A stretch of DNA of 64,000 nucleotides from Methanosarcina sp. KYL-1 (GTDB lineage Archaea > Halobacteriota > Methanosarcinia > Methanosarcinales > Methanosarcinaceae), in contig NZ_VOUA01000005.1 of the NCBI RefSeq assembly GCF_024372725.1, positions 1 to 64,000 on the forward strand. The letters are read 5' to 3'. The translations under genes and the position numbers were made by a program. The notes beneath the pieces are model-generated. The model did not search any database. It was not told the origin of the DNA and saw only the letters and a list, made by a program, of their open reading frames with translations. This document shows positions 1 to 64,000 of the stretch, one piece after another; position 1 is the first letter of the stretch, and each line of letters opens with the position of its first letter.

Positions 1-730
1 CTGCATCGAGGAGTTCGCCCTTGTCAATTGAGAACTGCGGGCCTTCGGGGTCGACCTTTGCTGCTGCGCGGCCGTCGAACCAGTTGATTGCACCACAGAG
101 GGAAACCCTGTCAGGAGATACCACACAGACATTGGTCGGAGCAAATGACTGGCAGAGGGTACATCCGTAGAAGACGTCCACATCTTCGTCGTGGAGGTCC
201 TTTGTCCTGGCGTCCCTGGCCTTGAAGATTTCTTTTGCTGATTCCAGCTGCTTCTCGACTTCAGCCTTGTCGGTGTAGAAGGTTACCTGCATCTTCTCGA
301 TGAAGGGCAGTTCTGTCTTGAAGAGCATCATGACAGCTTTTCCGAAGGGCTCGAAGGAATCCATCTTTGCGGCTGTGTCCTTGGAAACTCTCATCCAGAC
401 GTCGTACCTCTGGTTCAGGTGCATAATGCCCTGGCAGTAGTTGATGAAGTCGTGGACACGCCTTTCTACGACAGACTCGAGGTCAGCTTCGACAAGTTCT
501 CCACCAATGTTGAAGACCATTGCCCAGGGGTAGGTCTTGCCCTCTTCCATTTCCTTGAGGTCGGGGCCGACAATTGTGACACGGTCGTCTACAATTGAAT
601 CCATGTCTGCTGCCCTGACGAGTTCGAGGCCGAGGGATTTTGGCCCTCCGAGCTCGACGAACATGCCTTCTTTCCTTACTCTTTCTCCTTCAAACATTGG
701 GGAGATCTCAAATGGGAATTCATCTGCCAT
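1..730 (-). CDS. cdhC: CODH/ACS (ACDS) complex subunit beta, acetyl-CoA synthase, 3' end outside window
   Basis: This is the acetyl-CoA synthase subunit, which makes or cleaves the acetyl C-C and C-S bonds at the Ni-Fe-S A-cluster in acetate breakdown and CO2 fixation. The start is the ATG at 730, preceded by AGGAGG about 10 nt upstream. About 243 residues are visible. The stretch GCTLCQSFAPTNVC, near residue 190, carries the first A-cluster cysteines. The remaining cysteines and the C-terminal half lie beyond the left edge. The gene follows cdhB by 24 nt in the order cdhA-cdhB-cdhC usual for Methanosarcina. It should be co-transcribed from the long-leader promoter upstream of cdhA. Identification is firm; only completeness is limited by the window. 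Confidence 0.96.
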   Translation of the reverse strand, partial: MADEFPFEISPMFEGERVRKEGMFVELGGPKSLGLELVRAADMDSIVDDRVTIVGPDLKEMEEGKTYPWAMVFNIGGELVEADLESVVERRVHDFINYCQGIMHLNQRYDVWMRVSKDTAAKMDSFEPFGKAVMMLFKTELPFIEKMQVTFYTDKAEVEKQLESAKEIFKARDARTKDLHDEDVDVFYGCTLCQSFAPTNVCVVSPDRVSLCGAINWFDGRAAAKVDPEGPQFSIDKGELLDA

Positions 731-754
731 TATATGTTGCCTCCTAATTCAAAT

Positions 755-1267
755 TTATAAAAGGTCAATTACCTCGTCCAGTGCGGCAATGTGGTCTTCC
801 CTGCTCAGGTTCCCAAAGGACATTGTTGCGTTCTGGATGTAGTTTTTGTCGATTGAAATTGATTTTACGTTAGTAAAATTCTTGGTTGCAGTCAGTACCT
901 GGTTGATGTAGTACTTGTAGTGGCCCAGGGTAATGATTGTGTCATAGTTCCCGTTGCCGTCAAGTCCGGGCCAGTTGGGGTCCGTTAAGTAGAAACCAAG
1001 CTGGTGCACGTTGATGTACTTGGCATCCACGTCCTTGTCCACAAATCCAAGCATTGAGCTGCCGGTTGCGGCTATGGGCAGGTTGGCTGCCTTTGCGATC
1101 TTAACTGCGCGGTCCAGGACTTCGGGGGTGAGGCCTGCGGTTCCGATTACGAATAGGGGCCTCTTTGCCTTTGAAATCATCTTGGCGGCAATTTCAGTGG
1201 TGATAGCTTTTGAGGTCTTTACACCGTAGGTGGTAAACAGCTTTGTGTTCTTTGTAGTGTCTACCAT
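755..1267 (-). CDS. cdhB: CODH/ACS (ACDS) complex subunit epsilon
   Basis: This is the small epsilon subunit that associates with the CO dehydrogenase alpha subunit in the archaeal ACDS complex. It has a DHS-like NAD/FAD-binding fold and is thought to help electron transfer. I chose the ATG at 1267 ([11 protein letters not shown], 170 residues) and not the longer reading from 1285. This start lies 2 nt after the cdhA stop and has AAGGAGG about 8 nt upstream. The protein shows the family's [10 protein letters not shown] strand-loop and a GLDGNGNYD loop. It sits between cdhA and cdhC in one operon. I see no oddities. Confidence 0.95.
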
Positions 1268-1269
1268 TT

Positions 1270-3684
1270 TCAGGCCTCCTTGCAAAGTCTCTTGAGGTTA
1301 GTTGGCTGTGCGGAGACATCGAACTTGATTGCCGGACCGGAAATTATCTTCTTCTTCTTCCAGTCGATCTCCCATCCGTGCTCAGATTCGAGCTTCTTGA
1401 GGAGCTCTTCACGCTTGGAGAGCGGGAGGTCTGCTTCGTGTCTGACATACTTCCACCAGTCATCAGGCATGACACCAAGGTACTTCTCGCTGAGTTCCAT
1501 CCAGTGGGTCAGCTTGATGGACCTGCCCATGTTGTTGTCAGACGGGCGGATGCAGTTCTTTGCCAGTATTACGCAGGTTTCCTGCCAGGTCTCTGCGGTG
1601 GTTATGAGGAATTCAGGTGCTGGCGGGATTGCCATTTCCTGACCGTTCCTGCCGTCGTAGACTTTCCACTTGGACTCGTCGTAGTTCTTGGCAATCAGGG
1701 CTCTCCTGTACTTGGAGCTGTGCGGGCCGAGCACTGCCGGGATACCGTACATGTTGCACCCGGTGCCGATAGCGGCTGCTTTCTGGGAGTATGCACCCCA
1801 TGCAAGCCCGACTGCACCGACACGGGTCAGGGAGTAGTCAGCAATTTCTGCCAGGTTGCCTGAAAGGTTCCTGCCTGCGAATATTGCAGCGACCTTGTGG
1901 ACTGTACCTGAGATGTGAGAGTTCGAGACACAGGACCCGGTGTTAAGGATGTTTCCTTTTTCGAACCTGCCGGGGAATCTCTCGTAGAGGGTCTTGCCGT
2001 CTTCGTCCTTGTACATACCAATGTCCATTGCGGAACATCCGGACACTACAAGGAGGTAGTTCCTCTTGAGGAATTCTTCTGCGATGTTGTAGACGTCTTT
2101 GGAGCCTGCCGGGTAGTTGGCACAGCCGATGATTGCGATAACACCGGGGGTGGTACCCATAACCAGGTTCAGGCCTTCTGCCCTGATTTCTGCGTCACTT
2201 ACCTGACCTCTTCCGGCTCTTACAAGACCCTTCTCTTCGGAGATGGCCTTCAGGGCGGCTTTCTCGATCACGTCAAGGATCGGGATGTCCTTGTTGCAGA
2301 CCTGTTCACACCTGCGGCATCCGACACAGAGGTCGTGCAGGGCTTCGAGTGCATTGATGTCTCCTTCCTTGGCTGCGGCCATTGCTTCCGGAATGTCCAG
2401 TTCCTCAGGACATGCGATCTTACATTCGCCGCATTCCGCACACTTTCCGACCAGTACTTTCATTTCTTCGTCGGAGGGGATAGCGGTTAAGCCTTCGGCG
2501 TCGCGGATCGGGGCCATTTCCATAGCGATCCTGGGCACGAGCTCTCCGAGCTTGTCGTAGTCCAGCATCACACAACCCGGGATTGCTCCTGACTTGATGT
2601 CCTCGATAATCGCATCGACATCATCGTTTGTCCTGTCAGGCAGGCCGTACATGATCTTGTCGTTGGATGCAATGACGGGGATCTTGAGTTTCTGGCCTTC
2701 CTGGACGAGGTCAGCTCTTACACACTGTTCGTCAAGGACGATTACATCAGGAATTCCGGAACGGACGATCTTGAGTTCCTTTGCGAGGGAACCGACAATC
2801 TTTGCGTAGGGGGCCTGGCGGTCTTCTCTCTTGTACCTGGTCATATCGAATGCGGTACAGCAGAGACCTCCGATTTCCATCTTGTCGGTCAGGTCGTTGT
2901 CTTCCATGTAGTCCATGATGTAGGTAACCCCGGCAACGTTGTGCCCGATGGCAATGATCGTTGGCTTCTTGGGGTCAATTGTTCCCATACCCACCTGCAC
3001 GAGGGGTACATCAGGGTCGGACTTCGGGAATCCAAGGGCTGTGACCTGGGCGATATCGGAAACTTCCATTCCTACGTGGTCCAGAATACCTGCAAGCATT
3101 GACTTGTTGTCGTAGTCGATTGCTGCTCCTTCCTGGCCTGCGTGGATGGTTGCGAGCATCTGGCCCAGTTCTTCTTCAACATATTCCATTATGGGTTTGA
3201 GGTCGCCAAGAGTCTTGGGCTGCCTTCCTGTAACAAGCTGGATGTTGGGGGCAATGACGTTTGATGCACCCATGTTGATGGGCATTTCTTCCCCAAAGAG
3301 CTCGATGATGTGGTTGAGCAGGTGACGGCCGTGGGCGCTGTGACAGGCACACCCGGTGATACAGCGGAGGAAGAACTCCCTTGCAGCCTGTCCTTTCATG
3401 TCAATACCACAGGCACCTCTCTTGTTCCCTTCCAGGTTGCACGGTCCAAAGGTACAGTAGCAGCACTGGTCACACATGGGGGTGTAAACTGGCTCGTAGC
3501 GGTCGAACAGCGTAAAGCTCCAGTCACGAAGTGTTGCGATTCCCGGGAAGGGAGTCGGACCCATCGGACCAAGTTCTTTTGCTTCTTCAGCAGCCTCCTT
3601 TGCTGCCCCTACAATGTTATTAATTGTGATCTGAACGGATTCCAGATCTTCGATAGAAAAACTCCCGGTAGTTAATTTGCTCAT
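1270..3684 (-). CDS. cdhA: CODH/ACS (ACDS) complex subunit alpha, Ni-Fe carbon monoxide dehydrogenase
   Basis: This is the CO dehydrogenase subunit of the archaeal CODH/ACS complex. It interconverts CO2 and CO at a Ni-Fe-S C-cluster. At 804 residues it matches the family length. N-terminal cysteines (CDQCCYC, CNLEG, ACGID, from about residue 72) fit the B and D clusters. Two ferredoxin-like motifs near residues 415-470 ([23 protein letters not shown]) mark the extra 4Fe-4S domain found only in the archaeal alpha subunit. C-cluster candidates include GSCVSNSH and GCNMYG. The start at 3684 has AGGAGGT about 10 nt upstream. It is the first gene of the cdhABC operon and is preceded by a long untranslated leader, a known site of control of this operon in Methanosarcina. 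Confidence 0.97.
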
Positions 3685-4052
3685 CTGAGCTTTACCTCCT
3701 AAATTTGTCTAAAGTCGACTTCGTTGAAACGATTGTAAATTTTAAAATCGTCGGCATATCCTTAACGATTATAAATTATAAATATTCCTGTAGATTTTAT
3801 ATTTTCCAATCGCTTTAACTGAGACGCCTGGTAAAACGTTTTTGAATCGTCTTTTCCAAATATTAAATCCTATTTGGACGTTTTTCCCAATCAAACGTTT
3901 TTACTGGAAATATTTCCTTGGAAAAGTCGTTTTTAGGGCCAAAATCTCAAAATATTTTTTTTCTGCCCTTTCCTCTAAAAAAACCGTTTTTACCAACGAT
4001 TGAGACCTTAATTTTTTGAGCAAAGGTCGCTACCGATGGATAATACACACTA
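3685..4052 (-). promoter_or_regulatory. cdhA 5' untranslated leader with repeated AAAAACG motifs
   Basis: If transcription starts about 25 nt past the TATA box at 4076-4084, the cdhA mRNA carries a leader of about 365 nt. A leader of this length with a role in expression has been described for cdhA of Methanosarcina thermophila. On the transcript strand the motif AAAAACG occurs five times (plus-strand CGTTTTT at 3837, 3879, 3896, 3928 and 3985). Several copies are followed by TTTNNCC or TCC. Shorter AATCGTTT copies and potential hairpins lie nearer the start codon (3715-3775). No ORF of note is present. The role of the motif is inference. Confidence 0.6.
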
Positions 4053-4070
4053 ATTAAGTGACTAAACGTA

Positions 4071-4086
4071 CCAAATCTATATAACA
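4071..4086 (-). promoter_or_regulatory. TATA box of the cdh operon, possibly bidirectional
   Basis: The minus strand reads TTATATAGATTTGG, a good archaeal TATA element at 4084-4071, about 390 nt before the cdhA start. The core is nearly symmetrical, so the plus strand also reads CTATATAA and could drive rightward transcription into the small ORF at 4126. The start sites are estimated by position only. Confidence 0.5.
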
Positions 4087-4125
4087 TTTTCTAATTTGTA
4101 ACACCCTATTTCGGGAGGGGTAAGA

Positions 4126-4203
4126 ATGGAAATCTCAGGTTCCACCATCTCTATTATTATATTTACGTTGTTAAATGGGGTCCAAAGTCTAAGTGTCGCA
4201 TGA
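4126..4203 (+). CDS. possible 25-residue hydrophobic peptide
   Basis: This short reading frame starts with ATG at 4126, 8 nt after a strong ribosome site (GGGAGGGG), and ends with TGA at 4201. The peptide begins MEISGST and has a hydrophobic centre (ISIIIFTLL). A TATA-like box lies about 45 nt upstream, shared back to back with the cdh promoter. I do not recognise it. Support is limited to the ribosome site and spacing, so it may be a chance ORF or a leader peptide. Confidence 0.25.
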   Translation: MEISGSTISIIIFTLLNGVQSLSVA

Positions 4204-4733
4204 GGTCGATTTTTCTCTAAAATTCTTTTTTGTATGAAAAATCAAATTTATAATATTAAGGTTTGTTATTAGTTTCTCTTCCTTCTCTGCAATTGTTGCA
4301 AATAAATTTTAAAATCCTTCTTATCGGAAAAAATATTTCCTTTCTTAACCCAAGAATTCATTAATATATTTTCCATTATTATATTTGTTACAAAAATATT
4401 CTCTTCTTTATACATCCAGTTTGAATAATAATACCACAATTTATTTATATGAGTATCATTCGTAACATAGTTTCTTTAGTAAACGCCGTAAGTCGGTTTT
4501 GCTTTTTTTTCGAGCAAAATCTTATAATAATCTTCAGATAAGAATATTTTTCTTATAAATCAATGCACATTAATAATATTCATTCTAATTTAAAACCCCA
4601 AAGTACAGCACTTTCCAGGAGTGCCTCTGATCAAATCCAAAAAAGGATTAATCTCCTCTGATTTCCTATTAACAAAAGAAAGGCCTTTGGCCTCACAGAA
4701 TGTTTTGGAATCTATGGCTTTTATTTCTTTATT
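4204..4733. other. AT-rich intergenic stretch, no gene seen
   Basis: There are no credible ORFs. Small hairpin-forming pieces occur near 4605-4625 (GCACT/AGTGC) and 4679-4692 (AGGCC/GGCCT). Otherwise I see nothing that suggests a function. Confidence 0.5.
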
Positions 4734-4799
4734 TCTCAAATGCTATTCTTAAATCTACTCTCAAATGCTATTCTTAAATCTATTCTCAAATGCTATTTT
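4734..4799. repeat. three direct copies of a 25-bp unit
   Basis: The unit TCTCAAATGCTATTCTTAAA plus five more bases starts at 4734, 4759 and 4784, an exact 25-bp period. The third copy is incomplete. The array is non-coding. Confidence 0.85.
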
Positions 4800-4934
4800 C
4801 ACATGATGTCTCCTGATTTTTCGGATATAATATGTTGAAATGTAATTTCTCCGGTTTGGTAAACTGTTAGTCTGAGTTTTGAGTTGAATTGTATCATGCA
4901 GGTTTGCATGTTTATATGGATGTCCTGTATATCC

Positions 4935-5225
4935 CTGAGATCCCGGAGTCCGTATTTTCAGGGACTTACGATAACTATGCTACAGCCACCATGCTACAGC
5001 CTCATGAATAAATCCGTGTTTTCAGGGGTTTATATCTATACTATACAATATCCTCAAGGATAAGTCGGTATTCTCGGGACTTACAGTTTAATTTAAAGGA
5101 GAAGCCTTTATTTTCAGGGACTTGCAGTAAATCCATTAAATCTCATGAGTAAGTCGGCATCTTTGGGTATTTACAGTCAGTCTATTAGCCTCAAGGATAA
5201 GTCCGTGTTTTCATAGATTTACAAT
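4935..5225 (+). repeat. array of six related hairpin repeats
   Basis: Six related copies are centred near 4957, 5020, 5070, 5111, 5160 and 5208. The consensus is CTCA-N-GA-N-TAAGTCC, then GTNTTTTCA, then GGGACTTACAGT. Each can fold into a stem (TAAGTCC with GGGACTTA) capped by a loop around GTNTTTTCA. Several changes keep pairing, for example AAATCC with GGGTTT in copy 2 and TAAGTC with GATTTA in copy 6. Copy 4 is the most degenerate. Spacing is 41-63 bp, mostly 48-50. The array ends about 115 bp before the rhomboid gene. Confidence 0.75.
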
Positions 5226-5338
5226 GCAACATATTATATACACTAATCACAAACCGGACTCTTTGAGTTAAGTACCAGAGGATGCCGAAACATTTCAGGT
5301 AGTTTTATACTCTATTAACATAAAGAGAATTAGTAAAC

Positions 5339-6001
5339 ATGTCTTTCAACAACACAACATACATGTCCGGCGGCGGAACCATGGGCAGTATCAGGAGTTC
5401 GATCTCCAGGAGTCCCTCAATGGCAATTATAGCCGTTTGCATACTCTCTTTCCTTCTGGAATTGGTTCCGGTTATAGGCCCACTCTATGTCAGTGCTTTT
5501 CAGTTTGATCCGGATTTCATCCTGACAAAGCCCTGGACACTTGTTACATATATATTCCTGCACAAAGGTTTAGGGCACCTTTTCTTCAACATGCTCGTCC
5601 TCTACTTTTTCGGGCCTGCGCTTGAGAGGAGGATAGGGAATAAGCAGCTCCTGGGGATTTTTTTCACGGCAGGGGTCCTGTCGGCAGTAGGGCATGCTTT
5701 TATAAGCCTGCCTATCTTCGGGATTTACCCGAGTCCCATCATAGGGGCCAGCGGGGCAATCTACGGAGTCTTTGCAGCCCTCACGGTGCTTGAGCCTGAC
5801 CTCCGTGTTTACGTTTACTTTATACCAATGAAGTTAAAGCAGGCCCTTGTGCTCTTTGCCTTCTTTGACTTCCTCATGATAAATTCCACGGACATGATTG
5901 CCCATACTGCCCACCTGAGTGGGCTTTTTGTCGGGCTTTATATGGGTTTCCGGATCAAGAGGATCCAGGACAGGTACAGGAGGTCTTACAGCAGGTGGTG
6001 A
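5339..6001 (+). CDS. rhomboid family intramembrane serine protease
   Basis: This is a membrane protease that cleaves other membrane proteins inside the bilayer. It is 220 residues with about six hydrophobic segments, the core size of prokaryotic rhomboids. The catalytic serine is S138 in GASG (136-139) and the partner histidine is H192 in AHLSG. The HxxxN motif is H80-N84 in GHLFFN. The first 25 residues are polar. The C-terminal tail is basic (KRIQDRYRRSYSRW) and should lie in the cytoplasm. The start ATG at 5339 has only a weak ribosome site. The next gene overlaps its stop, so the two are probably co-translated. Substrates are unknown. Confidence 0.93.
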   Translation: MSFNNTTYMSGGGTMGSIRSSISRSPSMAIIAVCILSFLLELVPVIGPLYVSAFQFDPDFILTKPWTLVTYIFLHKGLGHLFFNMLVLYFFGPALERRIGNKQLLGIFFTAGVLSAVGHAFISLPIFGIYPSPIIGASGAIYGVFAALTVLEPDLRVYVYFIPMKLKQALVLFAFFDFLMINSTDMIAHTAHLSGLFVGLYMGFRIKRIQDRYRRSYSRW

Positions 6002-6423
6002 GCCCGGAAGAGGAGGATATTTTTCAGGGCAGATCTCATTACCCCAGACCCGGGCCGGGCGAAAAAATCCCTGTTCAGGTTGTGGATTTCAGGCGGCTTT
6101 TTGCGGCCTGGTCTCCCGAACTGAAAAAAACCCTCTATTTTGAGCAGGCTCCTCCGGAGGAGGAAGAGGGCTTAAAGAGGGTAAGGGAAATCATTCTCCT
6201 CAGGGTCTATGACTGGCTTGCGGACCGGAAGGGAATTATCGAACTTACGGGAGAAGAGTTCGAACGGTTCATGGAGGTTTACGAAGAATTCCTCCGGGAT
6301 CTGGGGGAGATTCAATACAGCCGGCAGAAACACGGACGCAGGACCGAAAATGTCTTTGAACTCAGGGAATCCCCTTATATTGTCCGGGAAGTAAGGAATG
6401 GGTTTTTCTCCGATAAATTATAA
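5995..6423 (+). CDS. conserved-looking hypothetical protein overlapping the rhomboid stop
   Basis: I do not recognise this 142-residue acidic protein. It has no membrane segment. The middle (about residues 55-110) looks helical and charged, and the C-terminus contains RRTENVFELRESPYIVREV. Possible starts are GTG at 5995 or 5998. They overlap the rhomboid stop by a few bases, and AGGAGG at 5978-5983 lies inside the rhomboid gene. This suggests translational coupling and possibly a shared role. Codon use matches the neighbours, so it is likely a real gene, but the function is unknown. Confidence 0.7.
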   Translation: MVSPEEEDIFQGRSHYPRPGPGEKIPVQVVDFRRLFAAWSPELKKTLYFEQAPPEEEEGLKRVREIILLRVYDWLADRKGIIELTGEEFERFMEVYEEFLRDLGEIQYSRQKHGRRTENVFELRESPYIVREVRNGFFSDKL

Positions 6424-6439
6424 TTTTATAAATTATATA

Positions 6440-6525
6440 TTGAGTTATAGTATTACGTAATTATTGATTGTTGATTGAGTAATTATTGAGTTATGTAATA
6501 GTATTATGTAATTATTGATTGTTGT
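6440..6525. repeat. imperfect direct repeat, AT-rich
   Basis: The run ATTGAGTTAT...TATTA(C/T)GTAATTATTGATTGTTG occurs twice in succession with small insertions, giving about 85 bp of low-complexity AT-rich DNA after the 6423 stop. Confidence 0.6.
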
Positions 6526-6529
6526 ACAG

Positions 6530-6630
6530 TTTAGGAGCTGGCCCGGGCTTACAGCCTTTTCGTAACCTCCGGGGGAGAACCCCGGGTTGTTAGGGCTTCC
6601 CGGATGGATGGGCCGGGAAAAGGCCTTTAA
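6530..6630 (+). ncRNA. candidate structured RNA, three hairpins in a GC-rich island
   Basis: This is a GC-rich patch inside very AT-rich DNA. It holds three consecutive stems. Stem one is GCTG 6537-6540 with CAGC 6552-6555. Stem two is CCGGGG 6569-6574 with CCCCGG 6580-6585, extended by AAC/GTT. Stem three is TTCCCGG 6597-6603 with CCGGGAA 6613-6619, perfectly paired. In AT-biased archaeal spacers such islands often mark RNA genes. The strand is assumed. It could instead be the leader of the NYN gene. Confidence 0.4.
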
Positions 6631-6781
6631 TTGCCCGAATATGCAAATGCTTTACTACAGAAAAGTAAATATTTAGATAATATAGGATTGTTACTCGAAT
6701 TAAAGGGTATCATGACTTAAAACTCAAATATCAGGGGCTCAGGACTCTTAAAATGCCGTTCTGAAATAATCGGGGTGGCAC

Positions 6782-6862
6782 ATGAGTACGATGAGTATGA
6801 GCATGAATATAAGCATGAATCTAAGCAGAAGTAAGAATGAGTTTAAGTCTGGTAAGTTGTAA
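6782..6862 (+). CDS. possible 26-residue Met/Ser-rich leader peptide
   Basis: An ATG frame at 6782-6862 starts MSTMSMSMNISMNLS and ends 21 nt before the NYN gene start. GGTGG lies 5 nt before the ATG. The repeated ATGAG/ATGAA pattern makes the composition unusual. It could be an upstream leader ORF or chance low-complexity DNA. Confidence 0.25.
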   Translation: MSTMSMSMNISMNLSRSKNEFKSGKL

Positions 6863-6883
6863 GATTTGCAGAGGACATTGATA

Positions 6884-7480
6884 ATGAAACCTGTAAAAAG
6901 CGGACTTGATTCGATTTCAAAATACCTCCGCTCGAAAAAAGAAGTCGGGAGACGGAAAATCGGACTTCTGGTTGACGGCCCGAACATCCTCAGGAAAGAG
7001 TTTGATGTGAACCTTGAAGAAATAAGGGATGTCCTGAAGGATTACGGGAATATCAAGATCGGGCGGGTTTTCCTTAACCAGTACGCCTCTGACAAACTGG
7101 TGGAGGCCATCGAAAACCACGGGCTTGAGCCCATTGTCTGTTCCAGTGACGTGGACGTCCGCCTTGCGGTAGAGGGGATGGAGCTGGTCTACAACCCCAA
7201 CATCGACACCCTGGCAATCGTTACCAGGGATGCGGACTTTAAACCGCTCCTGAACAAGGCAAACGAACACGGGAAAGAAACGATTATTTTCGGGGTAGAA
7301 CCCGGTTTTTCCACGGCGCTCAAGAATTCTGCGGATTATGTCATCCTGATGAACAAGGACAGGATGAGCAGTTACGATGAACCCGAGGTGAAAGAATCCG
7401 ATAATGAAGAACTGGATGTCTCGGAGTTCGAGGAATACCAGGAAGACCTGTACGAAGAAGAAAATGTGGAAAAACTTTGA
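6884..7480 (+). CDS. NYN domain protein (TIGR00288-like, putative RNase)
   Basis: This is a NYN/PIN-like domain protein of the family widespread in archaea and expected to act as a metal-dependent nuclease. I chose ATG 6884 (MKPVKSGLDS) over the TTG at 6866 because GAGG lies at a good distance. The conserved acidic residues appear in LLVDGPNILRKEF (about residues 29-41) and in IVTRDADFKPLL (about 110-121), as expected for a metal-binding pocket. The C-terminal 40 residues are very acidic (EELDVSEFEEYQEDLYEEENVE) and probably disordered. The gene is convergent with the marker 12 gene, 15 bp away. The RNA substrate is unknown. Confidence 0.85.
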   Translation: MKPVKSGLDSISKYLRSKKEVGRRKIGLLVDGPNILRKEFDVNLEEIRDVLKDYGNIKIGRVFLNQYASDKLVEAIENHGLEPIVCSSDVDVRLAVEGMELVYNPNIDTLAIVTRDADFKPLLNKANEHGKETIIFGVEPGFSTALKNSADYVILMNKDRMSSYDEPEVKESDNEELDVSEFEEYQEDLYEEENVEKL

Positions 7481-7495
7481 ATAAATCGCTCCTTT

Positions 7496-8473
7496 TTAAG
7501 GATATTCCACATCCACCCCGAGAATCTGCTTTGCCCCGGCAAAAACATCCCGTGCGATTTCGGCACAGCCGATAGCAGCGTGCCACTTCCCCAGGCATTC
7601 GCATTCCTTGCCCAGGTGCTGGCAGATCTTTTCCTGCACATACCTGACTTCTCCCACCGAGCCTGCAAGGAAGACTTCCCCGGAAGTCCCGTAGTCCTTC
7701 ATAAGGAGCTGCATAGAGACAATTTCCATTGCCGCAAACAGGGCGATGGTATCAAGGGCAAGAAGGGCTGAAGCTTCTCCTTTTTCGGCTGCCAGGAGCA
7801 GTTCCTCCCGGTCTTTGTAGGGAGTCATTTTAAGGGTCCCGGCTTCTATGAAAGCCTGGTTTGCGGTCTGGTGCCCGTCATCCACTTCCCGGATTGCCTG
7901 CAGGTCAAGGGGGCCGTGGTGCACTCCAGGGGCAAAGATGCAGGCATCGATTGCTCCCAGAACATTCCCTCCGGAAACAGCAAGGGTAACTGTGTTCGAG
8001 CTAATGTCCGAAACTACGAAGTCCTCATAGCCAAGGCATTTTATATGGTAGGCAATCCCGAGCTTTTCAGGGCTTGTGAGGTGGGAAAATACTTTCATTC
8101 TGGGGTCAACTTTGCTTTCCATGTGGAGCCCGGGGATTGCCACTGCCGGGATTCCGGAGTTCCTTATGGCATCAAAAACCCTTGTGCCTCCCCCGGTCTT
8201 TTTTCCAGCCCCTTCCGTGCTCTGGAGTCCCCTGCCTTCCAGGGCCCTGACGTCTTTGATTTCTGAAAAGCCGTCTCCCATGGAATATGTGACAGCAGCC
8301 AGGCTGATGTCTCCGCATTTAATGCCGAATTCTTTTTCAATAGATTCAAGGACTTCTTTTTCCGACATGGCAGCAGCTTCAGCCCTGCCAAGCTCAAAGG
8401 TCCGGGCCTCTTCGCCTTCAATCAGGGCAAAGCGCATTGCCGTTGTCCCGTGGTCAATCCCTATAAATGCCAA
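7496..8473 (-). CDS. methanogenesis marker protein 12 (ASKHA-fold)
   Basis: This is a protein of the methanogen-restricted marker 12 family, with an ASKHA (actin/sugar kinase-like) fold and no firmly known biochemical role. The start FIGIDHGTTAMRFAL carries the first phosphate-binding motif. Further glycine-rich motifs occur at VSDISSNTVTLAVSGG and EVFLAGSVGEV. The frame stays open to a TTG at 8500. I prefer the TTG at 8473 (MAFIGIDHG) because AAGGAGA lies about 11 nt upstream and the family begins there. The gene follows the 8497 stop of the upstream gene closely, which suggests an operon. The last 15 bp face the convergent NYN gene. Confidence 0.85.
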   Translation of the reverse strand: MAFIGIDHGTTAMRFALIEGEEARTFELGRAEAAAMSEKEVLESIEKEFGIKCGDISLAAVTYSMGDGFSEIKDVRALEGRGLQSTEGAGKKTGGGTRVFDAIRNSGIPAVAIPGLHMESKVDPRMKVFSHLTSPEKLGIAYHIKCLGYEDFVVSDISSNTVTLAVSGGNVLGAIDACIFAPGVHHGPLDLQAIREVDDGHQTANQAFIEAGTLKMTPYKDREELLLAAEKGEASALLALDTIALFAAMEIVSMQLLMKDYGTSGEVFLAGSVGEVRYVQEKICQHLGKECECLGKWHAAIGCAEIARDVFAGAKQILGVDVEYP

Positions 8474-8496
8474 GCAGCCATCTCTCCTTAAATGCC

Positions 8497-8871
8497 TCAA
8501 AGGGCTTTTTTTAAAATTTCGTTTAATTCATTCATTATCCGGTCCCCTTCTACAGCGGTCCCGACCGTAGTAACGAGCCTGAGTTCCTGGTAACTCCTGC
8601 CTTCCGAAAGCAGCAGCCTTAAGTTTCCCCTGGCGTCAGCACGCAGCACCTTCCCTGTCAGCTTGCCTCCGGAAGTTCCTTTTACGGAAATCACGGAAGG
8701 GATGATCTTTTTTATTTCCGGGTGCTGGCTTACGAGCTTCACAAGCTTTCTCCCGGCCCTCTCTCCTATGATGGTGGTATGTGCTCCGCCAAGTTTATCC
8801 TTTAAGGAATTTTTCCCACTATCCTGTGAGGTGGATTTACTGTCCTGTAAGCTGGATTTATTATCTGTCAT
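8497..8871 (-). CDS. DUF2103-like conserved archaeal protein
   Basis: This is a 124-residue protein with a polar, serine- and lysine-rich N-terminal tail (about 25 residues) followed by a conserved-looking domain (GGAHTTIIGERAGRKLV, then GNLRLLLSEGRSYQELRLV). It resembles the DUF2103 family, annotated as predicted metal-binding, but I base this on memory of the pattern. No cysteine cluster is present. The stop lies next to the marker 12 start, so the two are likely co-transcribed. The function is unknown. Confidence 0.6.
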   Translation of the reverse strand: MTDNKSSLQDSKSTSQDSGKNSLKDKLGGAHTTIIGERAGRKLVKLVSQHPEIKKIIPSVISVKGTSGGKLTGKVLRADARGNLRLLLSEGRSYQELRLVTTVGTAVEGDRIMNELNEILKKAL

Positions 8872-9285
8872 TGTTTTGAGGTGTCAGGCTAAATTTGCCT
8901 TCTTTTCTTTTCAATTAATTGTTCTCAGTAATTTTCAGGTAGTTTTCTTTTTCAGGCTCTATCTTTTTTATATTTATATTGTATATCTAATTATTGCATT
9001 CAGGGCTTTGCGGAATGCAGCCGCTATGGAAGTTACTCTTCATAAGGTTTCTGTTCCTCAGCATCAGTCCTTAAGCAAGAAGTCTTCAGGCAGTTCGGTC
9101 CTCAAGCGAGCAGTCCTCAAACCATCAGTCTCAGGCAATTCAGTCCTCAAGCAGGGCCAATATTTTAAAAATAGATATTTTCCAGAAAGCCTGGGTAATG
9201 TTCCGTGCCCGGTTTCTGGATTTTTTCCTCGGTTTTTATTTAAAAGGGACCCGAATTCCCGGAATCTTCGGGGTTCGGTTGAAAA
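8872..9285. other. intergenic stretch with degenerate CAGTCCTCAAGC repeats
   Basis: No gene is seen. Between 9065 and 9155 the motif CAGTCCTCAAGC occurs about five times in altered form (9065, 9095, 9110, 9125, 9140), spaced 15-30 bp. The rest is AT-rich. Confidence 0.5.
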
Positions 9286-9723
9286 TCAGATTTTTTCAAG
9301 TTCCTTCATTCCGATTAGCCTTATATTCTTCTCTTGAAGCAGTTTTATTGCCCTTTCTATCTCGTTTACCCTGACAATCAAAAGGGCTTTTTGTTCCCGG
9401 GTGATAAAAGCATAGGCGTAATCAAGGTTGATGTTTGCTTCTCCGAAAACCTCTGCTATCCGGGACATGCTGCCCGGGACGTCATCCATTTCGACTCCGA
9501 GCACATCCGTTTCGGAAACCGTGAATCCTGCATCGTGAAGCACGCTGTGGGCATAATCGGATTTGTCCACAACCATCCTGATGATCCCGAAATCCCCTGA
9601 TTCAGCAATGGTAAATGCCCTGATGTTCACTCCGGCGCTTTTCAGCCTGTTGGCCACGCTTGCAAGTCTGCCCGGTTTGTTTTCCGCAAAAAGGGAAATC
9701 TGCTTTATGATTTTGTCTTCCAT
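9286..9723 (-). CDS. tandem ACT domain protein
   Basis: This is a 145-residue protein made of two ACT domains, at residues 5-70 (ISLFAENKPGRLASVANRL) and 75-140 (VEMDDVPGSMSRIAEVFGE). ACT domains bind amino acids and usually give allosteric control. Proteins of this type are commonly next to phenylacetate-CoA ligase-like genes in methanogens, as here, where the ligase lies 500 bp upstream on the same strand. The likely role is sensing an aromatic amino acid. The start ATG 9723 is the only sensible choice. The spacer to the ligase is long and repeat-rich, so they may not share a transcript. Confidence 0.88.
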   Translation of the reverse strand: MEDKIIKQISLFAENKPGRLASVANRLKSAGVNIRAFTIAESGDFGIIRMVVDKSDYAHSVLHDAGFTVSETDVLGVEMDDVPGSMSRIAEVFGEANINLDYAYAFITREQKALLIVRVNEIERAIKLLQEKNIRLIGMKELEKI

Positions 9724-10224
9724 TCCAGCACCCGTTTCCTTTTCGTCCCTTACTATTTTCTTTATGTCATATGATATAATTGAAATTATACCTTTAATAA
9801 ACTCTAACTTTAATCTCTAACTTTAATCTCTAACTTTAATCTCTAACTTTAAACTCTAACTTTAAACTCTAAATTTAACTTTAAAGTCTTAACTCTAAAA
9901 CTTTATGCTTCCTTTCTTTGTCCTGATTTATCCTGTAATCTTTTTATTCTTTTTTCCCCTTATTTTTCTTCCTTCCCCATTCTTCTTGCCCAAATGATAC
10001 TGATTTTCTGTTATTCTGCTATCCCGGGGGCTTGATATGGTTGCCTCATCATCCGGAACGTAATTCCAGAATATAATATAAGTTCCTGTGTATATTTTAA
10101 ACTTACATGTTAATATTTTGAATTCAGATGGGCTTGACCGGAAGCAAAAAAAGCCGATAAGAAGGGAAACCCGCAGGGCAGGGGCGCTCTGCAGGCATAT
10201 CTTTTTTTGTTACTTTGCTCGGTA
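9724..10224. other. intergenic stretch between ACT and ligase genes
   Basis: No gene is seen. It contains the 13-bp tandem repeat at 9802-9879. The remainder is AT-rich and pyrimidine-rich without a clear structure. Confidence 0.5.
9802..9879. repeat. 13-bp tandem repeat, about six copies
   Basis: The unit CTCTAACTTTAAT repeats at 9802, 9815, 9828, 9841, 9854 and 9867. The last two copies are altered (TTTAAA, AAATTT). It lies about 80 bp upstream of the ACT gene start. Confidence 0.9.
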
Positions 10225-11529
10225 TCAGATTTTCCGCTTATCGATAACCTTTTTCGATTTCCCTTCGGAGCGGGGGAGGAAGCCGTGTTCCACAAGTTCC
10301 ACCTCAACTGCGAGGTTCAGCACGCTTTTCAGGGCGCCTGCGACTTTCCTCTTCAGGGCCATCATGTCCGACATACGGTCACTGAAGGCAGACTCGTGCA
10401 TTTCTATCTGGACCTTCATGGAGTCCAGGGGCCCTATCCGGTCCACGATGATCATGAAGTGGTTCCCTACTTCCGGGATATTCATCAGGACAGACTCTAC
10501 CTGGCCGGGGAAGACGTTTATGCCGCGCACGATGATCATATCGTCCGAGCGCCCGCTGATACGGGTGATCCGGGGGTGGGTCCTGCCGCATTTACAGGGT
10601 TCTGAGTGTTTCTGGGTAAGGTCTTTGATCTTGTAGCGGATAAGGGGCAGGGCTTCTTTTGCTAGGGTGGTAATCACAAGTTCTCCGGTCTCCCCGTCAG
10701 GCACGGGTTCTCCTGTCTCGGGGTCCAGAATCTCCACCAGGTACATGTCCCCCCAGATGTGGATGCCGCACTGTTCGGAGCACTCGGTGAAGAGGGGCCC
10801 GCTGAGTTCCGAAGTTCCGTAGATGTCATAAGCTTTTATTCCTGACTCCTCTTCTATCCTCTTCTTGAGTTCTTCGGACCAGGGTTCAGCCCCGAAAAAT
10901 CCCTTCTTTAATTTTGTGTCATCCCTGATGCTGATGCCTTCTTTCCTTGCGGTTTCGATCATATACAGGAAGTAAGAAGGCGTGCAGGCAATTACGGTTG
11001 TGCCCAGGTCTATCATCAGTTCCAGCTGGCGTTCGGTATTTCCCGAACTTGTGGGGAGTACGGTTGCACCCACTTTTTCGCTCCCGTAGTGGGCGCCGAG
11101 CCCGCCGGTAAAAAGCCCGTACCCGTAGCTGACCTGGAGGATGTCTTCTTTTCCCACTCCGACAGAAGTGAAAGCCCGGGCCAGGGACTCTGCCCATGCA
11201 TCGATGTCCTTGTGGGTGTACCCGACAACCGTGGGCTTTCCCGTGGTGCCTGAGGAGGCATGGAAGCGGACGAGTTTTGAGTTAGGGACGCAAAACATCC
11301 CGGTAGGATAGGTGTCTCTGAGATCCTGCTTAAACGTAAAAGGTAATTTCCTGACATCTTCAAGGGTCCGGATGTCCTCAGGGCTGACTCCGTGTTCATC
11401 AAACCTTTTTCTGTAAAAAGGAGAGTTCTCATACACATAATGCACGAGTTCTTTCAGTTTTTCTTCCTGTAGCTTTTTAAGGTCTTCTACAGGCATTGTC
11501 TCTATTTCAGGATCCCAGTATTCTGGCAT
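10225..11529 (-). CDS. phenylacetate--CoA ligase family enzyme
   Basis: This is an AMP-forming acyl-CoA ligase that activates an aryl acid such as phenylacetate or indoleacetate. It is 434 residues, the normal PaaK length. Motifs in order are the ATP loop SSGTTGKPT (about residue 93), the adenylate motif DIYGTSELSGP (about 240), the RYKIKDLTQ segment and the hinge GRSDDMIIVRGINVFP. The C-terminal domain has the family's basic tail. In methanogens this enzyme, with indolepyruvate oxidoreductase and ACT proteins, is linked to arylacetate use for aromatic amino acids. Only the ACT gene is close here. The exact substrate is inference. Confidence 0.9.
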   Translation of the reverse strand: MPEYWDPEIETMPVEDLKKLQEEKLKELVHYVYENSPFYRKRFDEHGVSPEDIRTLEDVRKLPFTFKQDLRDTYPTGMFCVPNSKLVRFHASSGTTGKPTVVGYTHKDIDAWAESLARAFTSVGVGKEDILQVSYGYGLFTGGLGAHYGSEKVGATVLPTSSGNTERQLELMIDLGTTVIACTPSYFLYMIETARKEGISIRDDTKLKKGFFGAEPWSEELKKRIEEESGIKAYDIYGTSELSGPLFTECSEQCGIHIWGDMYLVEILDPETGEPVPDGETGELVITTLAKEALPLIRYKIKDLTQKHSEPCKCGRTHPRITRISGRSDDMIIVRGINVFPGQVESVLMNIPEVGNHFMIIVDRIGPLDSMKVQIEMHESAFSDRMSDMMALKRKVAGALKSVLNLAVEVELVEHGFLPRSEGKSKKVIDKRKI

Positions 11530-12034
11530 TTTTTCACGCTCTGTATTTTTTGTGTTCGAGGCCTGCTCGTCTCAGCCCTTTTTCCTTTTGGAGCCGCATT
11601 ATTTCAGGCCTTGATATTTCATATTTACTTTTTTCCCGTGTATTTTCATTTCATGCCCCTTTAAGGTCATGTTTTTCATGCGCATCCTCCTTAAGTTTCA
11701 AACCGGCCTTTCCTTCCCGGAAAGCTTCTTTTCCCGGCGGACATAAGCTTCCGGCAGATGCAGCATTGTGAGGATTTAAATGAATTCTAATATAAATACT
11801 AATTGTTTCTCCTGTCAGAAAAGGGCCGGGCTTATGGAAATAGCACGGACAGGAAAATTCTTCAAATTGAAAAAAGGGAATTAAGCTCCGGTTTTTGCTA
11901 AAAAAAGTTTTTGTTTTTGGTTGCGGTTCCAGGCTGCTGAAAAAGGCCTGACAGCTTCTTATGTTTCTTCTTATTTTTCTTTATTCCTTTTCTTATCCTT
12001 CCTTGTTCCTTTTCTTATTGTTCTTTATTCCCCT
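11530..12034. other. intergenic stretch, no gene seen
   Basis: This is AT-rich sequence with T-rich runs at 11960-12030 that could end transcription in either direction. A TATA-like element on the minus strand near 11790-11800 could serve the ligase gene. Nothing else is supported. Confidence 0.45.
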
Positions 12035-13048
12035 TCATTCCCCTTCTTTTTCTTCTATTTCTTCTTCGTCCTCGCAGGAGATGTCTCTGGACGTTGCCCC
12101 CAGGGAATTTTCGAGGATCTTCCGGGTCATGGCCCTGCATTTGTGGAGCACTTCATCCATGTCGGCGACGATGTCGATTCCCGCAGCTCCCGAGTGCCCT
12201 CCTCCGGTCCCGTTATATTCGTTGCTGATGTCTTCCATCATCTGCCCCAGGTTGACCCCGGCGTTTACGGCATCTCGCTTTGCACGGGCGCTTACCCGGA
12301 CGCTTCCGTCCTTGGTCGTGCCTACGAAGGCGACATCAGCTCCTATGTTGATGAGCATGGAGGAGGCTGACCCGCCAAAAGAACTCACATGGGAGGTTGC
12401 GATCAGCATCTCTCCTACCCTGTCGAGTTCTATACGGCTTGCTGCCTTCAGGATGGCTATGCGCATGGAAATGTCCTGGGGGGTCGCTGCCATGAGGTCC
12501 AGCACTTCCCCGTATTCGATCCCGCTGGCTTCGATGATATTTGCCACGGTCCTGAAGGTGTCCGATGTCGCGTGCTTGAAATGCCCGGTATCAGTGATGA
12601 TTCCCGTAAGCATCCCTATCCCTACGCGACGGGTGATGGGGGCTCCCATGGATTTTAAGATGTCGTAGACTATCTCCACAGTGGAGGTAGCGTTGCGGTG
12701 CAGGTAGAATTCTGCGTTCTCGGTAAGGGCGGTGGTGGTGTGATGGTCGATTACGCAGTAACTTGTAAGTTCAATATCGTTTAACTGCGCTTTTGTGGAA
12801 GTGTCAACTACCACGACAAAACCGTAATTTGCAGGGTCCGGCTTATCCACTACCTCTATCCCGAGCCTCTCAATCAGGACCGACGCAACCCTGTTGCAGC
12901 CGTCCACAAGCCCAACAGTGCCCCCTACTGCCTCGGAAAGGGCAAAAGCACTGCTTACGGCATCCGGATCTGCGTTCCGGTGGCACAAATATAAAATATT
13001 TCGATAGTCAAGGAGCCGGTTGAAAAACTCCGCTTCGTCAACTCGCAT
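12035..13048 (-). CDS. DHH family phosphoesterase (NrnA/RecJ-like)
   Basis: This is a DHH-DHHA1 phosphoesterase of 337 residues that probably acts on short oligonucleotides or 3'-phosphoadenosine phosphate. The N-terminal DHH domain has CHRNADPDAVSSA (about residue 22), VVVVDTST (about 80) and VIDHHTTT (about 98), which together form the two-metal site. The DHHA1 domain ends with GTGGGHSGAAG (about 280). The extreme C-terminus is acidic (EDEEEIEEKEGE). It lies downstream of the prefoldin beta gene on the same strand with 133 bp between. I cannot tell NrnA-type activity from archaeal RecJ-like nuclease activity. Confidence 0.88.
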   Translation of the reverse strand: MRVDEAEFFNRLLDYRNILYLCHRNADPDAVSSAFALSEAVGGTVGLVDGCNRVASVLIERLGIEVVDKPDPANYGFVVVVDTSTKAQLNDIELTSYCVIDHHTTTALTENAEFYLHRNATSTVEIVYDILKSMGAPITRRVGIGMLTGIITDTGHFKHATSDTFRTVANIIEASGIEYGEVLDLMAATPQDISMRIAILKAASRIELDRVGEMLIATSHVSSFGGSASSMLINIGADVAFVGTTKDGSVRVSARAKRDAVNAGVNLGQMMEDISNEYNGTGGGHSGAAGIDIVADMDEVLHKCRAMTRKILENSLGATSRDISCEDEEEIEEKEGE

Positions 13049-13181
13049 TGTCCACTCTGGCCATCGCTTTTCGTTCAGGCATCGGTACTTTTCCTGGTCT
13101 CAGGAATCCGGGCACAATCTCTGCTATCACTGTGCAGTTAGATTTCCTATTCAAAGGTATGTAAAAGAAAAAATAAAAGGG

Positions 13182-13535
13182 TTATTGTGCCCTGGGGCCC
13201 ATTGCCTGCTGGATCTGCTCCTGGAGCTGTTTGAAGCGGGCTGTGAGCCTTTCTTCCTGCCTGGAGACGGACTGGAGCCGGAGTGAGAGGGTTTCTTCCC
13301 TGTCTTTAAGTTTTGTGACAGATTCCTCTTTGCTAGTTTTTATAACCAGTTCTCCTACATTGCGGTAGACTACCGCATCTTCGGCCAGCTTTTCCAGTTC
13401 TTCAAGAGCCATCTTCGACTCTTTTTGCATAGCTTCGATCTGGGATTTCTGCATGGCGAGCGCCTGAATCTGCTGCTGCACCTGCTGAAGCTGTGCGATC
13501 TGGTTCTGGATCTGAGGAGGTAATTCTGCAGTCAT
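13182..13535 (-). CDS. pfdB: prefoldin subunit beta
   Basis: This is the beta subunit of the archaeal prefoldin chaperone, a jellyfish-shaped hexamer of two alpha and four beta subunits that holds unfolded proteins for the thermosome. At 117 residues it has the usual length. Two long coiled coils (residues 7-50 and 75-110, rich in Q, E, K and L) flank the central hairpin (AVVYRNVGELVIK), the beta subunit signature. The start ATG at 13535 follows GAGG in the spacer. The next gene on the strand is the DHH phosphoesterase, so the pair may be transcribed together. Confidence 0.93.
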   Translation of the reverse strand: MTAELPPQIQNQIAQLQQVQQQIQALAMQKSQIEAMQKESKMALEELEKLAEDAVVYRNVGELVIKTSKEESVTKLKDREETLSLRLQSVSRQEERLTARFKQLQEQIQQAMGPRAQ

Positions 13536-13999
13536 ATGATTTTCACCTGTCTCTTCAATAAACCTGAAGGGATTTTAATGTTTCTGTCCTTCCAGCATCC
13601 GAAAACATCCTGTCTCCCCGGGAAAAGTGATATAAGGGGGCCAGTCAAAACCTTAAACAACAAGTGCATCTTAATGAAAGGGCAGCATCCGGGGAACCGT
13701 GTCCTGAGGGTCAAGAATAATTTTAAAAGTGTCTGAAGAATCAGAGGAATCAGGCGGTTCCTGTGAACAGAATACAGAATGAATGTTAAAATAATGCTCA
13801 GTTCCTATGAACAGAATACAGAATGAATGTTAAAATAATGTCAAATGAATTTCAAAATGATACTCAAAATCAAACTGATTAAATCAAACTGATATTCAGG
13901 TAAACTGATATTCAGGTAATAACTGTAAGCTGATAGTCAAAGGGAAATATTTGTAAAGGAAATATCTGCAAGGAAATTACCACAAGGAGATGGTCAAAG
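13536..13999. other. divergent promoter region between pfdB and the M42 peptidase
   Basis: No gene is seen. It contains the 44-bp direct repeat at 13757-13840 and, after it, further short direct repeats (AAACTGATATTCAGGT twice, 13877-13917). These lie in the leader of the M42 peptidase gene. Confidence 0.5.
13757..13840. repeat. two direct copies of a 40-bp sequence
   Basis: GTTCCT(G/A)TGAACAGAATAC plus the following bases through AATAATG occur at 13757-13796 and again at 13801-13840, with a single difference and a 44-bp period. Confidence 0.9.
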
Positions 14000-15073
14000 A
14001 TGGAAGAAGGCGGGAACCTGGAAGAAATAAAATCTCTGCTTGAAAAGTTTACAAACGCTCACGGTATTTCGGGCTCTGAAGGGGAGATCCGTAAGCTCCT
14101 GGAAAAGGAACTTGAGCCCTACGTTGACAGCATCAGGACCGATACCATGGGCAACCTTATAGCGACCCGGAAGGGAAAAGGGCCGTCTGTGATGCTTGCG
14201 GCACACATGGATGAAATCGGGCTCATGGTCAAGTATATTGACGACAACGGTTTCCTCCGCTTTGTCGGGATTGGCGGGTGGTTCGACCAGACCCTCCTGA
14301 ACCAGAGGGTCGTGGTCCACGGGAATAAAGGTTCAATTCCCGGGGTCATAGGGTCCAAGCCTCCTCATGTGATGAAAGACGAGGACCGCAAAAAGCCCGT
14401 TAAACTGGAGGATATGTTTATTGATATCGGGGCAAAGGACAGGGAGGACGCCGGAAACCTGGGAGTCGAGATCGGGACTCCTGTCTCCACGGACCGGACG
14501 TTCGTACCCCTGGCAAACGGGAAGGTTACCTCCAAGGCTTTTGACAACCGGGCAGGGGTCGTGATCCTTGTGGAGGTCATGAAGCAGCTTGAGGAACTCC
14601 AGGTTGACGCAAATGTCTATGCCGTGGGCACGGTCCAGGAAGAGGTAGGGCTTAAAGGGGCTAAAACCTCGGCTTTCGGGCTGATCCCGGACCTTGCCCT
14701 TGCCCTCGACACCACAATTCCGGGAGACCACCCCGGCATCAGCAAGACCGATTCCGCCCTGGAAATCGGGAAAGGCCCTGTAATCACCGTAGCTGATGCC
14801 TCGGGCAGGGGGCTCATTGCTCACCCGCAGGTTCTCAGGTGGCTAAAGGACACTGCCGCAGAAAATGAAATTCCCTACCAGCTCGGTGTGGGCTCGGGCG
14901 GCACAACCGATGCAACCTCTATCCACCTCACCCGGGAGGGTATTCCCACAGGCACGGTAAGCATCGCCACGCGGTATATCCACTCTCCTGTAGAGGTACT
15001 GGATACGGCCGACGTTGGGGTATGTGTGAATCTGATCGTAAAGGCTGTCGCAAACGTGGACAGGTACTTTTAA
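14000..15073 (+). CDS. M42 family metallo-aminopeptidase (TET/FrvX-like)
   Basis: This is a cytoplasmic di-zinc aminopeptidase that trims peptides made by the proteasome. Relatives form dodecameric TET particles. Expected metal and catalytic residues are present: H in AAHMDEIGL (about 74), D in KAFDNRAGV (about 181), EE in GTVQEEVGL (about 214), D in LALDTTIPGDH (about 237) and H in RYIHSPVE (about 326). The protein is 357 residues, the usual size. The start ATG 14000 has AAGGAGA about 8 nt upstream. It is a single-gene unit, with a strong terminator-like hairpin shortly after the stop. Confidence 0.93.
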   Translation: MEEGGNLEEIKSLLEKFTNAHGISGSEGEIRKLLEKELEPYVDSIRTDTMGNLIATRKGKGPSVMLAAHMDEIGLMVKYIDDNGFLRFVGIGGWFDQTLLNQRVVVHGNKGSIPGVIGSKPPHVMKDEDRKKPVKLEDMFIDIGAKDREDAGNLGVEIGTPVSTDRTFVPLANGKVTSKAFDNRAGVVILVEVMKQLEELQVDANVYAVGTVQEEVGLKGAKTSAFGLIPDLALALDTTIPGDHPGISKTDSALEIGKGPVITVADASGRGLIAHPQVLRWLKDTAAENEIPYQLGVGSGGTTDATSIHLTREGIPTGTVSIATRYIHSPVEVLDTADVGVCVNLIVKAVANVDRYF

Positions 15074-15130
15074 GGTCAGGTCCGAAACTCCGGTTTCAAT
15101 TCCCGGAAGAGACGCAGGCAAGCCCCGACG

Positions 15131-15165
15131 GGAGCGGGCAATTCCCGCTGTCTTATCTTTTTTTC
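15131..15165 (+). terminator. hairpin plus T-run after the M42 peptidase
   Basis: AGCGGG (15133-15138) pairs with CCCGCT (15144-15149) and is followed by T-rich sequence. It lies 60 bp after the stop codon. Confidence 0.6.
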
Positions 15166-15491
15166 TTTTTTCCCTTGCTTTCCTCTCCAATTTTTCTCCT
15201 CGGGCCGTCTTTTTGCGTTTCCTGTATTTTTTTCGGCTTTCATTAAAGCTGGCTTTTTAGCTTTTTTTTGGGAGGTGGGCTTTATTGTTAACTGGAAACT
15301 AAAAATACTATGGTATACTTATTGAAGTGCAATTTCAGAGCGCCGGGGGTGGAATCGGGATAATTTTCCGGACGGAACCGGGGTTCTGAGAAAAAATATA
15401 TGTAATATGTATAATAAAATGAAGTTCCGCATCTTAGGGCTTGGAATTATCACAGCATATATATAATCAGACGTTTATTTATGTGCGTTCT
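15166..15491 (+). promoter_or_regulatory. upstream region of the citramalate/isopropylmalate synthase gene
   Basis: A TATA element (GCATATATATAA, 15454-15465) would place transcription start near 15490, very close to the coding region. A second AT-rich element lies near 15397-15410. A GC-rich patch at 15340-15385 (CCGGGGG, CCGG, ACCGGGG) could fold. No gene is seen. Confidence 0.4.
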
Positions 15492-15581
15492 ATGGATGCA
15501 GAACAAAACTATGTAAATGAAAACACAACTGAGGGATTATATTATTCGAAGACATCCGCTTTCTGGACACTACTTTGAGAG
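15492..15581 (+). CDS. 29-residue upstream ORF overlapping the synthase start (or its true 5' end in another frame)
   Basis: ATG 15492 opens a frame beginning MDAEQNYVNENTTEG that ends at 15581, overlapping the synthase in a different frame. It sits right at the predicted transcript start. It may be a leader peptide. Alternatively it is the real start of the synthase, joined by a frameshift near 15540, because the synthase frame lacks a normal start codon for its first strand. Confidence 0.3.
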
Positions 15582-17026
15582 ATGGTGAACAAACACCGGG
15601 CGTAGCCCTGACAAGAGAGAAGAAGCTCTTGATTGCCCGTGCCCTGGACGAGATGGGGGTCTCCGTAATTGAGGCCGGTTCTGCTATCACTTCCAGCGGT
15701 GAAAGGGAATCCATCAAAGCCGTAGCAAACGCTGGTCTCGATGCAGAGATCTGCAGTTACTGCCGTATCGTAAAGATGGACGTAGACCACGCCCTTGAAT
15801 GCGATGTGGACTCAATCCACCTGGTAGCTCCGGTCTCGGACCTGCATATCAGGACCAAGATCAAGAAGGACCGGGACGCAGTAAGGCAGATCGCAGTCGA
15901 AGTTACGGAGTATGCCAAGGACCACGGCCTGATTGTGGAACTGAGTGGGGAAGACTCTTCCCGGGCAGACATTGAATTCTTAAAGGCCCTGTTTGCCGAC
16001 GGGATCGACGCCGGAGCCGACAGGTTATGCTTCTGCGATACCGTAGGGTTGCTGGTGCCTGAGAAGGCCACCGAGATTTTCAGAGACCTCTCCTCTTCCC
16101 TGAAAGCCCCGATCAGCATCCACTGCCACAACGATTTCGGTTTTGCAACGGCAAACACGATAGCTGCCCTTGCCGGGGGGGCAAAGCAGGCCCATGTAAC
16201 GGTAAACGGTTTAGGGGAAAGAGCAGGGAATGCTTCTCTTGAAGAAGTGGTCATGAGCCTGGAATGGCTCTACAAATACGACACCGGGATCAAGCACGAG
16301 CTTATCTACAAGACCTCAAGGCTTGTAAGCCGCCTCACCGGGATTCCAGTCTCCCCCAATAAGGCGTTAGTAGGTGGAAATGCATTTACCCACGAAGCCG
16401 GGATCCACGTGCATGGGCTCTTAGCCGACAAGGCTACCTACGAACCCATGAGCCCCGAATATATCGGAAGGCAGCGCCAGATCGTACTCGGAAAGCATGC
16501 CGGAAGGAGCTCGATTTCCCTTGCCTTAAAAGAAATGGGGCTTGAAGCCGATGAGACCCAGACCGAAGAGATCTTCAAAAGGGTCAAACAGATGGGTGAC
16601 CAGGGCAAGCACATAACCGATGCCGACCTGCAGACTGTTGCGGAAACCGTGCTCGACATCTACAAGGAACCTCTGGTAAAGTTAGAAGAGTTCACCATCG
16701 TGTCCGGAAACCGGGTTACTCCAACCGCTTCCATAAGGCTGAGCGTAAAAGACCGGGAAATCGTACAGGCCGGAATAGGGAACGGGCCTGTGGACGCCGT
16801 AATCAACGCGATCAGAAGAGCGGTTAGCTCCTGTGCGGAAGATATCATCCTTGAAGAGTACCACGTAGACTCCATCACCGGCGGGACGGATGCCCTTGTT
16901 GAAGTAAGGGTAAAGCTTTCCAAGGAAGGAAAGTCAATAACCGCAAGCGGAGCCCGGACGGACATTATTATGGCCTCGGTAGAAGCCGTTATGAACGGGA
17001 TGAACCGCCTGATCCGCGCGGAGTAA
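15575..17026 (+). CDS. (R)-citramalate synthase / 2-isopropylmalate synthase family enzyme
   Basis: This HMGL-like acyltransferase condenses acetyl-CoA with pyruvate or 2-oxoisovalerate for isoleucine or leucine synthesis. The given start is TTG 15575, but the conserved strand [11 protein letters not shown] needs residues from at least 15545. That frame has no ATG, GTG or TTG back to the TGA at 15530. A weak ribosome site (GAGGG, 15531-15535) precedes ATA 15539. Metal ligands are visible in HCHNDF and GLGERAGNA. The C-terminal LeuA regulatory domain covers about residues 350-483. The ilvB-ilvN-ilvC genes follow. Citramalate versus isopropylmalate use cannot be told from sequence by eye. Confidence 0.9.
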
Positions 17027-17044
17027 GCTCCGGAAAGGATGCAC

Positions 17045-17065
17045 TCCCCTTTGCAGGGGTTTTTT
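17045..17065 (+). terminator. terminator after the synthase gene
   Basis: CCCCT (17046-17050) pairs with AGGGG (17055-17059) over a TTGC loop and is followed by six Ts. It lies 20 bp after the stop. Confidence 0.75.
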
Positions 17066-17360
17066 GAGGACTTTCCCGTCCTCTCTTCTTTTCTGCTGTA
17101 CGGGAATTCTTTTCTTCCATATATGATGAATTCCCGGACTGAAAATGAAGGGCCATCGTATTCTTTCTGGGCCTGGGGGACCTGCATCCATATATAACAT
17201 GATTGATTATGATGTATTTGCCGAATTTAAAATGAAAGTTTTGTGAGCGTGAGAGATAAAAAAGTATTTCTGATGAACACACTCTTACTGGAAATGTACT
17301 CAACCGGAAAGCTGGGTACCCAGTAAATAAATATCTCAAGAGAAATGAAGGAGATTCATA
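17066..17360 (+). promoter_or_regulatory. ilvB promoter and leader region
   Basis: A TATA-like box (CATATATAAC, 17189-17198) would start the ilvBN transcript near 17225, leaving a leader of about 135 nt. AAGGAG sits 7 nt before the ilvB ATG. No leader peptide rich in Leu, Ile or Val is apparent. Confidence 0.4.
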
Positions 17361-19049
17361 ATGACAACCGGGTCAACAGAAAAAGTTAATGGCGCAAGGG
17401 CACTTATAAAGTGCCTGGAACTGGAGGGGGTTGACACTCTCTTCGGGTATCCTGGAGGGCAGATAATTCCCTTCTATGATGAACTCTACGATTCCGATCT
17501 GCGCCACATACTTGTACGTCATGAACAGGCAGCGGCTCATGCTGCGGACGGGTACGCCCGTGCAACGGGAAAGACCGGGGTCTGCGTTTCCACCTCAGGT
17601 CCCGGAGCAACCAACCTGGTAACAGGGATTGCTACGGCATACATGGACTCCGTGCCTATCGTAGCCTTAACCGGACAGGTTCCGCGCTTCCTTATAGGAA
17701 ACGACGCTTTCCAGGAAGCCGACATTACGGGAATTACCCTGCCTATTACCAAGCACAACTACCTTGTACAGGATGCAAACGAACTTCCGAAGATCGTAAA
17801 AGAAGCCTTCCACATCGCTTCCACCGGAAGGCCCGGCCCGGTATTAATCGACCTTCCAAAGGACATCCAGAACACGGAGATTGACTTCTACTATCCTGAC
17901 AAAGTAGAGCTTCGGGGCTACAAACCCACTTACAAAGGCAATATCCAGCAGGTCAAAAGAGCTGCCGAGGAAATCACAAACGCCTCCAGGCCTATAATCT
18001 ATGCCGGGGGCGGGGTGATCAGCTCGAATGCCAGTGCCGAACTGGTGGAACTGGCAGAAGCCGTAATGGCTCCTGTTACAACGACCCTCATGGGCATCGG
18101 GGCAATCCCGACAGAGCACCCCCTGTCCATCGGGATGCTTGGAATGCATGGGACCAGGTACGCAAATTATTCAATCCAGGAATCCGACCTGATCATTGCG
18201 GTGGGCGCAAGGTTCGACGACAGGGTGACCGGCAAACTTGAGTCCTTTGCCCCGAATGCCAGGGTCATCCATATCGACATCGACCCTGCAGAGATCTCCA
18301 AGAATGTCAAGGTCCACATCCCGATTGTAGGAGACGCAAAACAGATTCTCAGGTCCCTGGTCAAGCACGTGAAGTGCTGCAACAGTGCGGCATGGCTTGA
18401 AAAGATAAACGGGTGGAAGAAGGAATACCCGCTCACCTACAGGAAGGAATCGGAAGTCATAATGCCGCAGTTCGTTGTGGAACAGATTTCCGAAGCCTGC
18501 AAAGACGCAATTATCGTGACGGAAGTCGGGCAGCACCAGATGTGGGCTGCACAGTTCTTCAAGTACAGCGCACCCCGCACTTTCCTGACTTCCGGCGGCC
18601 TGGGGACCATGGGGTATGGTTTCCCGGCAGCCATCGGGGCCAAAGTGGGGCGGCCTGAGAAGACCGTCATCAACATCGCAGGAGACGGCTCCTTCCAGAT
18701 GAATTCCCAGGAACTTGCAACCGTTGTCCAGAACGACATTCCTGTGGTTTCCGTGGTCCTGAACAACGGCTACCTGGGCATGGTCAGGCAGTGGCAGGAA
18801 CTCTTCTTTGACCGGAGATACTCTTACACCTGCATCAAGGGCAGTGTCGACTTCGTAAAACTTGCCGAAGCCTACGGCGCCCTGGGTCTGCGGGCCGAAA
18901 AGCCTTCCGAGGTCAGGCCTGCAATCGAGGAAGCTGTCAGGTCGGGCAGACCTGCGGTTGTTGAAGTGATTGTCGAGTGCGAGGCAAACGTCTCCCCGAT
19001 GGTCCCGGCAGGGGCTGCGATCAATGAAATCCTTGACCTGGAGGACTGA
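17361..19049 (+). CDS. ilvB: acetolactate synthase large (catalytic) subunit
   Basis: This thiamine diphosphate enzyme joins two pyruvates, or pyruvate with 2-oxobutyrate, in the first common step to valine, leucine and isoleucine. It is 562 residues with the three ThDP-enzyme domains. The catalytic glutamate lies in [17 protein letters not shown] (about residue 55). The FAD-type central domain spans about 190-330. The ThDP/Mg motif [11 protein letters not shown] to [13 protein letters not shown] is at about 440-480. The start ATG 17361 has AAGGAG before it. ilvN begins 2 nt after its stop, so the subunits are translationally linked. Confidence 0.97.
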
Positions 19050-19051
19050 AT

Positions 19052-19537
19052 ATGAAGCACACACTTGCAGTTCTTGTGGAAAACAAGTCCGGGGTCCTCT
19101 CCCGGGTGGCAGCGCTTTTCTCCAGGCGCGGGTACAACATCGACAGCCTGGCTGTTGGCGTTACGGAAGACCCTGATATCTCCCGGATGACCATCGTGGT
19201 CCACGGGGACGACCATGTGCTCGAGCAGGTCACAAAACAGCTGAACAAGCTGGTCGACGTGATCAAGGTCTCGGACATCGGCGGGGATGAAGCTGTCGAG
19301 CGGGAACTGGCCCTCATCAAGGTCTCGGCTGATGTAAACACCAGGGCCGAGATTATCCAGATTGCGGACATCTTCAGGGCACGGATTGTGGACGTGGCCC
19401 CAAAGTCCATGACCGTTGAGGTAACCGGGGACGAAGGCAAGATCCAGGCAATCGAAAAACTCCTCCGCCAGTTCGGGATCAAGGAATTGGTCCGGACGGG
19501 CAAGATTGCCCTGACCCGCGGGCCAAAGAAGGTTTAA
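19052..19537 (+). CDS. ilvN: acetolactate synthase small (regulatory) subunit
   Basis: This regulatory subunit activates IlvB and confers feedback inhibition, usually by valine. At 161 residues it has the normal long form. The N-terminal ACT domain (residues 3-75) begins [20 protein letters not shown] and shows [12 protein letters not shown]. The C-terminal ALS-ss domain follows (about 80-155). It starts 2 nt after ilvB. The 3' region carries a predicted three-way-junction RNA fold before ilvC. Confidence 0.96.
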
Positions 19538-19595
19538 ATATTAAGGGCAGGTAAAGAGAGGTAGCTGCTTAATTATTTTCTACAGATTGGGGCAG

Positions 19596-19649
19596 CCGGG
19601 AGCCTTTCCGAAGGGACACGGTCTTTATAAAAAAGACCCGTGCTTCCGG
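19596..19649 (+). ncRNA. predicted three-way-junction RNA in the ilvN-ilvC spacer
   Basis: Three stems fit together exactly. P1 is CCGGGAG (19596-19602) with CTTCCGG (19643-19649), seven pairs including one G-U. P2 is CCTT/AAGG (19603-19614) with a TCCG loop. P3 is CACGGTCTTT (19617-19626) with AAAGACCCGTG (19632-19642), nine or ten pairs with one bulged C. The closed junction has only two unpaired bases. Possible roles are a cis-regulatory element of ilvC or a processing or stability element of ilvBN. This is inference from pairing alone. Confidence 0.5.
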
Positions 19650-19734
19650 GAACCTCTCAAACCGTTTAAAAGGCGGTCCCGATCTCAGGAAGCAACTTTT
19701 TATAAAATAAGTTCAACTTTCAAGGAAGAATATC

Positions 19735-19865
19735 CTTAAAAAATATCTGTAAAATATCCCTAAAAAATCCCGTAAAATATCCTTAAAAAATTCCAAAAAT
19801 ATCCTGAAAAAATCCTGAATATGCCGTAAAATATCCTGAAAAATCCCAATAAATTCCGATATTTT
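19735..19865. repeat. degenerate AAAATATCC(T/C)TAAAAAATCC repeats in the ilvC leader
   Basis: Near-repeats of AAAATATCC followed by TAAAAAATCC or TGAAAAATCC occur about seven times, spaced 15-20 bp, in the 200 bp before ilvC. No ORF is present. Confidence 0.6.
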
Positions 19866-19947
19866 CGTATAGGAACAGGAATTTTTTCTCTCATAAATTA
19901 AGGAATGTCCATTTCAATGTTAAGAAATTTGTCAGGAGATCCAAGCA

Positions 19948-20955
19948 ATGGCAACAATAATTTATGATAATGAAACCACCTTTGATGCACTCAAAGACAA
20001 GACCATCGCAGTGATGGGGTACGGCAGCCAGGGCCACGCCCATGCAAGAAACCTCCACGAGTCCGGGCTTAACGTTATCGTGGGGCTCAGGAATGGCAGT
20101 TCCAGCTGGGCAAAAGCCGAAGCTGACGGCTTGAAGGTCATGGCTGTGGCAGAGGCCGCAAAAGCCGCAGACGTTATCATGATCCTCCTCCCGGATGAAA
20201 AGCAGGCCTCGGTCTACTACTCCGAAATCGAGCCTAACCTGGAAGCCGGAAACGCCCTTGTCTTTGCTCACGGGTTCAATATCCACTACAACCAGATCGT
20301 GCCCCCTAAGAACGTGGACGTCTTCATGGTTGCCCCCAAGGGCCCCGGCCACATTGTCAGAAGGACCTACACCGAAGGTATCGGGGTCCCCGGCCTGATC
20401 GCAGTCTACCAGGACGCAACCGGAAAAGCAAGGGACCTTGCCCTCTCCTACGCCAAGGGGATCGGTGCAACCCGGGCCGGAGTCTATGAGACAACCTTCC
20501 GTGAGGAAACCGAGACCGATCTCTTCGGAGAACAGGTCGACCTCTGCGGTGGAATTGCCTCCCTTATCAAGACCGCTTTCGAAGTCCTGGTGGAAGCCGG
20601 GTACCAGCCAGAGATGGCCTACTTCGAGACCTGCCACGAAGTCAAGCTCATCGTCGACCTGATCTATGAAGGCGGGCTCGAGAGGATGTGGCACTCGGTC
20701 TCCAACACCGCGGAATACGGCGGTATGACCGTGGGTCCGCAGGTCATCAACGAAGAGTCCCGCGAAGCCATGTACATGGCCCTTGAAAGGATCCAGAACG
20801 GGGAATTCGCAAAGGAATTCGTCCTCGAAGGCATGGTCAACCACCCCGTGCTCAAAGCCATGGAGCGCCAGGAAAAAGAGCACCCGCTCGAAATCGTCGG
20901 CAAGGAAATCAGGGCAAACATCCCCTGGCTCAACAAGAAGATCGACGACGACTGA
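19948..20955 (+). CDS. ilvC: ketol-acid reductoisomerase, class I
   Basis: This enzyme converts acetolactate or acetohydroxybutyrate to the dihydroxy acids with Mg2+ and NAD(P)H. It is 335 residues, the short class I form. The dinucleotide-binding motif [13 protein letters not shown] is near residue 26. The loop after strand two ([15 protein letters not shown]) contains serines that favour NADPH. The metal-binding acidic residues are in [14 protein letters not shown] (about 190) and in [15 protein letters not shown] (about 230). AGGAG precedes ATG 19948. It is separated from ilvN by 410 bp holding a structured RNA and AT-rich repeats, so it may have its own promoter. Confidence 0.97.
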
Positions 20956-20998
20956 TCTTAAAAGGCACATCTTTAACTTACTTTTTTCCTCTCCCGTC

Positions 20999-21093
20999 CA
21001 GGGTCGGTTTTCCGGCCCTGCCGGGATTTTTTTCTGGCAGGCTCTCCGACCTGACTTTTTTGGTATGTAGCTGCCCTGCTTTTTTTGGCAGGG
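20999..21093 (+). terminator. terminator region with alternative hairpins after ilvC
   Basis: CAGGGTCGG (20999-21007) pairs with CCGGCCCTG (21012-21020) over TTTT. CCTGCC (21017-21022) can instead pair with GGCAGG (21036-21041), so these two stems exclude each other. A further stem CCCTGC/GCAGGG lies at 21074-21093. T-runs are interspersed. Termination is the simplest reading. Confidence 0.5.
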
Positions 21094-21184
21094 TACTGTC
21101 AGAAAATTGATTTTTTGCCGTTCGTTTGCAGCCGTTGAACAGAAAGTTCATAAGTCTGAAATTTAAAATTCAATCCGGAGGGAA

Positions 21185-21730
21185 ATGATGCCAGTAACAG
21201 GAGATAGCAAGGTAATTGATACAATTCTCAAGAGGCGGAGTGTCCGGGAGTTTACGGACAGTCCCGTAAGTGAAGAAAACGTTAACAAAATCCTTAACGC
21301 CGGGAGGTGGGCTCCTTCCGGGTTGAACAACCAGCCCTGGCGCTTTATTGTGGTCAGGGACCCGGAGACCATCCGTAAGCTCTCGGAATGCACTCATTAT
21401 TCTAATATTGTAGCGGGAGCTCCCCTTTTGATTTCCGTCTTCCTGGATACCGAACACTCCTATTCCCGGACCAAGGATGTACAGGCAATCGGGGCTTCCA
21501 TCCAGAACATGCTCCTGGCCTGCTGCGAACTGGACCTGGGCGCAGTCTGGCTCGGGGAGATCCTGAACCAGAACGAGAAGGTAAACTCAATCCTCAAATG
21601 TCCCTTAAAAATGGAGCTCATGGCAGTGCTTGCGATCGGGACCCCCGTCCCCAGAGAGCGGACTTCCACGAGAAAGGCGCTTTCAGAACTTGTTTTTGAG
21701 GAAAAGTACGGGCAGAAGTGGGAAGAATAA
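21185..21730 (+). CDS. nitroreductase family FMN oxidoreductase
   Basis: This is a 181-residue nitroreductase-fold flavoprotein. The FMN-binding start is RRSVREFTDSPVS (about residue 18) and the central APSGLNNQPWRF (about 44) is a family signature. The C-terminal FMN loop region contains LGEILNQNEKVN and MAVLAIGTP. Either ATG 21185 or 21188 may be used; GGAGGG lies 5-8 nt before. It stands alone between the ilv genes and a tRNA. The substrate cannot be assigned from sequence; relatives reduce quinones, nitro compounds or flavin-linked intermediates. Confidence 0.9.
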   Translation: MMPVTGDSKVIDTILKRRSVREFTDSPVSEENVNKILNAGRWAPSGLNNQPWRFIVVRDPETIRKLSECTHYSNIVAGAPLLISVFLDTEHSYSRTKDVQAIGASIQNMLLACCELDLGAVWLGEILNQNEKVNSILKCPLKMELMAVLAIGTPVPRERTSTRKALSELVFEEKYGQKWEE

Positions 21731-21944
21731 ACGGTTCCGAAAGCCGGTAAACATTCCTGAAACCCAGGATTTTAAGTTGAACCTTTTGTAATCCAATCTT
21801 TAACTTTTTTTAATTGGCTCTTCTGATTGACTCTTCTACGTGAGGATTTGCGCCCTTCCGGAGGATTAAATTTATAAGCTATTTAGCACTATACTCAGCC
21901 AGTTAGCCCTCAAAGCCAAGCTTTCAGTTTCCCCACTCCAAAGA

Positions 21945-22016
21945 AGGTCTGTAGTGTAGAGGATATCACTGGAGCCTCCGGAGCTCCGAACCTGGGTTCA
22001 ATTCCCAGCAGACCTG
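21945..22016 (+). tRNA. tRNA-Arg (anticodon CCG)
   Basis: It folds as a complete cloverleaf of 72 nt. The acceptor stem is AGGTCTG with CAGACCT and a G discriminator, with no encoded CCA. The anticodon stem GGAGC/GCTCC has loop CTCCGGA, giving anticodon CCG, which reads CGG arginine codons. The T arm is CTGGG-TTCAATT-CCCAG. The D stem GTG/CAC is short. A TATA-like TTTATAAGC lies at 21871-21879. No intron is present. Confidence 0.95.
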
Positions 22017-22109
22017 TATTGAATTTTCAGTGAAAAACAGCCGGGTTCCAGGACCAGGATTTTTACTTTTCTTTAATTTTCTTAGTGCTTTGCTTATCTT
22101 AGTGATCCC

Positions 22110-22322
22110 ATGTCAGGCGGAAAAAGAAGAAACTCAGGAATTTTCGGCAGTTTGAACCGACCTTTCACACGGGTTGCCGGGAAAAGGCTTACTTTACTTC
22201 AGGTAATCCTTATAGCTGTTATCCTGTACTTCCTGCTCAGGATCCTGCTCCCGTTGCTCTGGACCCTCTTTATTATTGTTGCCTTGCTTGTGCTTTTGAA
22301 AGTAGTGCTTGAAATGTTATGA
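22110..22322 (+). CDS. small basic membrane protein
   Basis: This is a 70-residue protein with a basic, serine-containing N-terminus (MSGGKRRNSGIFGS, then KRLT) and a hydrophobic C-terminal half (about residues 28-68) long enough for one hairpin of two membrane spans. I do not recognise a family. Positive charges before the hydrophobic part suggest the N-terminus stays in the cytoplasm. It lies 94 bp after the tRNA gene. The function is unknown; codon use looks genuine. Confidence 0.6.
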   Translation: MSGGKRRNSGIFGSLNRPFTRVAGKRLTLLQVILIAVILYFLLRILLPLLWTLFIIVALLVLLKVVLEML

Positions 22323-22531
22323 TTTTCAAGCAGGCGGCAAAATAAACTGCCACCAATCAAAGACTTTGTAGCTTCTTCTGGCTAATTTTTAAGTTGCAAG
22401 TTCTGTAAAAGAGATTCTGAAAGTAACTTCTTTTCAAAGGTCATATGAGTTGGAATAAAGTTGGAAAAAAGTTGGAAAGAGAGATGCTGAATGAATTTTT
22501 CAGCTCTCTATTTTTTTCCTTTGTTTTGGTC

Positions 22532-23941
22532 TTATTTTTCTTTCAAATACTCGTCAATTGCCTTTGCAGCCTTTTTGCCTGCGCCCATGGCGCTGATGAC
22601 GGTTGCGGCGCCTGTTACTACGTCTCCCCCGGCAAAGACCCCGCACTTGGAGGTTGCGCCGGTTTCTTCGTCGGCAATGACTGTTCCCCTCCGGTTCTGC
22701 TCAAGGCCTTCAGAGCCTTTGAAGATGATCGGGTTAGGGGATGTGCCGATTGCGATAACCACAACTTCGGCAGGGATTGTGAATTCCGAGCCTTCTTTGG
22801 GGACAGGGCTTCTCCTTCCGGATTTGTCGGGCTCACCCAGTTCCATCTTGATGCATTCGACAGCCGTGACGTTGAATTTCTCGTCGCCCAGGATACGGGT
22901 CGGGTTTGAGAGGAGCCTGAAGGTTATGCCTTCTTCTTTGGCGTGCTCGATTTCCTCGCGGCGGGCGGGCATCTCGTCTTCCCCGCGGCGGTAGACGATG
23001 CTTACTTCTTCGGCGCCGAGGCGGAGGGCTGATCTGGCTGCGTCCATTGCAACGTTTCCGCCTCCGACAACCACCACGTGCTTTCCTAGCCTGACCATGG
23101 TGTCATATTCAGGGTCGTAGGCTTTCATGAGGTTTACGCGGGTCAGGAACTCATTTGCGGAATACACGCCGTTTAAGTTTTCGCCTTCGATTCCCATGAA
23201 GTTCGGGAGGCCTGCACCCGTGCCCAGGAAGACAGCGTCGAACTCGTCGCAGAGCTCATCCAGGGTCTTGATCCGGCCGATGATGTAGTTGGGCCTGAGC
23301 TCAACTCCGAGCTGCTTGATGTATTCAACTTCCTGCCGTACGATCTCTTTCGGGAGCCTGAACTCGGGGATGCCGTAACTCAGGACTCCTCCGGCTTTGT
23401 GCAGGGACTCAAAGATAGTGACTTTGTGCCCGAGTTTTGCAAGGTCTGCTGCGGCTGTGAGGCCTGCAGGGCCTGATCCGACAATTGCTACCTTCTTGCC
23501 TGTAGGGGCCGGGATTTCCTGGGCTTTTACGCCCTGCTCACGCTCGTAATCGGCGCAGAAGCGCTCAAGCCTTCCTATTGCAACGGGCTCTCCTTTCTTT
23601 CCGAGCACGCAGAGGGCTTCGCACTGTGACTCCTGGGGGCAGACGCGCCCGCAGATGGCCGGGAGGGCGTTTGTGGCTTTGATCTTCTCAATTGCCCCCC
23701 CAAAGTCCTCTTCGCAGACCAGCTTGATAAAGCCGGGGATGTCCACGTTAACGGGGCAGCCTTCCACGCATTTCGGGTCTTTGCAGTTGAGGCAGCGGGA
23801 GGCTTCGGCAAGGGCGTCTTCCTTAGTGTAGCCCAGGGCCACTTCGTTGAAGTTCTTTCTTCTTTCTTCTGCAGGCTGTTCGGGCATCGGGGTCCTGTCT
23901 TTCCGGGCTTTTCCTGCTTTTCCTTCCTGTATTTCTGGCAT
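22532..23941 (-). CDS. gltA: GltD-type flavoprotein (homotetrameric glutamate synthase / NfnB / SudA family)
   Basis: This NADPH- and FAD-dependent oxidoreductase contains two N-terminal 4Fe-4S clusters (CLNCKDPKCVEGCP and CGRVCPQESQCEALC) and two dinucleotide folds (VAIVGSGPAGL and VVVVGGGNVAMDAAR). It is annotated as glutamate synthase in archaea. Pairing with the neighbouring FNR-like subunit points instead to an NfnAB- or sulfide dehydrogenase-type complex that couples ferredoxin with NADPH. The frame is open to 24031, but ATG 23941 (MPEIQEG) is preferred. It has GGAGAGG about 8 nt before it and starts 16 nt after the partner's stop. Which reaction dominates is uncertain. Confidence 0.88.
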   Translation of the reverse strand: MPEIQEGKAGKARKDRTPMPEQPAEERRKNFNEVALGYTKEDALAEASRCLNCKDPKCVEGCPVNVDIPGFIKLVCEEDFGGAIEKIKATNALPAICGRVCPQESQCEALCVLGKKGEPVAIGRLERFCADYEREQGVKAQEIPAPTGKKVAIVGSGPAGLTAAADLAKLGHKVTIFESLHKAGGVLSYGIPEFRLPKEIVRQEVEYIKQLGVELRPNYIIGRIKTLDELCDEFDAVFLGTGAGLPNFMGIEGENLNGVYSANEFLTRVNLMKAYDPEYDTMVRLGKHVVVVGGGNVAMDAARSALRLGAEEVSIVYRRGEDEMPARREEIEHAKEEGITFRLLSNPTRILGDEKFNVTAVECIKMELGEPDKSGRRSPVPKEGSEFTIPAEVVVIAIGTSPNPIIFKGSEGLEQNRRGTVIADEETGATSKCGVFAGGDVVTGAATVISAMGAGKKAAKAIDEYLKEK

Positions 23942-23957
23942 TTTTATCCTCTCCGCC

Positions 23958-24803
23958 TCAGTGCAGGCCGCACCTGCATTCCTCTTCGTACTTTTCCGTG
24001 GCTTTTGCCTCTTCTCCGCGGTACATGGCAAGCCGGTTCAAGAGCTGGTTGAAATCGACCTTCCGGGCGTCAAACTCAGGGCCGTCCACACAGGTGAATT
24101 TTGTTTCTCCGCCTACAGTAACCCGGCAGCCTCCGCACATCCCGGTCCCGTCAACCATGATGGAGTTCAGGCTGACCAGGATTTCCACATCATAAGGAGA
24201 GGCAACGCCTGCTCCGACTTTCATCATGATGGGCGGACCGATGATCACGACCCTTGCAACCTTTTCCCCGCTGTCCAGGATCTGCTTCATGATATCGGTC
24301 ACGAAGCCGTGGTGCCCTTTGGACCCGTCATCGGTTGCTATGTAAAGTTCGGTACTGGCTTTTCTCATTTCATCTTCAAGGATCAGGAGGTCTTTATTCC
24401 GGGCTCCGATGATAGAAAAGACCCGGTTGCCTGCTTTCATATAAGCCTTAGCCTGGGGATAGATCGGGGCAACTCCAACCCCTCCGCCCACAAGGATAAC
24501 AGTTCCGAGTTTCCTTATGTCAGCGGGGGTCCCGAGGGGCCCTACGAAGTCTTCCAGGGCACCGCCTGCGGAAAGCTTTGCAAGCTGTTTTGTGGTCTTG
24601 CCCATTTCCTGGAAAATAACGGTAACCGTGCCTTTCTCTGTTTCAAAATCAGCAATTGTAAGGGGGACCCTTTCCCCTTTTTCATCAATCCTGAGGATTA
24701 TGAACTGTCCTGCTTTTGCAGCCTTTGCCACGTCAGGGGCATCGATGACCATCCGGTGCACCGACGGAGCAATTTCTTCCTTTTCCAGTATTCTATATGC
24801 CAT
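23958..24803 (-). CDS. FNR-like FAD/2Fe-2S subunit (NfnA/SudB type)
   Basis: This is the ferredoxin-NADP reductase-like partner of the GltD-type protein downstream. It has an FAD domain (residues 1-95, with PLTIADFE), an NAD(P) domain (VILVGGGVGVAPIYPQAK, about 110) and a C-terminal cysteine cluster (GMCGGCRVTVGG, then FTCVDGPEFDA) that binds 2Fe-2S in dihydroorotate dehydrogenase K and sulfide dehydrogenase relatives. I chose ATG 24803 (MAYRILEKEE) because the 14 residues upstream in the open frame are not family-like. The last residues ECRCGLH are cysteine-rich. It forms an operon with the next gene. Confidence 0.88.
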   Translation of the reverse strand: MAYRILEKEEIAPSVHRMVIDAPDVAKAAKAGQFIILRIDEKGERVPLTIADFETEKGTVTVIFQEMGKTTKQLAKLSAGGALEDFVGPLGTPADIRKLGTVILVGGGVGVAPIYPQAKAYMKAGNRVFSIIGARNKDLLILEDEMRKASTELYIATDDGSKGHHGFVTDIMKQILDSGEKVARVVIIGPPIMMKVGAGVASPYDVEILVSLNSIMVDGTGMCGGCRVTVGGETKFTCVDGPEFDARKVDFNQLLNRLAMYRGEEAKATEKYEEECRCGLH

Positions 24804-24999
24804 GGGATCACATTTTCCTGAATGAAAAGCATATTTGCTGAACAAAATAAATTGGTGAATTTAAGCTTGGCGGCTTGATTTCCCTTTTCCGGATAATTTT
24901 TCAGGCAGGACTCTAAAGTCACGACCATTCCGCCTGGACTCTCACCTTATAATGGCTAATGGGATATATATTCTCCCAAATAATTTTTAATTATTTTTC

Positions 25000-25088
25000 A
25001 TGTGGCGCATCACTCACTGGTTAAATTGCAGGTGCTGGCGTTTTCCTGCGAATCCGGGAGGTGCAAACCACAACTGTTTTTAAATTTT
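25000..25088 (+). ncRNA. candidate small RNA with its own promoter
   Basis: An isolated GC-rich stretch (25001-25077) lies in AT-rich DNA. A TATA box (GGATATATATT, 24962-24972) precedes it by the right distance, and a T-rich end (CTGTTTTTAAATTTTAT) follows. Possible pairs are TGTGG (25001-25005) with CCACA (25068-25072), TTGCA with TGCAA, and GCAGG (25028-25032) with CCTGC (25045-25049). No ORF is present. It does not match a tRNA, box C/D or clear H/ACA pattern. The strand is inferred from TATA and T-run order. Confidence 0.45.
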
Positions 25089-25396
25089 ATATGTTGGTTG
25101 CAAAAATTTAATAAATCTGGCGAGTATAATTAATTTAGGGGCAAATTCCCAAATCCGTTTTGATCCGGAATTTAAATAATGGAGAGGGGGGATAAGGCAA
25201 AAATAGTGTAATCTATAGCAAGAGTTGAGCTTGCAAAATTTTAAATCCTTGCCGGAAGGGAAGACCTGTTAACTGCATGTGTACCGGACAGGAAGGGATA
25301 ATTTCTTTCCTGCAGAACCTGAGAAAGGGAAAACATGAAGTAGATTCATCTTTTATAAAAATGGAAGGATTATATCAGCAGAAGGGAGTTGGATAT

Positions 25397-25537
25397 ATGC
25401 CAGAAGAACAAAGGGTAGGAGAAAAGGGCGAGAAATTGGAGGAAAAAGAGGGCAAAGAAGTAGCAGATGTCGACCCCATCCATCCCACGGAAGCCCGGGG
25501 TGGCAAGAAGAGAGGCCTCCTGGATACCTGTAAATAA
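25397..25537 (+). CDS. small conserved-looking protein, related to the next ORF
   Basis: This is a 46-residue charged protein starting MPEEQRVGEKGEK. An in-frame ATG at 25277 gives an 86-residue version, but the later start looks better for composition. The C-terminal part VDPIHPTEARGGKKRGLLDT then CK strongly resembles the ORF 86 bp downstream (shared VxPIxPxExxRGGxK, then L and C-x-K). The paired motif argues that it is real. I do not know the family. The single conserved cysteine in a basic tail suggests a modified or metal-bound residue, which is speculation. Confidence 0.55.
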   Translation: MPEEQRVGEKGEKLEEKEGKEVADVDPIHPTEARGGKKRGLLDTCK

Positions 25538-25622
25538 GCAGGTTTCAAGCAGGCTTTCATTTTTCATCTTTTTTCTTTGGGTGGGACCAGTTCTATTTTG
25601 GGATGAACAAAGGGGATAGACA

Positions 25623-25751
25623 ATGGCACAGGAAACCGTAGTTGAGCCTATAGATCCGATGGAGAAAGAGCGAGGAGGCAGGAAAAAGCCTCTGGTAAGC
25701 TGCGAAAAGTACGATGAGGAAGAGAAGAAGAAGCTTTTCGGAGAGGAATAA
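25623..25751 (+). CDS. small protein, paralogue of the preceding ORF
   Basis: This is a 42-residue ORF, MAQETVVEPIDPMEKERGG then RKKPLVSCEKYDEEEKKK, at 25623-25751. GGGG followed by ATAGACA lies about 8 nt before the ATG. It shares the motif VxPIxPxExxRGGxK, then L, V/L, C-x-K with the ORF at 25397-25537. The two genes are in tandem upstream of arsR-arsM but separated from them by repeats. The function is unknown. Confidence 0.6.
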   Translation: MAQETVVEPIDPMEKERGGRKKPLVSCEKYDEEEKKKLFGEE

Positions 25752-25832
25752 AAAAGTCCTGAACTTTTCTTGTGTCTGATGGCTGAAATTAATATAGGGA
25801 TAGCAGAGAATTGAGATTTCTTAATCTCTGTA

Positions 25833-25945
25833 TCCTTTTTGTTTTTCTACTCTCCATATCTTTTTTGTTTTTCTACTCTCCGTATCTTTTTTGTTTTTCT
25901 ACTCTCCATATCTTTTTTGTTTTTCTACTCTCCGTATCTTTTTTG
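25833..25945. repeat. 26-bp tandem repeat, about four copies
   Basis: CTCTCC(A/G)TATC followed by TTTTTTGTTTTTCTA repeats with an exact 26-bp period (CTCTCC at 25850, 25876, 25902 and 25928). It lies directly upstream of the arsR operator. Confidence 0.92.
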
Positions 25946-25999
25946 TTCCTTGTTTTTCCATTTGTTGTAATGAATGCTGAAGGGTTTTCGAAATTATTA

Positions 26000-26025
26000 T
26001 ATGCATATATGCGCATATATGCATA
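26000..26025. promoter_or_regulatory. perfect 26-bp palindrome, probable ArsR operator
   Basis: The half-site TATGCATATATGC is mirrored exactly around 26012/26013. It ends 5 bp before the arsR ATG at 26031. A palindrome at this place is what an autoregulating ArsR dimer would bind. Its AT alternation may also provide the promoter TATA element. Confidence 0.7.
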
Positions 26026-26030
26026 GAACC

Positions 26031-26432
26031 ATGCTTGAGGACAAGGTTAAATTTTTCAAAGCACTTGGAGACGAGACGAGGCTTACTGTCCTCTCTTACC
26101 TGCTGGAACACAGCTACTGTGCCTGTGATTTTGCTCCCCTTACCGAAAAAGACCAGACCACGGTTTCAAAACACCTCAAGGTACTCCTTGAGGCAGGAAT
26201 TTTAAAGCATGAAAAGAGGGGGAGAAATATCATATACAGCATAAGGGACGAAGAGACCAGGGAACTGCTGCTTGTCCTGGGCATAGGGGAGGTAAAGCCC
26301 TGCTGCAGCGGCCCGGAAAGTTGCAGGGATTACCTGAAGGACCCGAAAATTAAAGACTCTAAAATTAAAGACTCTAAAATTAAAGACTCTAAAATTAAAG
26401 ACTCTAAAATTAAGGGCCTGAAAAGTGACTAA
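26031..26432 (+). CDS. ArsR family metalloregulator
   Basis: This is a winged-helix repressor likely to sense arsenite and release the arsR-arsM promoter. The domain spans residues 1-85, with the recognition helix at [14 protein letters not shown]. Candidate metal ligands are C30 and C32 (HSYCACDF) and a second group C91, C92 and C98 (PCCSGPESC). I chose ATG 26031 because upstream in-frame ATGs lie inside the palindromic operator; translation may be leaderless. The last 25 residues are a lysine-rich repeat of KIKDS encoded by a 15-bp tandem repeat. The arsM gene follows after 17 bp. Confidence 0.9.
26346..26414 (+). repeat. 15-bp tandem repeat inside arsR
   Basis: AAAATTAAAGACTCT is repeated at 26346, 26361, 26376 and 26391, with a partial fifth copy at 26406. 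It encodes KIKDS repeats at the ArsR C-terminus and keeps the frame. Confidence 0.95.
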
Positions 26433-26449
26433 AACGAGGAGACCGGAAA

Positions 26450-27199
26450 ATGGATGCAGATGAAAAGAAGAAGATTATCAAGCTGAAATACGGAGAAATT
26501 GCGATTTCCGGAGGCTCCTGCTGCTGCAGCAGTGGGTGCTGCGGGGATGCGGACGCACAGGGTATTTCAAAATCGATCGGATATTCCGGAGACGATATCC
26601 AGTCTGTTCCCGAGGCCAACCTGGGCCTGGGCTGCGGCAATCCAACGGCTTTTGCGGAACTCAAAGAGGGAGAAGTGGTCCTTGATCTCGGTTCGGGGGC
26701 AGGCTTTGACTGCTTCCTGGCCGCGCAGAAGGTGGGGAGTTCGGGAAAGGTAATAGGGGTCGACATGACCGCGGAGATGGTGGAAAAAGCAAGGGCAAAT
26801 GCCCTTAAGTACGGATATCCGAACGTGGAGTTCCGCCATGGTGACATCGAGGCCCTGCCGCTTGAAGACGAATCGGTTGATGCTGTCATAAGCAACTGCG
26901 TGATCAACCTGGCCCCGGACAAGGAAATGGTCTTCAGGGAAGCTTTCCGCGTCCTGAAGCCGGGAGGAAGGATGTATATTTCAGACATGGTCCTGCTGGC
27001 CGAACTTCCGGAAGCCCTTAAAAATGATGAAGATCTGCTGGCAGCCTGCGTTGCGGGTGCGGTCCTGAGAGATGACTATCTCAGGTTTTTAAATGAATCC
27101 GGGTTTTCGGTTGAAATCCTGGCGGAAGATAAAGGCATCAGTGAAAGGCAGTATGGAGGCCTACCGGTCGAGAGCCTTAAATTGAAGGCCTGGAAATGA
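26450..27199 (+). CDS. arsM: arsenite S-adenosylmethionine methyltransferase
   Basis: ArsM methylates trivalent arsenic with SAM, giving methylated and volatile arsenicals. It is 249 residues. The N-terminus carries a cysteine cluster ([10 protein letters not shown], residues 23-32) and C62 in LGLGCGNP. The SAM site is [13 protein letters not shown] (78-90). The hallmark arsenic-binding cysteines are C150 in ISNCVINL and C200 in AACVAGA. It follows the ArsR gene by 17 bp and is probably controlled by arsenite through the palindrome upstream. Confidence 0.94.
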
Positions 27200-27234
27200 A
27201 GGGAGATACGTTTTCTTCTTTCCCTTTTCTTCCC

Positions 27235-27345
27235 ATATCTTTATCAACATCTCTTTGACATACCTTATTTGACATACCTTTGACGTACCTTATTTGAAAT
27301 ACCCTTCAACATACTTTACATTTGACATACTTCAACGTTCTCAGC
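27235..27345. repeat. degenerate TTGACATACCTTA repeats
   Basis: Variants of TTTGACATACCTTATTTGA occur four or five times between the arsM stop and the next gene, including ACATACC, ACGTACC and AAATACC. No gene is present. Confidence 0.6.
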
Positions 27346-27515
27346 AATACTGCTCAGAAACTCTGCTTCAATAAGTATATCCCTTACCGGATTTATATTA
27401 CTATTCAATTATTCTTTTTCAACATCAGTTTATTTTCAGGCTGATCTTCCGGAAAACGGTTCCTTTTCGACTATGGGGAAAACAGGATGACTTGGGACAG
27501 GGGGTCCCGTCAAAG

Positions 27516-28580
27516 GTGATACTGCTGATAACCATAAAAACTGTAAAAGTCTGTTTTGCGATAGCTTCCGTTTTTTTGATGCTGAGTGCAGGCTCTGCAG
27601 CCGCCAGGAGGATTACGGTGGGGAGTGATGACAACAAGGACTTTTCCTCTATTCAGGCGGCTGTGGATTCTGCAGAGCCTGGAGATACTGTATACGTCTA
27701 CAGCGGGATTTACAGGGAAAATGTATATCTTGATAAGGAAATTACTGTCCGTTCGATTTCCGGGAAACCCGAGGAGTATATTGTAAAGGCAAAAGACCCT
27801 CATGAACACGTTTTCCACGTAAAGGCAAACAACGTAACAATCAGCGGTTTTTCCATAAAAGGGGCAAGTGATCCGGAAAAAGCCGGCATCTATCTTGAGA
27901 AAACCCGTGGGACCCTGGTCAGCAATAATAAGCTTTCGGACAACCGCCTCGGGATCTATCTCGATACTTCGAATACCAATATGCTGAACGTCAATAATGT
28001 TTCAGGCAACGGCGTCGGGATTTTCCTGAACGGCTCGGGGGGAAACTTTGTTATCAACAACAGGGTCAAGCTAAATAGTCTGGAAGGCATCATGCTTGAG
28101 GCTTCGGACGGCAACAGGGTGAGTGGAAACCTCCTGCACTTTAATACCGAATACGGAATCATGCTTTCAAACAGCAGCAGGAACCTTATTTTCAACAACT
28201 ACTTCCAGAACGCTGAAAACGTCGGGTATGGCGGTATCAACGCCGAAAACGTCTGGAACATAACAAAGAGAAGGGGAGTAAACATTGCTGGTGGACCCTA
28301 CATGGGCGGCAACTACTGGACAGGCCCTGAAAGCACCGATCTTTGCATCGTTGAAGACCTGGACGAAGACGGTCTTTGCGATGCCTCTTACAACCTCGGG
28401 GAAGGCAATGTAGACCATAAGCCTCTCATCCTCAATACTCATACCCTCCGGACCAGCGGGCGTTTCATCACAATCCCTCTCCTCGGATTTGCCTTGCTTA
28501 TACTGGTCTTTGCAGTATTTATTACAAAAAAGGTGATGGGCTGGGGAGATGACGATTTAACGAGGGACGATAAGGAATGA
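27516..28580 (+). CDS. exported right-handed beta-helix (NosD-like) surface protein
   Basis: This is a secreted or surface-anchored protein. The signal segment (KTVKVCFAIASVFLMLSAGSAAA) is followed by a beta-helix of about 250 residues with repeated N-x-x-x-G-I turns (GIYLEKTRGT, GIYLDTSNTN, GIFLNGSGGN, GIMLEASDGN). A C-terminal membrane anchor (ITIPLLGFALLILVFAVF) ends in a charged tail. The frame is open from TTG 27492, but GTG 27516 with AGGGGG about 9 nt before it gives a cleaner signal peptide. Relatives are abundant Methanosarcina envelope proteins, and many bind sugars or metals. The ligand is unknown. Confidence 0.8.
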   Translation: MILLITIKTVKVCFAIASVFLMLSAGSAAARRITVGSDDNKDFSSIQAAVDSAEPGDTVYVYSGIYRENVYLDKEITVRSISGKPEEYIVKAKDPHEHVFHVKANNVTISGFSIKGASDPEKAGIYLEKTRGTLVSNNKLSDNRLGIYLDTSNTNMLNVNNVSGNGVGIFLNGSGGNFVINNRVKLNSLEGIMLEASDGNRVSGNLLHFNTEYGIMLSNSSRNLIFNNYFQNAENVGYGGINAENVWNITKRRGVNIAGGPYMGGNYWTGPESTDLCIVEDLDEDGLCDASYNLGEGNVDHKPLILNTHTLRTSGRFITIPLLGFALLILVFAVFITKKVMGWGDDDLTRDDKE

Positions 28581-28884
28581 GTTTTGGAGAATTAAGGGAT
28601 ATGGGATGAATTCACGGATTGTTTTATCTTTTTACCTTTTTGCTGAGCTAAATTGAGAGTTTACATTTCTTGTTTTTCTGTTTTTTGATTGATCTGTTTT
28701 CCTTGTTTCTTTCGTTGAGTATTGTTCAGAGATTGAGTATTGTTCAGAGCCAAAGCTTATTTATTGATTTCTATCATATACTGGTGAAAAATAATCATAT
28801 TCCTCAGTATATCTATAATTTCCATTATTTCAAAGACGTTCTATATACTTAGACCGGATATGTTTTAAACCAGTTTCCAGGGAG
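28581..28884 (+). promoter_or_regulatory. promoter region of the glycan locus
   Basis: A TATA element (TTCTATATAC, 28839-28848) lies about 37 bp before the manC start and leaves a short leader with GGGAG before the ATG. A small direct repeat (GAGTATTGTTCAGA, 28717 and 28735) is upstream. No gene is seen. Confidence 0.5.
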
Positions 28885-30261
28885 ATGACAGGCATTAAGT
28901 CAATTATTCTTGCAGGCGGTTCGGGGACACGGCTCTGGCCACTCAGCCGGGAAATGTACCCCAAACAATTTTTAAAGTTCGGGAGCAGGTCCCTTTTTCA
29001 GGAAACAGTGCTCCGCTGCCTTGAGGTATCGGATATTTCAGAAATTTTTGTTGTTACAAACGAAGCCCAGAAGTTTTTCGTCATCGGTCACATCAAAGAA
29101 CTCGGTTTTACGATCCCTCCTGAGAACGTCCTGGTTGAGCCTGAGGGCAGGAATACCCTTCCTGCAATTCTCTACGGGATGAAGGAAATTGAAAGGAAGT
29201 TCGGAAATTCCACAGTCGGCGTTTTTTCCTCCGACCACGTCCTTGACATGGGTGCCATGCAGACGATTTCCGCAGCCGAACCTCTGGTTTCGGATTTCCT
29301 GGTGACTTTTGGGGTCGTTCCCACTTTCCCTAATACCGGATACGGCTACGTCAAACCCTCAGAGCCTCTCGGCCCGGGCTTTCGGGTCTCGGAATTCCGG
29401 GAAAAACCGGATGAGGAAACTGCAAAAAAATACATCAATGAAGGCTGCCTCTGGAACAGCGGGATGTTCCTCTTCGAAACCGGACTCTTCTTTGAGGAAG
29501 TTAAAAAACATGCCCCTGCGGTTTTTGCCTGCTTTGAGAAATCCGATGATATTAGTGAAGTTTATTCAGGTGTGGATAAAATTTCCGTTGACTACGGGAT
29601 AATGGAAAAGTCAGACAGGGTTGCCGTTGTGAAACTGAGCCGGAAATGGAGCGACCTTGGGAACTTTGCAGCCCTCTATGATGAGTTTGAAAAGGACTCG
29701 GCGGAAAACGCGGTTCAGGGTTGTGACCCTCTGCTTTTCAATTCCGAAGGGAACCTTGTGTATTCAAAAAGCGGGAAAATCGTCTCCCTTATTGACGTTA
29801 AAGACATGGTCGTCGTGGACACTAGTGATGCCCTGCTGGTCTGTCCGAAGTCCAGCAGCCAGAGGGTAAAAGAGGTTGTCTCCGAGCTTAAGGAAAGGGA
29901 TGACGAAAGGGCATATATCGGCCAGACAGTTTACCGGCCCTGGGGTTCCTATACCCTACTTGAAGCGTCTCCGGGCCACAAGATCAAGAATATTGCAGTG
30001 CTTCCCGAACATAAGCTGAGCCTCCAGCTGCACTACCACAGGAGCGAGCACTGGGTTGTCGTAAAGGGCATGGCCTGTGTGGATGTGAACGGTGAGAGGT
30101 TTTTCCTGAGGCCCGGGGAAAGCACTTTTATCAGGGCCGGGGAAAAGCACAGGCTTTCGAATCCCGGAAAGGTCCCTCTGGAGATTATTGAGGTGCAGCT
30201 TGGAGAACTTGTGGACGAAGGGGATATCGTTCGCTTTGATGACGTGTATGGAAGAAATTGA
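28885..30261 (+). CDS. mannose-1-phosphate guanylyltransferase / mannose-6-phosphate isomerase
   Basis: This bifunctional ManC/AlgA-type enzyme supplies GDP-mannose for glycans. It is 458 residues, the family length. The N-terminal nucleotidyltransferase has the signature ILAGGSGTRLWPLSRE (about residue 8) and FREKPDEETA (about 170). The C-terminal cupin isomerase domain (about 335-455) has the metal-binding LQLHYHRSEHWVVV and a GE-rich motif. It is the first gene of a sugar-nucleotide operon and is followed 60 bp later by the DegT aminotransferase. Confidence 0.94.
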   Translation: MTGIKSIILAGGSGTRLWPLSREMYPKQFLKFGSRSLFQETVLRCLEVSDISEIFVVTNEAQKFFVIGHIKELGFTIPPENVLVEPEGRNTLPAILYGMKEIERKFGNSTVGVFSSDHVLDMGAMQTISAAEPLVSDFLVTFGVVPTFPNTGYGYVKPSEPLGPGFRVSEFREKPDEETAKKYINEGCLWNSGMFLFETGLFFEEVKKHAPAVFACFEKSDDISEVYSGVDKISVDYGIMEKSDRVAVVKLSRKWSDLGNFAALYDEFEKDSAENAVQGCDPLLFNSEGNLVYSKSGKIVSLIDVKDMVVVDTSDALLVCPKSSSQRVKEVVSELKERDDERAYIGQTVYRPWGSYTLLEASPGHKIKNIAVLPEHKLSLQLHYHRSEHWVVVKGMACVDVNGERFFLRPGESTFIRAGEKHRLSNPGKVPLEIIEVQLGELVDEGDIVRFDDVYGRN

Positions 30262-30321
30262 TGTATACGGGAGAAATCGGGAGAAATTAATTATTGATTC
30301 GGATTCCGAAAGAGGTCTGAA

Positions 30322-31404
30322 ATGATTCCAATCGCAAAACCACAAATTGGTCAGGAAGAAATTGATGCAGTAGTTGGTGTGCTCCAATCGGGAATGATTG
30401 CTCAGGGCCCAAAGGTTGAAGAGTTCGAGCAGGCTTTTGCGGAATATGCAGGTTCCGGGTATGCTGTAGCTGTAAACTCCGGGACCGCAGCTCTTCATGT
30501 TGCTTTACTGGCGCACGGGATCGGAGAGGGGGATGAAGTAATCACGACTCCTTTCAGTTTCATTGCAACGGCAAACAGCACCCTTTACACCGGGGCAAAG
30601 CCGGTTTTCGCGGATATTGAGCCGGATACTTTTAATATATGCCCCGCAGAAATCCAGGATAAAATAAGTCCGAAAACAAAAGCCATTATGCCGGTTCATC
30701 TTTACGGGCATCCGGCTGACATGAAAGCCATAATGGAAATTGCCGAAGACCACAAACTTGTCGTGATTGAAGACGCCTGCCAGGCCCACGGTGCAGAGTG
30801 CCTGGGAAAAAAGGTCGGCTCTTTCGGTACCGGAGCCTTCAGCTTCTACCCGACCAAGAACATGACCACAAGTGAAGGCGGAATGCTTACCACAAATGAC
30901 AGGGAAATTGCGGAAAAAGCAAAAATGGTCCGGGCCCACGGCTCTAAAGTAAGGTACCTGCACGAATGCCTGGGTTTCAACCTACGCATGACCGACATTG
31001 CAGCTGCAATAGGGCTCGCACAGCTTGGAAAACTCACCGGCTTCACCGCTGCCAGGCAAAAAAACGCAGATCTGCTCTCAACCGGGCTAAAAGATGTATC
31101 AGGAGTGTCGGTTCCGGTGATAAAGGAGGGTTGCACTCACGTCTTTCACCAGTACACGATAAGGGCTAAAAAGCGTGATGAACTGGGAGCTTTCCTTATG
31201 GAGAACGAAATCGGCACTGGGGTCCACTACCCTATCCCGATCCATAAACAGCCCCTCTATAAGGAACTCGGATACACGGATTCCATGCCGGTTTCGGAAA
31301 AAGCAGCAGCAGAAGTCCTTTCCCTCCCCGTACACCCCGGAGTCTCAGAAGCAGACGTGCAGAAGATTATCGCTTCAGTCAAAGAGTTTTACGCCAGGGA
31401 ATAA
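30322..31404 (+). CDS. DegT/DnrJ/EryC1/StrS sugar aminotransferase (WbpE-like)
   Basis: This PLP enzyme transfers an amino group to a keto sugar nucleotide. It is 360 residues. The catalytic lysine is K179 in [23 protein letters not shown] (about 51-60) and EDACQAHGA (about 150) contact PLP. A Gfo/Idh dehydrogenase and a UDP-sugar dehydrogenase follow. This is the gene set of the WbpA-WbpB-WbpE route to UDP-2-acetamido-3-amino-glucuronate. That exact sugar is inference, since the acetyltransferase WbpD is not in view. Confidence 0.9.
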
Positions 31405-31529
31405 CAACTAAAGTCAGACATCAAAATTCTTTAACTTATTTAGAACGAAGATTAAAACCACAAAAAGCACGGAAGCACATGGAAAAAAGAACGACGGGGA
31501 TACGAAATTTACGGTTGATCTGTCGTTTT

Positions 31530-31604
31530 TAGTCCGCTTGAGCGAGCAACGCGAGCGAAACGGACCCCGTGCTCCCGAAGCGGAACTCGGGAAGTGAAAA
31601 ACAC
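31530..31604 (+). other. GC-rich palindromic element between sugar genes
   Basis: GTCCG (31532-31536) pairs with CGGAC (31560-31564) around repeated GAGCGA/GCGAGC motifs, followed by a CCCGA/TCGGG stem. It stands out from the AT-rich spacer. It may be a dispersed genomic repeat or a structured leader of the next gene. Confidence 0.4.
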
Positions 31605-32543
31605 GTGATAAGAGTAGGAGTTATAGGCACAGGTGCCATGGGCCAGAACCATGTACGGATCTACAGTGAAATGGAAGGTGTGGAACTTGCCGGAATCTCG
31701 GACGTAGACCGGCAGCGGGTCGAAGCCATGGCTGTCCAGTTCAACACAAAAGGCTTTACCGATTATAAAGAAATGTTTGCCGAAGGGCTCGACGCTGTAA
31801 GCGTGGTCGTCCCCACCAAGCTGCATAAACAGGTCGTGCTCGATGCCCTGGAAGCAGGCCTGCACGTCCTTGTGGAAAAACCGATCGCTGATACCATTGA
31901 AAATGCAGACCTGGTGATAGGAGCCGCAAAAAAGTCAGGCAAGGTCCTGATGGTAGGCCACATAGAACGTTTCAATCCTGCAGTAATCAAGCTAAAAGAT
32001 ATAATGGATTCCGGCATCCTGGGGAAGATAGTCTCCATCTCGACCCGGAGAGTCGGCCCCTACAACCCGAGAATAAGAGACGTTGGCGTAATTCTGGATA
32101 TCGGGGTCCACGACATAGACATCATCTCCTACCTTTACGGAGAAAAAATAAACCATGTCTACGCAATCGCAGGCGCAGACATCCACCCCTTCGAAGACCA
32201 CGCTTCAATCATCCTCCGGATGAACCACGAATTCGCAGGCGTTGTGGAAACAAACTGGCTGACCCCCCACAAGGTCCGGAAACTCACAGCCATAGGGTTA
32301 AACGGAGTCGCCTACCTGGACTACATCGACCAGACCGTGGAAATCCACGACAACGGCTGGATCAGGAAAGCCAAGGTGGAACAGAGCGAGCCTCTCAAAA
32401 ACGAGCTCAAATATTTCATCGACTGTGTCAGCACCGGAAAAGACCCCAACCCCAGCGGGGAAGACGGAAAGCACGCCCTGGAAGTTGCCATGGCTGCCAT
32501 CAGGTCATACAGGGAAGAAAAGATGATTGAAATCGGAAAATAA
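31605..32543 (+). CDS. Gfo/Idh/MocA family UDP-sugar dehydrogenase (WbpB-like)
   Basis: This NAD-dependent sugar oxidoreductase is of the type that oxidises C3 of UDP-GlcNAc-uronate. The Rossmann motif GVIGTGAMGQNHVRIY is at the N-terminus. The family motif EKPIADT (about residue 87) holds the catalytic lysine, and DIGVHDIDIISYLYGE (about 165) contains the conserved histidine. I chose GTG 31605, with GGGAAGTGA before it; the open frame reaches 31569. About 312 residues. It lies between the aminotransferase and the UDP-sugar dehydrogenase, in line with a three-step pathway. Confidence 0.9.
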   Translation: MIRVGVIGTGAMGQNHVRIYSEMEGVELAGISDVDRQRVEAMAVQFNTKGFTDYKEMFAEGLDAVSVVVPTKLHKQVVLDALEAGLHVLVEKPIADTIENADLVIGAAKKSGKVLMVGHIERFNPAVIKLKDIMDSGILGKIVSISTRRVGPYNPRIRDVGVILDIGVHDIDIISYLYGEKINHVYAIAGADIHPFEDHASIILRMNHEFAGVVETNWLTPHKVRKLTAIGLNGVAYLDYIDQTVEIHDNGWIRKAKVEQSEPLKNELKYFIDCVSTGKDPNPSGEDGKHALEVAMAAIRSYREEKMIEIGK

Positions 32544-32549
32544 ACCGTA

Positions 32550-32665
32550 TAAGGGATCTTAAAAGGGATTAAATAGGAATCATAAGATCATAAAAGGGAT
32601 CATAACGATCATAAGGTCATAAAAGGAATCATAAGGTCATAAAGGGATTAAAAAAGGAATGAAGG
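32550..32665. repeat. degenerate AAAAGG(G)ATCATAAGGTCAT repeats
   Basis: Six to seven variants of AAAGGGATCATAA and AAGGTCATAAAAGG fill the 130 bp between the Gfo/Idh gene and the dehydrogenase gene. Confidence 0.6.
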
Positions 32666-32675
32666 GGATTATAAA

Positions 32676-34112
32676 GTGATAACTATTAGCAAGTTAGAGA
32701 AACTGCTTGAGGAACGTGGCCCTATAAAGAAAATAGGTGTCATCGGCATGGGTTATGTGGGAATTCCGGCTGCCCTGCTTTTTGCGGACGCACCCTGCTT
32801 CGACCACGTTTTAGGCTTCCAGCGCGCATCAAATACCTCAGGGCACAAAATCGAGATGCTCAACAGGGGAGAAAGTCCCCTCAAAGGCGAAGAGCCAGGC
32901 CTTGAGGAGCTCTTGCAGAAAGTCGTAAAAGCCGGCAAATTCGAATGCACGCCGGACTTCTCAAAGATCTCCGAACTCGACGCAGTAACCCTTGCCATCC
33001 AGACCCCCTTTGCAAACCCGAAAGACCTGGTGCCCGACTTTGGCGCCCTTATAGAAGGCATCAGGAACGTCGGAAAGTACTTAAAACCGGGAATGCTTGT
33101 CGTCCTTGAGTCCACAATTACCCCAGGCACAACCGAAGGTATGGCAAAGCAGGTCCTTGAAGAAGAATCCGGCTTAAAAGCAGGAGAAGACTTCGCCCTC
33201 GCCCACGCTCCCGAAAGGGTGATGGTCGGTCGCCTCCTGAGGAACATCCGGGAACACGACCGGATAGTTGGAGGCATCGACGAAGCCAGCACAAAGCGGG
33301 CAGTTGAGCTCTATTCCCCCGTGCTCACTGTCGGAAAAGTCATCCCTATGTCCGCAACCGCAGCCGAGGTTACGAAAACCGCTGAGAATACCTTCCGCGA
33401 CCTCCAGATTGCAGCCATCAACCAGCTCGCCCTTTACTGCGAAGCTATGGGCATAAACGTCTACGACGTCAGGACAGGCGTGGACAGCCTGAAAGGCGAA
33501 GGAATTACACGAGCCGTTCTCTGGCCCGGGGCCGGGGTGGGAGGCCACTGCCTGACCAAGGACACCTATCACCTGGAAAGGGGAGTAAAGATCGGTAAAG
33601 GCCAGCTGGACTATCCCGAAGGTGCCGATTCAATCTACGTGCTTGCAAGGAAGATTAACGACTTTATGCCTGTGCACATGTACAACCTGACCGCCGCAGC
33701 CCTTGAGAAGATCGGAAAGAAGGTGGAGGGCTCAAAGATTGCAATGCTCGGCTGGGCCTTTATCAGGGATTCGGATGATGCGCGGAATACGCCGTCTGAG
33801 CCTTACAGGGACCTTTGCATGGATGCTGGGGCTGAAGTTATTGTGCACGACCCTTATGTTGTAAATTATCCGGGTGTTGAAATTTCGGATGACCTGGAAG
33901 AGGTTGTCAGGGGGGCGGATGCTGTGGTTGTGCTTGCGGGGCATTCGGCTTATTTTGAGGTGAAGGCGGAGTGGTTGAAGGAGATTTGTGGAAAAGAGCA
34001 TCCGGTTATTGTGGATGGAAGAAATGTGGTTGAGCCGGATGAGTTTATTGGGGAAGGGTTCGTGTATAAGGGGATCGGGAGAGGAGATAAGAACGGGCAT
34101 GAGATGAATTGA
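32676..34112 (+). CDS. nucleotide sugar dehydrogenase (UDP-GlcNAc/ManNAc 6-dehydrogenase type)
   Basis: This enzyme oxidises C6 of a UDP-amino sugar to a carboxylate with two NAD. It is 478 residues from GTG 32676. The NAD-binding motif is GVIGMGYVGIPAAL (21-34). The catalytic cysteine is C292 in GVGGHCLTKD. The third domain contains LGWAFIRDSDDARNTPS (about 360). It is the WbpA/WecC-like step expected with its two upstream neighbours. The stop codon TGA at 34110 is part of the direct repeat that borders a MITE-like element. Confidence 0.92.
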   Translation: MITISKLEKLLEERGPIKKIGVIGMGYVGIPAALLFADAPCFDHVLGFQRASNTSGHKIEMLNRGESPLKGEEPGLEELLQKVVKAGKFECTPDFSKISELDAVTLAIQTPFANPKDLVPDFGALIEGIRNVGKYLKPGMLVVLESTITPGTTEGMAKQVLEEESGLKAGEDFALAHAPERVMVGRLLRNIREHDRIVGGIDEASTKRAVELYSPVLTVGKVIPMSATAAEVTKTAENTFRDLQIAAINQLALYCEAMGINVYDVRTGVDSLKGEGITRAVLWPGAGVGGHCLTKDTYHLERGVKIGKGQLDYPEGADSIYVLARKINDFMPVHMYNLTAAALEKIGKKVEGSKIAMLGWAFIRDSDDARNTPSEPYRDLCMDAGAEVIVHDPYVVNYPGVEISDDLEEVVRGADAVVVLAGHSAYFEVKAEWLKEICGKEHPVIVDGRNVVEPDEFIGEGFVYKGIGRGDKNGHEMN

Positions 34113-34320
34113 TTTAATCCTCATTGGTCATCGGTTAAGGGATTTTCTTGCCTGAAAGCTATCGATTTGTACCAGAAGCATACCTTAAATTTTGGCCTCT
34201 TTACATGAAATCGATACCCTGTTCCAGTCCATAACATCTATAGATAGTTGGCAACAGTTGAGGAAATGGAGACAATTTTTCACGATTCCTCACTTAACCG
34301 AAGACGCATGATTTAATCCT
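34110..34320. mobile_element. MITE-like element with 12-bp direct repeats
   Basis: TGATTTAATCCT occurs at 34110-34121 and 34309-34320, as a target duplication would. Inside, imperfect inverted ends match (TGGTCATCGGTTAAGGGA at 34125-34142; its counterpart around CTTAACCG at 34291-34298). The interior of about 187 bp has no ORF. It lies immediately after a stop codon, at the boundary with the AT-rich block. Confidence 0.55.
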
Positions 34321-34557
34321 TAGTTCCGCATTTTTAAGCACATAAATATCGCTTGATATCGACTCATACGCTTAAACTTAAGCACATTAGATACAAGGTA
34401 AAATATCTAAACCGCAATCTTCTGACTTTATATAAATACGGAAAAGCATATATGCGCCTAAAAAGGCGGAAGTTAGGATTATTGTCTCTTATGGAAAATG
34501 AAGTGTTTGTAATTTCTGGAAAAAGTTGGCATGGACGTTGAGTTATAGATTCTTTAT
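34321..34557. other. AT-rich stretch, no convincing gene
   Basis: TTAAGCACAT occurs twice (34334 and 34379). A 62-codon frame on the plus strand lacks a ribosome site and family features. I take it as non-coding. Confidence 0.4.
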
Positions 34558-35739
34558 TCATTTATTTTTATAATTTCTTAAAATACTGATTATATTCCTA
34601 TTCATATGAATAATTTCCCACAAAATAGTTGAAATAACAAGAGACCTTTTGTTTTCTTTCGCCAAATCACTTGATATCTTCTTGGTTATTATATATATTT
34701 TTTTTACCAAACTATACTTTTTGAAGTTAGTTCCTTCTAGTAAAGAGTAACTTTGTTTATTGACCTTTTTATCTTTATAGGCAATTGAATCATAGTTATT
34801 ATTTAAATATACACGCCTTCCTTCTTGAGTCCAATTAAACCAGTAGTTTAAAAAAGAATCAAATACTTGCAATTTTGTGTCAAAGAAATTCAGATATTGG
34901 TTAGTTAGTGATTTTTTTATGACCCCTTCAGACTTATCAATATAATAAAAATGCTTTTCAATTTTGTAATCGCTTTTTTTTAAATCCATTTCAATGAAAT
35001 AAGACTCTTGAGTATATGCTTTATTTGCATGTGCATCAATATCAAAACAAAAATTTCCGAGTCCATATACAATTGTTTTGTTCCCCATTTTTTCGATTCC
35101 TTGTGGAACATGAGCGTGATGCCCAATAACGATGTCAACTCCTATATTTATCAATTTTTTGAAAAATTTTCTTCTTTTTGGCTCAGGAACTATATTGTAT
35201 TCAGTCCCTCCATGGTAATTATAAATAATATAGTCAGGAGACTCTTTTTTCTTTATTTGTTGAACCATATTTTTTATTTCTTTAATGTTAAGCAAAAAAG
35301 GAGCAGGAGATTTTCCATCCCATGAAGGTCCCTCTCTGTGAGATGAGGCTATCAATACTACTTTTAAATTATCTTTCTTCAAGATTAAGTATTCTTCATA
35401 TCCTCCGATTCCATAAAATTGAATATTTTTTTCTTTAAGTGAATCTATAGTGTCTAATAAACCTGCATATCCACTATCCATTATGTGGTTGTTTGCCAAA
35501 TCACAAATTTTTACGTTATACTTTTTGAGTGTTTCAGTTGTTTTTATAGGAGCTTTTAATGAAGTCTTTTTTTCGTCACAAGCAACTGATTCAGTTATAG
35601 GACCTTCAAGATTTACGTGTACGTAATCAGCACTAACAAAAATGTCAGATATATTTTTGTCTACAATGGGTTGGAAATTTTCAACATTTTTTTTGAAAAT
35701 ACCACTTACCGATATATCCCCAGTGAATATGATTTTCAT
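34558..35739 (-). CDS. CapA family (PGA_cap) metallophosphatase-like protein
   Basis: This is a 393-residue protein of the CapA family linked to capsule or poly-glutamate assembly. Family motifs are FTGDISVSG (about residue 5), VNLEGPIT (about 42), LANNHIMDSG (about 81) and GHHAHVPQG (about 209), which together form the metallophosphatase site. It has no signal peptide, and the C-terminal part is basic. The sequence is AT-rich, unlike genes before 34100, so it probably arrived by transfer. The start overlaps the stop of the flippase gene by 4 bp, so the two are co-translated. The substrate is unknown. Confidence 0.85.
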   Translation of the reverse strand: MKIIFTGDISVSGIFKKNVENFQPIVDKNISDIFVSADYVHVNLEGPITESVACDEKKTSLKAPIKTTETLKKYNVKICDLANNHIMDSGYAGLLDTIDSLKEKNIQFYGIGGYEEYLILKKDNLKVVLIASSHREGPSWDGKSPAPFLLNIKEIKNMVQQIKKKESPDYIIYNYHGGTEYNIVPEPKRRKFFKKLINIGVDIVIGHHAHVPQGIEKMGNKTIVYGLGNFCFDIDAHANKAYTQESYFIEMDLKKSDYKIEKHFYYIDKSEGVIKKSLTNQYLNFFDTKLQVFDSFLNYWFNWTQEGRRVYLNNNYDSIAYKDKKVNKQSYSLLEGTNFKKYSLVKKIYIITKKISSDLAKENKRSLVISTILWEIIHMNRNIISILRNYKNK

Positions 35740-37184
35740 GTACGTCCCCGGATTATATATTTTGTAAAAATATTTTTTAATTCATTGTCATTATATATTA
35801 CTATTAGATAATAAAAAAGGGATGAGATTACTAAACCGAAGATAATTTCATAAATTGAATGTGAAATGAGTTTAGTAATACTTAGTAAGAGAGTGGAGGG
35901 AACTGCAATTATTAGTATTTTTCCAAAGTAGATTATTTCTTTTTTCACGGATATTCCAGATTTTTTGAGTAATAAAATATTCATGAAAGCGCAAAAAACA
36001 GACCCAACAATTGCATATAGAAATACAGCAAGGTATGGATTTCCTAATAATCCACCTATAAATAATACTAATATTCTGGAAATCAATAATGAAACATCAA
36101 ATGAAAATTTAGTTTCCTGATTTTCCAATACATTGAATAAAGTTGTCAGTGGGGATGACGTAAAAAGCATAATTGTCCATGGAATTAACAATTTTACATA
36201 AATTGCCGCTGTTTCCCATCCTACTCCAAATATGAAATTAAATAATTCTTCACTGAAAAAAAGAAGTACTAGCATCGGAAAAATAATCAATGCTACTAAT
36301 CTTTTATGAACAAGTTCTACGGTCTCACAAACTGTGCCTTTGGTATTTTTTTCATGACTCACCTGTTGGAAAAAAACTTGCGCGATTGAAGACCCGATCA
36401 ATGTCATAGGCATGCCAATTACCATTATTGAGAGAGAATAATGTCCAACAACACTTGAATTAAAGTACATTGCAAGAAGAAAAACGGGTATTTGTACAGA
36501 GATATCATTTGCAATTGTTGAAAGTGTAGAAAACATAGGGAATTTTTTATATCTCTGTGCTAGACCTAAAATACTTTTTTTAGAACTATATTTTAACAAA
36601 TTCAAATTTTCTTTCAACCCTAAAATAAGCATCATGCTTGATACAAAAAATCCAAAAGCAAGACCTAAAATTAGTCCAAAAGGGCTAGGAGAAATATATC
36701 CTGATATGATCTGAACCGCTCTACTTGTTGATGTATTTATAACTCTTGAAGAAGCAATTTTTCCGAATTTTTTCATTCTGGATGCCCAGTAATTGAGTAA
36801 GAGGAACAGTCCTTTAAAAAATATTATAATAGGTATGAAGTACAGGTAATCAGAAATAGATGTAAAATTAAAAAATTTGACCAATTGATTTCCAAATATT
36901 ATACATATGATTCCCGTTATGACGCATGTTGTGGTCAAACTGATTAAACATAATATAAATATATTTACTGCATCACTATCCTCTTTTGGTAGCATAATTG
37001 CAAGATGGTATGATAACAATGCAATAATTGCAAGGATGCTTACGATTGATGTTATCAATTGTAATGCACCTAAATCATCCGGTGAATATAATCTAGTTAT
37101 AATGGGAACCAAAATAACGCCCATAATTTGAGCTATTAAGCTTCCAGATGTCAATTTTAGAGTGTTTTTTAGAAAAGAGTTCAT
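35736..37184 (-). CDS. polysaccharide flippase (Wzx/MATE-like oligosaccharide transporter)
   Basis: This is an integral membrane protein of 482 residues with 12-14 hydrophobic segments. It resembles Wzx-type flippases, which move lipid-linked glycans across the membrane. The N-terminus (LKNTLKLTSGSLIAQIMGV and IITRLYSPDDLGALQ) has the typical Polysacc_synt pattern. It is AT-rich like its neighbours. It ends within the CapA start. The 3' part of an IS256-type transposase lies about 190 bp upstream, so its own promoter region has been invaded by mobile DNA. Confidence 0.88.
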   Translation of the reverse strand: MNSFLKNTLKLTSGSLIAQIMGVILVPIITRLYSPDDLGALQLITSIVSILAIIALLSYHLAIMLPKEDSDAVNIFILCLISLTTTCVITGIICIIFGNQLVKFFNFTSISDYLYFIPIIIFFKGLFLLLNYWASRMKKFGKIASSRVINTSTSRAVQIISGYISPSPFGLILGLAFGFFVSSMMLILGLKENLNLLKYSSKKSILGLAQRYKKFPMFSTLSTIANDISVQIPVFLLAMYFNSSVVGHYSLSIMVIGMPMTLIGSSIAQVFFQQVSHEKNTKGTVCETVELVHKRLVALIIFPMLVLLFFSEELFNFIFGVGWETAAIYVKLLIPWTIMLFTSSPLTTLFNVLENQETKFSFDVSLLISRILVLFIGGLLGNPYLAVFLYAIVGSVFCAFMNILLLKKSGISVKKEIIYFGKILIIAVPSTLLLSITKLISHSIYEIIFGLVISSLFYYLIVIYNDNELKNIFTKYIIRGRT

Positions 37185-37376
37185 GAGTGTCGCTCATTAT
37201 GAATTGTTTATAATATATCAGATTTGATTCTCAGCATCTTTCCCATAAAATTTATTGATAATTCTATCATGAAAGGAACTCTTTGTTCACATTATTCTTC
37301 ATTTATAGCACATTTTAGGCAGTGTGCCTAATTTTCTGTAAATTTTGCTCTATACCCCTTATTCCTTCTTTTTTGA

Positions 37377-37583
37377 TTACTGTTCCATTACTATATACTT
37401 TTTCCCTGTAATCCAGTCTTCATTTATATCAATGAGAATTGAGACTGCCAGTCTCAATACTGATCCCTGATTTGGGAATGCCCCAACCACCTTACTTCTT
37501 CTTTTGAGTTCTTTGTTAGTTCTCTCCATCATATTTGTTGTCCTTATTTTTCTCCAATGTTTCTCTGGAAACTGCATATAGTT
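37377..37583 (-). pseudogene. IS256-type transposase, 3' exon fragment downstream of a group II intron
   Basis: This is the C-terminal part of an IS256/mutator-type transposase: NYMQFPEKHWRKIRTTN, then ERTNKELKRRSKVVGAF and LRLAVSILIDINEDW. It is read from just after the group II intron 3' end (37584) to the stop at 37377. Joined to the 5' exon fragment at 39731 it continues in frame. The catalytic aspartates are missing because the front of the gene is lost. Sequence from 37300 to 37350 (TAGGCA, three bases, TGCCTA) may be close to the element end. Confidence 0.8.
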
Positions 37584-37625
37584 GTCGAATAACAGGGTGG
37601 GATTACTCCCTACCCCGTCTTCTAG

Positions 37626-37659
37626 GAACCGGACAAGAATTTTTCGATTCATCCGGCTC
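37626..37659 (-). ncRNA. group II intron domain V
   Basis: This is a 34-nt hairpin beginning GAGCCGGATGAATCG and ending TTGTCCGGTTC on the minus strand. It has the catalytic AGC triad, a GAAA-type loop and the two-base bulge region expected for domain V. Confidence 0.88.
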
Positions 37660-37683
37660 GAGCCACTACTACCCTTTCGGGTG

Positions 37684-39183
37684 TCAGTTTGGAACGGAAT
37701 TGGATTTAGTGATACGCTTCTTCCGGTAGTATTCCATTATTTTCCATTGTTCGAAATAGTTTCTATCGATAAATGGATTCTTATTAAGGCTTGCTAGTCT
37801 TTGCCTAACAATTTTGGCATTGGAGAATTTCTCCAACGTATGTAGTTTTGTACAGAATACGTATTTTCTTTTGCCGGATCTATGCCAGTATTTAGTCGTT
37901 ATCCAGGTGAAACTTTTATTTGAGTGTCTTCTTTTCGCCCAGGAGATAAGCATGTTATAGACTATTTCATCAAGTTTGTTGAAGACAACAGAAGAAACAG
38001 CGTGATTATGATACTGTGCCCATCCCCTAATGATTGGGTTGAGTGTTTGTATCAATCGGTCTTGATCCCATGCTTTTGCTTTATGAAGTACGTCACGGAT
38101 TTTCTTAATAACTTCATTTTGAGAGTCGTTAGATGGCTTCGGAAGGAGTTTTCCTTTATATTTCCTGAAGTTCCATCCTAGGAAATTGAACCCTTCACTA
38201 ATATTGGTCACAAGAGTCTTTTCTTCGTTGAGCTTAAGCCCACGAGGATCTAAAAATGCTTGGAAGACATCGATTATTTCAAGAGCCGTTTCCGGGGAAT
38301 CAGCAGTTACCACAAGGTCATCAGCAAAACGAACATAATTAACCTTGTGCCTGTTTTGATGAGATTTGTCAATTGTTCCATCTGATCTGGAGTAAAATCT
38401 CATCGCTAAGGCGTTTTCTAAGCCGTTTAAGGACATATTTCCAATTATTGGAGATATAGGTCCTCCTTGAGGTGTGCCTTTTTCGGTAGGAAACAGATGA
38501 TAATTCTCGATATATCCGGCTTTTAGGAACTCTTTAAGGATTCGTTTATCCATAGGGATGTTATCAAGTATCCAGTTATGGCTGATTTCATCAAAGCAAG
38601 ATTTAATGTCACCTTCCACGATCCATTCAGGAGAAACTTTCTTGCTTAAACAGAGGTGAAGGTAGGCATAAGCATCTTTTGTAGAACGATAAGGTTTAAA
38701 CCCAAACGAAGTTTTGTCACCTGCTGCAGATTCGATTGCGCCCAACACCAGAGAGTACAAGGTTTGCATTGCTCTGTCAAACATAGTTGGTATGCTAAGA
38801 GGTCGTAGTTTACCGCTCTTCTTTCGAATGTACTTCCGTGTTAATGGTTTTGCACGATAGCCCTTGTTCGTTAGTTGTAGAGCGGCACGCATCTTATCTG
38901 CCGACGATGACCAAATGACGCCATCTATTCCGGGAGTTCGACTTCCCTTGTTAGTGGTTACTTTACGTACCGAAAGAAGTTTGGCATAAAAGGACCGGGT
39001 CAGAAGGCGGGAGAGTTTGTTCACAGTTTTCCAATTTCCGCTCTTAGCTGCACTTGCAATTCGAGACTGTAGGTTATTAACGACTTCTTCCACTCTTTTC
39101 CAATCAATATTTTTCCATTGTTGAGTGAGTTCTTTGTCTGTAAGTTCCGTAACCGAAGTTATCTCTGGTTCTCTTACATTCAT
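37684..39183 (-). CDS. ltrA: group II intron reverse transcriptase/maturase
   Basis: This is the intron-encoded protein of 499 residues that helps splicing and reverse-transcribes the intron at new sites. An N-terminal RVT_N domain (residues 20-100) is followed by reverse transcriptase motifs: KLRPLSIPTMFDRAMQ, TPQGGPISPIIGN and the catalytic FADD in YVRFADDLVVTA (about residue 288). The maturase X domain follows (about 370-460). No HNH endonuclease motif is visible at the C-terminus. All key motifs are intact, so it may still be active. The host intron interrupts an IS256-type transposase. Confidence 0.95.
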   Translation of the reverse strand: MNVREPEITSVTELTDKELTQQWKNIDWKRVEEVVNNLQSRIASAAKSGNWKTVNKLSRLLTRSFYAKLLSVRKVTTNKGSRTPGIDGVIWSSSADKMRAALQLTNKGYRAKPLTRKYIRKKSGKLRPLSIPTMFDRAMQTLYSLVLGAIESAAGDKTSFGFKPYRSTKDAYAYLHLCLSKKVSPEWIVEGDIKSCFDEISHNWILDNIPMDKRILKEFLKAGYIENYHLFPTEKGTPQGGPISPIIGNMSLNGLENALAMRFYSRSDGTIDKSHQNRHKVNYVRFADDLVVTADSPETALEIIDVFQAFLDPRGLKLNEEKTLVTNISEGFNFLGWNFRKYKGKLLPKPSNDSQNEVIKKIRDVLHKAKAWDQDRLIQTLNPIIRGWAQYHNHAVSSVVFNKLDEIVYNMLISWAKRRHSNKSFTWITTKYWHRSGKRKYVFCTKLHTLEKFSNAKIVRQRLASLNKNPFIDRNYFEQWKIMEYYRKKRITKSNSVPN

Positions 39184-39730
39184 AATTAAACAATCCCTGT
39201 TGCTTTCGTGACTAAGGGCAAGTGGGCATGCTTTCGCATTGAGGCATTTTTTTCCTCTATATTCCCCATTACAGGAAACCGTTTGCTTTTTGCCAATTCC
39301 TCTGCCACCTGTGGCGTCGGTTTTCCTTACGGGATTCCTACCTTATTAAGGACCACAAATGGTTTACCGAGTTCTATGTTATAGATAGTTGTTGGATACT
39401 TAGGAGGATCCTATAGACCGGAAGCCATATGTCCATTCGTCATGACACAACATGGAATGTCATAACCAGGCTTCGATGCCGTTTTGGCTCATGCGTATTA
39501 ACCTGTTTTCGCATGTTGTACGTTACGATCCCTCAAACAGATCTTCACCTTTCGGTTCTCCATATATCCTTTTCCCTAGCGGTTTGGAACTGTCAGGTTC
39601 AGTTTTACACCTCATTGTCCTCTGAGCTTTGCACAGATCCGTTGCCAGAAATGCACATCAGAATAGGGACATTCTGAATGGATAGAATGGCGGGTTGTTC
39701 CGCAATCCATAGCATAACTTCTCGTCGCAC

Positions 39731-39817
39731 CATAATATCGTACTGAAAACTTTCCAGGGTATCCGCTGCGCCTTTATACTCCATACTATCCAGTTCCCTA
39801 ATTAGAGCAGAAAATGA
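39731..39817 (-). pseudogene. IS256-type transposase, 5' exon fragment upstream of the intron
   Basis: The minus strand reads SFSALIRELDSMEY then KGAADTLESFQYDIM up to the intron boundary. This matches the region just before the 3' exon in IS256-type transposases. The gene is cut off at about 39817, where IS66-type sequence on the other strand begins, so most of the transposase is missing. Confidence 0.7.
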
Positions 39818-39818
39818 G

Positions 39819-40622
39819 TGTTTCCGGAATTTAGAGCAATTTGAAAACGATATTTTAGAGAAGATAATCACTTCTCCTGTAATTCATTGTGATGAAACCG
39901 GAATGAGAATCAAAGGAAAAAGACAGTGGCTCCATGTAGCTTCAACTGACAAATATACCTGTTATCTTCCTCACCCGAAAAGAGGATCAGAAGCAATGGA
40001 TTACATGGGAATTCTTCCGGAGTTTAACGGGGTAGTAGTTCATGACGGCTGGAAACCATATAACAGTTATGAATGTGAACATGCACTTTGCAATGCTCAT
40101 CTCCAGAGAGAACTCACTGGAATTGAAGAGAATTATAAACAGCAATGGGCTAAAGAAATGAATGAACTCTTCACTGAGATGAAAAGGTATATTGATGAGT
40201 GCAAAGAGCTAATTAGAGATTTAGATTTTGAGCAAGTTAAAGCGTTTGAAGAAAGGTTCGATGCTATCGTCATGAAAGGGATTGAAGAAAATCCACCTTC
40301 TCTAAACCCTCAAAAACAAGGAAAACGAGGTAAGAATCCTAAAACTAAGGCAAGGAATCTCCTTGATAGGTTCATAGAATACAAAGAGCAGATACTGAGA
40401 TTCCTTAAGGACTTTAGAGTTCCATTTGAGAATAATCTGGCAGAAAGAGATGTCAGGATGATGAAGTTACAGCAGAAAATATCAGGAACTTTCAGAAGCG
40501 TACAAGGAGCGCTAGCTTTCTGCAGAATTAGGGCATACATCTCTACAATCAGGAAGAACAATTTGTCAGTTATAGAAGCAATTCTAGCAGCGCTCAGCGG
40601 AGCGCCGCTAACTATACCCTAA
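39819..40622 (+). pseudogene. IS66 family transposase, C-terminal remnant
   Basis: This is the C-terminal two-thirds of an IS66 transposase. The frame is open from about 39819 (NLEQFENDILEKIITSPVIH) through an internal ATG at 39903. The catalytic triad is present: D in HCDETGMR, D in VVVHDGWKPY and E in NNLAERDVRMMK. The N-terminal helix-turn-helix and zinc-binding parts are missing, and no accessory tnpA/tnpB genes are near, so it is inactive. It abuts the truncated IS256 remnant head to head. Confidence 0.88.
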
Positions 40623-40644
40623 ATAGTTACTATTTTTCTAACGC

Positions 40645-42045
40645 TTACTTCAGTTTGTTTATGACAAATTTATACTTTCCAGCTTTAGTTCTATCGATAT
40701 TTTCAACAAATTCAAATTCCACATTCCAGGTTTCACTTCTTCTACCTATTACTTCTTTGATATAATCTAGCTGGTTTTTATCAAAATTCTTGTCAGCCAC
40801 CAATTTGATGTTTATTCGATCTAATTTCTCTTGGACTACTTGGAATTCTTTTACTCCGGTAATTTCCCAGATAATATGAGTAAAAAATTCTCCATGAATA
40901 TATTTTCTTTCCGGTGTTTGCAACATTTCTTGTTGCCTTCCGGTGATTTCTTTAAGTAACTTATATTTTCTTCCACATCCGCAAACATCGTCAATAATAT
41001 TGCCTAGATCTTCCGTGTCATATCTAATAAAAGGCATGGCATAGTTTTCCAGAGATGTTGCCAGAATTCTTCCGACTCCTTTTTCAATAGGGGAATTGGT
41101 GTCGTCTACTACTTCCATAATGCTTCTTTCTGTGTCTATATGAAGGCCACTGTGCTCCGAACATTCGTATGCACTAATTCCTCCATCATTTAGCCCATAA
41201 GTGTCAAAAACATTACAATCAAAAGCATTTTCTATTCTTTTTCTCATGTGAGGATACAACTTTTCTGCTGTTGTAAAAATTGCCCTGGGTGAGGATACAG
41301 ATAATCCGTTATTTTCAATATAACTTGACAGAAAATCTATTGATGACGCATACCCTCTCAAAAATTTATAGTTCGATTTATTAATTATATTAACATACTT
41401 TTCCATAGAATTGTTGTCCATATCAAAGGAGGACAATTTTTTAAAATTGTCTGCTTTTTCAAGCAGCAGGCTGGAGATATTTTTTTTATTCCCTACATCT
41501 AAAGATGAACCTGCTAAAAATATTACCTTGTCTCCAAGTTCATATCCTCCGTAACCCCACCCCCTACAAAGTAGACATTGAGATAAGAATTTATCTTTTT
41601 TTAGTAGCCTATAATTGAGGGGTTTGCCCGTAGATCCACCTGTTGTATTTTTTTGATATCTCATCTCATTGAGAGACTTGGGTTTAAAGTCTTCCCAGTT
41701 TTTTATTATAGTTTCTTTATCCAAAATTGGAAGTTTTTCCAGATCTTCGACTTTTTTTATATCATCAGGTTTAAGTTTTAATCCATTTAATAAATTGTGA
41801 TAATAAGGCACATTCTCATAAGAAAATTTTATTAAATTTTGTAGTTTTTTATCCTGTTCTCCCCTCAAATAATCGTATTGTTTATATTGGTTTTCTTTTA
41901 ATTTTTTATATGTAGAATAAAAACTCCCATTGTTATATTGATGGGCTAGAATAAATAGGACTCTTGAAATCATTTGGACCTTCCAATTATTTGGGATTAA
42001 ATATGCATGATTTTTATCAGACTTAAGTTTCTTAAAGGCATCCAT
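40645..42045 (-). CDS. CapK-like adenylate-forming ligase (phenylacetate-CoA ligase superfamily)
   Basis: This is a 466-residue member of the CapK/PaaK-like family often found in capsule and glycan gene clusters. Motifs are the phosphate loop TTGGSTGKPLNYR (about residue 132), the adenylate region DTYGLNDGGISAYEC (about 285, with N-D in place of the usual T/S-E) and FIRYDTEDLG (about 340). It is unlike the true ligase at 10225. It may attach an acyl or amino acid group to a glycan. Its start overlaps the end of the next upstream gene by 14 bp. It is AT-rich. Confidence 0.82.
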   Translation of the reverse strand: MDAFKKLKSDKNHAYLIPNNWKVQMISRVLFILAHQYNNGSFYSTYKKLKENQYKQYDYLRGEQDKKLQNLIKFSYENVPYYHNLLNGLKLKPDDIKKVEDLEKLPILDKETIIKNWEDFKPKSLNEMRYQKNTTGGSTGKPLNYRLLKKDKFLSQCLLCRGWGYGGYELGDKVIFLAGSSLDVGNKKNISSLLLEKADNFKKLSSFDMDNNSMEKYVNIINKSNYKFLRGYASSIDFLSSYIENNGLSVSSPRAIFTTAEKLYPHMRKRIENAFDCNVFDTYGLNDGGISAYECSEHSGLHIDTERSIMEVVDDTNSPIEKGVGRILATSLENYAMPFIRYDTEDLGNIIDDVCGCGRKYKLLKEITGRQQEMLQTPERKYIHGEFFTHIIWEITGVKEFQVVQEKLDRINIKLVADKNFDKNQLDYIKEVIGRRSETWNVEFEFVENIDRTKAGKYKFVINKLK

Positions 42046-43165
42046 AAATTTTTAGAAGATTCTGCTCCATCACTTCCCAATTGTACTTTGTCTCCACAGC
42101 TTTTTTTCCATTCATTCCCATTTCTTCAGCTTTTTGAGGATTTTCTAACAAATAAATAATGCTATCTGAAATTTTTTCCATATTTTTAGGATCTGTCAAA
42201 AGTCCACATTTTGTTTCTTTGACAATCTTTCCCATGGCAGGTAAATCACTTGCTAGCACGGGCTTGCCACAGGCCATGTATTCAAACAGTTTTAATGGAT
42301 ATGCAGTTTTTTTGAATCTTTCTGTTGGATGTAAAAGCACTGTACCTATTTTTGAAATTTTAATGTATTTTGGAATTTCTGTATGAGGAAGGAATCCTAA
42401 ATATTCAATGTTTTTTTCAAGCTTATTTTTTTTAATGTATTCAAAACACTTATTTTTAAATTGATTTGTTTCAAAATTGCCTAATAGGAGTAATTTTATT
42501 GTATTGTATTTAATTGAGATTTTATTTATTGCTTCAATTAGGTTAAATATCCCTCTTTCTTCAGCCAGTCCTCCTACATAGATAATAATATCATTATCCT
42601 TATATTTCTCTTCTATAAAAGGGTCAGTATCTCCTTCAAATACTTGTAATGGTGGTAGGTTGATTATTGGGTGGACATTTTCATTAAATTTCTTATATCT
42701 ATCTGCAATTCCTTCATCAGCGGTTATAATTGCATCAAAATAGTGGCAGAATAAAGGTTCGATGAAATACAGGAGAAACATAAAAAAAACTTTTCTTTGG
42801 AGACTCATATCGGGCAATTTGTCAACATAGTATTCATGAACATCATAAATAACTTTTTTGCCTTTTAATAATTTCAGATAAATGGCTGCTGGTAAAGATT
42901 CAGGCTCGTGAATATGATATACATCTGCGTTAATGCTTGTTGCTTCATTTAGTAATTCACATAATAATTGTAAGTATTGTTTAGGGTCTACGCTTTTATT
43001 ATTTCCTATAATTTTTATACCGTCCACTTCATTTATGGTTTTTTCATCGGTGTGACCTAGGACGCTGACATCATAACCTTTTTTTTTGAGGCTGGTCGCT
43101 TCCTTATAATATATCCGAGTATCAAAGGGGTTATGATTTGTAGACATCATACAAATTTTTATCAC
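42032..43165 (-). CDS. glycosyltransferase family 4
   Basis: This is a retaining GT-B glycosyltransferase of 377 residues. The N-terminal domain begins MMSTNHNPFDTRIYYKEATS. The C-terminal donor domain has NDIIIYVGGLAEERGIF (about residue 190) and the E-x7-E-like motif in AYPLKLFEYMACGKPVLASD (about 295). No membrane segment is strong, though VFFMFLLYFIEPLF may sit at the membrane. It is AT-rich. It overlaps the CapK-like gene by 14 bp and follows another GT4 gene by 52 bp, so the three likely form one operon. Confidence 0.88.
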   Translation of the reverse strand: MIKICMMSTNHNPFDTRIYYKEATSLKKKGYDVSVLGHTDEKTINEVDGIKIIGNNKSVDPKQYLQLLCELLNEATSINADVYHIHEPESLPAAIYLKLLKGKKVIYDVHEYYVDKLPDMSLQRKVFFMFLLYFIEPLFCHYFDAIITADEGIADRYKKFNENVHPIINLPPLQVFEGDTDPFIEEKYKDNDIIIYVGGLAEERGIFNLIEAINKISIKYNTIKLLLLGNFETNQFKNKCFEYIKKNKLEKNIEYLGFLPHTEIPKYIKISKIGTVLLHPTERFKKTAYPLKLFEYMACGKPVLASDLPAMGKIVKETKCGLLTDPKNMEKISDSIIYLLENPQKAEEMGMNGKKAVETKYNWEVMEQNLLKIYGCL

Positions 43166-43217
43166 TCTTTCTCACCGACTGTATTTTCACTTTTATCTGT
43201 ACGTACGAAGTTTATGA

Positions 43218-44348
43218 TCAGAGCTTTTCATACAGGAGAAGAAGTGTTTTCTCCATATTCTCCCAGCTGTACTTTTTTTCCACGGCTTGCCTTCCATTTT
43301 GTCCCATCTGTTTTGCTTCTTCAGTGTGTTCCAAAAGCCAGGTCATTGCATCAGCGATTTCCTGAGTATCTGTCGGATCAACCGTAATTCCACATTTCAC
43401 TTCTTTTATTAAATCGGAGTTGTATCTGAAGTTGCTCATTATCACTGCTTTTCCTGCAGCCATATACTCAAACAGTTTTACCGGAATTGCCAGTTCGTAT
43501 CTCGGGTTTGGCTGAAGCAGTCCTATTGCAACAGATGCCTTTTCCATATATTTGCTCACTTCATTGTGCGGGACATTCCCTACGAAAATGACTTTTTCTT
43601 CCAGTTTATGGATGTGATAATAATCCATCACTTCTTTTTCATATTCCGGATGAATAAAACCGCCTATGAATATAAGTTTTGCATCAGGTATCTTTTCTAT
43701 TGCTTTTTCAAATGCAATTATGGATTCCAGAGTTCCCCTTATTTTTGTCAGGCCACCAACGTATATTATGTTTTTTTTGAAACCGTTATCGGCTTTTGCG
43801 TCAGGTTCTTCAAAAAGTTCAACTCGTGGATAATTGCTCAGAACATAAACATTTTTATTTATTTTTCTGAATTTGACTTCGAGTATGTCGTCAACTGTTA
43901 TGATAGAATTTACAATATATTTTGAAAGAAATTTTTCCCCAAGATTGCATGTTATGAACACAGGTCCTCGTAATAAATCTGGAAACACTGAGTTCTCTGC
44001 GATCATCTCCGGATAATGCTCGTGGGCGTCATAGATCAGTTTATTCTTTTTAATTATTTTAAGCAGGGAACATACAAGTAAAGACCCGGGCTCGTGGCAG
44101 TGATAAACGTCATAGTCCTGCTTAAGTCCTTCAACAAAAACATGAAACATTGTAAGTGGATGCAGGACTTTTGAAGCCGGGCGTTTTACTGTGATAATAT
44201 TTATTCCATCCACTTCTTTTCTGGTTTTTGAATCAGAAGGAGCCACTATCGTAACTCTATGGCCTGCTTTTGATAGTGATTTTGATTCTTTATGGAATAT
44301 TCTTGAATCAAAAGGAGGATGAACTGTGGTAAGCATACATATTTTCAT
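43218..44348 (-). CDS. glycosyltransferase family 4
   Basis: This is a second GT4 enzyme of 376 residues, about the same length and layout as the downstream one (start MLTTVHPPFDSRIFHKESKS; donor domain IIYVGGLTKIRGTLES and PVKLFEYMAAGKAVIMSN). The two are probably old paralogues. It is the first gene of a leftward unit and is divergent from the GT2 gene. Its base composition is less AT-rich than the genes at 34.5-43 kb. It should add one sugar to a lipid-linked or surface glycan; donor and acceptor are unknown. Confidence 0.88.
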   Translation of the reverse strand: MKICMLTTVHPPFDSRIFHKESKSLSKAGHRVTIVAPSDSKTRKEVDGINIITVKRPASKVLHPLTMFHVFVEGLKQDYDVYHCHEPGSLLVCSLLKIIKKNKLIYDAHEHYPEMIAENSVFPDLLRGPVFITCNLGEKFLSKYIVNSIITVDDILEVKFRKINKNVYVLSNYPRVELFEEPDAKADNGFKKNIIYVGGLTKIRGTLESIIAFEKAIEKIPDAKLIFIGGFIHPEYEKEVMDYYHIHKLEEKVIFVGNVPHNEVSKYMEKASVAIGLLQPNPRYELAIPVKLFEYMAAGKAVIMSNFRYNSDLIKEVKCGITVDPTDTQEIADAMTWLLEHTEEAKQMGQNGRQAVEKKYSWENMEKTLLLLYEKL

Positions 44349-44535
44349 GGAAATCTCCGTTTAATATATTGCCCACATTTTTTCAGAGATCAATCGGATG
44401 AATATTCTATTTTGAAATTTTATATTTATAATAAGTCTCTTTCTATTTAGATATTGCAGTCCATAACATTAAATAAGATTAGTATGGACTACTGATAGTT
44501 TGATCAGCTTTTAAAAATGGTAGAGGCTATCTATT

Positions 44536-45657
44536 ATGGATCTATTGGTTACTCTGGCTATTTTAGTTTCGGTAGTTCCAGTGTCTGTTTATCTTATATA
44601 TGTAGTTGCGGCTTTCACTTCGAGGCCAATAAATAGAGGTCATTTGGATCCTCTTCCAAGTGTCTCCATCGTAATCCCAGCCTACAACGAAGAACTTGTC
44701 CTTCCGGATCATATCGACAACCTTGCGGAAATCTACCCGAAGGACAAACTGGAAATCATCATTTCCAACGACGGTTCCACAGACAACACCGAAAAAGTCT
44801 CCCTCGAAGCCCTGCAGAAAAACTCCATAAACGGAAAAGTCATCACAAATCCCCGCAGCGGTGCAAACAAAGCCATCAACCGCGGAATCGAAGAAGCTTC
44901 TACCGACATAATCGTCATTACCGGTGCAGACGGCAGGTTCGACAAGGACACCATCCCGGACCTCGTAAGCGTCCTTTTAAGTGACGATAAAATCGGTGCG
45001 GTCTGTGGTGACATCGTTCCCCTCTCAAAAGGTGATACCCTCTTTTCCAAATCCGAATCTGCATACCGCTCGATTTACGGAAAAATCGGTGTCTGGGAAA
45101 GTAACGTTCATTCCACTTACTGCCTGAACGGTGCCGTGGTGGCTTTCAAAAGAGATGCTTCCCCTTCTCTGCATGCTAGAAAAGGTGCGGATGATGCAAG
45201 CAGGGCTCTTTCAATCATTCGCAACGGATACAAATGTAAGTATGTTCCCTCTGCCAAATTCTATGAATATGTACCTTTTGAATTTTCAGAGCAAAAAAAG
45301 CAGAAGATCCGGAGAGCTACGAGGCTTATGGAAGCAACCTTCATGAATCTTGACCTCATGTCCCCCAAATACGGCAAGTTCGGAATGATTATTTTTCCTC
45401 TACGCTTCCTTATGTTTTTCATCGCTCCAGCAGCATTTTTTTTGTCAATCATACTCTGGACGGTTTACCTTTCTTCAATTAACTTCCTCTACGGCCTTGG
45501 TCTTCTCGGACTCATAGCTGTTGCAGTGCTTGCAGGAAATTTCAAATCAAACATGCTTTCTTCATTTATCATCTATCAGTGGTATCTTTTCCGTGGGCTC
45601 CTTAATATGAGAAAAGACGTCCACATATGGGAGCCAAACAAAAGAGAGAATAGCTAA
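44536..45657 (+). CDS. membrane glycosyltransferase family 2
   Basis: This is a 373-residue processive-type GT2 enzyme. One N-terminal membrane span is followed by the GT-A domain (VSIVIPAYNEELVLPDHI, ISNDGSTDNTE, ITGADGRFD as the D-x-D region, about residues 40-140). CLNGAVVAFKRD and a later R-R-A-T-R motif near residue 258 follow, and then about three C-terminal membrane spans. Codon use is like the older chromosome and not the AT-rich block. It lies upstream of the aglB pair and may build the glycan they transfer. Confidence 0.9.
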   Translation: MDLLVTLAILVSVVPVSVYLIYVVAAFTSRPINRGHLDPLPSVSIVIPAYNEELVLPDHIDNLAEIYPKDKLEIIISNDGSTDNTEKVSLEALQKNSINGKVITNPRSGANKAINRGIEEASTDIIVITGADGRFDKDTIPDLVSVLLSDDKIGAVCGDIVPLSKGDTLFSKSESAYRSIYGKIGVWESNVHSTYCLNGAVVAFKRDASPSLHARKGADDASRALSIIRNGYKCKYVPSAKFYEYVPFEFSEQKKQKIRRATRLMEATFMNLDLMSPKYGKFGMIIFPLRFLMFFIAPAAFFLSIILWTVYLSSINFLYGLGLLGLIAVAVLAGNFKSNMLSSFIIYQWYLFRGLLNMRKDVHIWEPNKRENS

Positions 45658-45953
45658 GAATAAAAGAGAATGGTTAAAAGAAGGAGTTAAGTGATTTTAA
45701 GTCTTGAAGAAAGCTTGAAAGTCAATTTTAACAAATATTATATGAAGGATTAAAATTTATCTTTGTCTACCAAATCTTTATTTATTTTGATAAAGTTTTA
45801 AAATAATCACATGATTATCACACAATTTAAAGACGGAAAAGCACAATGAAACCGGATTAAACTGCTTTGACCTTAACCGCTTTAAATACTATAATTGCAT
45901 TATTGTTGACATTTGCCAAGCAATCAGTTACCCAATTCCAATGAGTGTGCCTT

Positions 45954-48467
45954 ATGACTGATGAAAATAAAAGAACAAAGGAACTTTCAGGAAGCCTTCC
46001 ATACTTTTTTGGAGTCATTATTTCCTTTCTTGTGGCTTTTTATATCAGAACGCTTCCAAAAGCAGGAGTCTTCCTATCAAACGGATTCGTACGTTTCGGC
46101 GGCAACGATCCATGGTACCATCTTAGAAACGTGGAATCCATCCTGCACAATTTCCCCCGGATGCTCTGGTTCGATGCCTATACTACTTATCCATTCGGCA
46201 CGAAACAGGTTTTTGCACCTTTGTATGATATGTTTCTTGCTGCGATAATCTGGGTTCTCGGAGCGGGAAACCCTAGCCAGGACCTCATATACAAAATCTG
46301 CGCTTACTACCCCTCTTTCCTGGGTGCACTTGTATTAATCCCCACTTATTTTGCTGCAAAATGGATTTTTGACGACCGGAGAATAGGACTGCTGGCTGTG
46401 TTCATCCTTGCAGTCCAGCCGGGGCAGTTTCTTTCAAGGGCGATAATCGGCTTTAACGACCACCACATTGCCGAAACCCTGCTCAGCACAGTTACAGCAA
46501 TGTTTTTTATAATGGCCTTGAAAATGGCGGGCAAATCAGGGATTTCACTTGAAAGGATTAAGAATAAGGAATTTGAATCCTTAAAGCCAGCTCTTCCTTA
46601 TCTCTTGCTTGCTGGAATTTCCCTCGGAGCTTACGCTCTTGCCTGGAAGGGGGCACTCTTTTTCGCATTCATCCTTGGCGTGTATATTACGGTCCAGCAT
46701 ATTTTTGACCACATGAAAGGGAAAAAAACGGAATACCTGGCAATTTCAGGAATGGTCATCTTTGCCGTTGCTATCTTCATGATAATGTTCACCCCTTTCC
46801 TGGGGGGCACAAAGTCCATGTACATAAAGGGGCTTTTTGCAGGGATTCTGGCATTTCCGGTCCTTACCGGGATCTCTCTTTACATGACTGATAGGAAACT
46901 TCCAAAGTTCTATTACCCTATTGCACTCATCGTGCTGTTCGGAGCAGGAATCCTTCTTGCAAAAGCTTTCATACCATCCGTTTACGGATTGATGATGAGC
47001 ATCTTCAGCTACTTCATGCGCACCGGAGGTGCCCTCACTGTTGCGGAAGCTTCCCCCTTCTTCAGCCGGGGAGGGTTAGAGCAGCTCTACTTACAGTTTG
47101 CATTCGGAGGCTACGTTGTATTTCTGGGGCTGGCCCTGCTTGTTTATGAAATCTCCAGAAGGAACGGGCAGGAGAAAAACTTCCTCCTTATCTGGACTCT
47201 GATGATTCTCTGGGCAATGCTTCAGCAGAACCGTTTTGCGTACTACTTTTCGGTAAACGTTGCCATCCTCTCAGCCTACTTTGTGATCGCAGTTTCGGAC
47301 CGCGCAGGCCTGAAATCCTTTACGGCGGGGCTTAAGGCAAAAATGGAGTCCCCTTCAGGCTTCTCAACTCTCGGTGAAAGCCTTAAAACGAAGAGTGTTG
47401 TATCCGTGCTTCTTGCTCTCTTTCTTTCGTTATTGCTCATCGTCCCGAGCTACGGCCTTGCCCTGGAATACGCCCAGGGGACAGGCGGACCCAACGGACC
47501 CTGGATTGAGGCTACTCTCTGGATGCGCTCGAATACTCCTGACCCTGGGTTTGATTACTATGAAAACTATGAAATTCCCGCAGACGGAGAACTCTACCCT
47601 TACCCAGATACAGCTTACGGCGTCATGTCCTGGTGGGACTATGGGCACTGGATAGAAGTAATCGGCAGGAGAATTCCGAATGCAAATCCCTTCCAGCAGG
47701 GAATCGGCGGTCGCCGGAATAGCCTTGAAGAAGAGAACAAGCCCGGAGCTTCCACTTTCTTCACAGCCCAGTCCGAAGAAGAGGCAACAGCAGTCCTGGA
47801 AGCCATCCATCCTGACCCCGATAAAGCTGCAGCCCGCTACATCGTATCCGATGTGGAGATGGCCACAGGCAAGTTCTACGCAATGGCAGCCTGGACTCTG
47901 GATACCGACCGATACTACGAATCGACCTATACAGGAAACGGGTACCAGGCCCTGCCGGCAATGCGCTACTACGATTCCATGGAAGCGAGGCTCCACCTCT
48001 TTGACGGAACAGGGCTTGAGCATTATCGCATGGTCCATGAGACCTGGCCAGGCCAGACGGCCGAAGTAGGGTACAAGCAGGTGTTCAATTATTTCTATCT
48101 CACTCAAGTTGCTGCTGATGACCCCAGAGGCAAACTTGATGAGGTGGATACCGGTTATGTAAAGATCTTCGAATACGTGAAAGGTGCAAAAATAACAGGA
48201 ACTGCTTCCCCGAATGAGAAGGTCACTATAAACACAAGCATTATGACAGCTCAGGGCAGGGGCTTTGAATACTCCCAGTCCACAACTGCAGATGCTGAAG
48301 GCGGGTACGAGTTCACAGTGCCTTACTCAACCGAAGGCCCGATTTCCGGGGAGACACAATTTGATACGGCTCCCATCAAGCCCTATCTTGTCAGTTACGG
48401 GAGCACAACAAAAGAAGTAAGGGTCAGTGAAGAAGCAGTGTTGAACGGGGAAGAGATTAAAGTTTAA
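45954..48467 (+). CDS. aglB: oligosaccharyltransferase AglB, first copy
   Basis: This STT3-family enzyme moves a glycan from a lipid carrier to asparagine of exported proteins. It is 837 residues from ATG 45954; the frame is open slightly further. About 13 membrane spans fill residues 15-510. Acidic residues for metal and acceptor binding appear in GGNDPWYHLRNVE (about 50) and GFNDHHIAETLLS (about 165). The catalytic-domain signature WWDYGHW is at about 560. A beta-sandwich-like C-terminus follows. A close paralogue lies directly downstream. Confidence 0.95.
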   Translation: MTDENKRTKELSGSLPYFFGVIISFLVAFYIRTLPKAGVFLSNGFVRFGGNDPWYHLRNVESILHNFPRMLWFDAYTTYPFGTKQVFAPLYDMFLAAIIWVLGAGNPSQDLIYKICAYYPSFLGALVLIPTYFAAKWIFDDRRIGLLAVFILAVQPGQFLSRAIIGFNDHHIAETLLSTVTAMFFIMALKMAGKSGISLERIKNKEFESLKPALPYLLLAGISLGAYALAWKGALFFAFILGVYITVQHIFDHMKGKKTEYLAISGMVIFAVAIFMIMFTPFLGGTKSMYIKGLFAGILAFPVLTGISLYMTDRKLPKFYYPIALIVLFGAGILLAKAFIPSVYGLMMSIFSYFMRTGGALTVAEASPFFSRGGLEQLYLQFAFGGYVVFLGLALLVYEISRRNGQEKNFLLIWTLMILWAMLQQNRFAYYFSVNVAILSAYFVIAVSDRAGLKSFTAGLKAKMESPSGFSTLGESLKTKSVVSVLLALFLSLLLIVPSYGLALEYAQGTGGPNGPWIEATLWMRSNTPDPGFDYYENYEIPADGELYPYPDTAYGVMSWWDYGHWIEVIGRRIPNANPFQQGIGGRRNSLEEENKPGASTFFTAQSEEEATAVLEAIHPDPDKAAARYIVSDVEMATGKFYAMAAWTLDTDRYYESTYTGNGYQALPAMRYYDSMEARLHLFDGTGLEHYRMVHETWPGQTAEVGYKQVFNYFYLTQVAADDPRGKLDEVDTGYVKIFEYVKGAKITGTASPNEKVTINTSIMTAQGRGFEYSQSTTADAEGGYEFTVPYSTEGPISGETQFDTAPIKPYLVSYGSTTKEVRVSEEAVLNGEEIKV

Positions 48468-48498
48468 ACGCACCTTCTCGTGCGTTTAATTTTCTTTT
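48465..48498 (+). terminator. terminator between the two aglB genes
   Basis: AAACGCAC (48466-48473) pairs with GTGCGTTT (48480-48487) and is followed by T-rich sequence. It begins at the aglB stop codon. Confidence 0.7.
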
Positions 48499-48877
48499 CT
48501 GTCTCTTTTTTCTATTTTCCACGTTTTTCTGTTCTCTCCTGGTTTTTTCATTAATGTGGGCAATCCAAAATCTTTCACAAGTTTGTATGAATATTTAACA
48601 AAACATTGTGCGCTTTAATTTTTTTCTGACATCTCTTATTCTCAACTGTATGATTGAACAGCTGAGTTTACAGGGTCAAGTATACGGGGAAAGGTTTGCA
48701 AATAAATTTTAGTAAGTATTATATCAGATAGTAATGTATATGCAAGTTAACTTTATTTTCTATACTGTTTGCAATTTTTTTTCTTATATTGCCCAAAGCT
48801 GACGAAAACCTGGGGAACATGTTAAACGATTCCCAAAAAACTCTCAATTAGGTGATTGAACTCAAGGAGTGAATCTC
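48499..48877 (+). promoter_or_regulatory. intergenic region ahead of the second aglB
   Basis: No gene is seen. It is AT-rich. A TATA-like stretch (AGTATTATATCAG, about 48714-48726) could start a separate transcript for the second aglB copy, in line with the terminator before it. Confidence 0.35.
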
Positions 48878-51361
48878 ATGAGTGAAGAGAGCAAGGACCC
48901 AATCCATCTCCTCGGAAGTCTTCCTTACTTTACAGGGGTCCTTATTTCCTTTCTTGTAGCTTTCTACATGCGGACCCTTCCCAAAGCCGGGGTTTTCCTT
49001 TCAAACGGCTTTGTAAGGTTTGGGGGAAATGATCCCTGGTACCATCTAAGAAATGTAGAATCGATCCTGCATAACTTCCCCCACATGCTCTGGTTTGATG
49101 CATATACTCATTATCCGTACGGAAGCGATCAGGTCTTTGCCCCCCTGTACGATATGTTCCTCGCAGCAGTCATATGGGTGCTTGGAGCAGGCAACCCGGG
49201 CCAGGAACTTATCTATAAAGTATGTGCTTACTGGCCGTCCTTTCTAGGAGCCCTTGTGTTAGTTCCCACATACTTTGTCGCGAAATGGACATTTGACGAC
49301 CGGCGCATCGGACTGCTGGCTGTAATCATCCTTGCAGTCCAGCCCGGGCAGTTCTTTTCAAGGGCAGTGATCGGGTTCAACGACCACCACATTGCCGAAA
49401 CCCTTCTCAGTACGGTTACTGCAATGTTTTTTGTGCTGGCTCTGAAAAAGGCGGGAAGTTCCGGAACTTCATTTGAAATTATAAAAAATAAGGATTTTAA
49501 GGTTTTAAAACCGGTTCTTCCCTACCTTTTGCTCACGGGAATTTCTCTTGGGGCCTATGCCCTTGCCTGGAAAGGTGCGCTTTTTTTTGCGTTTATTCTT
49601 GGAGTATACCTCACAGTCCAGCATGTCCTTGACCACCTGAAAGAGGAATCAACAGAATACCTTGCAATATCCGGCACGATAATCTTTGCAATTGCATTTC
49701 TGGTAGTAATGACCACTCCCTACCTCGGGGGTACAAAAGGAATGTATGTAAAAGGGTTACTTGCAGGAATTTTTGCTTTTCCCGTCCTTAGCGGGATCTC
49801 ATATTACACGAATAAGAAGAAATTTCCTAAATACTACTATCCTATCTCCCTCCTTATACTATTTGGGGGGGTGATCTGCCTTGCAAAGCTGCTCTCAGCA
49901 TCCGGATACAGCCTTATAATGGGCGTTTTCAGTTACTTCATGCGTACAGGAGGAGCCCTTACAATTGCCGAAGCAGCTCCATTCTTTGGGAGGGGATATA
50001 CACTTTATGATTATTTTGCATACGAAGGATACGTTGCATTCCTGGCTCTGGCTTTCCTGGTTTATGAAGCTTTCAAAAAGAACTGTCAGGAAAAGAATTT
50101 CCTGCTTATCTGGACTCTGATGATTTTTTGGGCCATGCTCCAGCAGAACCGTTTTGCCTATTATTACTCGGTGAACGTATCTATTCTCTCGGCATATTTC
50201 GGGATGATGCTTGCGGACCGGGCAGGTTTTAAAGCTCTTGGGATCGATTTCAGGGCAAAAGTAAAAAGCACGGGAGAGGTTCAGGATTTTATCCGGGAAA
50301 AAATCAACACAAAACAGATCCTTTCTATTCCGGTCTTATTGATCATCATACTGGCCCTTGTGTACCCTAGCTACGGTATTGCCATGCAATACACGCAGGG
50401 AACCGGAGGGCCCGGAGGCCCGTGGATAGAGTCCCTGCTCTGGATGCGCTATAACACTCCTGATCCCGGTCTCGACTTTTATGAAAATTACGAGGCACCT
50501 GTCGACGGGGAACTTTACCCTTATCCAGACACGGCATACGGCGTCATGTCCTGGTGGGACTATGGGCACTGGATCGAGGTGATAGGTCGGAGAATTCCTA
50601 ACGCAAATCCCTTCCAGCAAGGAATCGGCGGCCGCAGAAATAGCATTGATGAAGATAATCAACCAGGGGCGTCCACTTTCTTCACTGCCCAGTCCGAAGA
50701 AGAGGCAACAGCAGTCCTGGAAGCTGTTCACCCCGATCCTGGAGAGGCAGGAGCTCGCTATGTAATCTCCAACGGGAGAATGGCCACGGAGATCTTCGGG
50801 TCAATGGCAGCCTGGACTCTGGATACTGAAGGGTACTGGCAGCAGGTCTGGATAGGAAACGGTTATCAGTACGTGCCTTCCATGCGCTACTACAACTCCA
50901 TGGAGTCAAGATTACATATCATGGACGGAAGCGGGCTGAAAAAATATAGGATGGTCCATGAATCCCCGGGAGCCGCTCTAGATGAAGAAGCGTTCAAGCA
51001 AATCTATAACGTTGTGCATGGAGGCAAGATCCCGGTAGTAGAGACCGGTTACGTAAAAATCTTTGAATACGTGAAAGGTGCAAAGATAACGGGAACCGCT
51101 TCCCCTAATGAAAAAGTCACAATAAACACGCCTATTCTGACAAACCAGGGGCGGACTTTTGAGTATTCCCAGTCAACAATCGCCGACGCCTCAGGGAATT
51201 ATGAATTCACCGTGCCCTATTCGACCGAGGGCCCTATCCCCGACGAAACCCAGTTCGATACGGCACCGACCGGTCCTTATACGCTGAGATATGGAAACAC
51301 AACAAAAGAAGTAAGGGTAAGTGAAGAAACCGTTTTGAAAGGGGAAGAAATCATAATTTGA
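48878..51361 (+). CDS. aglB: oligosaccharyltransferase AglB, second copy
   Basis: This is an STT3-family oligosaccharyltransferase of 827 residues from ATG 48878, clearly paralogous to the gene before it. Long stretches are nearly identical, including the GGNDPWYHLRNVE and GFNDHHIAETLLS motifs, WWDYGHW, NPFQQGIGGRRNS and the C-terminal FEYVKGAKITGTASPNEKV segment. Differences concentrate in the membrane loops around residues 300-380 and in the domain after WWDYGHW. Both copies keep the catalytic residues, so both are probably active. The copies might differ in glycan or acceptor preference. Confidence 0.95.
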   Translation: MSEESKDPIHLLGSLPYFTGVLISFLVAFYMRTLPKAGVFLSNGFVRFGGNDPWYHLRNVESILHNFPHMLWFDAYTHYPYGSDQVFAPLYDMFLAAVIWVLGAGNPGQELIYKVCAYWPSFLGALVLVPTYFVAKWTFDDRRIGLLAVIILAVQPGQFFSRAVIGFNDHHIAETLLSTVTAMFFVLALKKAGSSGTSFEIIKNKDFKVLKPVLPYLLLTGISLGAYALAWKGALFFAFILGVYLTVQHVLDHLKEESTEYLAISGTIIFAIAFLVVMTTPYLGGTKGMYVKGLLAGIFAFPVLSGISYYTNKKKFPKYYYPISLLILFGGVICLAKLLSASGYSLIMGVFSYFMRTGGALTIAEAAPFFGRGYTLYDYFAYEGYVAFLALAFLVYEAFKKNCQEKNFLLIWTLMIFWAMLQQNRFAYYYSVNVSILSAYFGMMLADRAGFKALGIDFRAKVKSTGEVQDFIREKINTKQILSIPVLLIIILALVYPSYGIAMQYTQGTGGPGGPWIESLLWMRYNTPDPGLDFYENYEAPVDGELYPYPDTAYGVMSWWDYGHWIEVIGRRIPNANPFQQGIGGRRNSIDEDNQPGASTFFTAQSEEEATAVLEAVHPDPGEAGARYVISNGRMATEIFGSMAAWTLDTEGYWQQVWIGNGYQYVPSMRYYNSMESRLHIMDGSGLKKYRMVHESPGAALDEEAFKQIYNVVHGGKIPVVETGYVKIFEYVKGAKITGTASPNEKVTINTPILTNQGRTFEYSQSTIADASGNYEFTVPYSTEGPIPDETQFDTAPTGPYTLRYGNTTKEVRVSEETVLKGEEIII

Positions 51362-51552
51362 ATGCAGATTTTTTAACGTTAATTATTTTATGTACATTTA
51401 TGTGTACTTCTTCTTTCCTTGCTTTTTTGGACAGTATTCTCTGGACTTTACCTGTTGCTTTTCCCGACACTTTCCTCCTGGATTTCAGCTAGGCTCCTTT
51501 CTCCGCTACCTACATATACCATTAAAAAAACCTACTTCACAGGTGAAGTGTG

Positions 51553-52059
51553 ATGGAAACCCCTATCAAAGGTAGAGTCTGGATTTTCGGAGACGATATC
51601 GATACTGATGTAATCATCCCCGGAAAATACCTGAGGACCAAGGACATGCAGGTCTTTGCAGCCCATGCCATGGAGGGCATTGACCCTGAATTTGCCGGTA
51701 ACGTGCAAAAGGGAGACATAATAGTTGCAGGAAACAATTTCGGTTGCGGCTCTTCAAGGGAGCAAGCGCCCCTTGCACTGAAACATGCAGGAGTTGCCTG
51801 CGTTGTTGCGAAGTCTTTTGCAAGGATCTTTTTCAGGAATGCTATCAATGTAGGGCTGCCTCTTATGGAAGCCGATGTCGAGTGCCAGGCAGGGGATGAA
51901 ATCGAAGTGGACCTCCTCAAGGGAGAGGTTATCGTTCCTGGCAAAGGCACGTTCAAAGGAAATAAACTTCCGGATTTCCTGCTTGAGATGCTGACCAACG
52001 GCGGTCTCGTAGCTCACAGGAAGAAGGTCCAGGGCCAGGAAATGAAAACGGAAAACTGA
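51553..52059 (+). CDS. leuD: isopropylmalate/citramalate isomerase small subunit (LeuD/HacB type)
   Basis: This is the small (swivel domain) subunit of an aconitase-like isomerase that converts isopropylmalate, citramalate or homocitrate-type acids. It is 168 residues from ATG 51553. The characteristic substrate loop [17 protein letters not shown] is near the start, followed by [12 protein letters not shown] (about 62), which binds the substrate carboxylates. No large subunit is in this window. The leuB-like gene 1.8 kb downstream uses its product. Family members in methanogens serve leucine, isoleucine or coenzyme B synthesis; which one applies is not resolved. Confidence 0.9.
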
Positions 52060-52110
52060 AGTTAAATCTCCGTTAAACGTGTTTAAGGACCAGATTTTGA
52101 AGCGATCCCT

Positions 52111-52980
52111 ATGATCTTTCCTGACGAGTACAAGCATGTGGGTGTATCAAAAGCCCTCCCCGGGGGTGCGGAAGAGCCCATTTATTTCCTGACCGAATAC
52201 CTGATAGTTGAAAAGGAGAACCCCGATAAAGGTATCCCCGAGTATTCCGTGTATCACGTGAGGAAAAGCGGGGATGGGCTGCTCCGAAAGGTTGAATCCC
52301 TCGAGCTGATTGCTTCCGGGGAAGAGGTGGTCAAATACGATAAGGAACTGAACATAAAAGACCGCACCCTCCTTATCGAGACCGCTGCAAAGCTCTGTAC
52401 CGGAAAGGTAAATACCGTCATTTTTACCGGTGTAGACAGGCACGTAACTATCGTCCATGATCCCGACACCTCAGCTGTCCTTGAGCTTGAGATCCTTGAT
52501 GTTGCCCCTCCAACCCCTTCCTGGCTTTCCCAGGTTGTGCGGAGGCTTGAAGCGAGCGGGATTTTCGGGGACCTTCAGGTCCGTTTCACGGAAAACACAA
52601 TCGACCTGAGGCAGTTTGAAGGCGAAAATACGGTTTTTCCCTGCAGTGCATCGGGGCTTGCGGGCAAATGCCTGGACTCGGACGTGCTCACTGAAAACGG
52701 GCACCTGCTTGTGGGGTGTGAGATCTCAAAGACCCTTTTTGAGCTGCGCTTTCCGGAGCTTGCTTACTCATTTGTGAATATCTGCCCTTTCAAGTCCGAA
52801 ATAGTCGTACCCACAAAGCCATTTATCACCCGCTGCTGCAGGTCGGAAAAGTCGGGGCTTGTCAGCATTAACGGCTTTGAAGGGGCCGTCGTGCACTGGG
52901 GCGCTTCGGAATACCAGGTTTCGGAGGCAGTCCGGAAACTTGTAAATGGGCTGAAGGAGAAAAGGCTCAAAGAGCCTTAA
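52111..52980 (+). CDS. conserved hypothetical protein of the leu locus
   Basis: I do not recognise a named domain in this 289-residue soluble protein. It has no signal peptide or membrane span. Cysteines occur at KLCTGK, FPCSASGLAGKCLD, VGCEIS, NICPFK and TRCCRSEK, spread through the C-terminal half; the last could bind metal. It lies between leuD and mntP on the same strand, 51 bp after leuD. Codon use is typical, so it is a real gene. A link to the leucine pathway is suggested only by position. Confidence 0.7.
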   Translation: MIFPDEYKHVGVSKALPGGAEEPIYFLTEYLIVEKENPDKGIPEYSVYHVRKSGDGLLRKVESLELIASGEEVVKYDKELNIKDRTLLIETAAKLCTGKVNTVIFTGVDRHVTIVHDPDTSAVLELEILDVAPPTPSWLSQVVRRLEASGIFGDLQVRFTENTIDLRQFEGENTVFPCSASGLAGKCLDSDVLTENGHLLVGCEISKTLFELRFPELAYSFVNICPFKSEIVVPTKPFITRCCRSEKSGLVSINGFEGAVVHWGASEYQVSEAVRKLVNGLKEKRLKEP

Positions 52981-53097
52981 TCTGGCCCTAAGGGGACTGA
53001 AGGGCTTCAAAAGTGTATGTGAAAACCTTCAGGTCATTCCAATGACTATTAAGTCTATTGCAGCAACCTTTATGTGTTACGAAATCCATTATCCCGG

Positions 53098-53136
53098 AAA
53101 ATTCTGCATTAAAATTCTGCATTAAAATTCTGCATT
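53098..53136. repeat. 13-bp tandem repeat, three copies
   Basis: AAAATTCTGCATT occurs three times in a row (53098, 53111, 53124), 20 bp before the mntP start. Confidence 0.95.
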
Positions 53137-53157
53137 AAAACGAAAATGGAGTAATAA

Positions 53158-53718
53158 ATGTCTTTTCTAACCAATTTCCTTTTGGCCTTCGGGCTTGCAA
53201 TGGATGCCTTTGCGGTGTCCATGTCAAGCGGAACCACGATAAGGCCTTTTCGGCTAAATGATGCCCTGAAACTGGCGGTTTTCTTTGGAGGTTTCCAGGC
53301 CTTTATGCCGGTGCTCGGCTGGTTAGGGGGAAGCGCCGTAAGCGGCTTTGTTTCGGACTACGCTCCCTGGCTCGCTTTCGGGCTCCTTGCTTTTATCGGC
53401 GGCAAAATGATTTACGAAGCCCTTTACGGGGGCGATGACGGAAAAGTAAGTTCCCTCAATTATTCCATGCTCTTTTTGCTTGCGGTTGCAACAAGCATAG
53501 ACGCCCTGGCCGTGGGAATCAGCTTTGCCTTCCTGGACACGCCTATCCTCGAGCCGGTAATTATCATAGGCTGCGTGACCTTTTTCATGTCCTTCTGTGG
53601 GGCGATCCTGGGCTACAGGATAGGCCATTTCTTTGAGCATGAAGTTGAAATCCTCGGAGGGGTCATTCTGATAGGGCTTGGTGCGAAAATCCTTGCCGAA
53701 CACCTGCTCTGGATCTGA
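53158..53718 (+). CDS. mntP: manganese efflux pump MntP
   Basis: This is a 186-residue membrane exporter of Mn2+ with six predicted spans. The conserved acidic residues of the pump lie in LAMDAFAVSMSSG (about residue 13) and ATSIDALAVGISFAF (about 113), the paired repeat signature of the family. GGAG precedes ATG 53158. In bacteria mntP often follows a manganese riboswitch; I see no such fold here, only a 13-bp tandem repeat. Manganese homeostasis would fit the oxygen-defence genes at 56.7-63.6 kb, though they are not in the same operon. Confidence 0.93.
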   Translation: MSFLTNFLLAFGLAMDAFAVSMSSGTTIRPFRLNDALKLAVFFGGFQAFMPVLGWLGGSAVSGFVSDYAPWLAFGLLAFIGGKMIYEALYGGDDGKVSSLNYSMLFLLAVATSIDALAVGISFAFLDTPILEPVIIIGCVTFFMSFCGAILGYRIGHFFEHEVEILGGVILIGLGAKILAEHLLWI

Positions 53719-53869
53719 AAATTTTTCCTCAAGGTATAACAATTTTTTATCAGGTCCTAAGTAATTTACTTCCTGATCTGAAATCTCTATCATGGGGTCC
53801 GGGAAGTCCCCTTCAGAACCTGAAAAATCCACGTCAGATTCATATACCCCAAGCCAGAGATGCATTACC

Positions 53870-54871
53870 ATGAAACTGGCGGTAATCGAAGGTGACGGGA
53901 TCGGCAGGGAAGTGGTTCCTGCAGCCGTGGAAGTCCTGGACGTTTTCGGGCTTGAGTTTGAGAAGGTGCCCCTGGAACTGGGCTATGCAAGGTGGGAGAG
54001 GACCGGGACTGCGATGTCGGATGAGGACATAGAAACTATAAAAGGCTGCGATGCGGTCCTGTTCGGTGCAATCACGACAGTGCCGGACCCAAATTACAAA
54101 AGTGTGCTCCTGACCATAAGAAAGGAGCTGGACCTCTATGCCAATGTCAGGCCCGTAAAACCCCTCCCCGGCATAATGGGTGTGACCGGCAGAAACGATT
54201 TTGATTTTGTGATCGTCAGGGAGAACACGGAAGGGCTTTATTCAGGAATCGAGGAGATAGGGCAGGACCTTTCCTGGACTAAGAGGGTCGTCACCCGGAA
54301 AGGCTCCGAAAGGATTGCAGAATACGCCTGTAAACTTGCAAAGCAGAGAAAGAACAAACTTACCATAGTCCACAAGTCCAACGTCCTTAAATCCGACAAG
54401 CTCTTCCTTGATGTCTGCCGTCAGGTTGCAAGCGCCCACGGCGTGGAATACAGCGACATGCTTGTGGATTCCATGGCATACAGCCTCATGATGCACCCCG
54501 AAAGATACGATGTTGTGGTCACCACAAACCTTTTTGGGGACATTTTAAGCGACATGTGTGCGGCTCTGGTCGGAAGCCTCGGGCTGGTCCCTAGCGCCAA
54601 CATCGGGGAAAATTACGCCTTCTTCGAACCCGTGCACGGGAGCGCCCCGGACATTGCCGGAAAAGGCATCTCAAACCCGCTTGCGGCGATCCTCTGCGTA
54701 AAGATGCTACTGGAATGGATGGGCAAGGTGAAAGAGGCATCCCTTATTGACGGAGCCATCAGCCATGTGCTTGAAAATAAACTCATCACTCCGGACCTTG
54801 GCGGCACTGTCAGCACGGCAGAAGTCGGGCACGCGGTTGCAGAGTATGTGAAAAATGCATTGAAAACGTAA
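53870..54871 (+). CDS. leuB: isopropylmalate/isohomocitrate dehydrogenase (LeuB/AksF type)
   Basis: This NAD(P)-dependent beta-decarboxylating dehydrogenase acts after the isomerase step. It is 333 residues from ATG 53870 (MKLAVIEGDGIGREVV); 26 extra codons upstream are not family-like. Substrate-binding arginines are in LYANVRPVKPLPG (about 88-97) and VIVRENTEGLYSG (about 117). The catalytic K is in IVHKSNVLKSDKLF (about 170), and metal aspartates in VDSMAYSLMMHP (about 200) and TNLFGDILSDMCA (about 222). The NAD-binding GSAPDIAGKG is near 265. The methanogen family includes both LeuB and AksF; substrate specificity is not clear. Confidence 0.9.
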   Translation: MKLAVIEGDGIGREVVPAAVEVLDVFGLEFEKVPLELGYARWERTGTAMSDEDIETIKGCDAVLFGAITTVPDPNYKSVLLTIRKELDLYANVRPVKPLPGIMGVTGRNDFDFVIVRENTEGLYSGIEEIGQDLSWTKRVVTRKGSERIAEYACKLAKQRKNKLTIVHKSNVLKSDKLFLDVCRQVASAHGVEYSDMLVDSMAYSLMMHPERYDVVVTTNLFGDILSDMCAALVGSLGLVPSANIGENYAFFEPVHGSAPDIAGKGISNPLAAILCVKMLLEWMGKVKEASLIDGAISHVLENKLITPDLGGTVSTAEVGHAVAEYVKNALKT

Positions 54872-54888
54872 TCCCTTTAAAAAAGTGA

Positions 54889-54925
54889 TTTGAGGGAAGG
54901 CATGTTTTCTTTCCCTCAAAGTTCT
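54889..54925. terminator. bidirectional terminator hairpin
   Basis: TTTGAGGGAA (54889-54898) pairs with TTCCCTCAAA (54911-54920), ten pairs over a T-rich loop. It lies between leuB (plus) and a small ORF on the minus strand, whose stop is at 54955. Confidence 0.7.
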
Positions 54926-54954
54926 CTCATTTAACCTTTCTTTTTTTCTTTTAA

Positions 54955-55065
54955 TCAATATTCTGCTGTCGTTTCTACCCTTTGAACCTCTCTTCCCTTT
55001 CTGAAAAATTCAAATTGTTCATAATAGCAGGCTCTTTTGACAAGCTCTTCAAAAAACTCATTCAT
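54955..55065 (-). CDS. 36-residue small protein with YYEQFE motif
   Basis: This ORF, MNEFFEELVKRACYYEQFE then FFRKGREVQRVETTAEY, has a strong ribosome site (GGGGGG followed by ATAAATCC before ATG 55065). It is clearly related to the ORF at 56230-56373: both match EFFxxLVxRAxYYEQFE and then FR. The two copies flank the acetolactate decarboxylase gene, on the opposite strand from it. The predicted structure is one amphipathic helix. I do not know the family. Confidence 0.6.
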   Translation of the reverse strand: MNEFFEELVKRACYYEQFEFFRKGREVQRVETTAEY

Positions 55066-55240
55066 GGATTTATCCCCCCTTGAATAATCCTACTTGAATA
55101 CCCATATAAATTTTCTACTTTCTATTTAATAAATATTTGTATCAGTCCTTATATTATAGTTGTCAAATATTTGTCATCAGTAATTCTATTTAATACATGA
55201 ATTCTCTAAAATATTCTCCAACAAAAAGTTATTATGAGGA

Positions 55241-56086
55241 ATGTTAATGAAAAAATACTGTTTGTTCATTATTTTAGCACTTTTTTCAGCTATTTGTGTT
55301 TCCGGTTGTACTGGAAATGGTGAAAGTTTGCCTGAAGATACTTACGGGGATGCACCTCCCGCCGTAGAAACTGTCGAGGCCGGAAACGATGTCCTCTACC
55401 AGGTCTCCACCCTTGATGCCCTGCTCCAGAGCGTCTATGACGGGGTTGTCTCCTTTGAAGAGCTCGAAACCCATGGGGACTTCGGGATAGGGACTTTTGA
55501 CGGGCTTGAAGGGGAGATGCTGGCTCTTGACGGGGATTATTACCAGATAAAAACCGATGGAATTGCCTATCCGGTATCCGGGGAAATGACCACTCCCTTT
55601 GCTACAGTGACCAGCTTTGAAGCAGACGAAAACTTCCGGCTTGGTGAGCCCGTGAACCTCACGGAATTTGAAGAGTATCTGGACTCAAACCTCCCCTCCG
55701 AAAATCTCTTCTACGCAGTCCGCGTGGACGGGAACTTCTCTTATCTGAAAGCGCGGAGTGTACCGAGGCAGGAAAAACCGTATCCAAGGCTTGTGGATGC
55801 AGTCTCCACTCAGGCAGTCTTTGAATTTGAAAATGTGAGCGGCACGCTGGTGGGGTTCAGGACCCCGGAATACGTTAAAGGTGTCAACGTGCCCGGGTAC
55901 CATCTTCACTTCATTACCACGGACAGGGGTGCAGGAGGGCATGTCCTGGACTTCGAACTTGAGGAAGGGGATGCTGCTGTCGACATCACCCGCGCCTTCT
56001 TCATGGAGCTTCCTAAAAGCGGAGACTTTTATGAAGTGGAACTGGGGCAGGATCTCCAGGCTGAAGTGGAAACGGTTGAAAAGTGA
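55241..56086 (+). CDS. alpha-acetolactate decarboxylase with lipoprotein signal
   Basis: This enzyme decarboxylates 2-acetolactate to acetoin. The catalytic domain spans residues 50-275: LYQVSTLDALLQSVYDGV, GDFGIGTFDGLEGEML, RSVPRQEKPYPRLVD, and the zinc ligands in GYHLHFITTDRGAGGH. Unlike most family members it starts with a hydrophobic signal ending in a lipobox (CVSGC, cysteine at about residue 23), so it should be exported and membrane-anchored. ATG 55241 or 55247 may be the start. No acetoin-using gene is adjacent. Acetolactate is made by the ilvB-ilvN enzyme encoded at 17 kb. Confidence 0.9.
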   Translation: MLMKKYCLFIILALFSAICVSGCTGNGESLPEDTYGDAPPAVETVEAGNDVLYQVSTLDALLQSVYDGVVSFEELETHGDFGIGTFDGLEGEMLALDGDYYQIKTDGIAYPVSGEMTTPFATVTSFEADENFRLGEPVNLTEFEEYLDSNLPSENLFYAVRVDGNFSYLKARSVPRQEKPYPRLVDAVSTQAVFEFENVSGTLVGFRTPEYVKGVNVPGYHLHFITTDRGAGGHVLDFELEEGDAAVDITRAFFMELPKSGDFYEVELGQDLQAEVETVEK

Positions 56087-56229
56087 GTTTTATCTGTAAA
56101 ATTAAAATTTTTTAATTTTTAATCTGTCCTTTCTTTCTTTTTCTCTTCTCTTTTTTTCTTTCTTTTTTCTCTTCTCTTTTTCCTCCGCCCTTAACTATCT
56201 TCTTCTATATTTTTTTTCTTCCTTCCCCT

Positions 56230-56373
56230 TTAAAGATTAAATACCGGAACTTTCATTTTCAGGTCCATTGCTGGCATTTCCCTTAACTGTCGGGAGAAGT
56301 TTGCGTTTCTGAAGCTTTCAAACTGTTCATAGTACTGAGCGCGTTCGACCAATCCTTTGAAAAACTCTTCCAT
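56230..56373 (-). CDS. 47-residue small protein, paralogue of 54955-55065
   Basis: This ORF, MEEFFKGLVERAQYYEQFE then SFRNANFSRQLREMPA, has GAGGTG about 7 nt before ATG 56373. It shares the N-terminal EFFxxLVxRAxYYEQFE block with the small ORF on the other side of the decarboxylase gene. The C-terminus differs (methionine-rich, ending KVPVFNL). The conserved block with diverged tails argues that both are real. The function is unknown. Confidence 0.6.
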   Translation of the reverse strand: MEEFFKGLVERAQYYEQFESFRNANFSRQLREMPAMDLKMKVPVFNL

Positions 56374-56736
56374 TATTTTCACCTCTATGTCAAAGGACTA
56401 CTTCAATATTTATTAAGGTCCGCCAAGCTAGGTGAAAGTATTCTGGATCCGGATTTTCAAAAAATTGGCCTTTTAATCTGTGAGGCTATTGATACTGAAA
56501 ATCCAATCTTGAACCCTTTTTCGAGATTTTCAAATTATCTCAATACATTCCAAAAATTATCTTAATATCTTCAACATATTATCTCTATATCTTCAACAAA
56601 TTATCTTAAATACCTGCAAAAAATGACCTATATACCTGCAAAAAATGAGCTGAATACCAGGCAAAAAGGCTGTTTTTCAGGGAAAAATATGGAAAATTTT
56701 TGAAGGCCTGTGGCTACGGGTTTTTGCCCGCGAGGG

Positions 56737-57939
56737 TTACTTTTTTGCAATTTCTGCAAGTTGTCTTCCGAGTTCCCTGCATTTCTCCAGTTCTTTTTCT
56801 TCAGGCCTGTACCGGACCTGTAAGCCGGGCTCAAGCACGTCCACCCCTGAATTTTTCAGTTCCTGCTCAATGGTTTTTACGGCTCCTCCTCCCCAACCGT
56901 AGGAGCCGAAGGCTGCAGCTTTCTTCTTCTGGGGGCGGAGGCCTTTCAGGTAGACCAGGAAATCCCCGACGGTGGGAAAGATCCCGTTGTTAAGGGTAGG
57001 GGACCCTACGGCAAAGGCAGAGGTGTCCAGCATCTCTTTCATGATCAGGTTCCTGGGGTTTTTCCTTAGGTGAAGGAGCTTTACCTCCACTCCTGCCTGC
57101 CTGACGGCTTCTGTGATTTCCCGGGCCATGATTTCGGTGCTTCCCCACATGGTGTCGTAGATTACGAGTACCTTTTCTTTTACCTCCCCGTTTGCCCAGG
57201 CAGTATAAGCCTTGAGGATTTTTTCAAGGTCCTGCTTCCAGATCACTCCGTGGGAGGGGGCTATCTGAACCGGCTTTATTCCGAATTCTTCCAGTTTTCC
57301 AAGGTAGCGGAGGAGAGGAGTCCCAAAGGGCATGAGGATGTTTGCATAGTACTCGGCGGCATCGGGGATCATATCTCCTACTTCGAAGTCGTACCTCTTT
57401 GAGGTGGCTGCGTGCTGCCCGAAGGCGTCATTTGAGAAGAGGATCCCGTCTTCCTGGAGGAAAGTCTCCATGCTGTCAGGCCAGTGGAGCATGGTCGCTT
57501 CCAGGAACAGGAGGTTTTTGCCTCCCAGGCTCAACCGGTCGCCGGTCCGGACAATCTCGAAGTCCCAGGAGCTGCAGGAAGCCTTGAAGTAACCGTCCAG
57601 GATGTCCCTGCCCCTTCTTGTGATAAGGACTTTTGCTTTTGTCAGTTTCTTCAGTTCGACCAGGGCGCCGGCGTGGTCCAGTTCCATGTGGTTTACCACG
57701 ATATAGTCCAGCTTTTCAGGGTCAATGACCTGGCCTATGCGCTTTAACATCTCCCCTGCGAAAGGTTCCTTTACGGTATCAATCAGGGCGGTTTTCTCTC
57801 CAACAACCAGGTAGGAGTTGTAAGTTGTTCCTCCCGGAGTTGTAAATCCGTGAAAGTCCCTTCCGTTCCAGTCGATTGCCCCTACCCAGTAGATCCCTTC
57901 GGCCAGTTCCACGGCTTCGCCTGTTTCCTTGTTTTCCAT
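56737..57939 (-). CDS. fprA: F420H2 oxidase / A-type flavoprotein FprA
   Basis: This di-iron flavoprotein reduces O2 to water with F420H2 in methanogens. It is 400 residues from ATG 57939 (MENKETGEAVEL), with GAGGGG before it; the open frame continues 30 codons further without family likeness. The metallo-beta-lactamase-type domain has the iron ligands HMELDHAG (about 82-89) and a later H in LHWPDSM and PSHGVIW. The C-terminal flavodoxin domain begins VLVIYDTMWGSTE (about 255). It lies at the end of a minus-strand oxygen-defence cluster, 43 bp after the rubrerythrin-like gene. Confidence 0.94.
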   Translation of the reverse strand: MENKETGEAVELAEGIYWVGAIDWNGRDFHGFTTPGGTTYNSYLVVGEKTALIDTVKEPFAGEMLKRIGQVIDPEKLDYIVVNHMELDHAGALVELKKLTKAKVLITRRGRDILDGYFKASCSSWDFEIVRTGDRLSLGGKNLLFLEATMLHWPDSMETFLQEDGILFSNDAFGQHAATSKRYDFEVGDMIPDAAEYYANILMPFGTPLLRYLGKLEEFGIKPVQIAPSHGVIWKQDLEKILKAYTAWANGEVKEKVLVIYDTMWGSTEIMAREITEAVRQAGVEVKLLHLRKNPRNLIMKEMLDTSAFAVGSPTLNNGIFPTVGDFLVYLKGLRPQKKKAAAFGSYGWGGGAVKTIEQELKNSGVDVLEPGLQVRYRPEEKELEKCRELGRQLAEIAKK

Positions 57940-57982
57940 GTGAACTCCCCTCTTCCCCTCAATTTGTGTTCCTTTAGGCTTT

Positions 57983-58474
57983 TCAGGTCTGCATCCGGAA
58001 TTCGGTGACAGCTTCAAGGTAGTTATCAATCAACTCATAGTGGACCCGTTCATACCCTGCCAGCATCTCGAAGAACTTTTTCCGGGCCTCGTCTCCTGCC
58101 TGCTTTGCCAGTTCCGAGTAGAAGTATTCGCTTTTCCTTTCATGCCGCATGGCTGCAAGGAGGATGCCTATTGCCCCGAGCCGGGTTTCTTTTTCCACGA
58201 ACTCCGGGGTAAAAGACTGTCCGCTGGGGACTTCTATTTCCACTTCCGGCAGTTGCTTTGTTTCCCGGTATTTTTCCAGGTAGCCGAGATGCTTTGCTTC
58301 TTCACCTGCCAGATATGTATAGAGGTCTTTTAGCTTGACGTCTTCCGCAGAGGCCGCCTTTTCCAGATAGAAAGCTCTTGCTTCTTTTTCCCTCTCAGAT
58401 GCCAGGGCTATGGCTTCTTCGAGGTCTTTAAGCCTGCTTACCTCGTCAATTACTTCCTGAAAGACATACTTCAC
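57983..58474 (-). CDS. ferritin-like / rubrerythrin family protein
   Basis: This is a four-helix di-iron protein of 163 residues. The paired ligand motifs are ALASEREKEARAFY (about residue 25), GEEAKHLGYLE (about 57), RHERKSEYFY (about 109) and YERVHYELI (about 140). It lacks the rubredoxin-like CxxC tail of classical rubrerythrin. The start is GTG 58474, after GGGGGAAGAAGA. Such proteins usually reduce peroxide or store iron. Position next to fprA supports a role against oxygen. Confidence 0.88.
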   Translation of the reverse strand: MKYVFQEVIDEVSRLKDLEEAIALASEREKEARAFYLEKAASAEDVKLKDLYTYLAGEEAKHLGYLEKYRETKQLPEVEIEVPSGQSFTPEFVEKETRLGAIGILLAAMRHERKSEYFYSELAKQAGDEARKKFFEMLAGYERVHYELIDNYLEAVTEFRMQT

Positions 58475-58587
58475 TCTTCTTCCCCCACGTAATCTTTAAA
58501 AATTTATTCAAGTTATGTCTGCAGTCTTCTCTACTGGTCCGCCGTGCCTTTATTCTCAGATCACGTCTTCCTTTATTCTCATCACGT

Positions 58588-59160
58588 TTACTTCGGCCTC
58601 TCAAGCCCCACTATGTCATATATATCGAAGGGGGTGGAGAGCACAGTGATGTTTTCCATCCGGGCAAGTTTTTCCGAATTCGTTACGTCCACTTCCCTCA
58701 TCTTTAGTTCGAAAGTCCTGCCGCTGGGAGCTGATGTCTTTACCGTGCCACGCTTCTGGTCAACAGGGAGGATGTAGATGGGAGTTGAACCCTTGGCAGT
58801 CTGAGCTACTGCATTCGTTACCAGGGTATCCGCAATCCCGTACACGATCTTTGCAACGGTATTGGCCGTAGCCGGAGCGACCAGCAGGAAGTCATAATAC
58901 CCCATCTGCAGGGGGCCTGCAATGAAAGGAGAGTTGGGCCCGGCATCCGTCTTGAAATTATTAAAGTCTTTCTGGATCTTGTCCCAGAGGTGGTACCATT
59001 TCATCACGGTTTCCCCTTCCTTGGAGAGAAAGACCATCGTTTCGATTCCGGTTCTGTTCTTAATGTCCACAAGGGTGTTGTAGGTCTCGATCATCTGGTC
59101 TCCGGAGCCTGTGATACCCCATGCTATCCTTTTGATTTTCTTTTGTATCGGTTCTACCAA
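58588..59160 (-). CDS. afpA: archaeoflavoprotein AfpA
   Basis: This is an FMN-binding flavoprotein of the archaeal AfpA family (related to the Dfp/UbiX fold), thought to pass electrons from ferredoxin to iron-sulfur flavoproteins. It is 190 residues from TTG 59160, with AAGGAG 9 nt before. The FMN-binding features are WGITGSGDQMIE (about 14) and LLVAPATANTVAKIVYGIADTL split across about 95-115, with the conserved PVDQKRG (about 138). Its likely partner Isf is encoded just upstream on the same strand. Confidence 0.88.
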   Translation of the reverse strand: MVEPIQKKIKRIAWGITGSGDQMIETYNTLVDIKNRTGIETMVFLSKEGETVMKWYHLWDKIQKDFNNFKTDAGPNSPFIAGPLQMGYYDFLLVAPATANTVAKIVYGIADTLVTNAVAQTAKGSTPIYILPVDQKRGTVKTSAPSGRTFELKMREVDVTNSEKLARMENITVLSTPFDIYDIVGLERPK

Positions 59161-59261
59161 AATAAATCACTCCTTAAGGCACTTTTAATTCAATGGTCTG
59201 AATGTTCAGAAAGTTATCTTTATAGTAAATTATAGTAAACTTTTCACTGTCAGGTTTTCGA

Positions 59262-59395
59262 TTTCAACCGGTTCTTGAGTCTAACCAGCAGTGATATGCT
59301 TCATGCAGTTTCAATCGGTTCTTGATTTCAACCGGCAGTGATATGCATCATGCATTATGCATCATGCATTATGCATCATGCAACCTGCATTACCC
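59262..59395. repeat. 47-bp direct repeat followed by a 14-bp ATGCAT-rich tandem repeat
   Basis: TTTCAA(C/T)CGGTTCTTGA and its following bases occur at 59262 and 59309 (47-bp period). The run then continues as TATGCATCATGCAT repeated with a 14-bp period to 59390. It fills the gap between isf and afpA. Confidence 0.88.
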
Positions 59396-59400
59396 GGGGC

Positions 59401-60084
59401 TCATCCTTTTTCCGGCTTATTCGTTTCTTCTTTCGGCGTTTCCGTTTCTTCTACCTCAGAAGCCTTTTTCACGAGTTGGGCTGTCTGAATAAGCTTTTTC
59501 AGGGTTTTTCTAAGGCTGCGCATGCCTTCGGAATCCTCGGAAACCCCTTCTGCCCCCTGGTCCCTGGACCAGAAAGTTGCTCCGAAATTGGCTCCGAAAG
59601 AGCCTCCCCCTACGGGTATCATCTCATTGATTACGTAAAAATTCAGGATGGTCTGGATGGACGGTTCCTGCCCCCCGATCCGGTCTCCTCCGTCGGCAAT
59701 TCCCATCCCCACTTTGTTGAGGAAGACTTTCGGGTCCCTGGCAACAACGGCCCTGCACCTGTCCATGATTGTCTTGGTCTGGGCGCTGACATTGCCCTGG
59801 TAGACGGGAGTCCCTATTATCCAGGCGTCCGCCCAGATCATTTTATCGTACAGTTCGGCTGCAATATCGTCCTTGTGGATGCAGCCCTGCTGTTTCCGGA
59901 CGCAGAAGTCGCAGTGGATGCAAAAATCCAGTTTTTTCCCTTTGGCTGTAAAATAATCGGTCTCAGCGTTGTATTTTTCCCTTGCAATCTTCAGGGCTTC
60001 CTGCACCAGAAAGTCGGTCGCCATATTCCTGGGACTCCCTGAGATACCCAGAATTTTTATTGTTTTAGTTTCAGTTTCTGTCAT
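59401..60084 (-). CDS. isf: iron-sulfur flavoprotein (Isf)
   Basis: This flavodoxin-like protein carries FMN and a 4Fe-4S cluster. It accepts electrons from ferredoxin and in related methanogen proteins reduces O2 or H2O2. It is 227 residues. The FMN loop is ISGSPRNMATDF (14-25). The compact cysteine motif is C55, C58, C61, C68 in CIHCDFCVRKQQGC, typical of Isf. GTPVYQGNVSAQTKTIMDR (about 91-110) is the second flavin contact. The C-terminal 25 residues are a charged Glu/Lys/Thr tail. AGGAGAG precedes ATG 60084, and the promoter region carries phased repeats. Confidence 0.93.
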   Translation of the reverse strand: MTETETKTIKILGISGSPRNMATDFLVQEALKIAREKYNAETDYFTAKGKKLDFCIHCDFCVRKQQGCIHKDDIAAELYDKMIWADAWIIGTPVYQGNVSAQTKTIMDRCRAVVARDPKVFLNKVGMGIADGGDRIGGQEPSIQTILNFYVINEMIPVGGGSFGANFGATFWSRDQGAEGVSEDSEGMRSLRKTLKKLIQTAQLVKKASEVEETETPKEETNKPEKG

Positions 60085-60126
60085 ATCTGCTCTCCTGCGT
60101 CTGTTTTAAAAAATTATGTATGCCCT

Positions 60127-60238
60127 GGGATATATATTTTAGTGTGAAATATCTATCTCTTAATGTGAAAGATTTATCTCTTAGTGTGAAAGATCTTTTT
60201 TATGTGAGGGAGATCTTTAATATTTTAGTGTGAATCCC
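60127..60238 (-). promoter_or_regulatory. isf promoter with five phased TTAGTGTGAAAGAT repeats
   Basis: A TATA box on the minus strand (AAAATATATATCCC, 60140-60127) sits about 45 bp before isf. Above it, variants of TTAGTGTGAAAGAT begin at 60139, 60160, 60181, 60200 and 60225, mostly 21 bp apart (two helix turns). This is the layout of a multi-site activator or repressor region. Confidence 0.5.
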
Positions 60239-60273
60239 CGCATTTTCCGGCTTCTGCCCTTCTCATTCTCCTT

Positions 60274-61659
60274 TCACTTTTTTAATTTCCTGTATATAAT
60301 TCCCAGGACAAGGACTGCAAGGGTCCCAATTGCCCCGAAACCCGGGGTTGAAGCTTCTGCTTTTTCAGGGTATGCCGCCATGTCTATCACAGGCACGCTG
60401 TAGGTTCCTTCCCCGAAGAGCTCGTCAATGTGTTCCTGGGAGGCTGAGCGGTAGTGAAGGACTGCCGTCACAATGATCGGGTTTGAGGCCCCTTCGGGCA
60501 TCACGAAGGAATGTTTCTCGACTGCCGAGGCTTGGGGGCCTATCCTGTTGTCGGAAAGGATACTTTCTGCTTCCCATACCCTTACTGTGGGGTTTCCTTC
60601 GGCATCGGCAAAGACCGTATGGTACACGGTGGCCCCAGAGTCGATTTTTCCCTTTTCATCCAGGGCTCCCGAATGATAGAGTTCCTTTCCTCCGGCATCC
60701 GTTGCAATAAGCTCAAGCCAGATTTCTCTTTCTTCCGTAACCCCGCTGGGGATTTTGTGCCCGGCTCCCGAGTTCGTGATCTCTACTTCCATTTCCACGG
60801 CCTCTCCGGGCTCGGCAGATTCGGGAGCTTTTACCTGAAGGCTTGCTGCATGCTGAAGGTACTCGATTGCTCGTTTCTCATGCCTGCCTTCTCCCAGTAC
60901 ATCCGTTACGAAGGCGTTCCCGCCAACAAAGTAGTGGGTATACACATGTTCCCTATCCGGGCCGTTTGAGGCGGCTTTTCCGGGATTTTCTTCAAAGCCT
61001 ACAATGCCCGGGGTCATGTGGCAGGCCTGGCAGGTGGTGCCTTCTTCCGCATACGGGCTTTCCTTCCATTCCGTATACGTGGCAGCAAGGGTCAGGTTGT
61101 TTGCAGGGTGGTAGATGTTGTGGCACATGCCGCAGTACTCGGAGTTATTGTAAAACTCGTGGGCTTCGGTCCCGTGGGAGGGAGATTCGGAATCGGTCCT
61201 TTGCCCCCATTTCACGTCTCCTGGTTCGAGCACGTAGGGTGCGTTTCCTATCCCCTCGCTTTCAGCGACCGAATGGCAGAAGTCGCACTGGACTCCTTCT
61301 TTTGCAACATCGCTCAGGCCCGAACTGTCAAGGGGCGGGATCTCTCCCGAAACCAGTCCTATGGGGGTATGGCAGCGGGAACAAAATCCCTCAGGCAGGC
61401 CTCCGGCTTCTGCATCTATGGAATACTCCTGCAGCATTGCCTGGTAAAAAAAGTCCCTGTCCGCGTTTGAGTGCATTGAGCCGTCCCATTCCCCGAAACT
61501 GTTCCCATGACAGTTCGAACAGAGCCCGGATCTTGAAAACTGGGCAGATACGAAATCCCCTGGTTCACTCTGCTCAGCCGCTGCAAAACTCCCTGCAATA
61601 AGGAGCAAAAGTACAGTAAAAGTTGCCCAGAAAGCCCTCACCTTCCGGATGCCGCTCAT
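60274..61659 (-). CDS. exported five-heme cytochrome c with PGF-CTERM-like anchor
   Basis: This is a 461-residue extracytoplasmic cytochrome. A signal peptide (TFTVLLLLIAGSFAAA) is followed by five CxxCH heme sites at C47, C93, C125, C176 and C210. The C-terminal half (about 255-430) has no heme and looks like beta-rich domains (EMEVEITNSGAGHKIPSG). The end, PGFGAIGTLAVLVLG then IIYRKLKK, matches the PGF-CTERM pattern recognised by archaeosortase. AGGAGG lies before ATG 61659. It would handle electron transfer at the cell surface. It is not the seven-heme MmcA. Donor and acceptor are unknown. Confidence 0.9.
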   Translation of the reverse strand: MSGIRKVRAFWATFTVLLLLIAGSFAAAEQSEPGDFVSAQFSRSGLCSNCHGNSFGEWDGSMHSNADRDFFYQAMLQEYSIDAEAGGLPEGFCSRCHTPIGLVSGEIPPLDSSGLSDVAKEGVQCDFCHSVAESEGIGNAPYVLEPGDVKWGQRTDSESPSHGTEAHEFYNNSEYCGMCHNIYHPANNLTLAATYTEWKESPYAEEGTTCQACHMTPGIVGFEENPGKAASNGPDREHVYTHYFVGGNAFVTDVLGEGRHEKRAIEYLQHAASLQVKAPESAEPGEAVEMEVEITNSGAGHKIPSGVTEEREIWLELIATDAGGKELYHSGALDEKGKIDSGATVYHTVFADAEGNPTVRVWEAESILSDNRIGPQASAVEKHSFVMPEGASNPIIVTAVLHYRSASQEHIDELFGEGTYSVPVIDMAAYPEKAEASTPGFGAIGTLAVLVLGIIYRKLKK

Positions 61660-61721
61660 AATAAGCGCCTCCTAAATTGAGTGCGCGGGTCCTGCTATTC
61701 ATGACCCGCTTTTCGTTTCTT

Positions 61722-61769
61722 CTCAGCTGATTTTAATGTCCATTTACCTCAGCTGATTTTAATGTCCAT
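61722..61769. repeat. 22-bp duplication at the superoxide reductase 3' end
   Basis: CTCAGCTGATTTTAATGTCC plus AT occurs at 61722-61743 and 61748-61769. The second copy is the last codons of the reductase gene; the first lies just beyond its stop. Confidence 0.9.
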
Positions 61770-62114
61770 GAACTCTTCCCAGAGCCCATGTATGTTACAC
61801 TGTTCAAGAGCGCGCAGTTTCCCCTCTTTTCCCGCCAGGGCTTTTTCGGCTTCCACCGTAAACGTGGCTTCAGCTTTTTCATTTTTTGGGGAGAGTTCTG
61901 CTCTTCCTACCTTTTTGTCATTAAGGTAGAGTTCGATCCATTCAATGTAGTGCTTTTCTTCCATTACGTGGGGTATGCTTCCCACCTGCACGGTCACGTC
62001 AAAGAGTTTCCCGGCAACGATAGACTCTGGCACAGATATCACAGGGATGTGTTTTTTCTCGCCTTCGGTCAGGTTTTTTGGGTCTACCGGTTTGTTGATT
62101 TTCCCTTCTGGCAC
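61749..62114 (-). CDS. superoxide reductase (neelaredoxin type)
   Basis: This enzyme reduces superoxide to peroxide at a mononuclear Fe(His)4Cys site. It is 121 residues. Ligands are H22 (KKHIPVI), H49 (IPHVM), H55 (EKHYIEW), and C106 and H109 (CNIHGLW). The glutamate that usually sits two residues before the first histidine is at E19, three before, because of one extra lysine. It has only one cysteine, so it is not the iron-sulfur-containing methanoferrodoxin. The start is GTG 62114 with GGAGGGG before it. Its usual partner, a desulforedoxin domain, is encoded separately at 63432-63560. Confidence 0.94.
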   Translation of the reverse strand: MPEGKINKPVDPKNLTEGEKKHIPVISVPESIVAGKLFDVTVQVGSIPHVMEEKHYIEWIELYLNDKKVGRAELSPKNEKAEATFTVEAEKALAGKEGKLRALEQCNIHGLWEEFMDIKIS

Positions 62115-62137
62115 TATGTTCCCCTCCGCTCCTGATT

Positions 62138-62491
62138 TTATTTTTCCTTCAGAAGCTTCAGGGCATCCCTGCAGGCAGCCACCGCCGGGGCTCCGGAGGT
62201 TATGAAGATTACGTCCAGGGTTTCCATTATCTCTTCTTTGGTTGCCCCGTTCTTAAGTGCACTTTTCATCTGGGCCACGGTGCAGGACTCGCACTGCTTT
62301 GAAGCCACAACTGCCAGGGCCATAAGGATCTTCACCTTTGCCGGCAGGGCTCCGTCTGTCAGGATCTTGTGGTCGCATCTCCTGTACTTGTGCAGGAATT
62401 CTGGGTCGAGTTCTCCAAGTGTTTCCAGAATATGGGGGGTGAACCCCATTTTTTCTCCCATACTTTCCAGTATCTCTTCGTGTTCTGCCAT
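62138..62491 (-). CDS. carboxymuconolactone decarboxylase / AhpD-like protein
   Basis: This is an all-helical AhpD-family protein of 117 residues from ATG 62491 ([10 protein letters not shown]), with GGAGGTC before it. The redox motif CESC with downstream [17 protein letters not shown] (about 65-85) matches the AhpD active site, although the usual C-x-x-C-H histidine is replaced by T. It probably reduces peroxides or acts as a thiol reductant. It is 23 bp upstream of the superoxide reductase gene on the same strand, so one can make peroxide and the other may remove it. Confidence 0.88.
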
Positions 62492-62517
62492 TCTTCTGAC
62501 CTCCACCACTTTGTAAT

Positions 62518-62577
62518 TAACAGCTATTGTAACAGCTATTGTAACAGCTATTGTAACAGCTATTGTAACAGCTATTG
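62518..62577. repeat. 12-bp tandem repeat, five copies
   Basis: TAACAGCTATTG is repeated five times exactly, immediately upstream of the AhpD-like gene start. It lies in the promoter or leader region of that gene. Confidence 0.97.
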
Positions 62578-62687
62578 TCTGTTGGTTGAATATTTATCTA
62601 ATTCGATATATATGTTCTCTGAAACCTGAAATGCGGCAATAGGGCTGTTCCTGCCCTCAATCCGCAGCTTTTCACGGTCTAGCTTTT

Positions 62688-62912
62688 TCAGACGCAGAAT
62701 CCGTCTTCCAGGATAGTATCGACGCATTCCTTGCACATCATCCTGGGCAGCCCCTTCTTAAGCGTCTTGTGGGGAAGCGGGTATCCCCCTCCTTTCATGG
62801 GAAATTCCACCTGCTTGATGTGCTCCATACAGAGTCCTTTCCCGCAAATGATGCAGACGCCCACGGCTTCAGAATCTTTATTTTCTTCAAGGCAATCGTA
62901 ACATTTCAGCAT
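62688..62912 (-). CDS. DUF2180 family cysteine-rich protein
   Basis: This is a small zinc-ribbon-like protein of 74 residues from ATG 62912 (MLKCYDCLEENKDSEAVG). Cysteine pairs are CYDC, CIICGKGLC and CKEC, with H in CMEHIKQ, enough for two zinc or iron sites. The DUF2180 family is found in archaea and has no known function. A second family member lies directly upstream with an 11-bp gap. Ribosome site GAGGTG. Placement in an oxygen-defence cluster suggests redox or metal handling. Confidence 0.82.
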   Translation of the reverse strand: MLKCYDCLEENKDSEAVGVCIICGKGLCMEHIKQVEFPMKGGGYPLPHKTLKKGLPRMMCKECVDTILEDGFCV

Positions 62913-62922
62913 CATAACCACC

Positions 62923-63153
62923 TCAACAGACCTCATCAAACAGGCAGTTTTCCTTCAATGCTTCATGGCAGGGAACGCAGACAATCCTTTTGATGTGTTC
63001 CCTGTCAGGTTTCAGCTCGATCGGATAGTCCCCTTCCCATGCCGGGGTTTCCTCGTGGATCAGGTGGGCTTTACATACCCCTCTTCCGCATACAATACAA
63101 ATCGCAACTGCGTCCGTATCCTTGCCTTCTCTGGCACATTCATAACATTTCAT
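62923..63153 (-). CDS. DUF2180 family cysteine-rich protein
   Basis: This is a paralogue of the next gene: 76 residues, MKCYECAREGKDTDAVAICI then CGRGVCKAHLI. Cysteine pairs are CYEC, CIVCGRGVC and CVPC, plus two C-terminal cysteines (ENCLF, DEVC). GGGGGAAATCG lies before ATG 63153. The pair is probably a tandem duplication with diverged middle regions (EETPAWEG versus EFPMKGG). No function is known. Confidence 0.85.
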   Translation of the reverse strand: MKCYECAREGKDTDAVAICIVCGRGVCKAHLIHEETPAWEGDYPIELKPDREHIKRIVCVPCHEALKENCLFDEVC

Positions 63154-63431
63154 CGATTTCCCCCTGGATCAAAAAGTTTGTATAAAAGTTTGTATCTTTG
63201 GTCACCAATTTTCAGGTTTTAATTCATGCTTGTTGGTCAACTTCTTTATCGGTTAACTTCTAAAGATGCCTGATCATCAATATTTTCCAAAAATATTTTC
63301 TTACACTATTTTCTAAAAAATGGTCTTTCTTTTACAGTTCAACCCCCATGTCCCATGAAATATTTTCCATTCGCAGTTAGGACCCGGCGTCTCATGAAAA
63401 TTTTCAAGTCTCCGGGTTTTTCATGCTCCTC
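63154..63431. other. intergenic region, no gene seen
   Basis: This is the AT-rich spacer between desulforedoxin and the DUF2180 pair. It has short direct repeats (AAAAGTTTGTAT twice, 63171-63194). Promoter signals for the DUF2180 pair are probable but not distinct. Confidence 0.4.
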
Positions 63432-63560
63432 TTACTCTCCCTTTAAAAGGGTCATGTCTTCCCCGCAGCAGACAAGTGTCCCACCGCCGACTTTCGTTAC
63501 GACTACTTCGTTGCCGCAAATCTCGCAACGGTACTTTTCCCCTGCAGCCGATACAGCCAT
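63432..63560 (-). CDS. desulforedoxin-like rubredoxin-type protein
   Basis: This is a 42-residue protein, MAVSAAGEKYRCEICGNEVV then VTKVGGGTLVCCGEDM. The iron site is C12, C15, C31 and C32 (CxxC...CC), the desulforedoxin or desulfoferrodoxin N-domain pattern. It is too short for standard ORF calling. The ribosome site AAGGAGGTG, 7 nt before the ATG, is near perfect. In many anaerobes this domain is fused to superoxide reductase; here the reductase is a separate gene 1.3 kb downstream. It likely carries electrons in the defence pathway. Confidence 0.9.
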   Translation of the reverse strand: MAVSAAGEKYRCEICGNEVVVTKVGGGTLVCCGEDMTLLKGE

Positions 63561-63821
63561 GGCTCTTCCACCTCCTTTCCGCTTCTTAGAGTTTATTTTT
63601 TACAAATTCAACTCTTCTATAAGCATTCTACAAGGACCGTCCCCACGGTCCTGTTTCCCTTAGACGCCACTCTGATTATTTGTTAATTATCCATATAATG
63701 ACCATTCTTCGTATATAATTATAGGGATTTTTCAGAAAGTTAGTGCCTATTTTACCCCGGGATTGACGAAGGGTTCTACATATTTTCATTCATCAAGTAG
63801 CGGTTTTTGAGGTTTTATGAT
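63561..63821 (-). promoter_or_regulatory. desulforedoxin upstream region
   Basis: A minus-strand TATA-like element (TATAATTATATACG, 63723-63710) lies about 155 bp before the gene. No other gene is seen. Confidence 0.35.
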
Positions 63822-63945
63822 CCCTTTCTTTTCGGTTCCTTTCTCTTCTTTTCGGTTCCTTTCTCTTCTTTTCGGTTCCTTTCTCTTCTTTTCGGTTCCT
63901 TTCTCTTCTTTTCGGTTCCTTTCTTTTCTTTTCGGTCCTTTTCTT
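63822..63945. repeat. 20-bp tandem repeat, nearly six copies
   Basis: TTCTCTTCTTTTCGGTTCCT repeats with an exact 20-bp period from about 63822 to 63940, with small changes in the last copy. It yields open frames in several phases, none of which looks like a protein. Confidence 0.95.
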
Positions 63946-64000
63946 TTTCCATTTTTTTCATGGGGGCATGCGGATTTCGGGGGCCATTCATCTTATAATA

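Follow-up and report, generated by a model that had tools for sequence, protein, structure and literature searches.

Two small minus-strand genes of Methanosarcina sp. KYL-1, here called ORF1 and ORF2, belong to a micro-protein family that is previously unrecognised, and ORF2, to judge from the DNA, plainly shares a promoter element with DNA-repair genes. Taken as a whole, the observations are best explained if ORF2 encodes a micro-protein of a DNA-damage regulon, a reading we regard as likely. The genes lie in a window of 64,000 nucleotides (contig NZ_VOUA01000005.1, positions 1 to 64,000), which has the following features.

54955..55065 (including stop codon), minus strand: ORF1, 36-aa paralogue of ORF2 (ORF list)
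55074..55079, minus strand: Shine-Dalgarno GGGGGG of ORF1 (read from sequence)
55104..55110, minus strand: TATA-like TTTATAT of ORF1, without the element (read from sequence)
55241..56086, plus strand: acetolactate decarboxylase lipoprotein, a neighbour only (PF03306, E 2e-85; TIGR01252 above cut-off)
56230..56373 (including stop codon), minus strand: ORF2, 47-aa micro-protein gene that carries the element (ORF list)
56379..56385, minus strand: Shine-Dalgarno GAGGTGA of ORF2 (read from sequence; GAGGTGA-type in most genera)
56409..56416, minus strand: ORF2 TATA-like box, TTAATAAA; the element lies 5 nt upstream (read from sequence)
56422..56440, minus strand: promoter element TACTTTCACCTAGCTTGGC of ORF2 (top match of the element model, E 2.3e-8)

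A micro-protein family of the Methanosarcinaceae

The original prediction described two homologous minus-strand small ORFs of 36 and 47 codons, with strong ribosome sites, flanking a plus-strand lipoprotein acetolactate decarboxylase. That description held: the coordinates are exact, GAGGTGA (ORF2) and GGGGGG (ORF1) are present, and the decarboxylase matches PF03306 and TIGR01252, with a lipobox-like VSGC visible in its sequence. The predicted duplication of a micro-gene with a shared helix and divergent tails is also borne out. The ORF1 protein, MNEFFEELVKRACYYEQFEFFRKGREVQRVETTAEY, and the ORF2 protein, MEEFFKGLVERAQYYEQFESFRNANFSRQLREMPAMDLKMKVPVFNL, are 64% identical over residues 1-25 (E 1.2e-4 in an own-genome search), and their tails give no alignment.

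The suggestion that these genes represent an undescribed small protein family is supported by the spread of their homologues, which occur in 108 of 112 Methanosarcinaceae genomes and in all 14 genera (85 of the 86 good-quality genomes); homologues of ORF2 itself are present in 107 of the 112. No significant family match was obtained in Pfam, NCBIfam, PHROG or PADLOC, PDB sequence and fold searches with the micro-protein returned nothing, and a plasmid search returned zero homologues. A likeness to a rubrerythrin helix (E 0.02-0.04) was rejected as being at chance level. Family members are 24-50 residues long and unannotated, a size of gene that annotation pipelines can miss. Outside Methanosarcina there is mostly one ORF of 24-29 aa, such as MDEYFENLVERANYYEQFEEFVRYYK, while the intact Methanosarcina members found have at least 36 aa. 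The motif lies near the C-terminal end of a ~70-aa protein in the small-genome genus g6 and occurs in tandem in G028, and G029 has five family copies. In an alignment of 38 sequences R11 is invariant and F5, L8, Y15 and E16 are nearly so. Remote matches with short open frames were found in phylum families f7, f9 and f34 at E 4e-5 to 0.04, the search that counts here, since a broadened-profile search of the phylum is circular (members were in the profile). These ORFs are probable relatives of the family, a kinship also backed by the element core upstream of most of them.

Evidence for selection on the protein came from 28 ORF2-type sequences, mostly from Methanosarcina, that were picked by promoter and Shine-Dalgarno sequence rather than by protein similarity, with an open frame and Glu at position 2 required. 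In this set codons 2-23 give a pN/pS of 0.072, which falls to 0.049 when only codons 13-23 are counted, and the variable columns across 21 codons number 5, 4 and 19 at codon positions 1, 2 and 3, respectively. Shifted frames gave ratios above 1 in an earlier set, which had been chosen by protein pattern. Because pN/pS is low and third positions vary freely, the ORF2-type gene is, judged by its codons, a selected protein under strong purifying selection. The same data bear on whether the micro-ORF could be a leader peptide or the marker of a regulatory RNA, with the peptide itself functionless. While the ORF is very short and stand-alone, and a probable small RNA in relatives has the same element, it is the amino acids that are under selection, with third positions free (pN/pS 0.05-0.07), and the downstream gene is inconsistent across genera; we consider a functionless peptide very improbable. 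As for the form of the selected protein, AlphaFold2 run on the single sequence predicts one helix over residues 2-32 of ORF2 (pLDDT ~90 over residues 1-20). A single predicted helix says little about a partner, and a hydrophobic-moment test of this helix was not significant.

ORF1 looks like a derived, dispensable copy, because it is missing the element and because in-frame stops occur in ORF1-type genes of some species. Genes of this type were found in Methanosarcina and genus g5, and as a group they have a pN/pS of 0.20. In-frame TAG or TAA codons were seen in G079 (C2:893648), G090 (C39:4889) and G102 (C246:5433); such copies may be decaying, or TAG may possibly encode pyrrolysine, which Methanosarcina can use.

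The original prediction also linked the micro-genes to the decarboxylase. In Methanosarcina they adjoin AlsD, an FprA-type flavoprotein (FDP) and a rubrerythrin-like gene, an arrangement that would suit small proteins serving either the decarboxylase or a flavodiiron/rubrerythrin oxygen-defence cluster. However, the decarboxylase gene is missing or elsewhere in most genera, and each of the other genera has wholly different neighbours, yet the micro-gene is kept together with its own promoter. Synteny largely refutes a role in decarboxylase function or oxygen defence, which we hold to be a very slim prospect. Because neighbours differ between genera, the micro-gene is, on this comparison, stand-alone, and the decarboxylase is incidental and judged to have no functional link to it. 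The window also contains, at 53158-53718 on the plus strand and near the rubrerythrin-like and flavodiiron genes, what, by our reading of the sequence, looks like an MntP-type manganese exporter. The original prediction missed the stronger link, that of ORF2 with DNA-repair genes through a shared promoter element.

A promoter element common to the micro-gene and DNA-repair genes

ORF2-type genes have a near-invariant element, ATACTTTCACNNNGCTTGGC (also written ACTTTCAC), immediately before the TATA box, and the gap of 5-6 nt between the two is conserved in almost all genera for which sufficient upstream sequence exists. The element is not palindromic. ACTTTC[AG] lies at most 130 nt upstream of 69 of the 82 family starts examined, and the starts without it are mainly those of ORF1-type genes or extra copies. 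ACTTTCA is invariant in 45 of 45 aligned sites, which were selected by motif, in part by the ACTTTC core itself, from the promoters of micro-genes and of repair genes. With up to one mismatch, the element is present in 108 of the 112 family genomes, and a reversed-pattern control gives ~0 matches per genome. Most genomes have from one to a few copies, and the number rises to ~20 in genus g14, where G110 and other genomes with ~20 copies each may have a larger regulon. In the KYL-1 genome TACTTTCACCTAGCTTGGC is the sole exact match, and matches with three mismatches are near the reversed-pattern control. The element may be new, to judge from the open-licence papers searched, in which no description of it or of the YYEQFE motif was found.

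Evidence that repair genes share the element came from a sequence-only model trained on 45 non-Methanosarcina sites. ORF2 ranked first in its own genome (E 2.3e-8), followed by RPA (0.0023), RecQ (0.0044) and RadA (0.0105). DinB came lower (0.0275), after a small ORF of unknown function, a pair of related zinc-type small proteins and an uncharacterised 260-aa protein. The RPA, RecQ, RadA and DinB sites have modest scores, and these matches are not fully independent of the model, since its training took in orthologous repair promoters from other genera. The model also finds RPA, RecQ, RadA and DinB in other Methanosarcina, RadA and RecQ in a genome of the same order (G126), and RPA in family f14 genomes. 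In Methanococcoides/Methanolobus-like genomes (genus names inferred) the element precedes radA, hef, recQ and RPA; copies also lie ahead of a UDG-linked radical-SAM gene, an integrase gene and some genes of unknown function. UvrA (in G046) and RmuC (in G011) are targets as well. The identities of the downstream proteins RadA, Hef, RecQ, RPA, DNA polymerase IV, UvrA, RmuC and rSAM_link_UDG were confirmed with Pfam and NCBIfam.

The nature of these targets also bears on an alternative in which the element belongs to replication genes or cell-cycle-phased ones, rather than to genes induced by damage, and the micro-protein is a cell-cycle factor. RPA, RecQ and RadA work in normal replication as well, and a position beside the TATA box suits an activator of any kind. 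Nevertheless, DinB, UvrA, RmuC and the UDG-linked radical-SAM gene are damage genes, and zero polymerase, MCM, PCNA or FtsZ genes were among the sites examined. We therefore think a cell-cycle role unlikely and favor a DNA-damage regulon.

Not every site precedes a known repair gene: some stand before the gene of a zinc-type small protein, that of a 260-aa protein, an integrase gene or what may be a small RNA. A cysteine-containing small protein (~65-130 aa) with the element upstream was seen in the KYL-1 genome (G000, C3:49134 and C3:63264; L303 and L317) and in G045 (L261), and a 260-aa protein lies downstream of an element-like site at G000 C2:162743 (L304); neither has a Pfam match. In several related genomes (loci L249, L256, L257, L265 and L326) the element precedes, by ~45-130 nt, a conserved non-coding stretch, ACGCCTTTACAAGTTTCAAGGCTAGGTGCCATC, that has a stable fold, often has a T run after it and has no Rfam match. 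It is possibly a damage-regulated small RNA.

A candidate DNA-damage regulon

Because the ORF2 promoter element is common to repair-gene promoters, the data suggest an SOS-like DNA-repair regulon in these methanogens, with the micro-protein as its best-conserved target. The element is common to a recombinase, a translesion polymerase and an excision-repair gene, with radA and dinB in the KYL-1 genome and uvrA in G046. ORF2 very probably belongs to such a DNA-repair regulon, and we expect, with fair assurance, that it is damage-inducible. In the proposed mechanism, DNA damage would cause a putative regulator to act at the element upstream of the TATA box, which would switch on the repair genes and, more consistently than any of them, the micro-protein. 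The helix of the induced micro-protein (F5, L8, R11, Y15 and E16) may then dock on a partner protein involved in repair, replication or division and modulate it, a role toward which we lean only slightly and which is proposed by analogy with bacterial SOS micro-proteins. ORF1 would probably be expressed independently of damage, because its element has been lost.

Whether euryarchaea mount a coordinated DNA-damage response becomes a directly testable question with this element, since radA, RPA, recQ, dinB, uvrA and hef share it and the methanogens that have it are genetically tractable. Its most consistent carrier, a micro-protein under strong selection, would be an obvious candidate effector.

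Comparison with known systems

The Methanosarcina mazei proteins MtrI, MtrR, sP36 and sP26 resemble the micro-proteins in being small proteins of the same genus, and they modulate a larger partner; sP26, for example, has 23 aa and glutamine synthetase as its partner (PMC11957540). MtrI has 68 aa and an N-terminal four-cysteine zinc ribbon, and identity with it was rejected, as ORF2 (47 aa) has zero cysteines and ORF1 (36 aa) has one (PMC12774963). Identity with MtrR was likewise rejected, since that 49-aa protein has no aromatic residues (PMC13370731), whereas F and Y abound in both ORF1 and ORF2, and the 61-aa sP36 is excluded by its published features (PMC10714827).

The damage regulon of Sulfolobus/Saccharolobus is controlled through an archaeal element upstream of damage-response genes, ANTTTC (the DDRE motif), which is bound by Orc1-2 (PMC9738581). 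The ACTTTC of all 45 aligned sites, which adjoins the TATA box on its upstream side, fits that motif, by homology or by chance (PMC9738581); the core itself was among the criteria by which the sites were picked. The element described here differs in that it is longer (ATACTTTCACNNNGCTTGGC), that a spacer of 5-6 nt separates it from the TATA box, and that it precedes the HR/NER/translesion genes radA, RPA, recQ, dinB and uvrA. One report on Sulfolobus after UV includes the finding that repair-gene expression was not raised (PMC2246294).

Halobacterium, from the same phylum, offers a second comparison, in that two element targets are UV-induced there, radA1 by 7-fold and the RPA operon by 1.5-fold (PMC1224876). 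The same study observed no classic coordinated SOS response, archaea are reported to be without LexA-type SOS, and, unlike here, neither a common element nor a micro-protein was shown (PMC1224876). A bolder proposal is that the ACTTTC core is an ancient archaeal damage switch, spanning Sulfolobus and Halobacteriota, that in the latter governs a true SOS-like set (RadA, RPA, RecQ, DinB, UvrA and Hef), with the micro-protein as its dedicated effector, for instance a RadA modulator or a division brake, and the first such in archaea. We regard this as possible but doubtful.

A functional parallel to the micro-protein would be in bacterial SOS (LexA), where RecA/RadA, dinB and uvrA are similarly grouped with a small stand-alone protein. 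Among the bacterial SOS micro-proteins, DinI acts on RecA, while SulA and SidA act on division. The methanogen system differs in that its operator is of another type and its micro-protein is without a family match.
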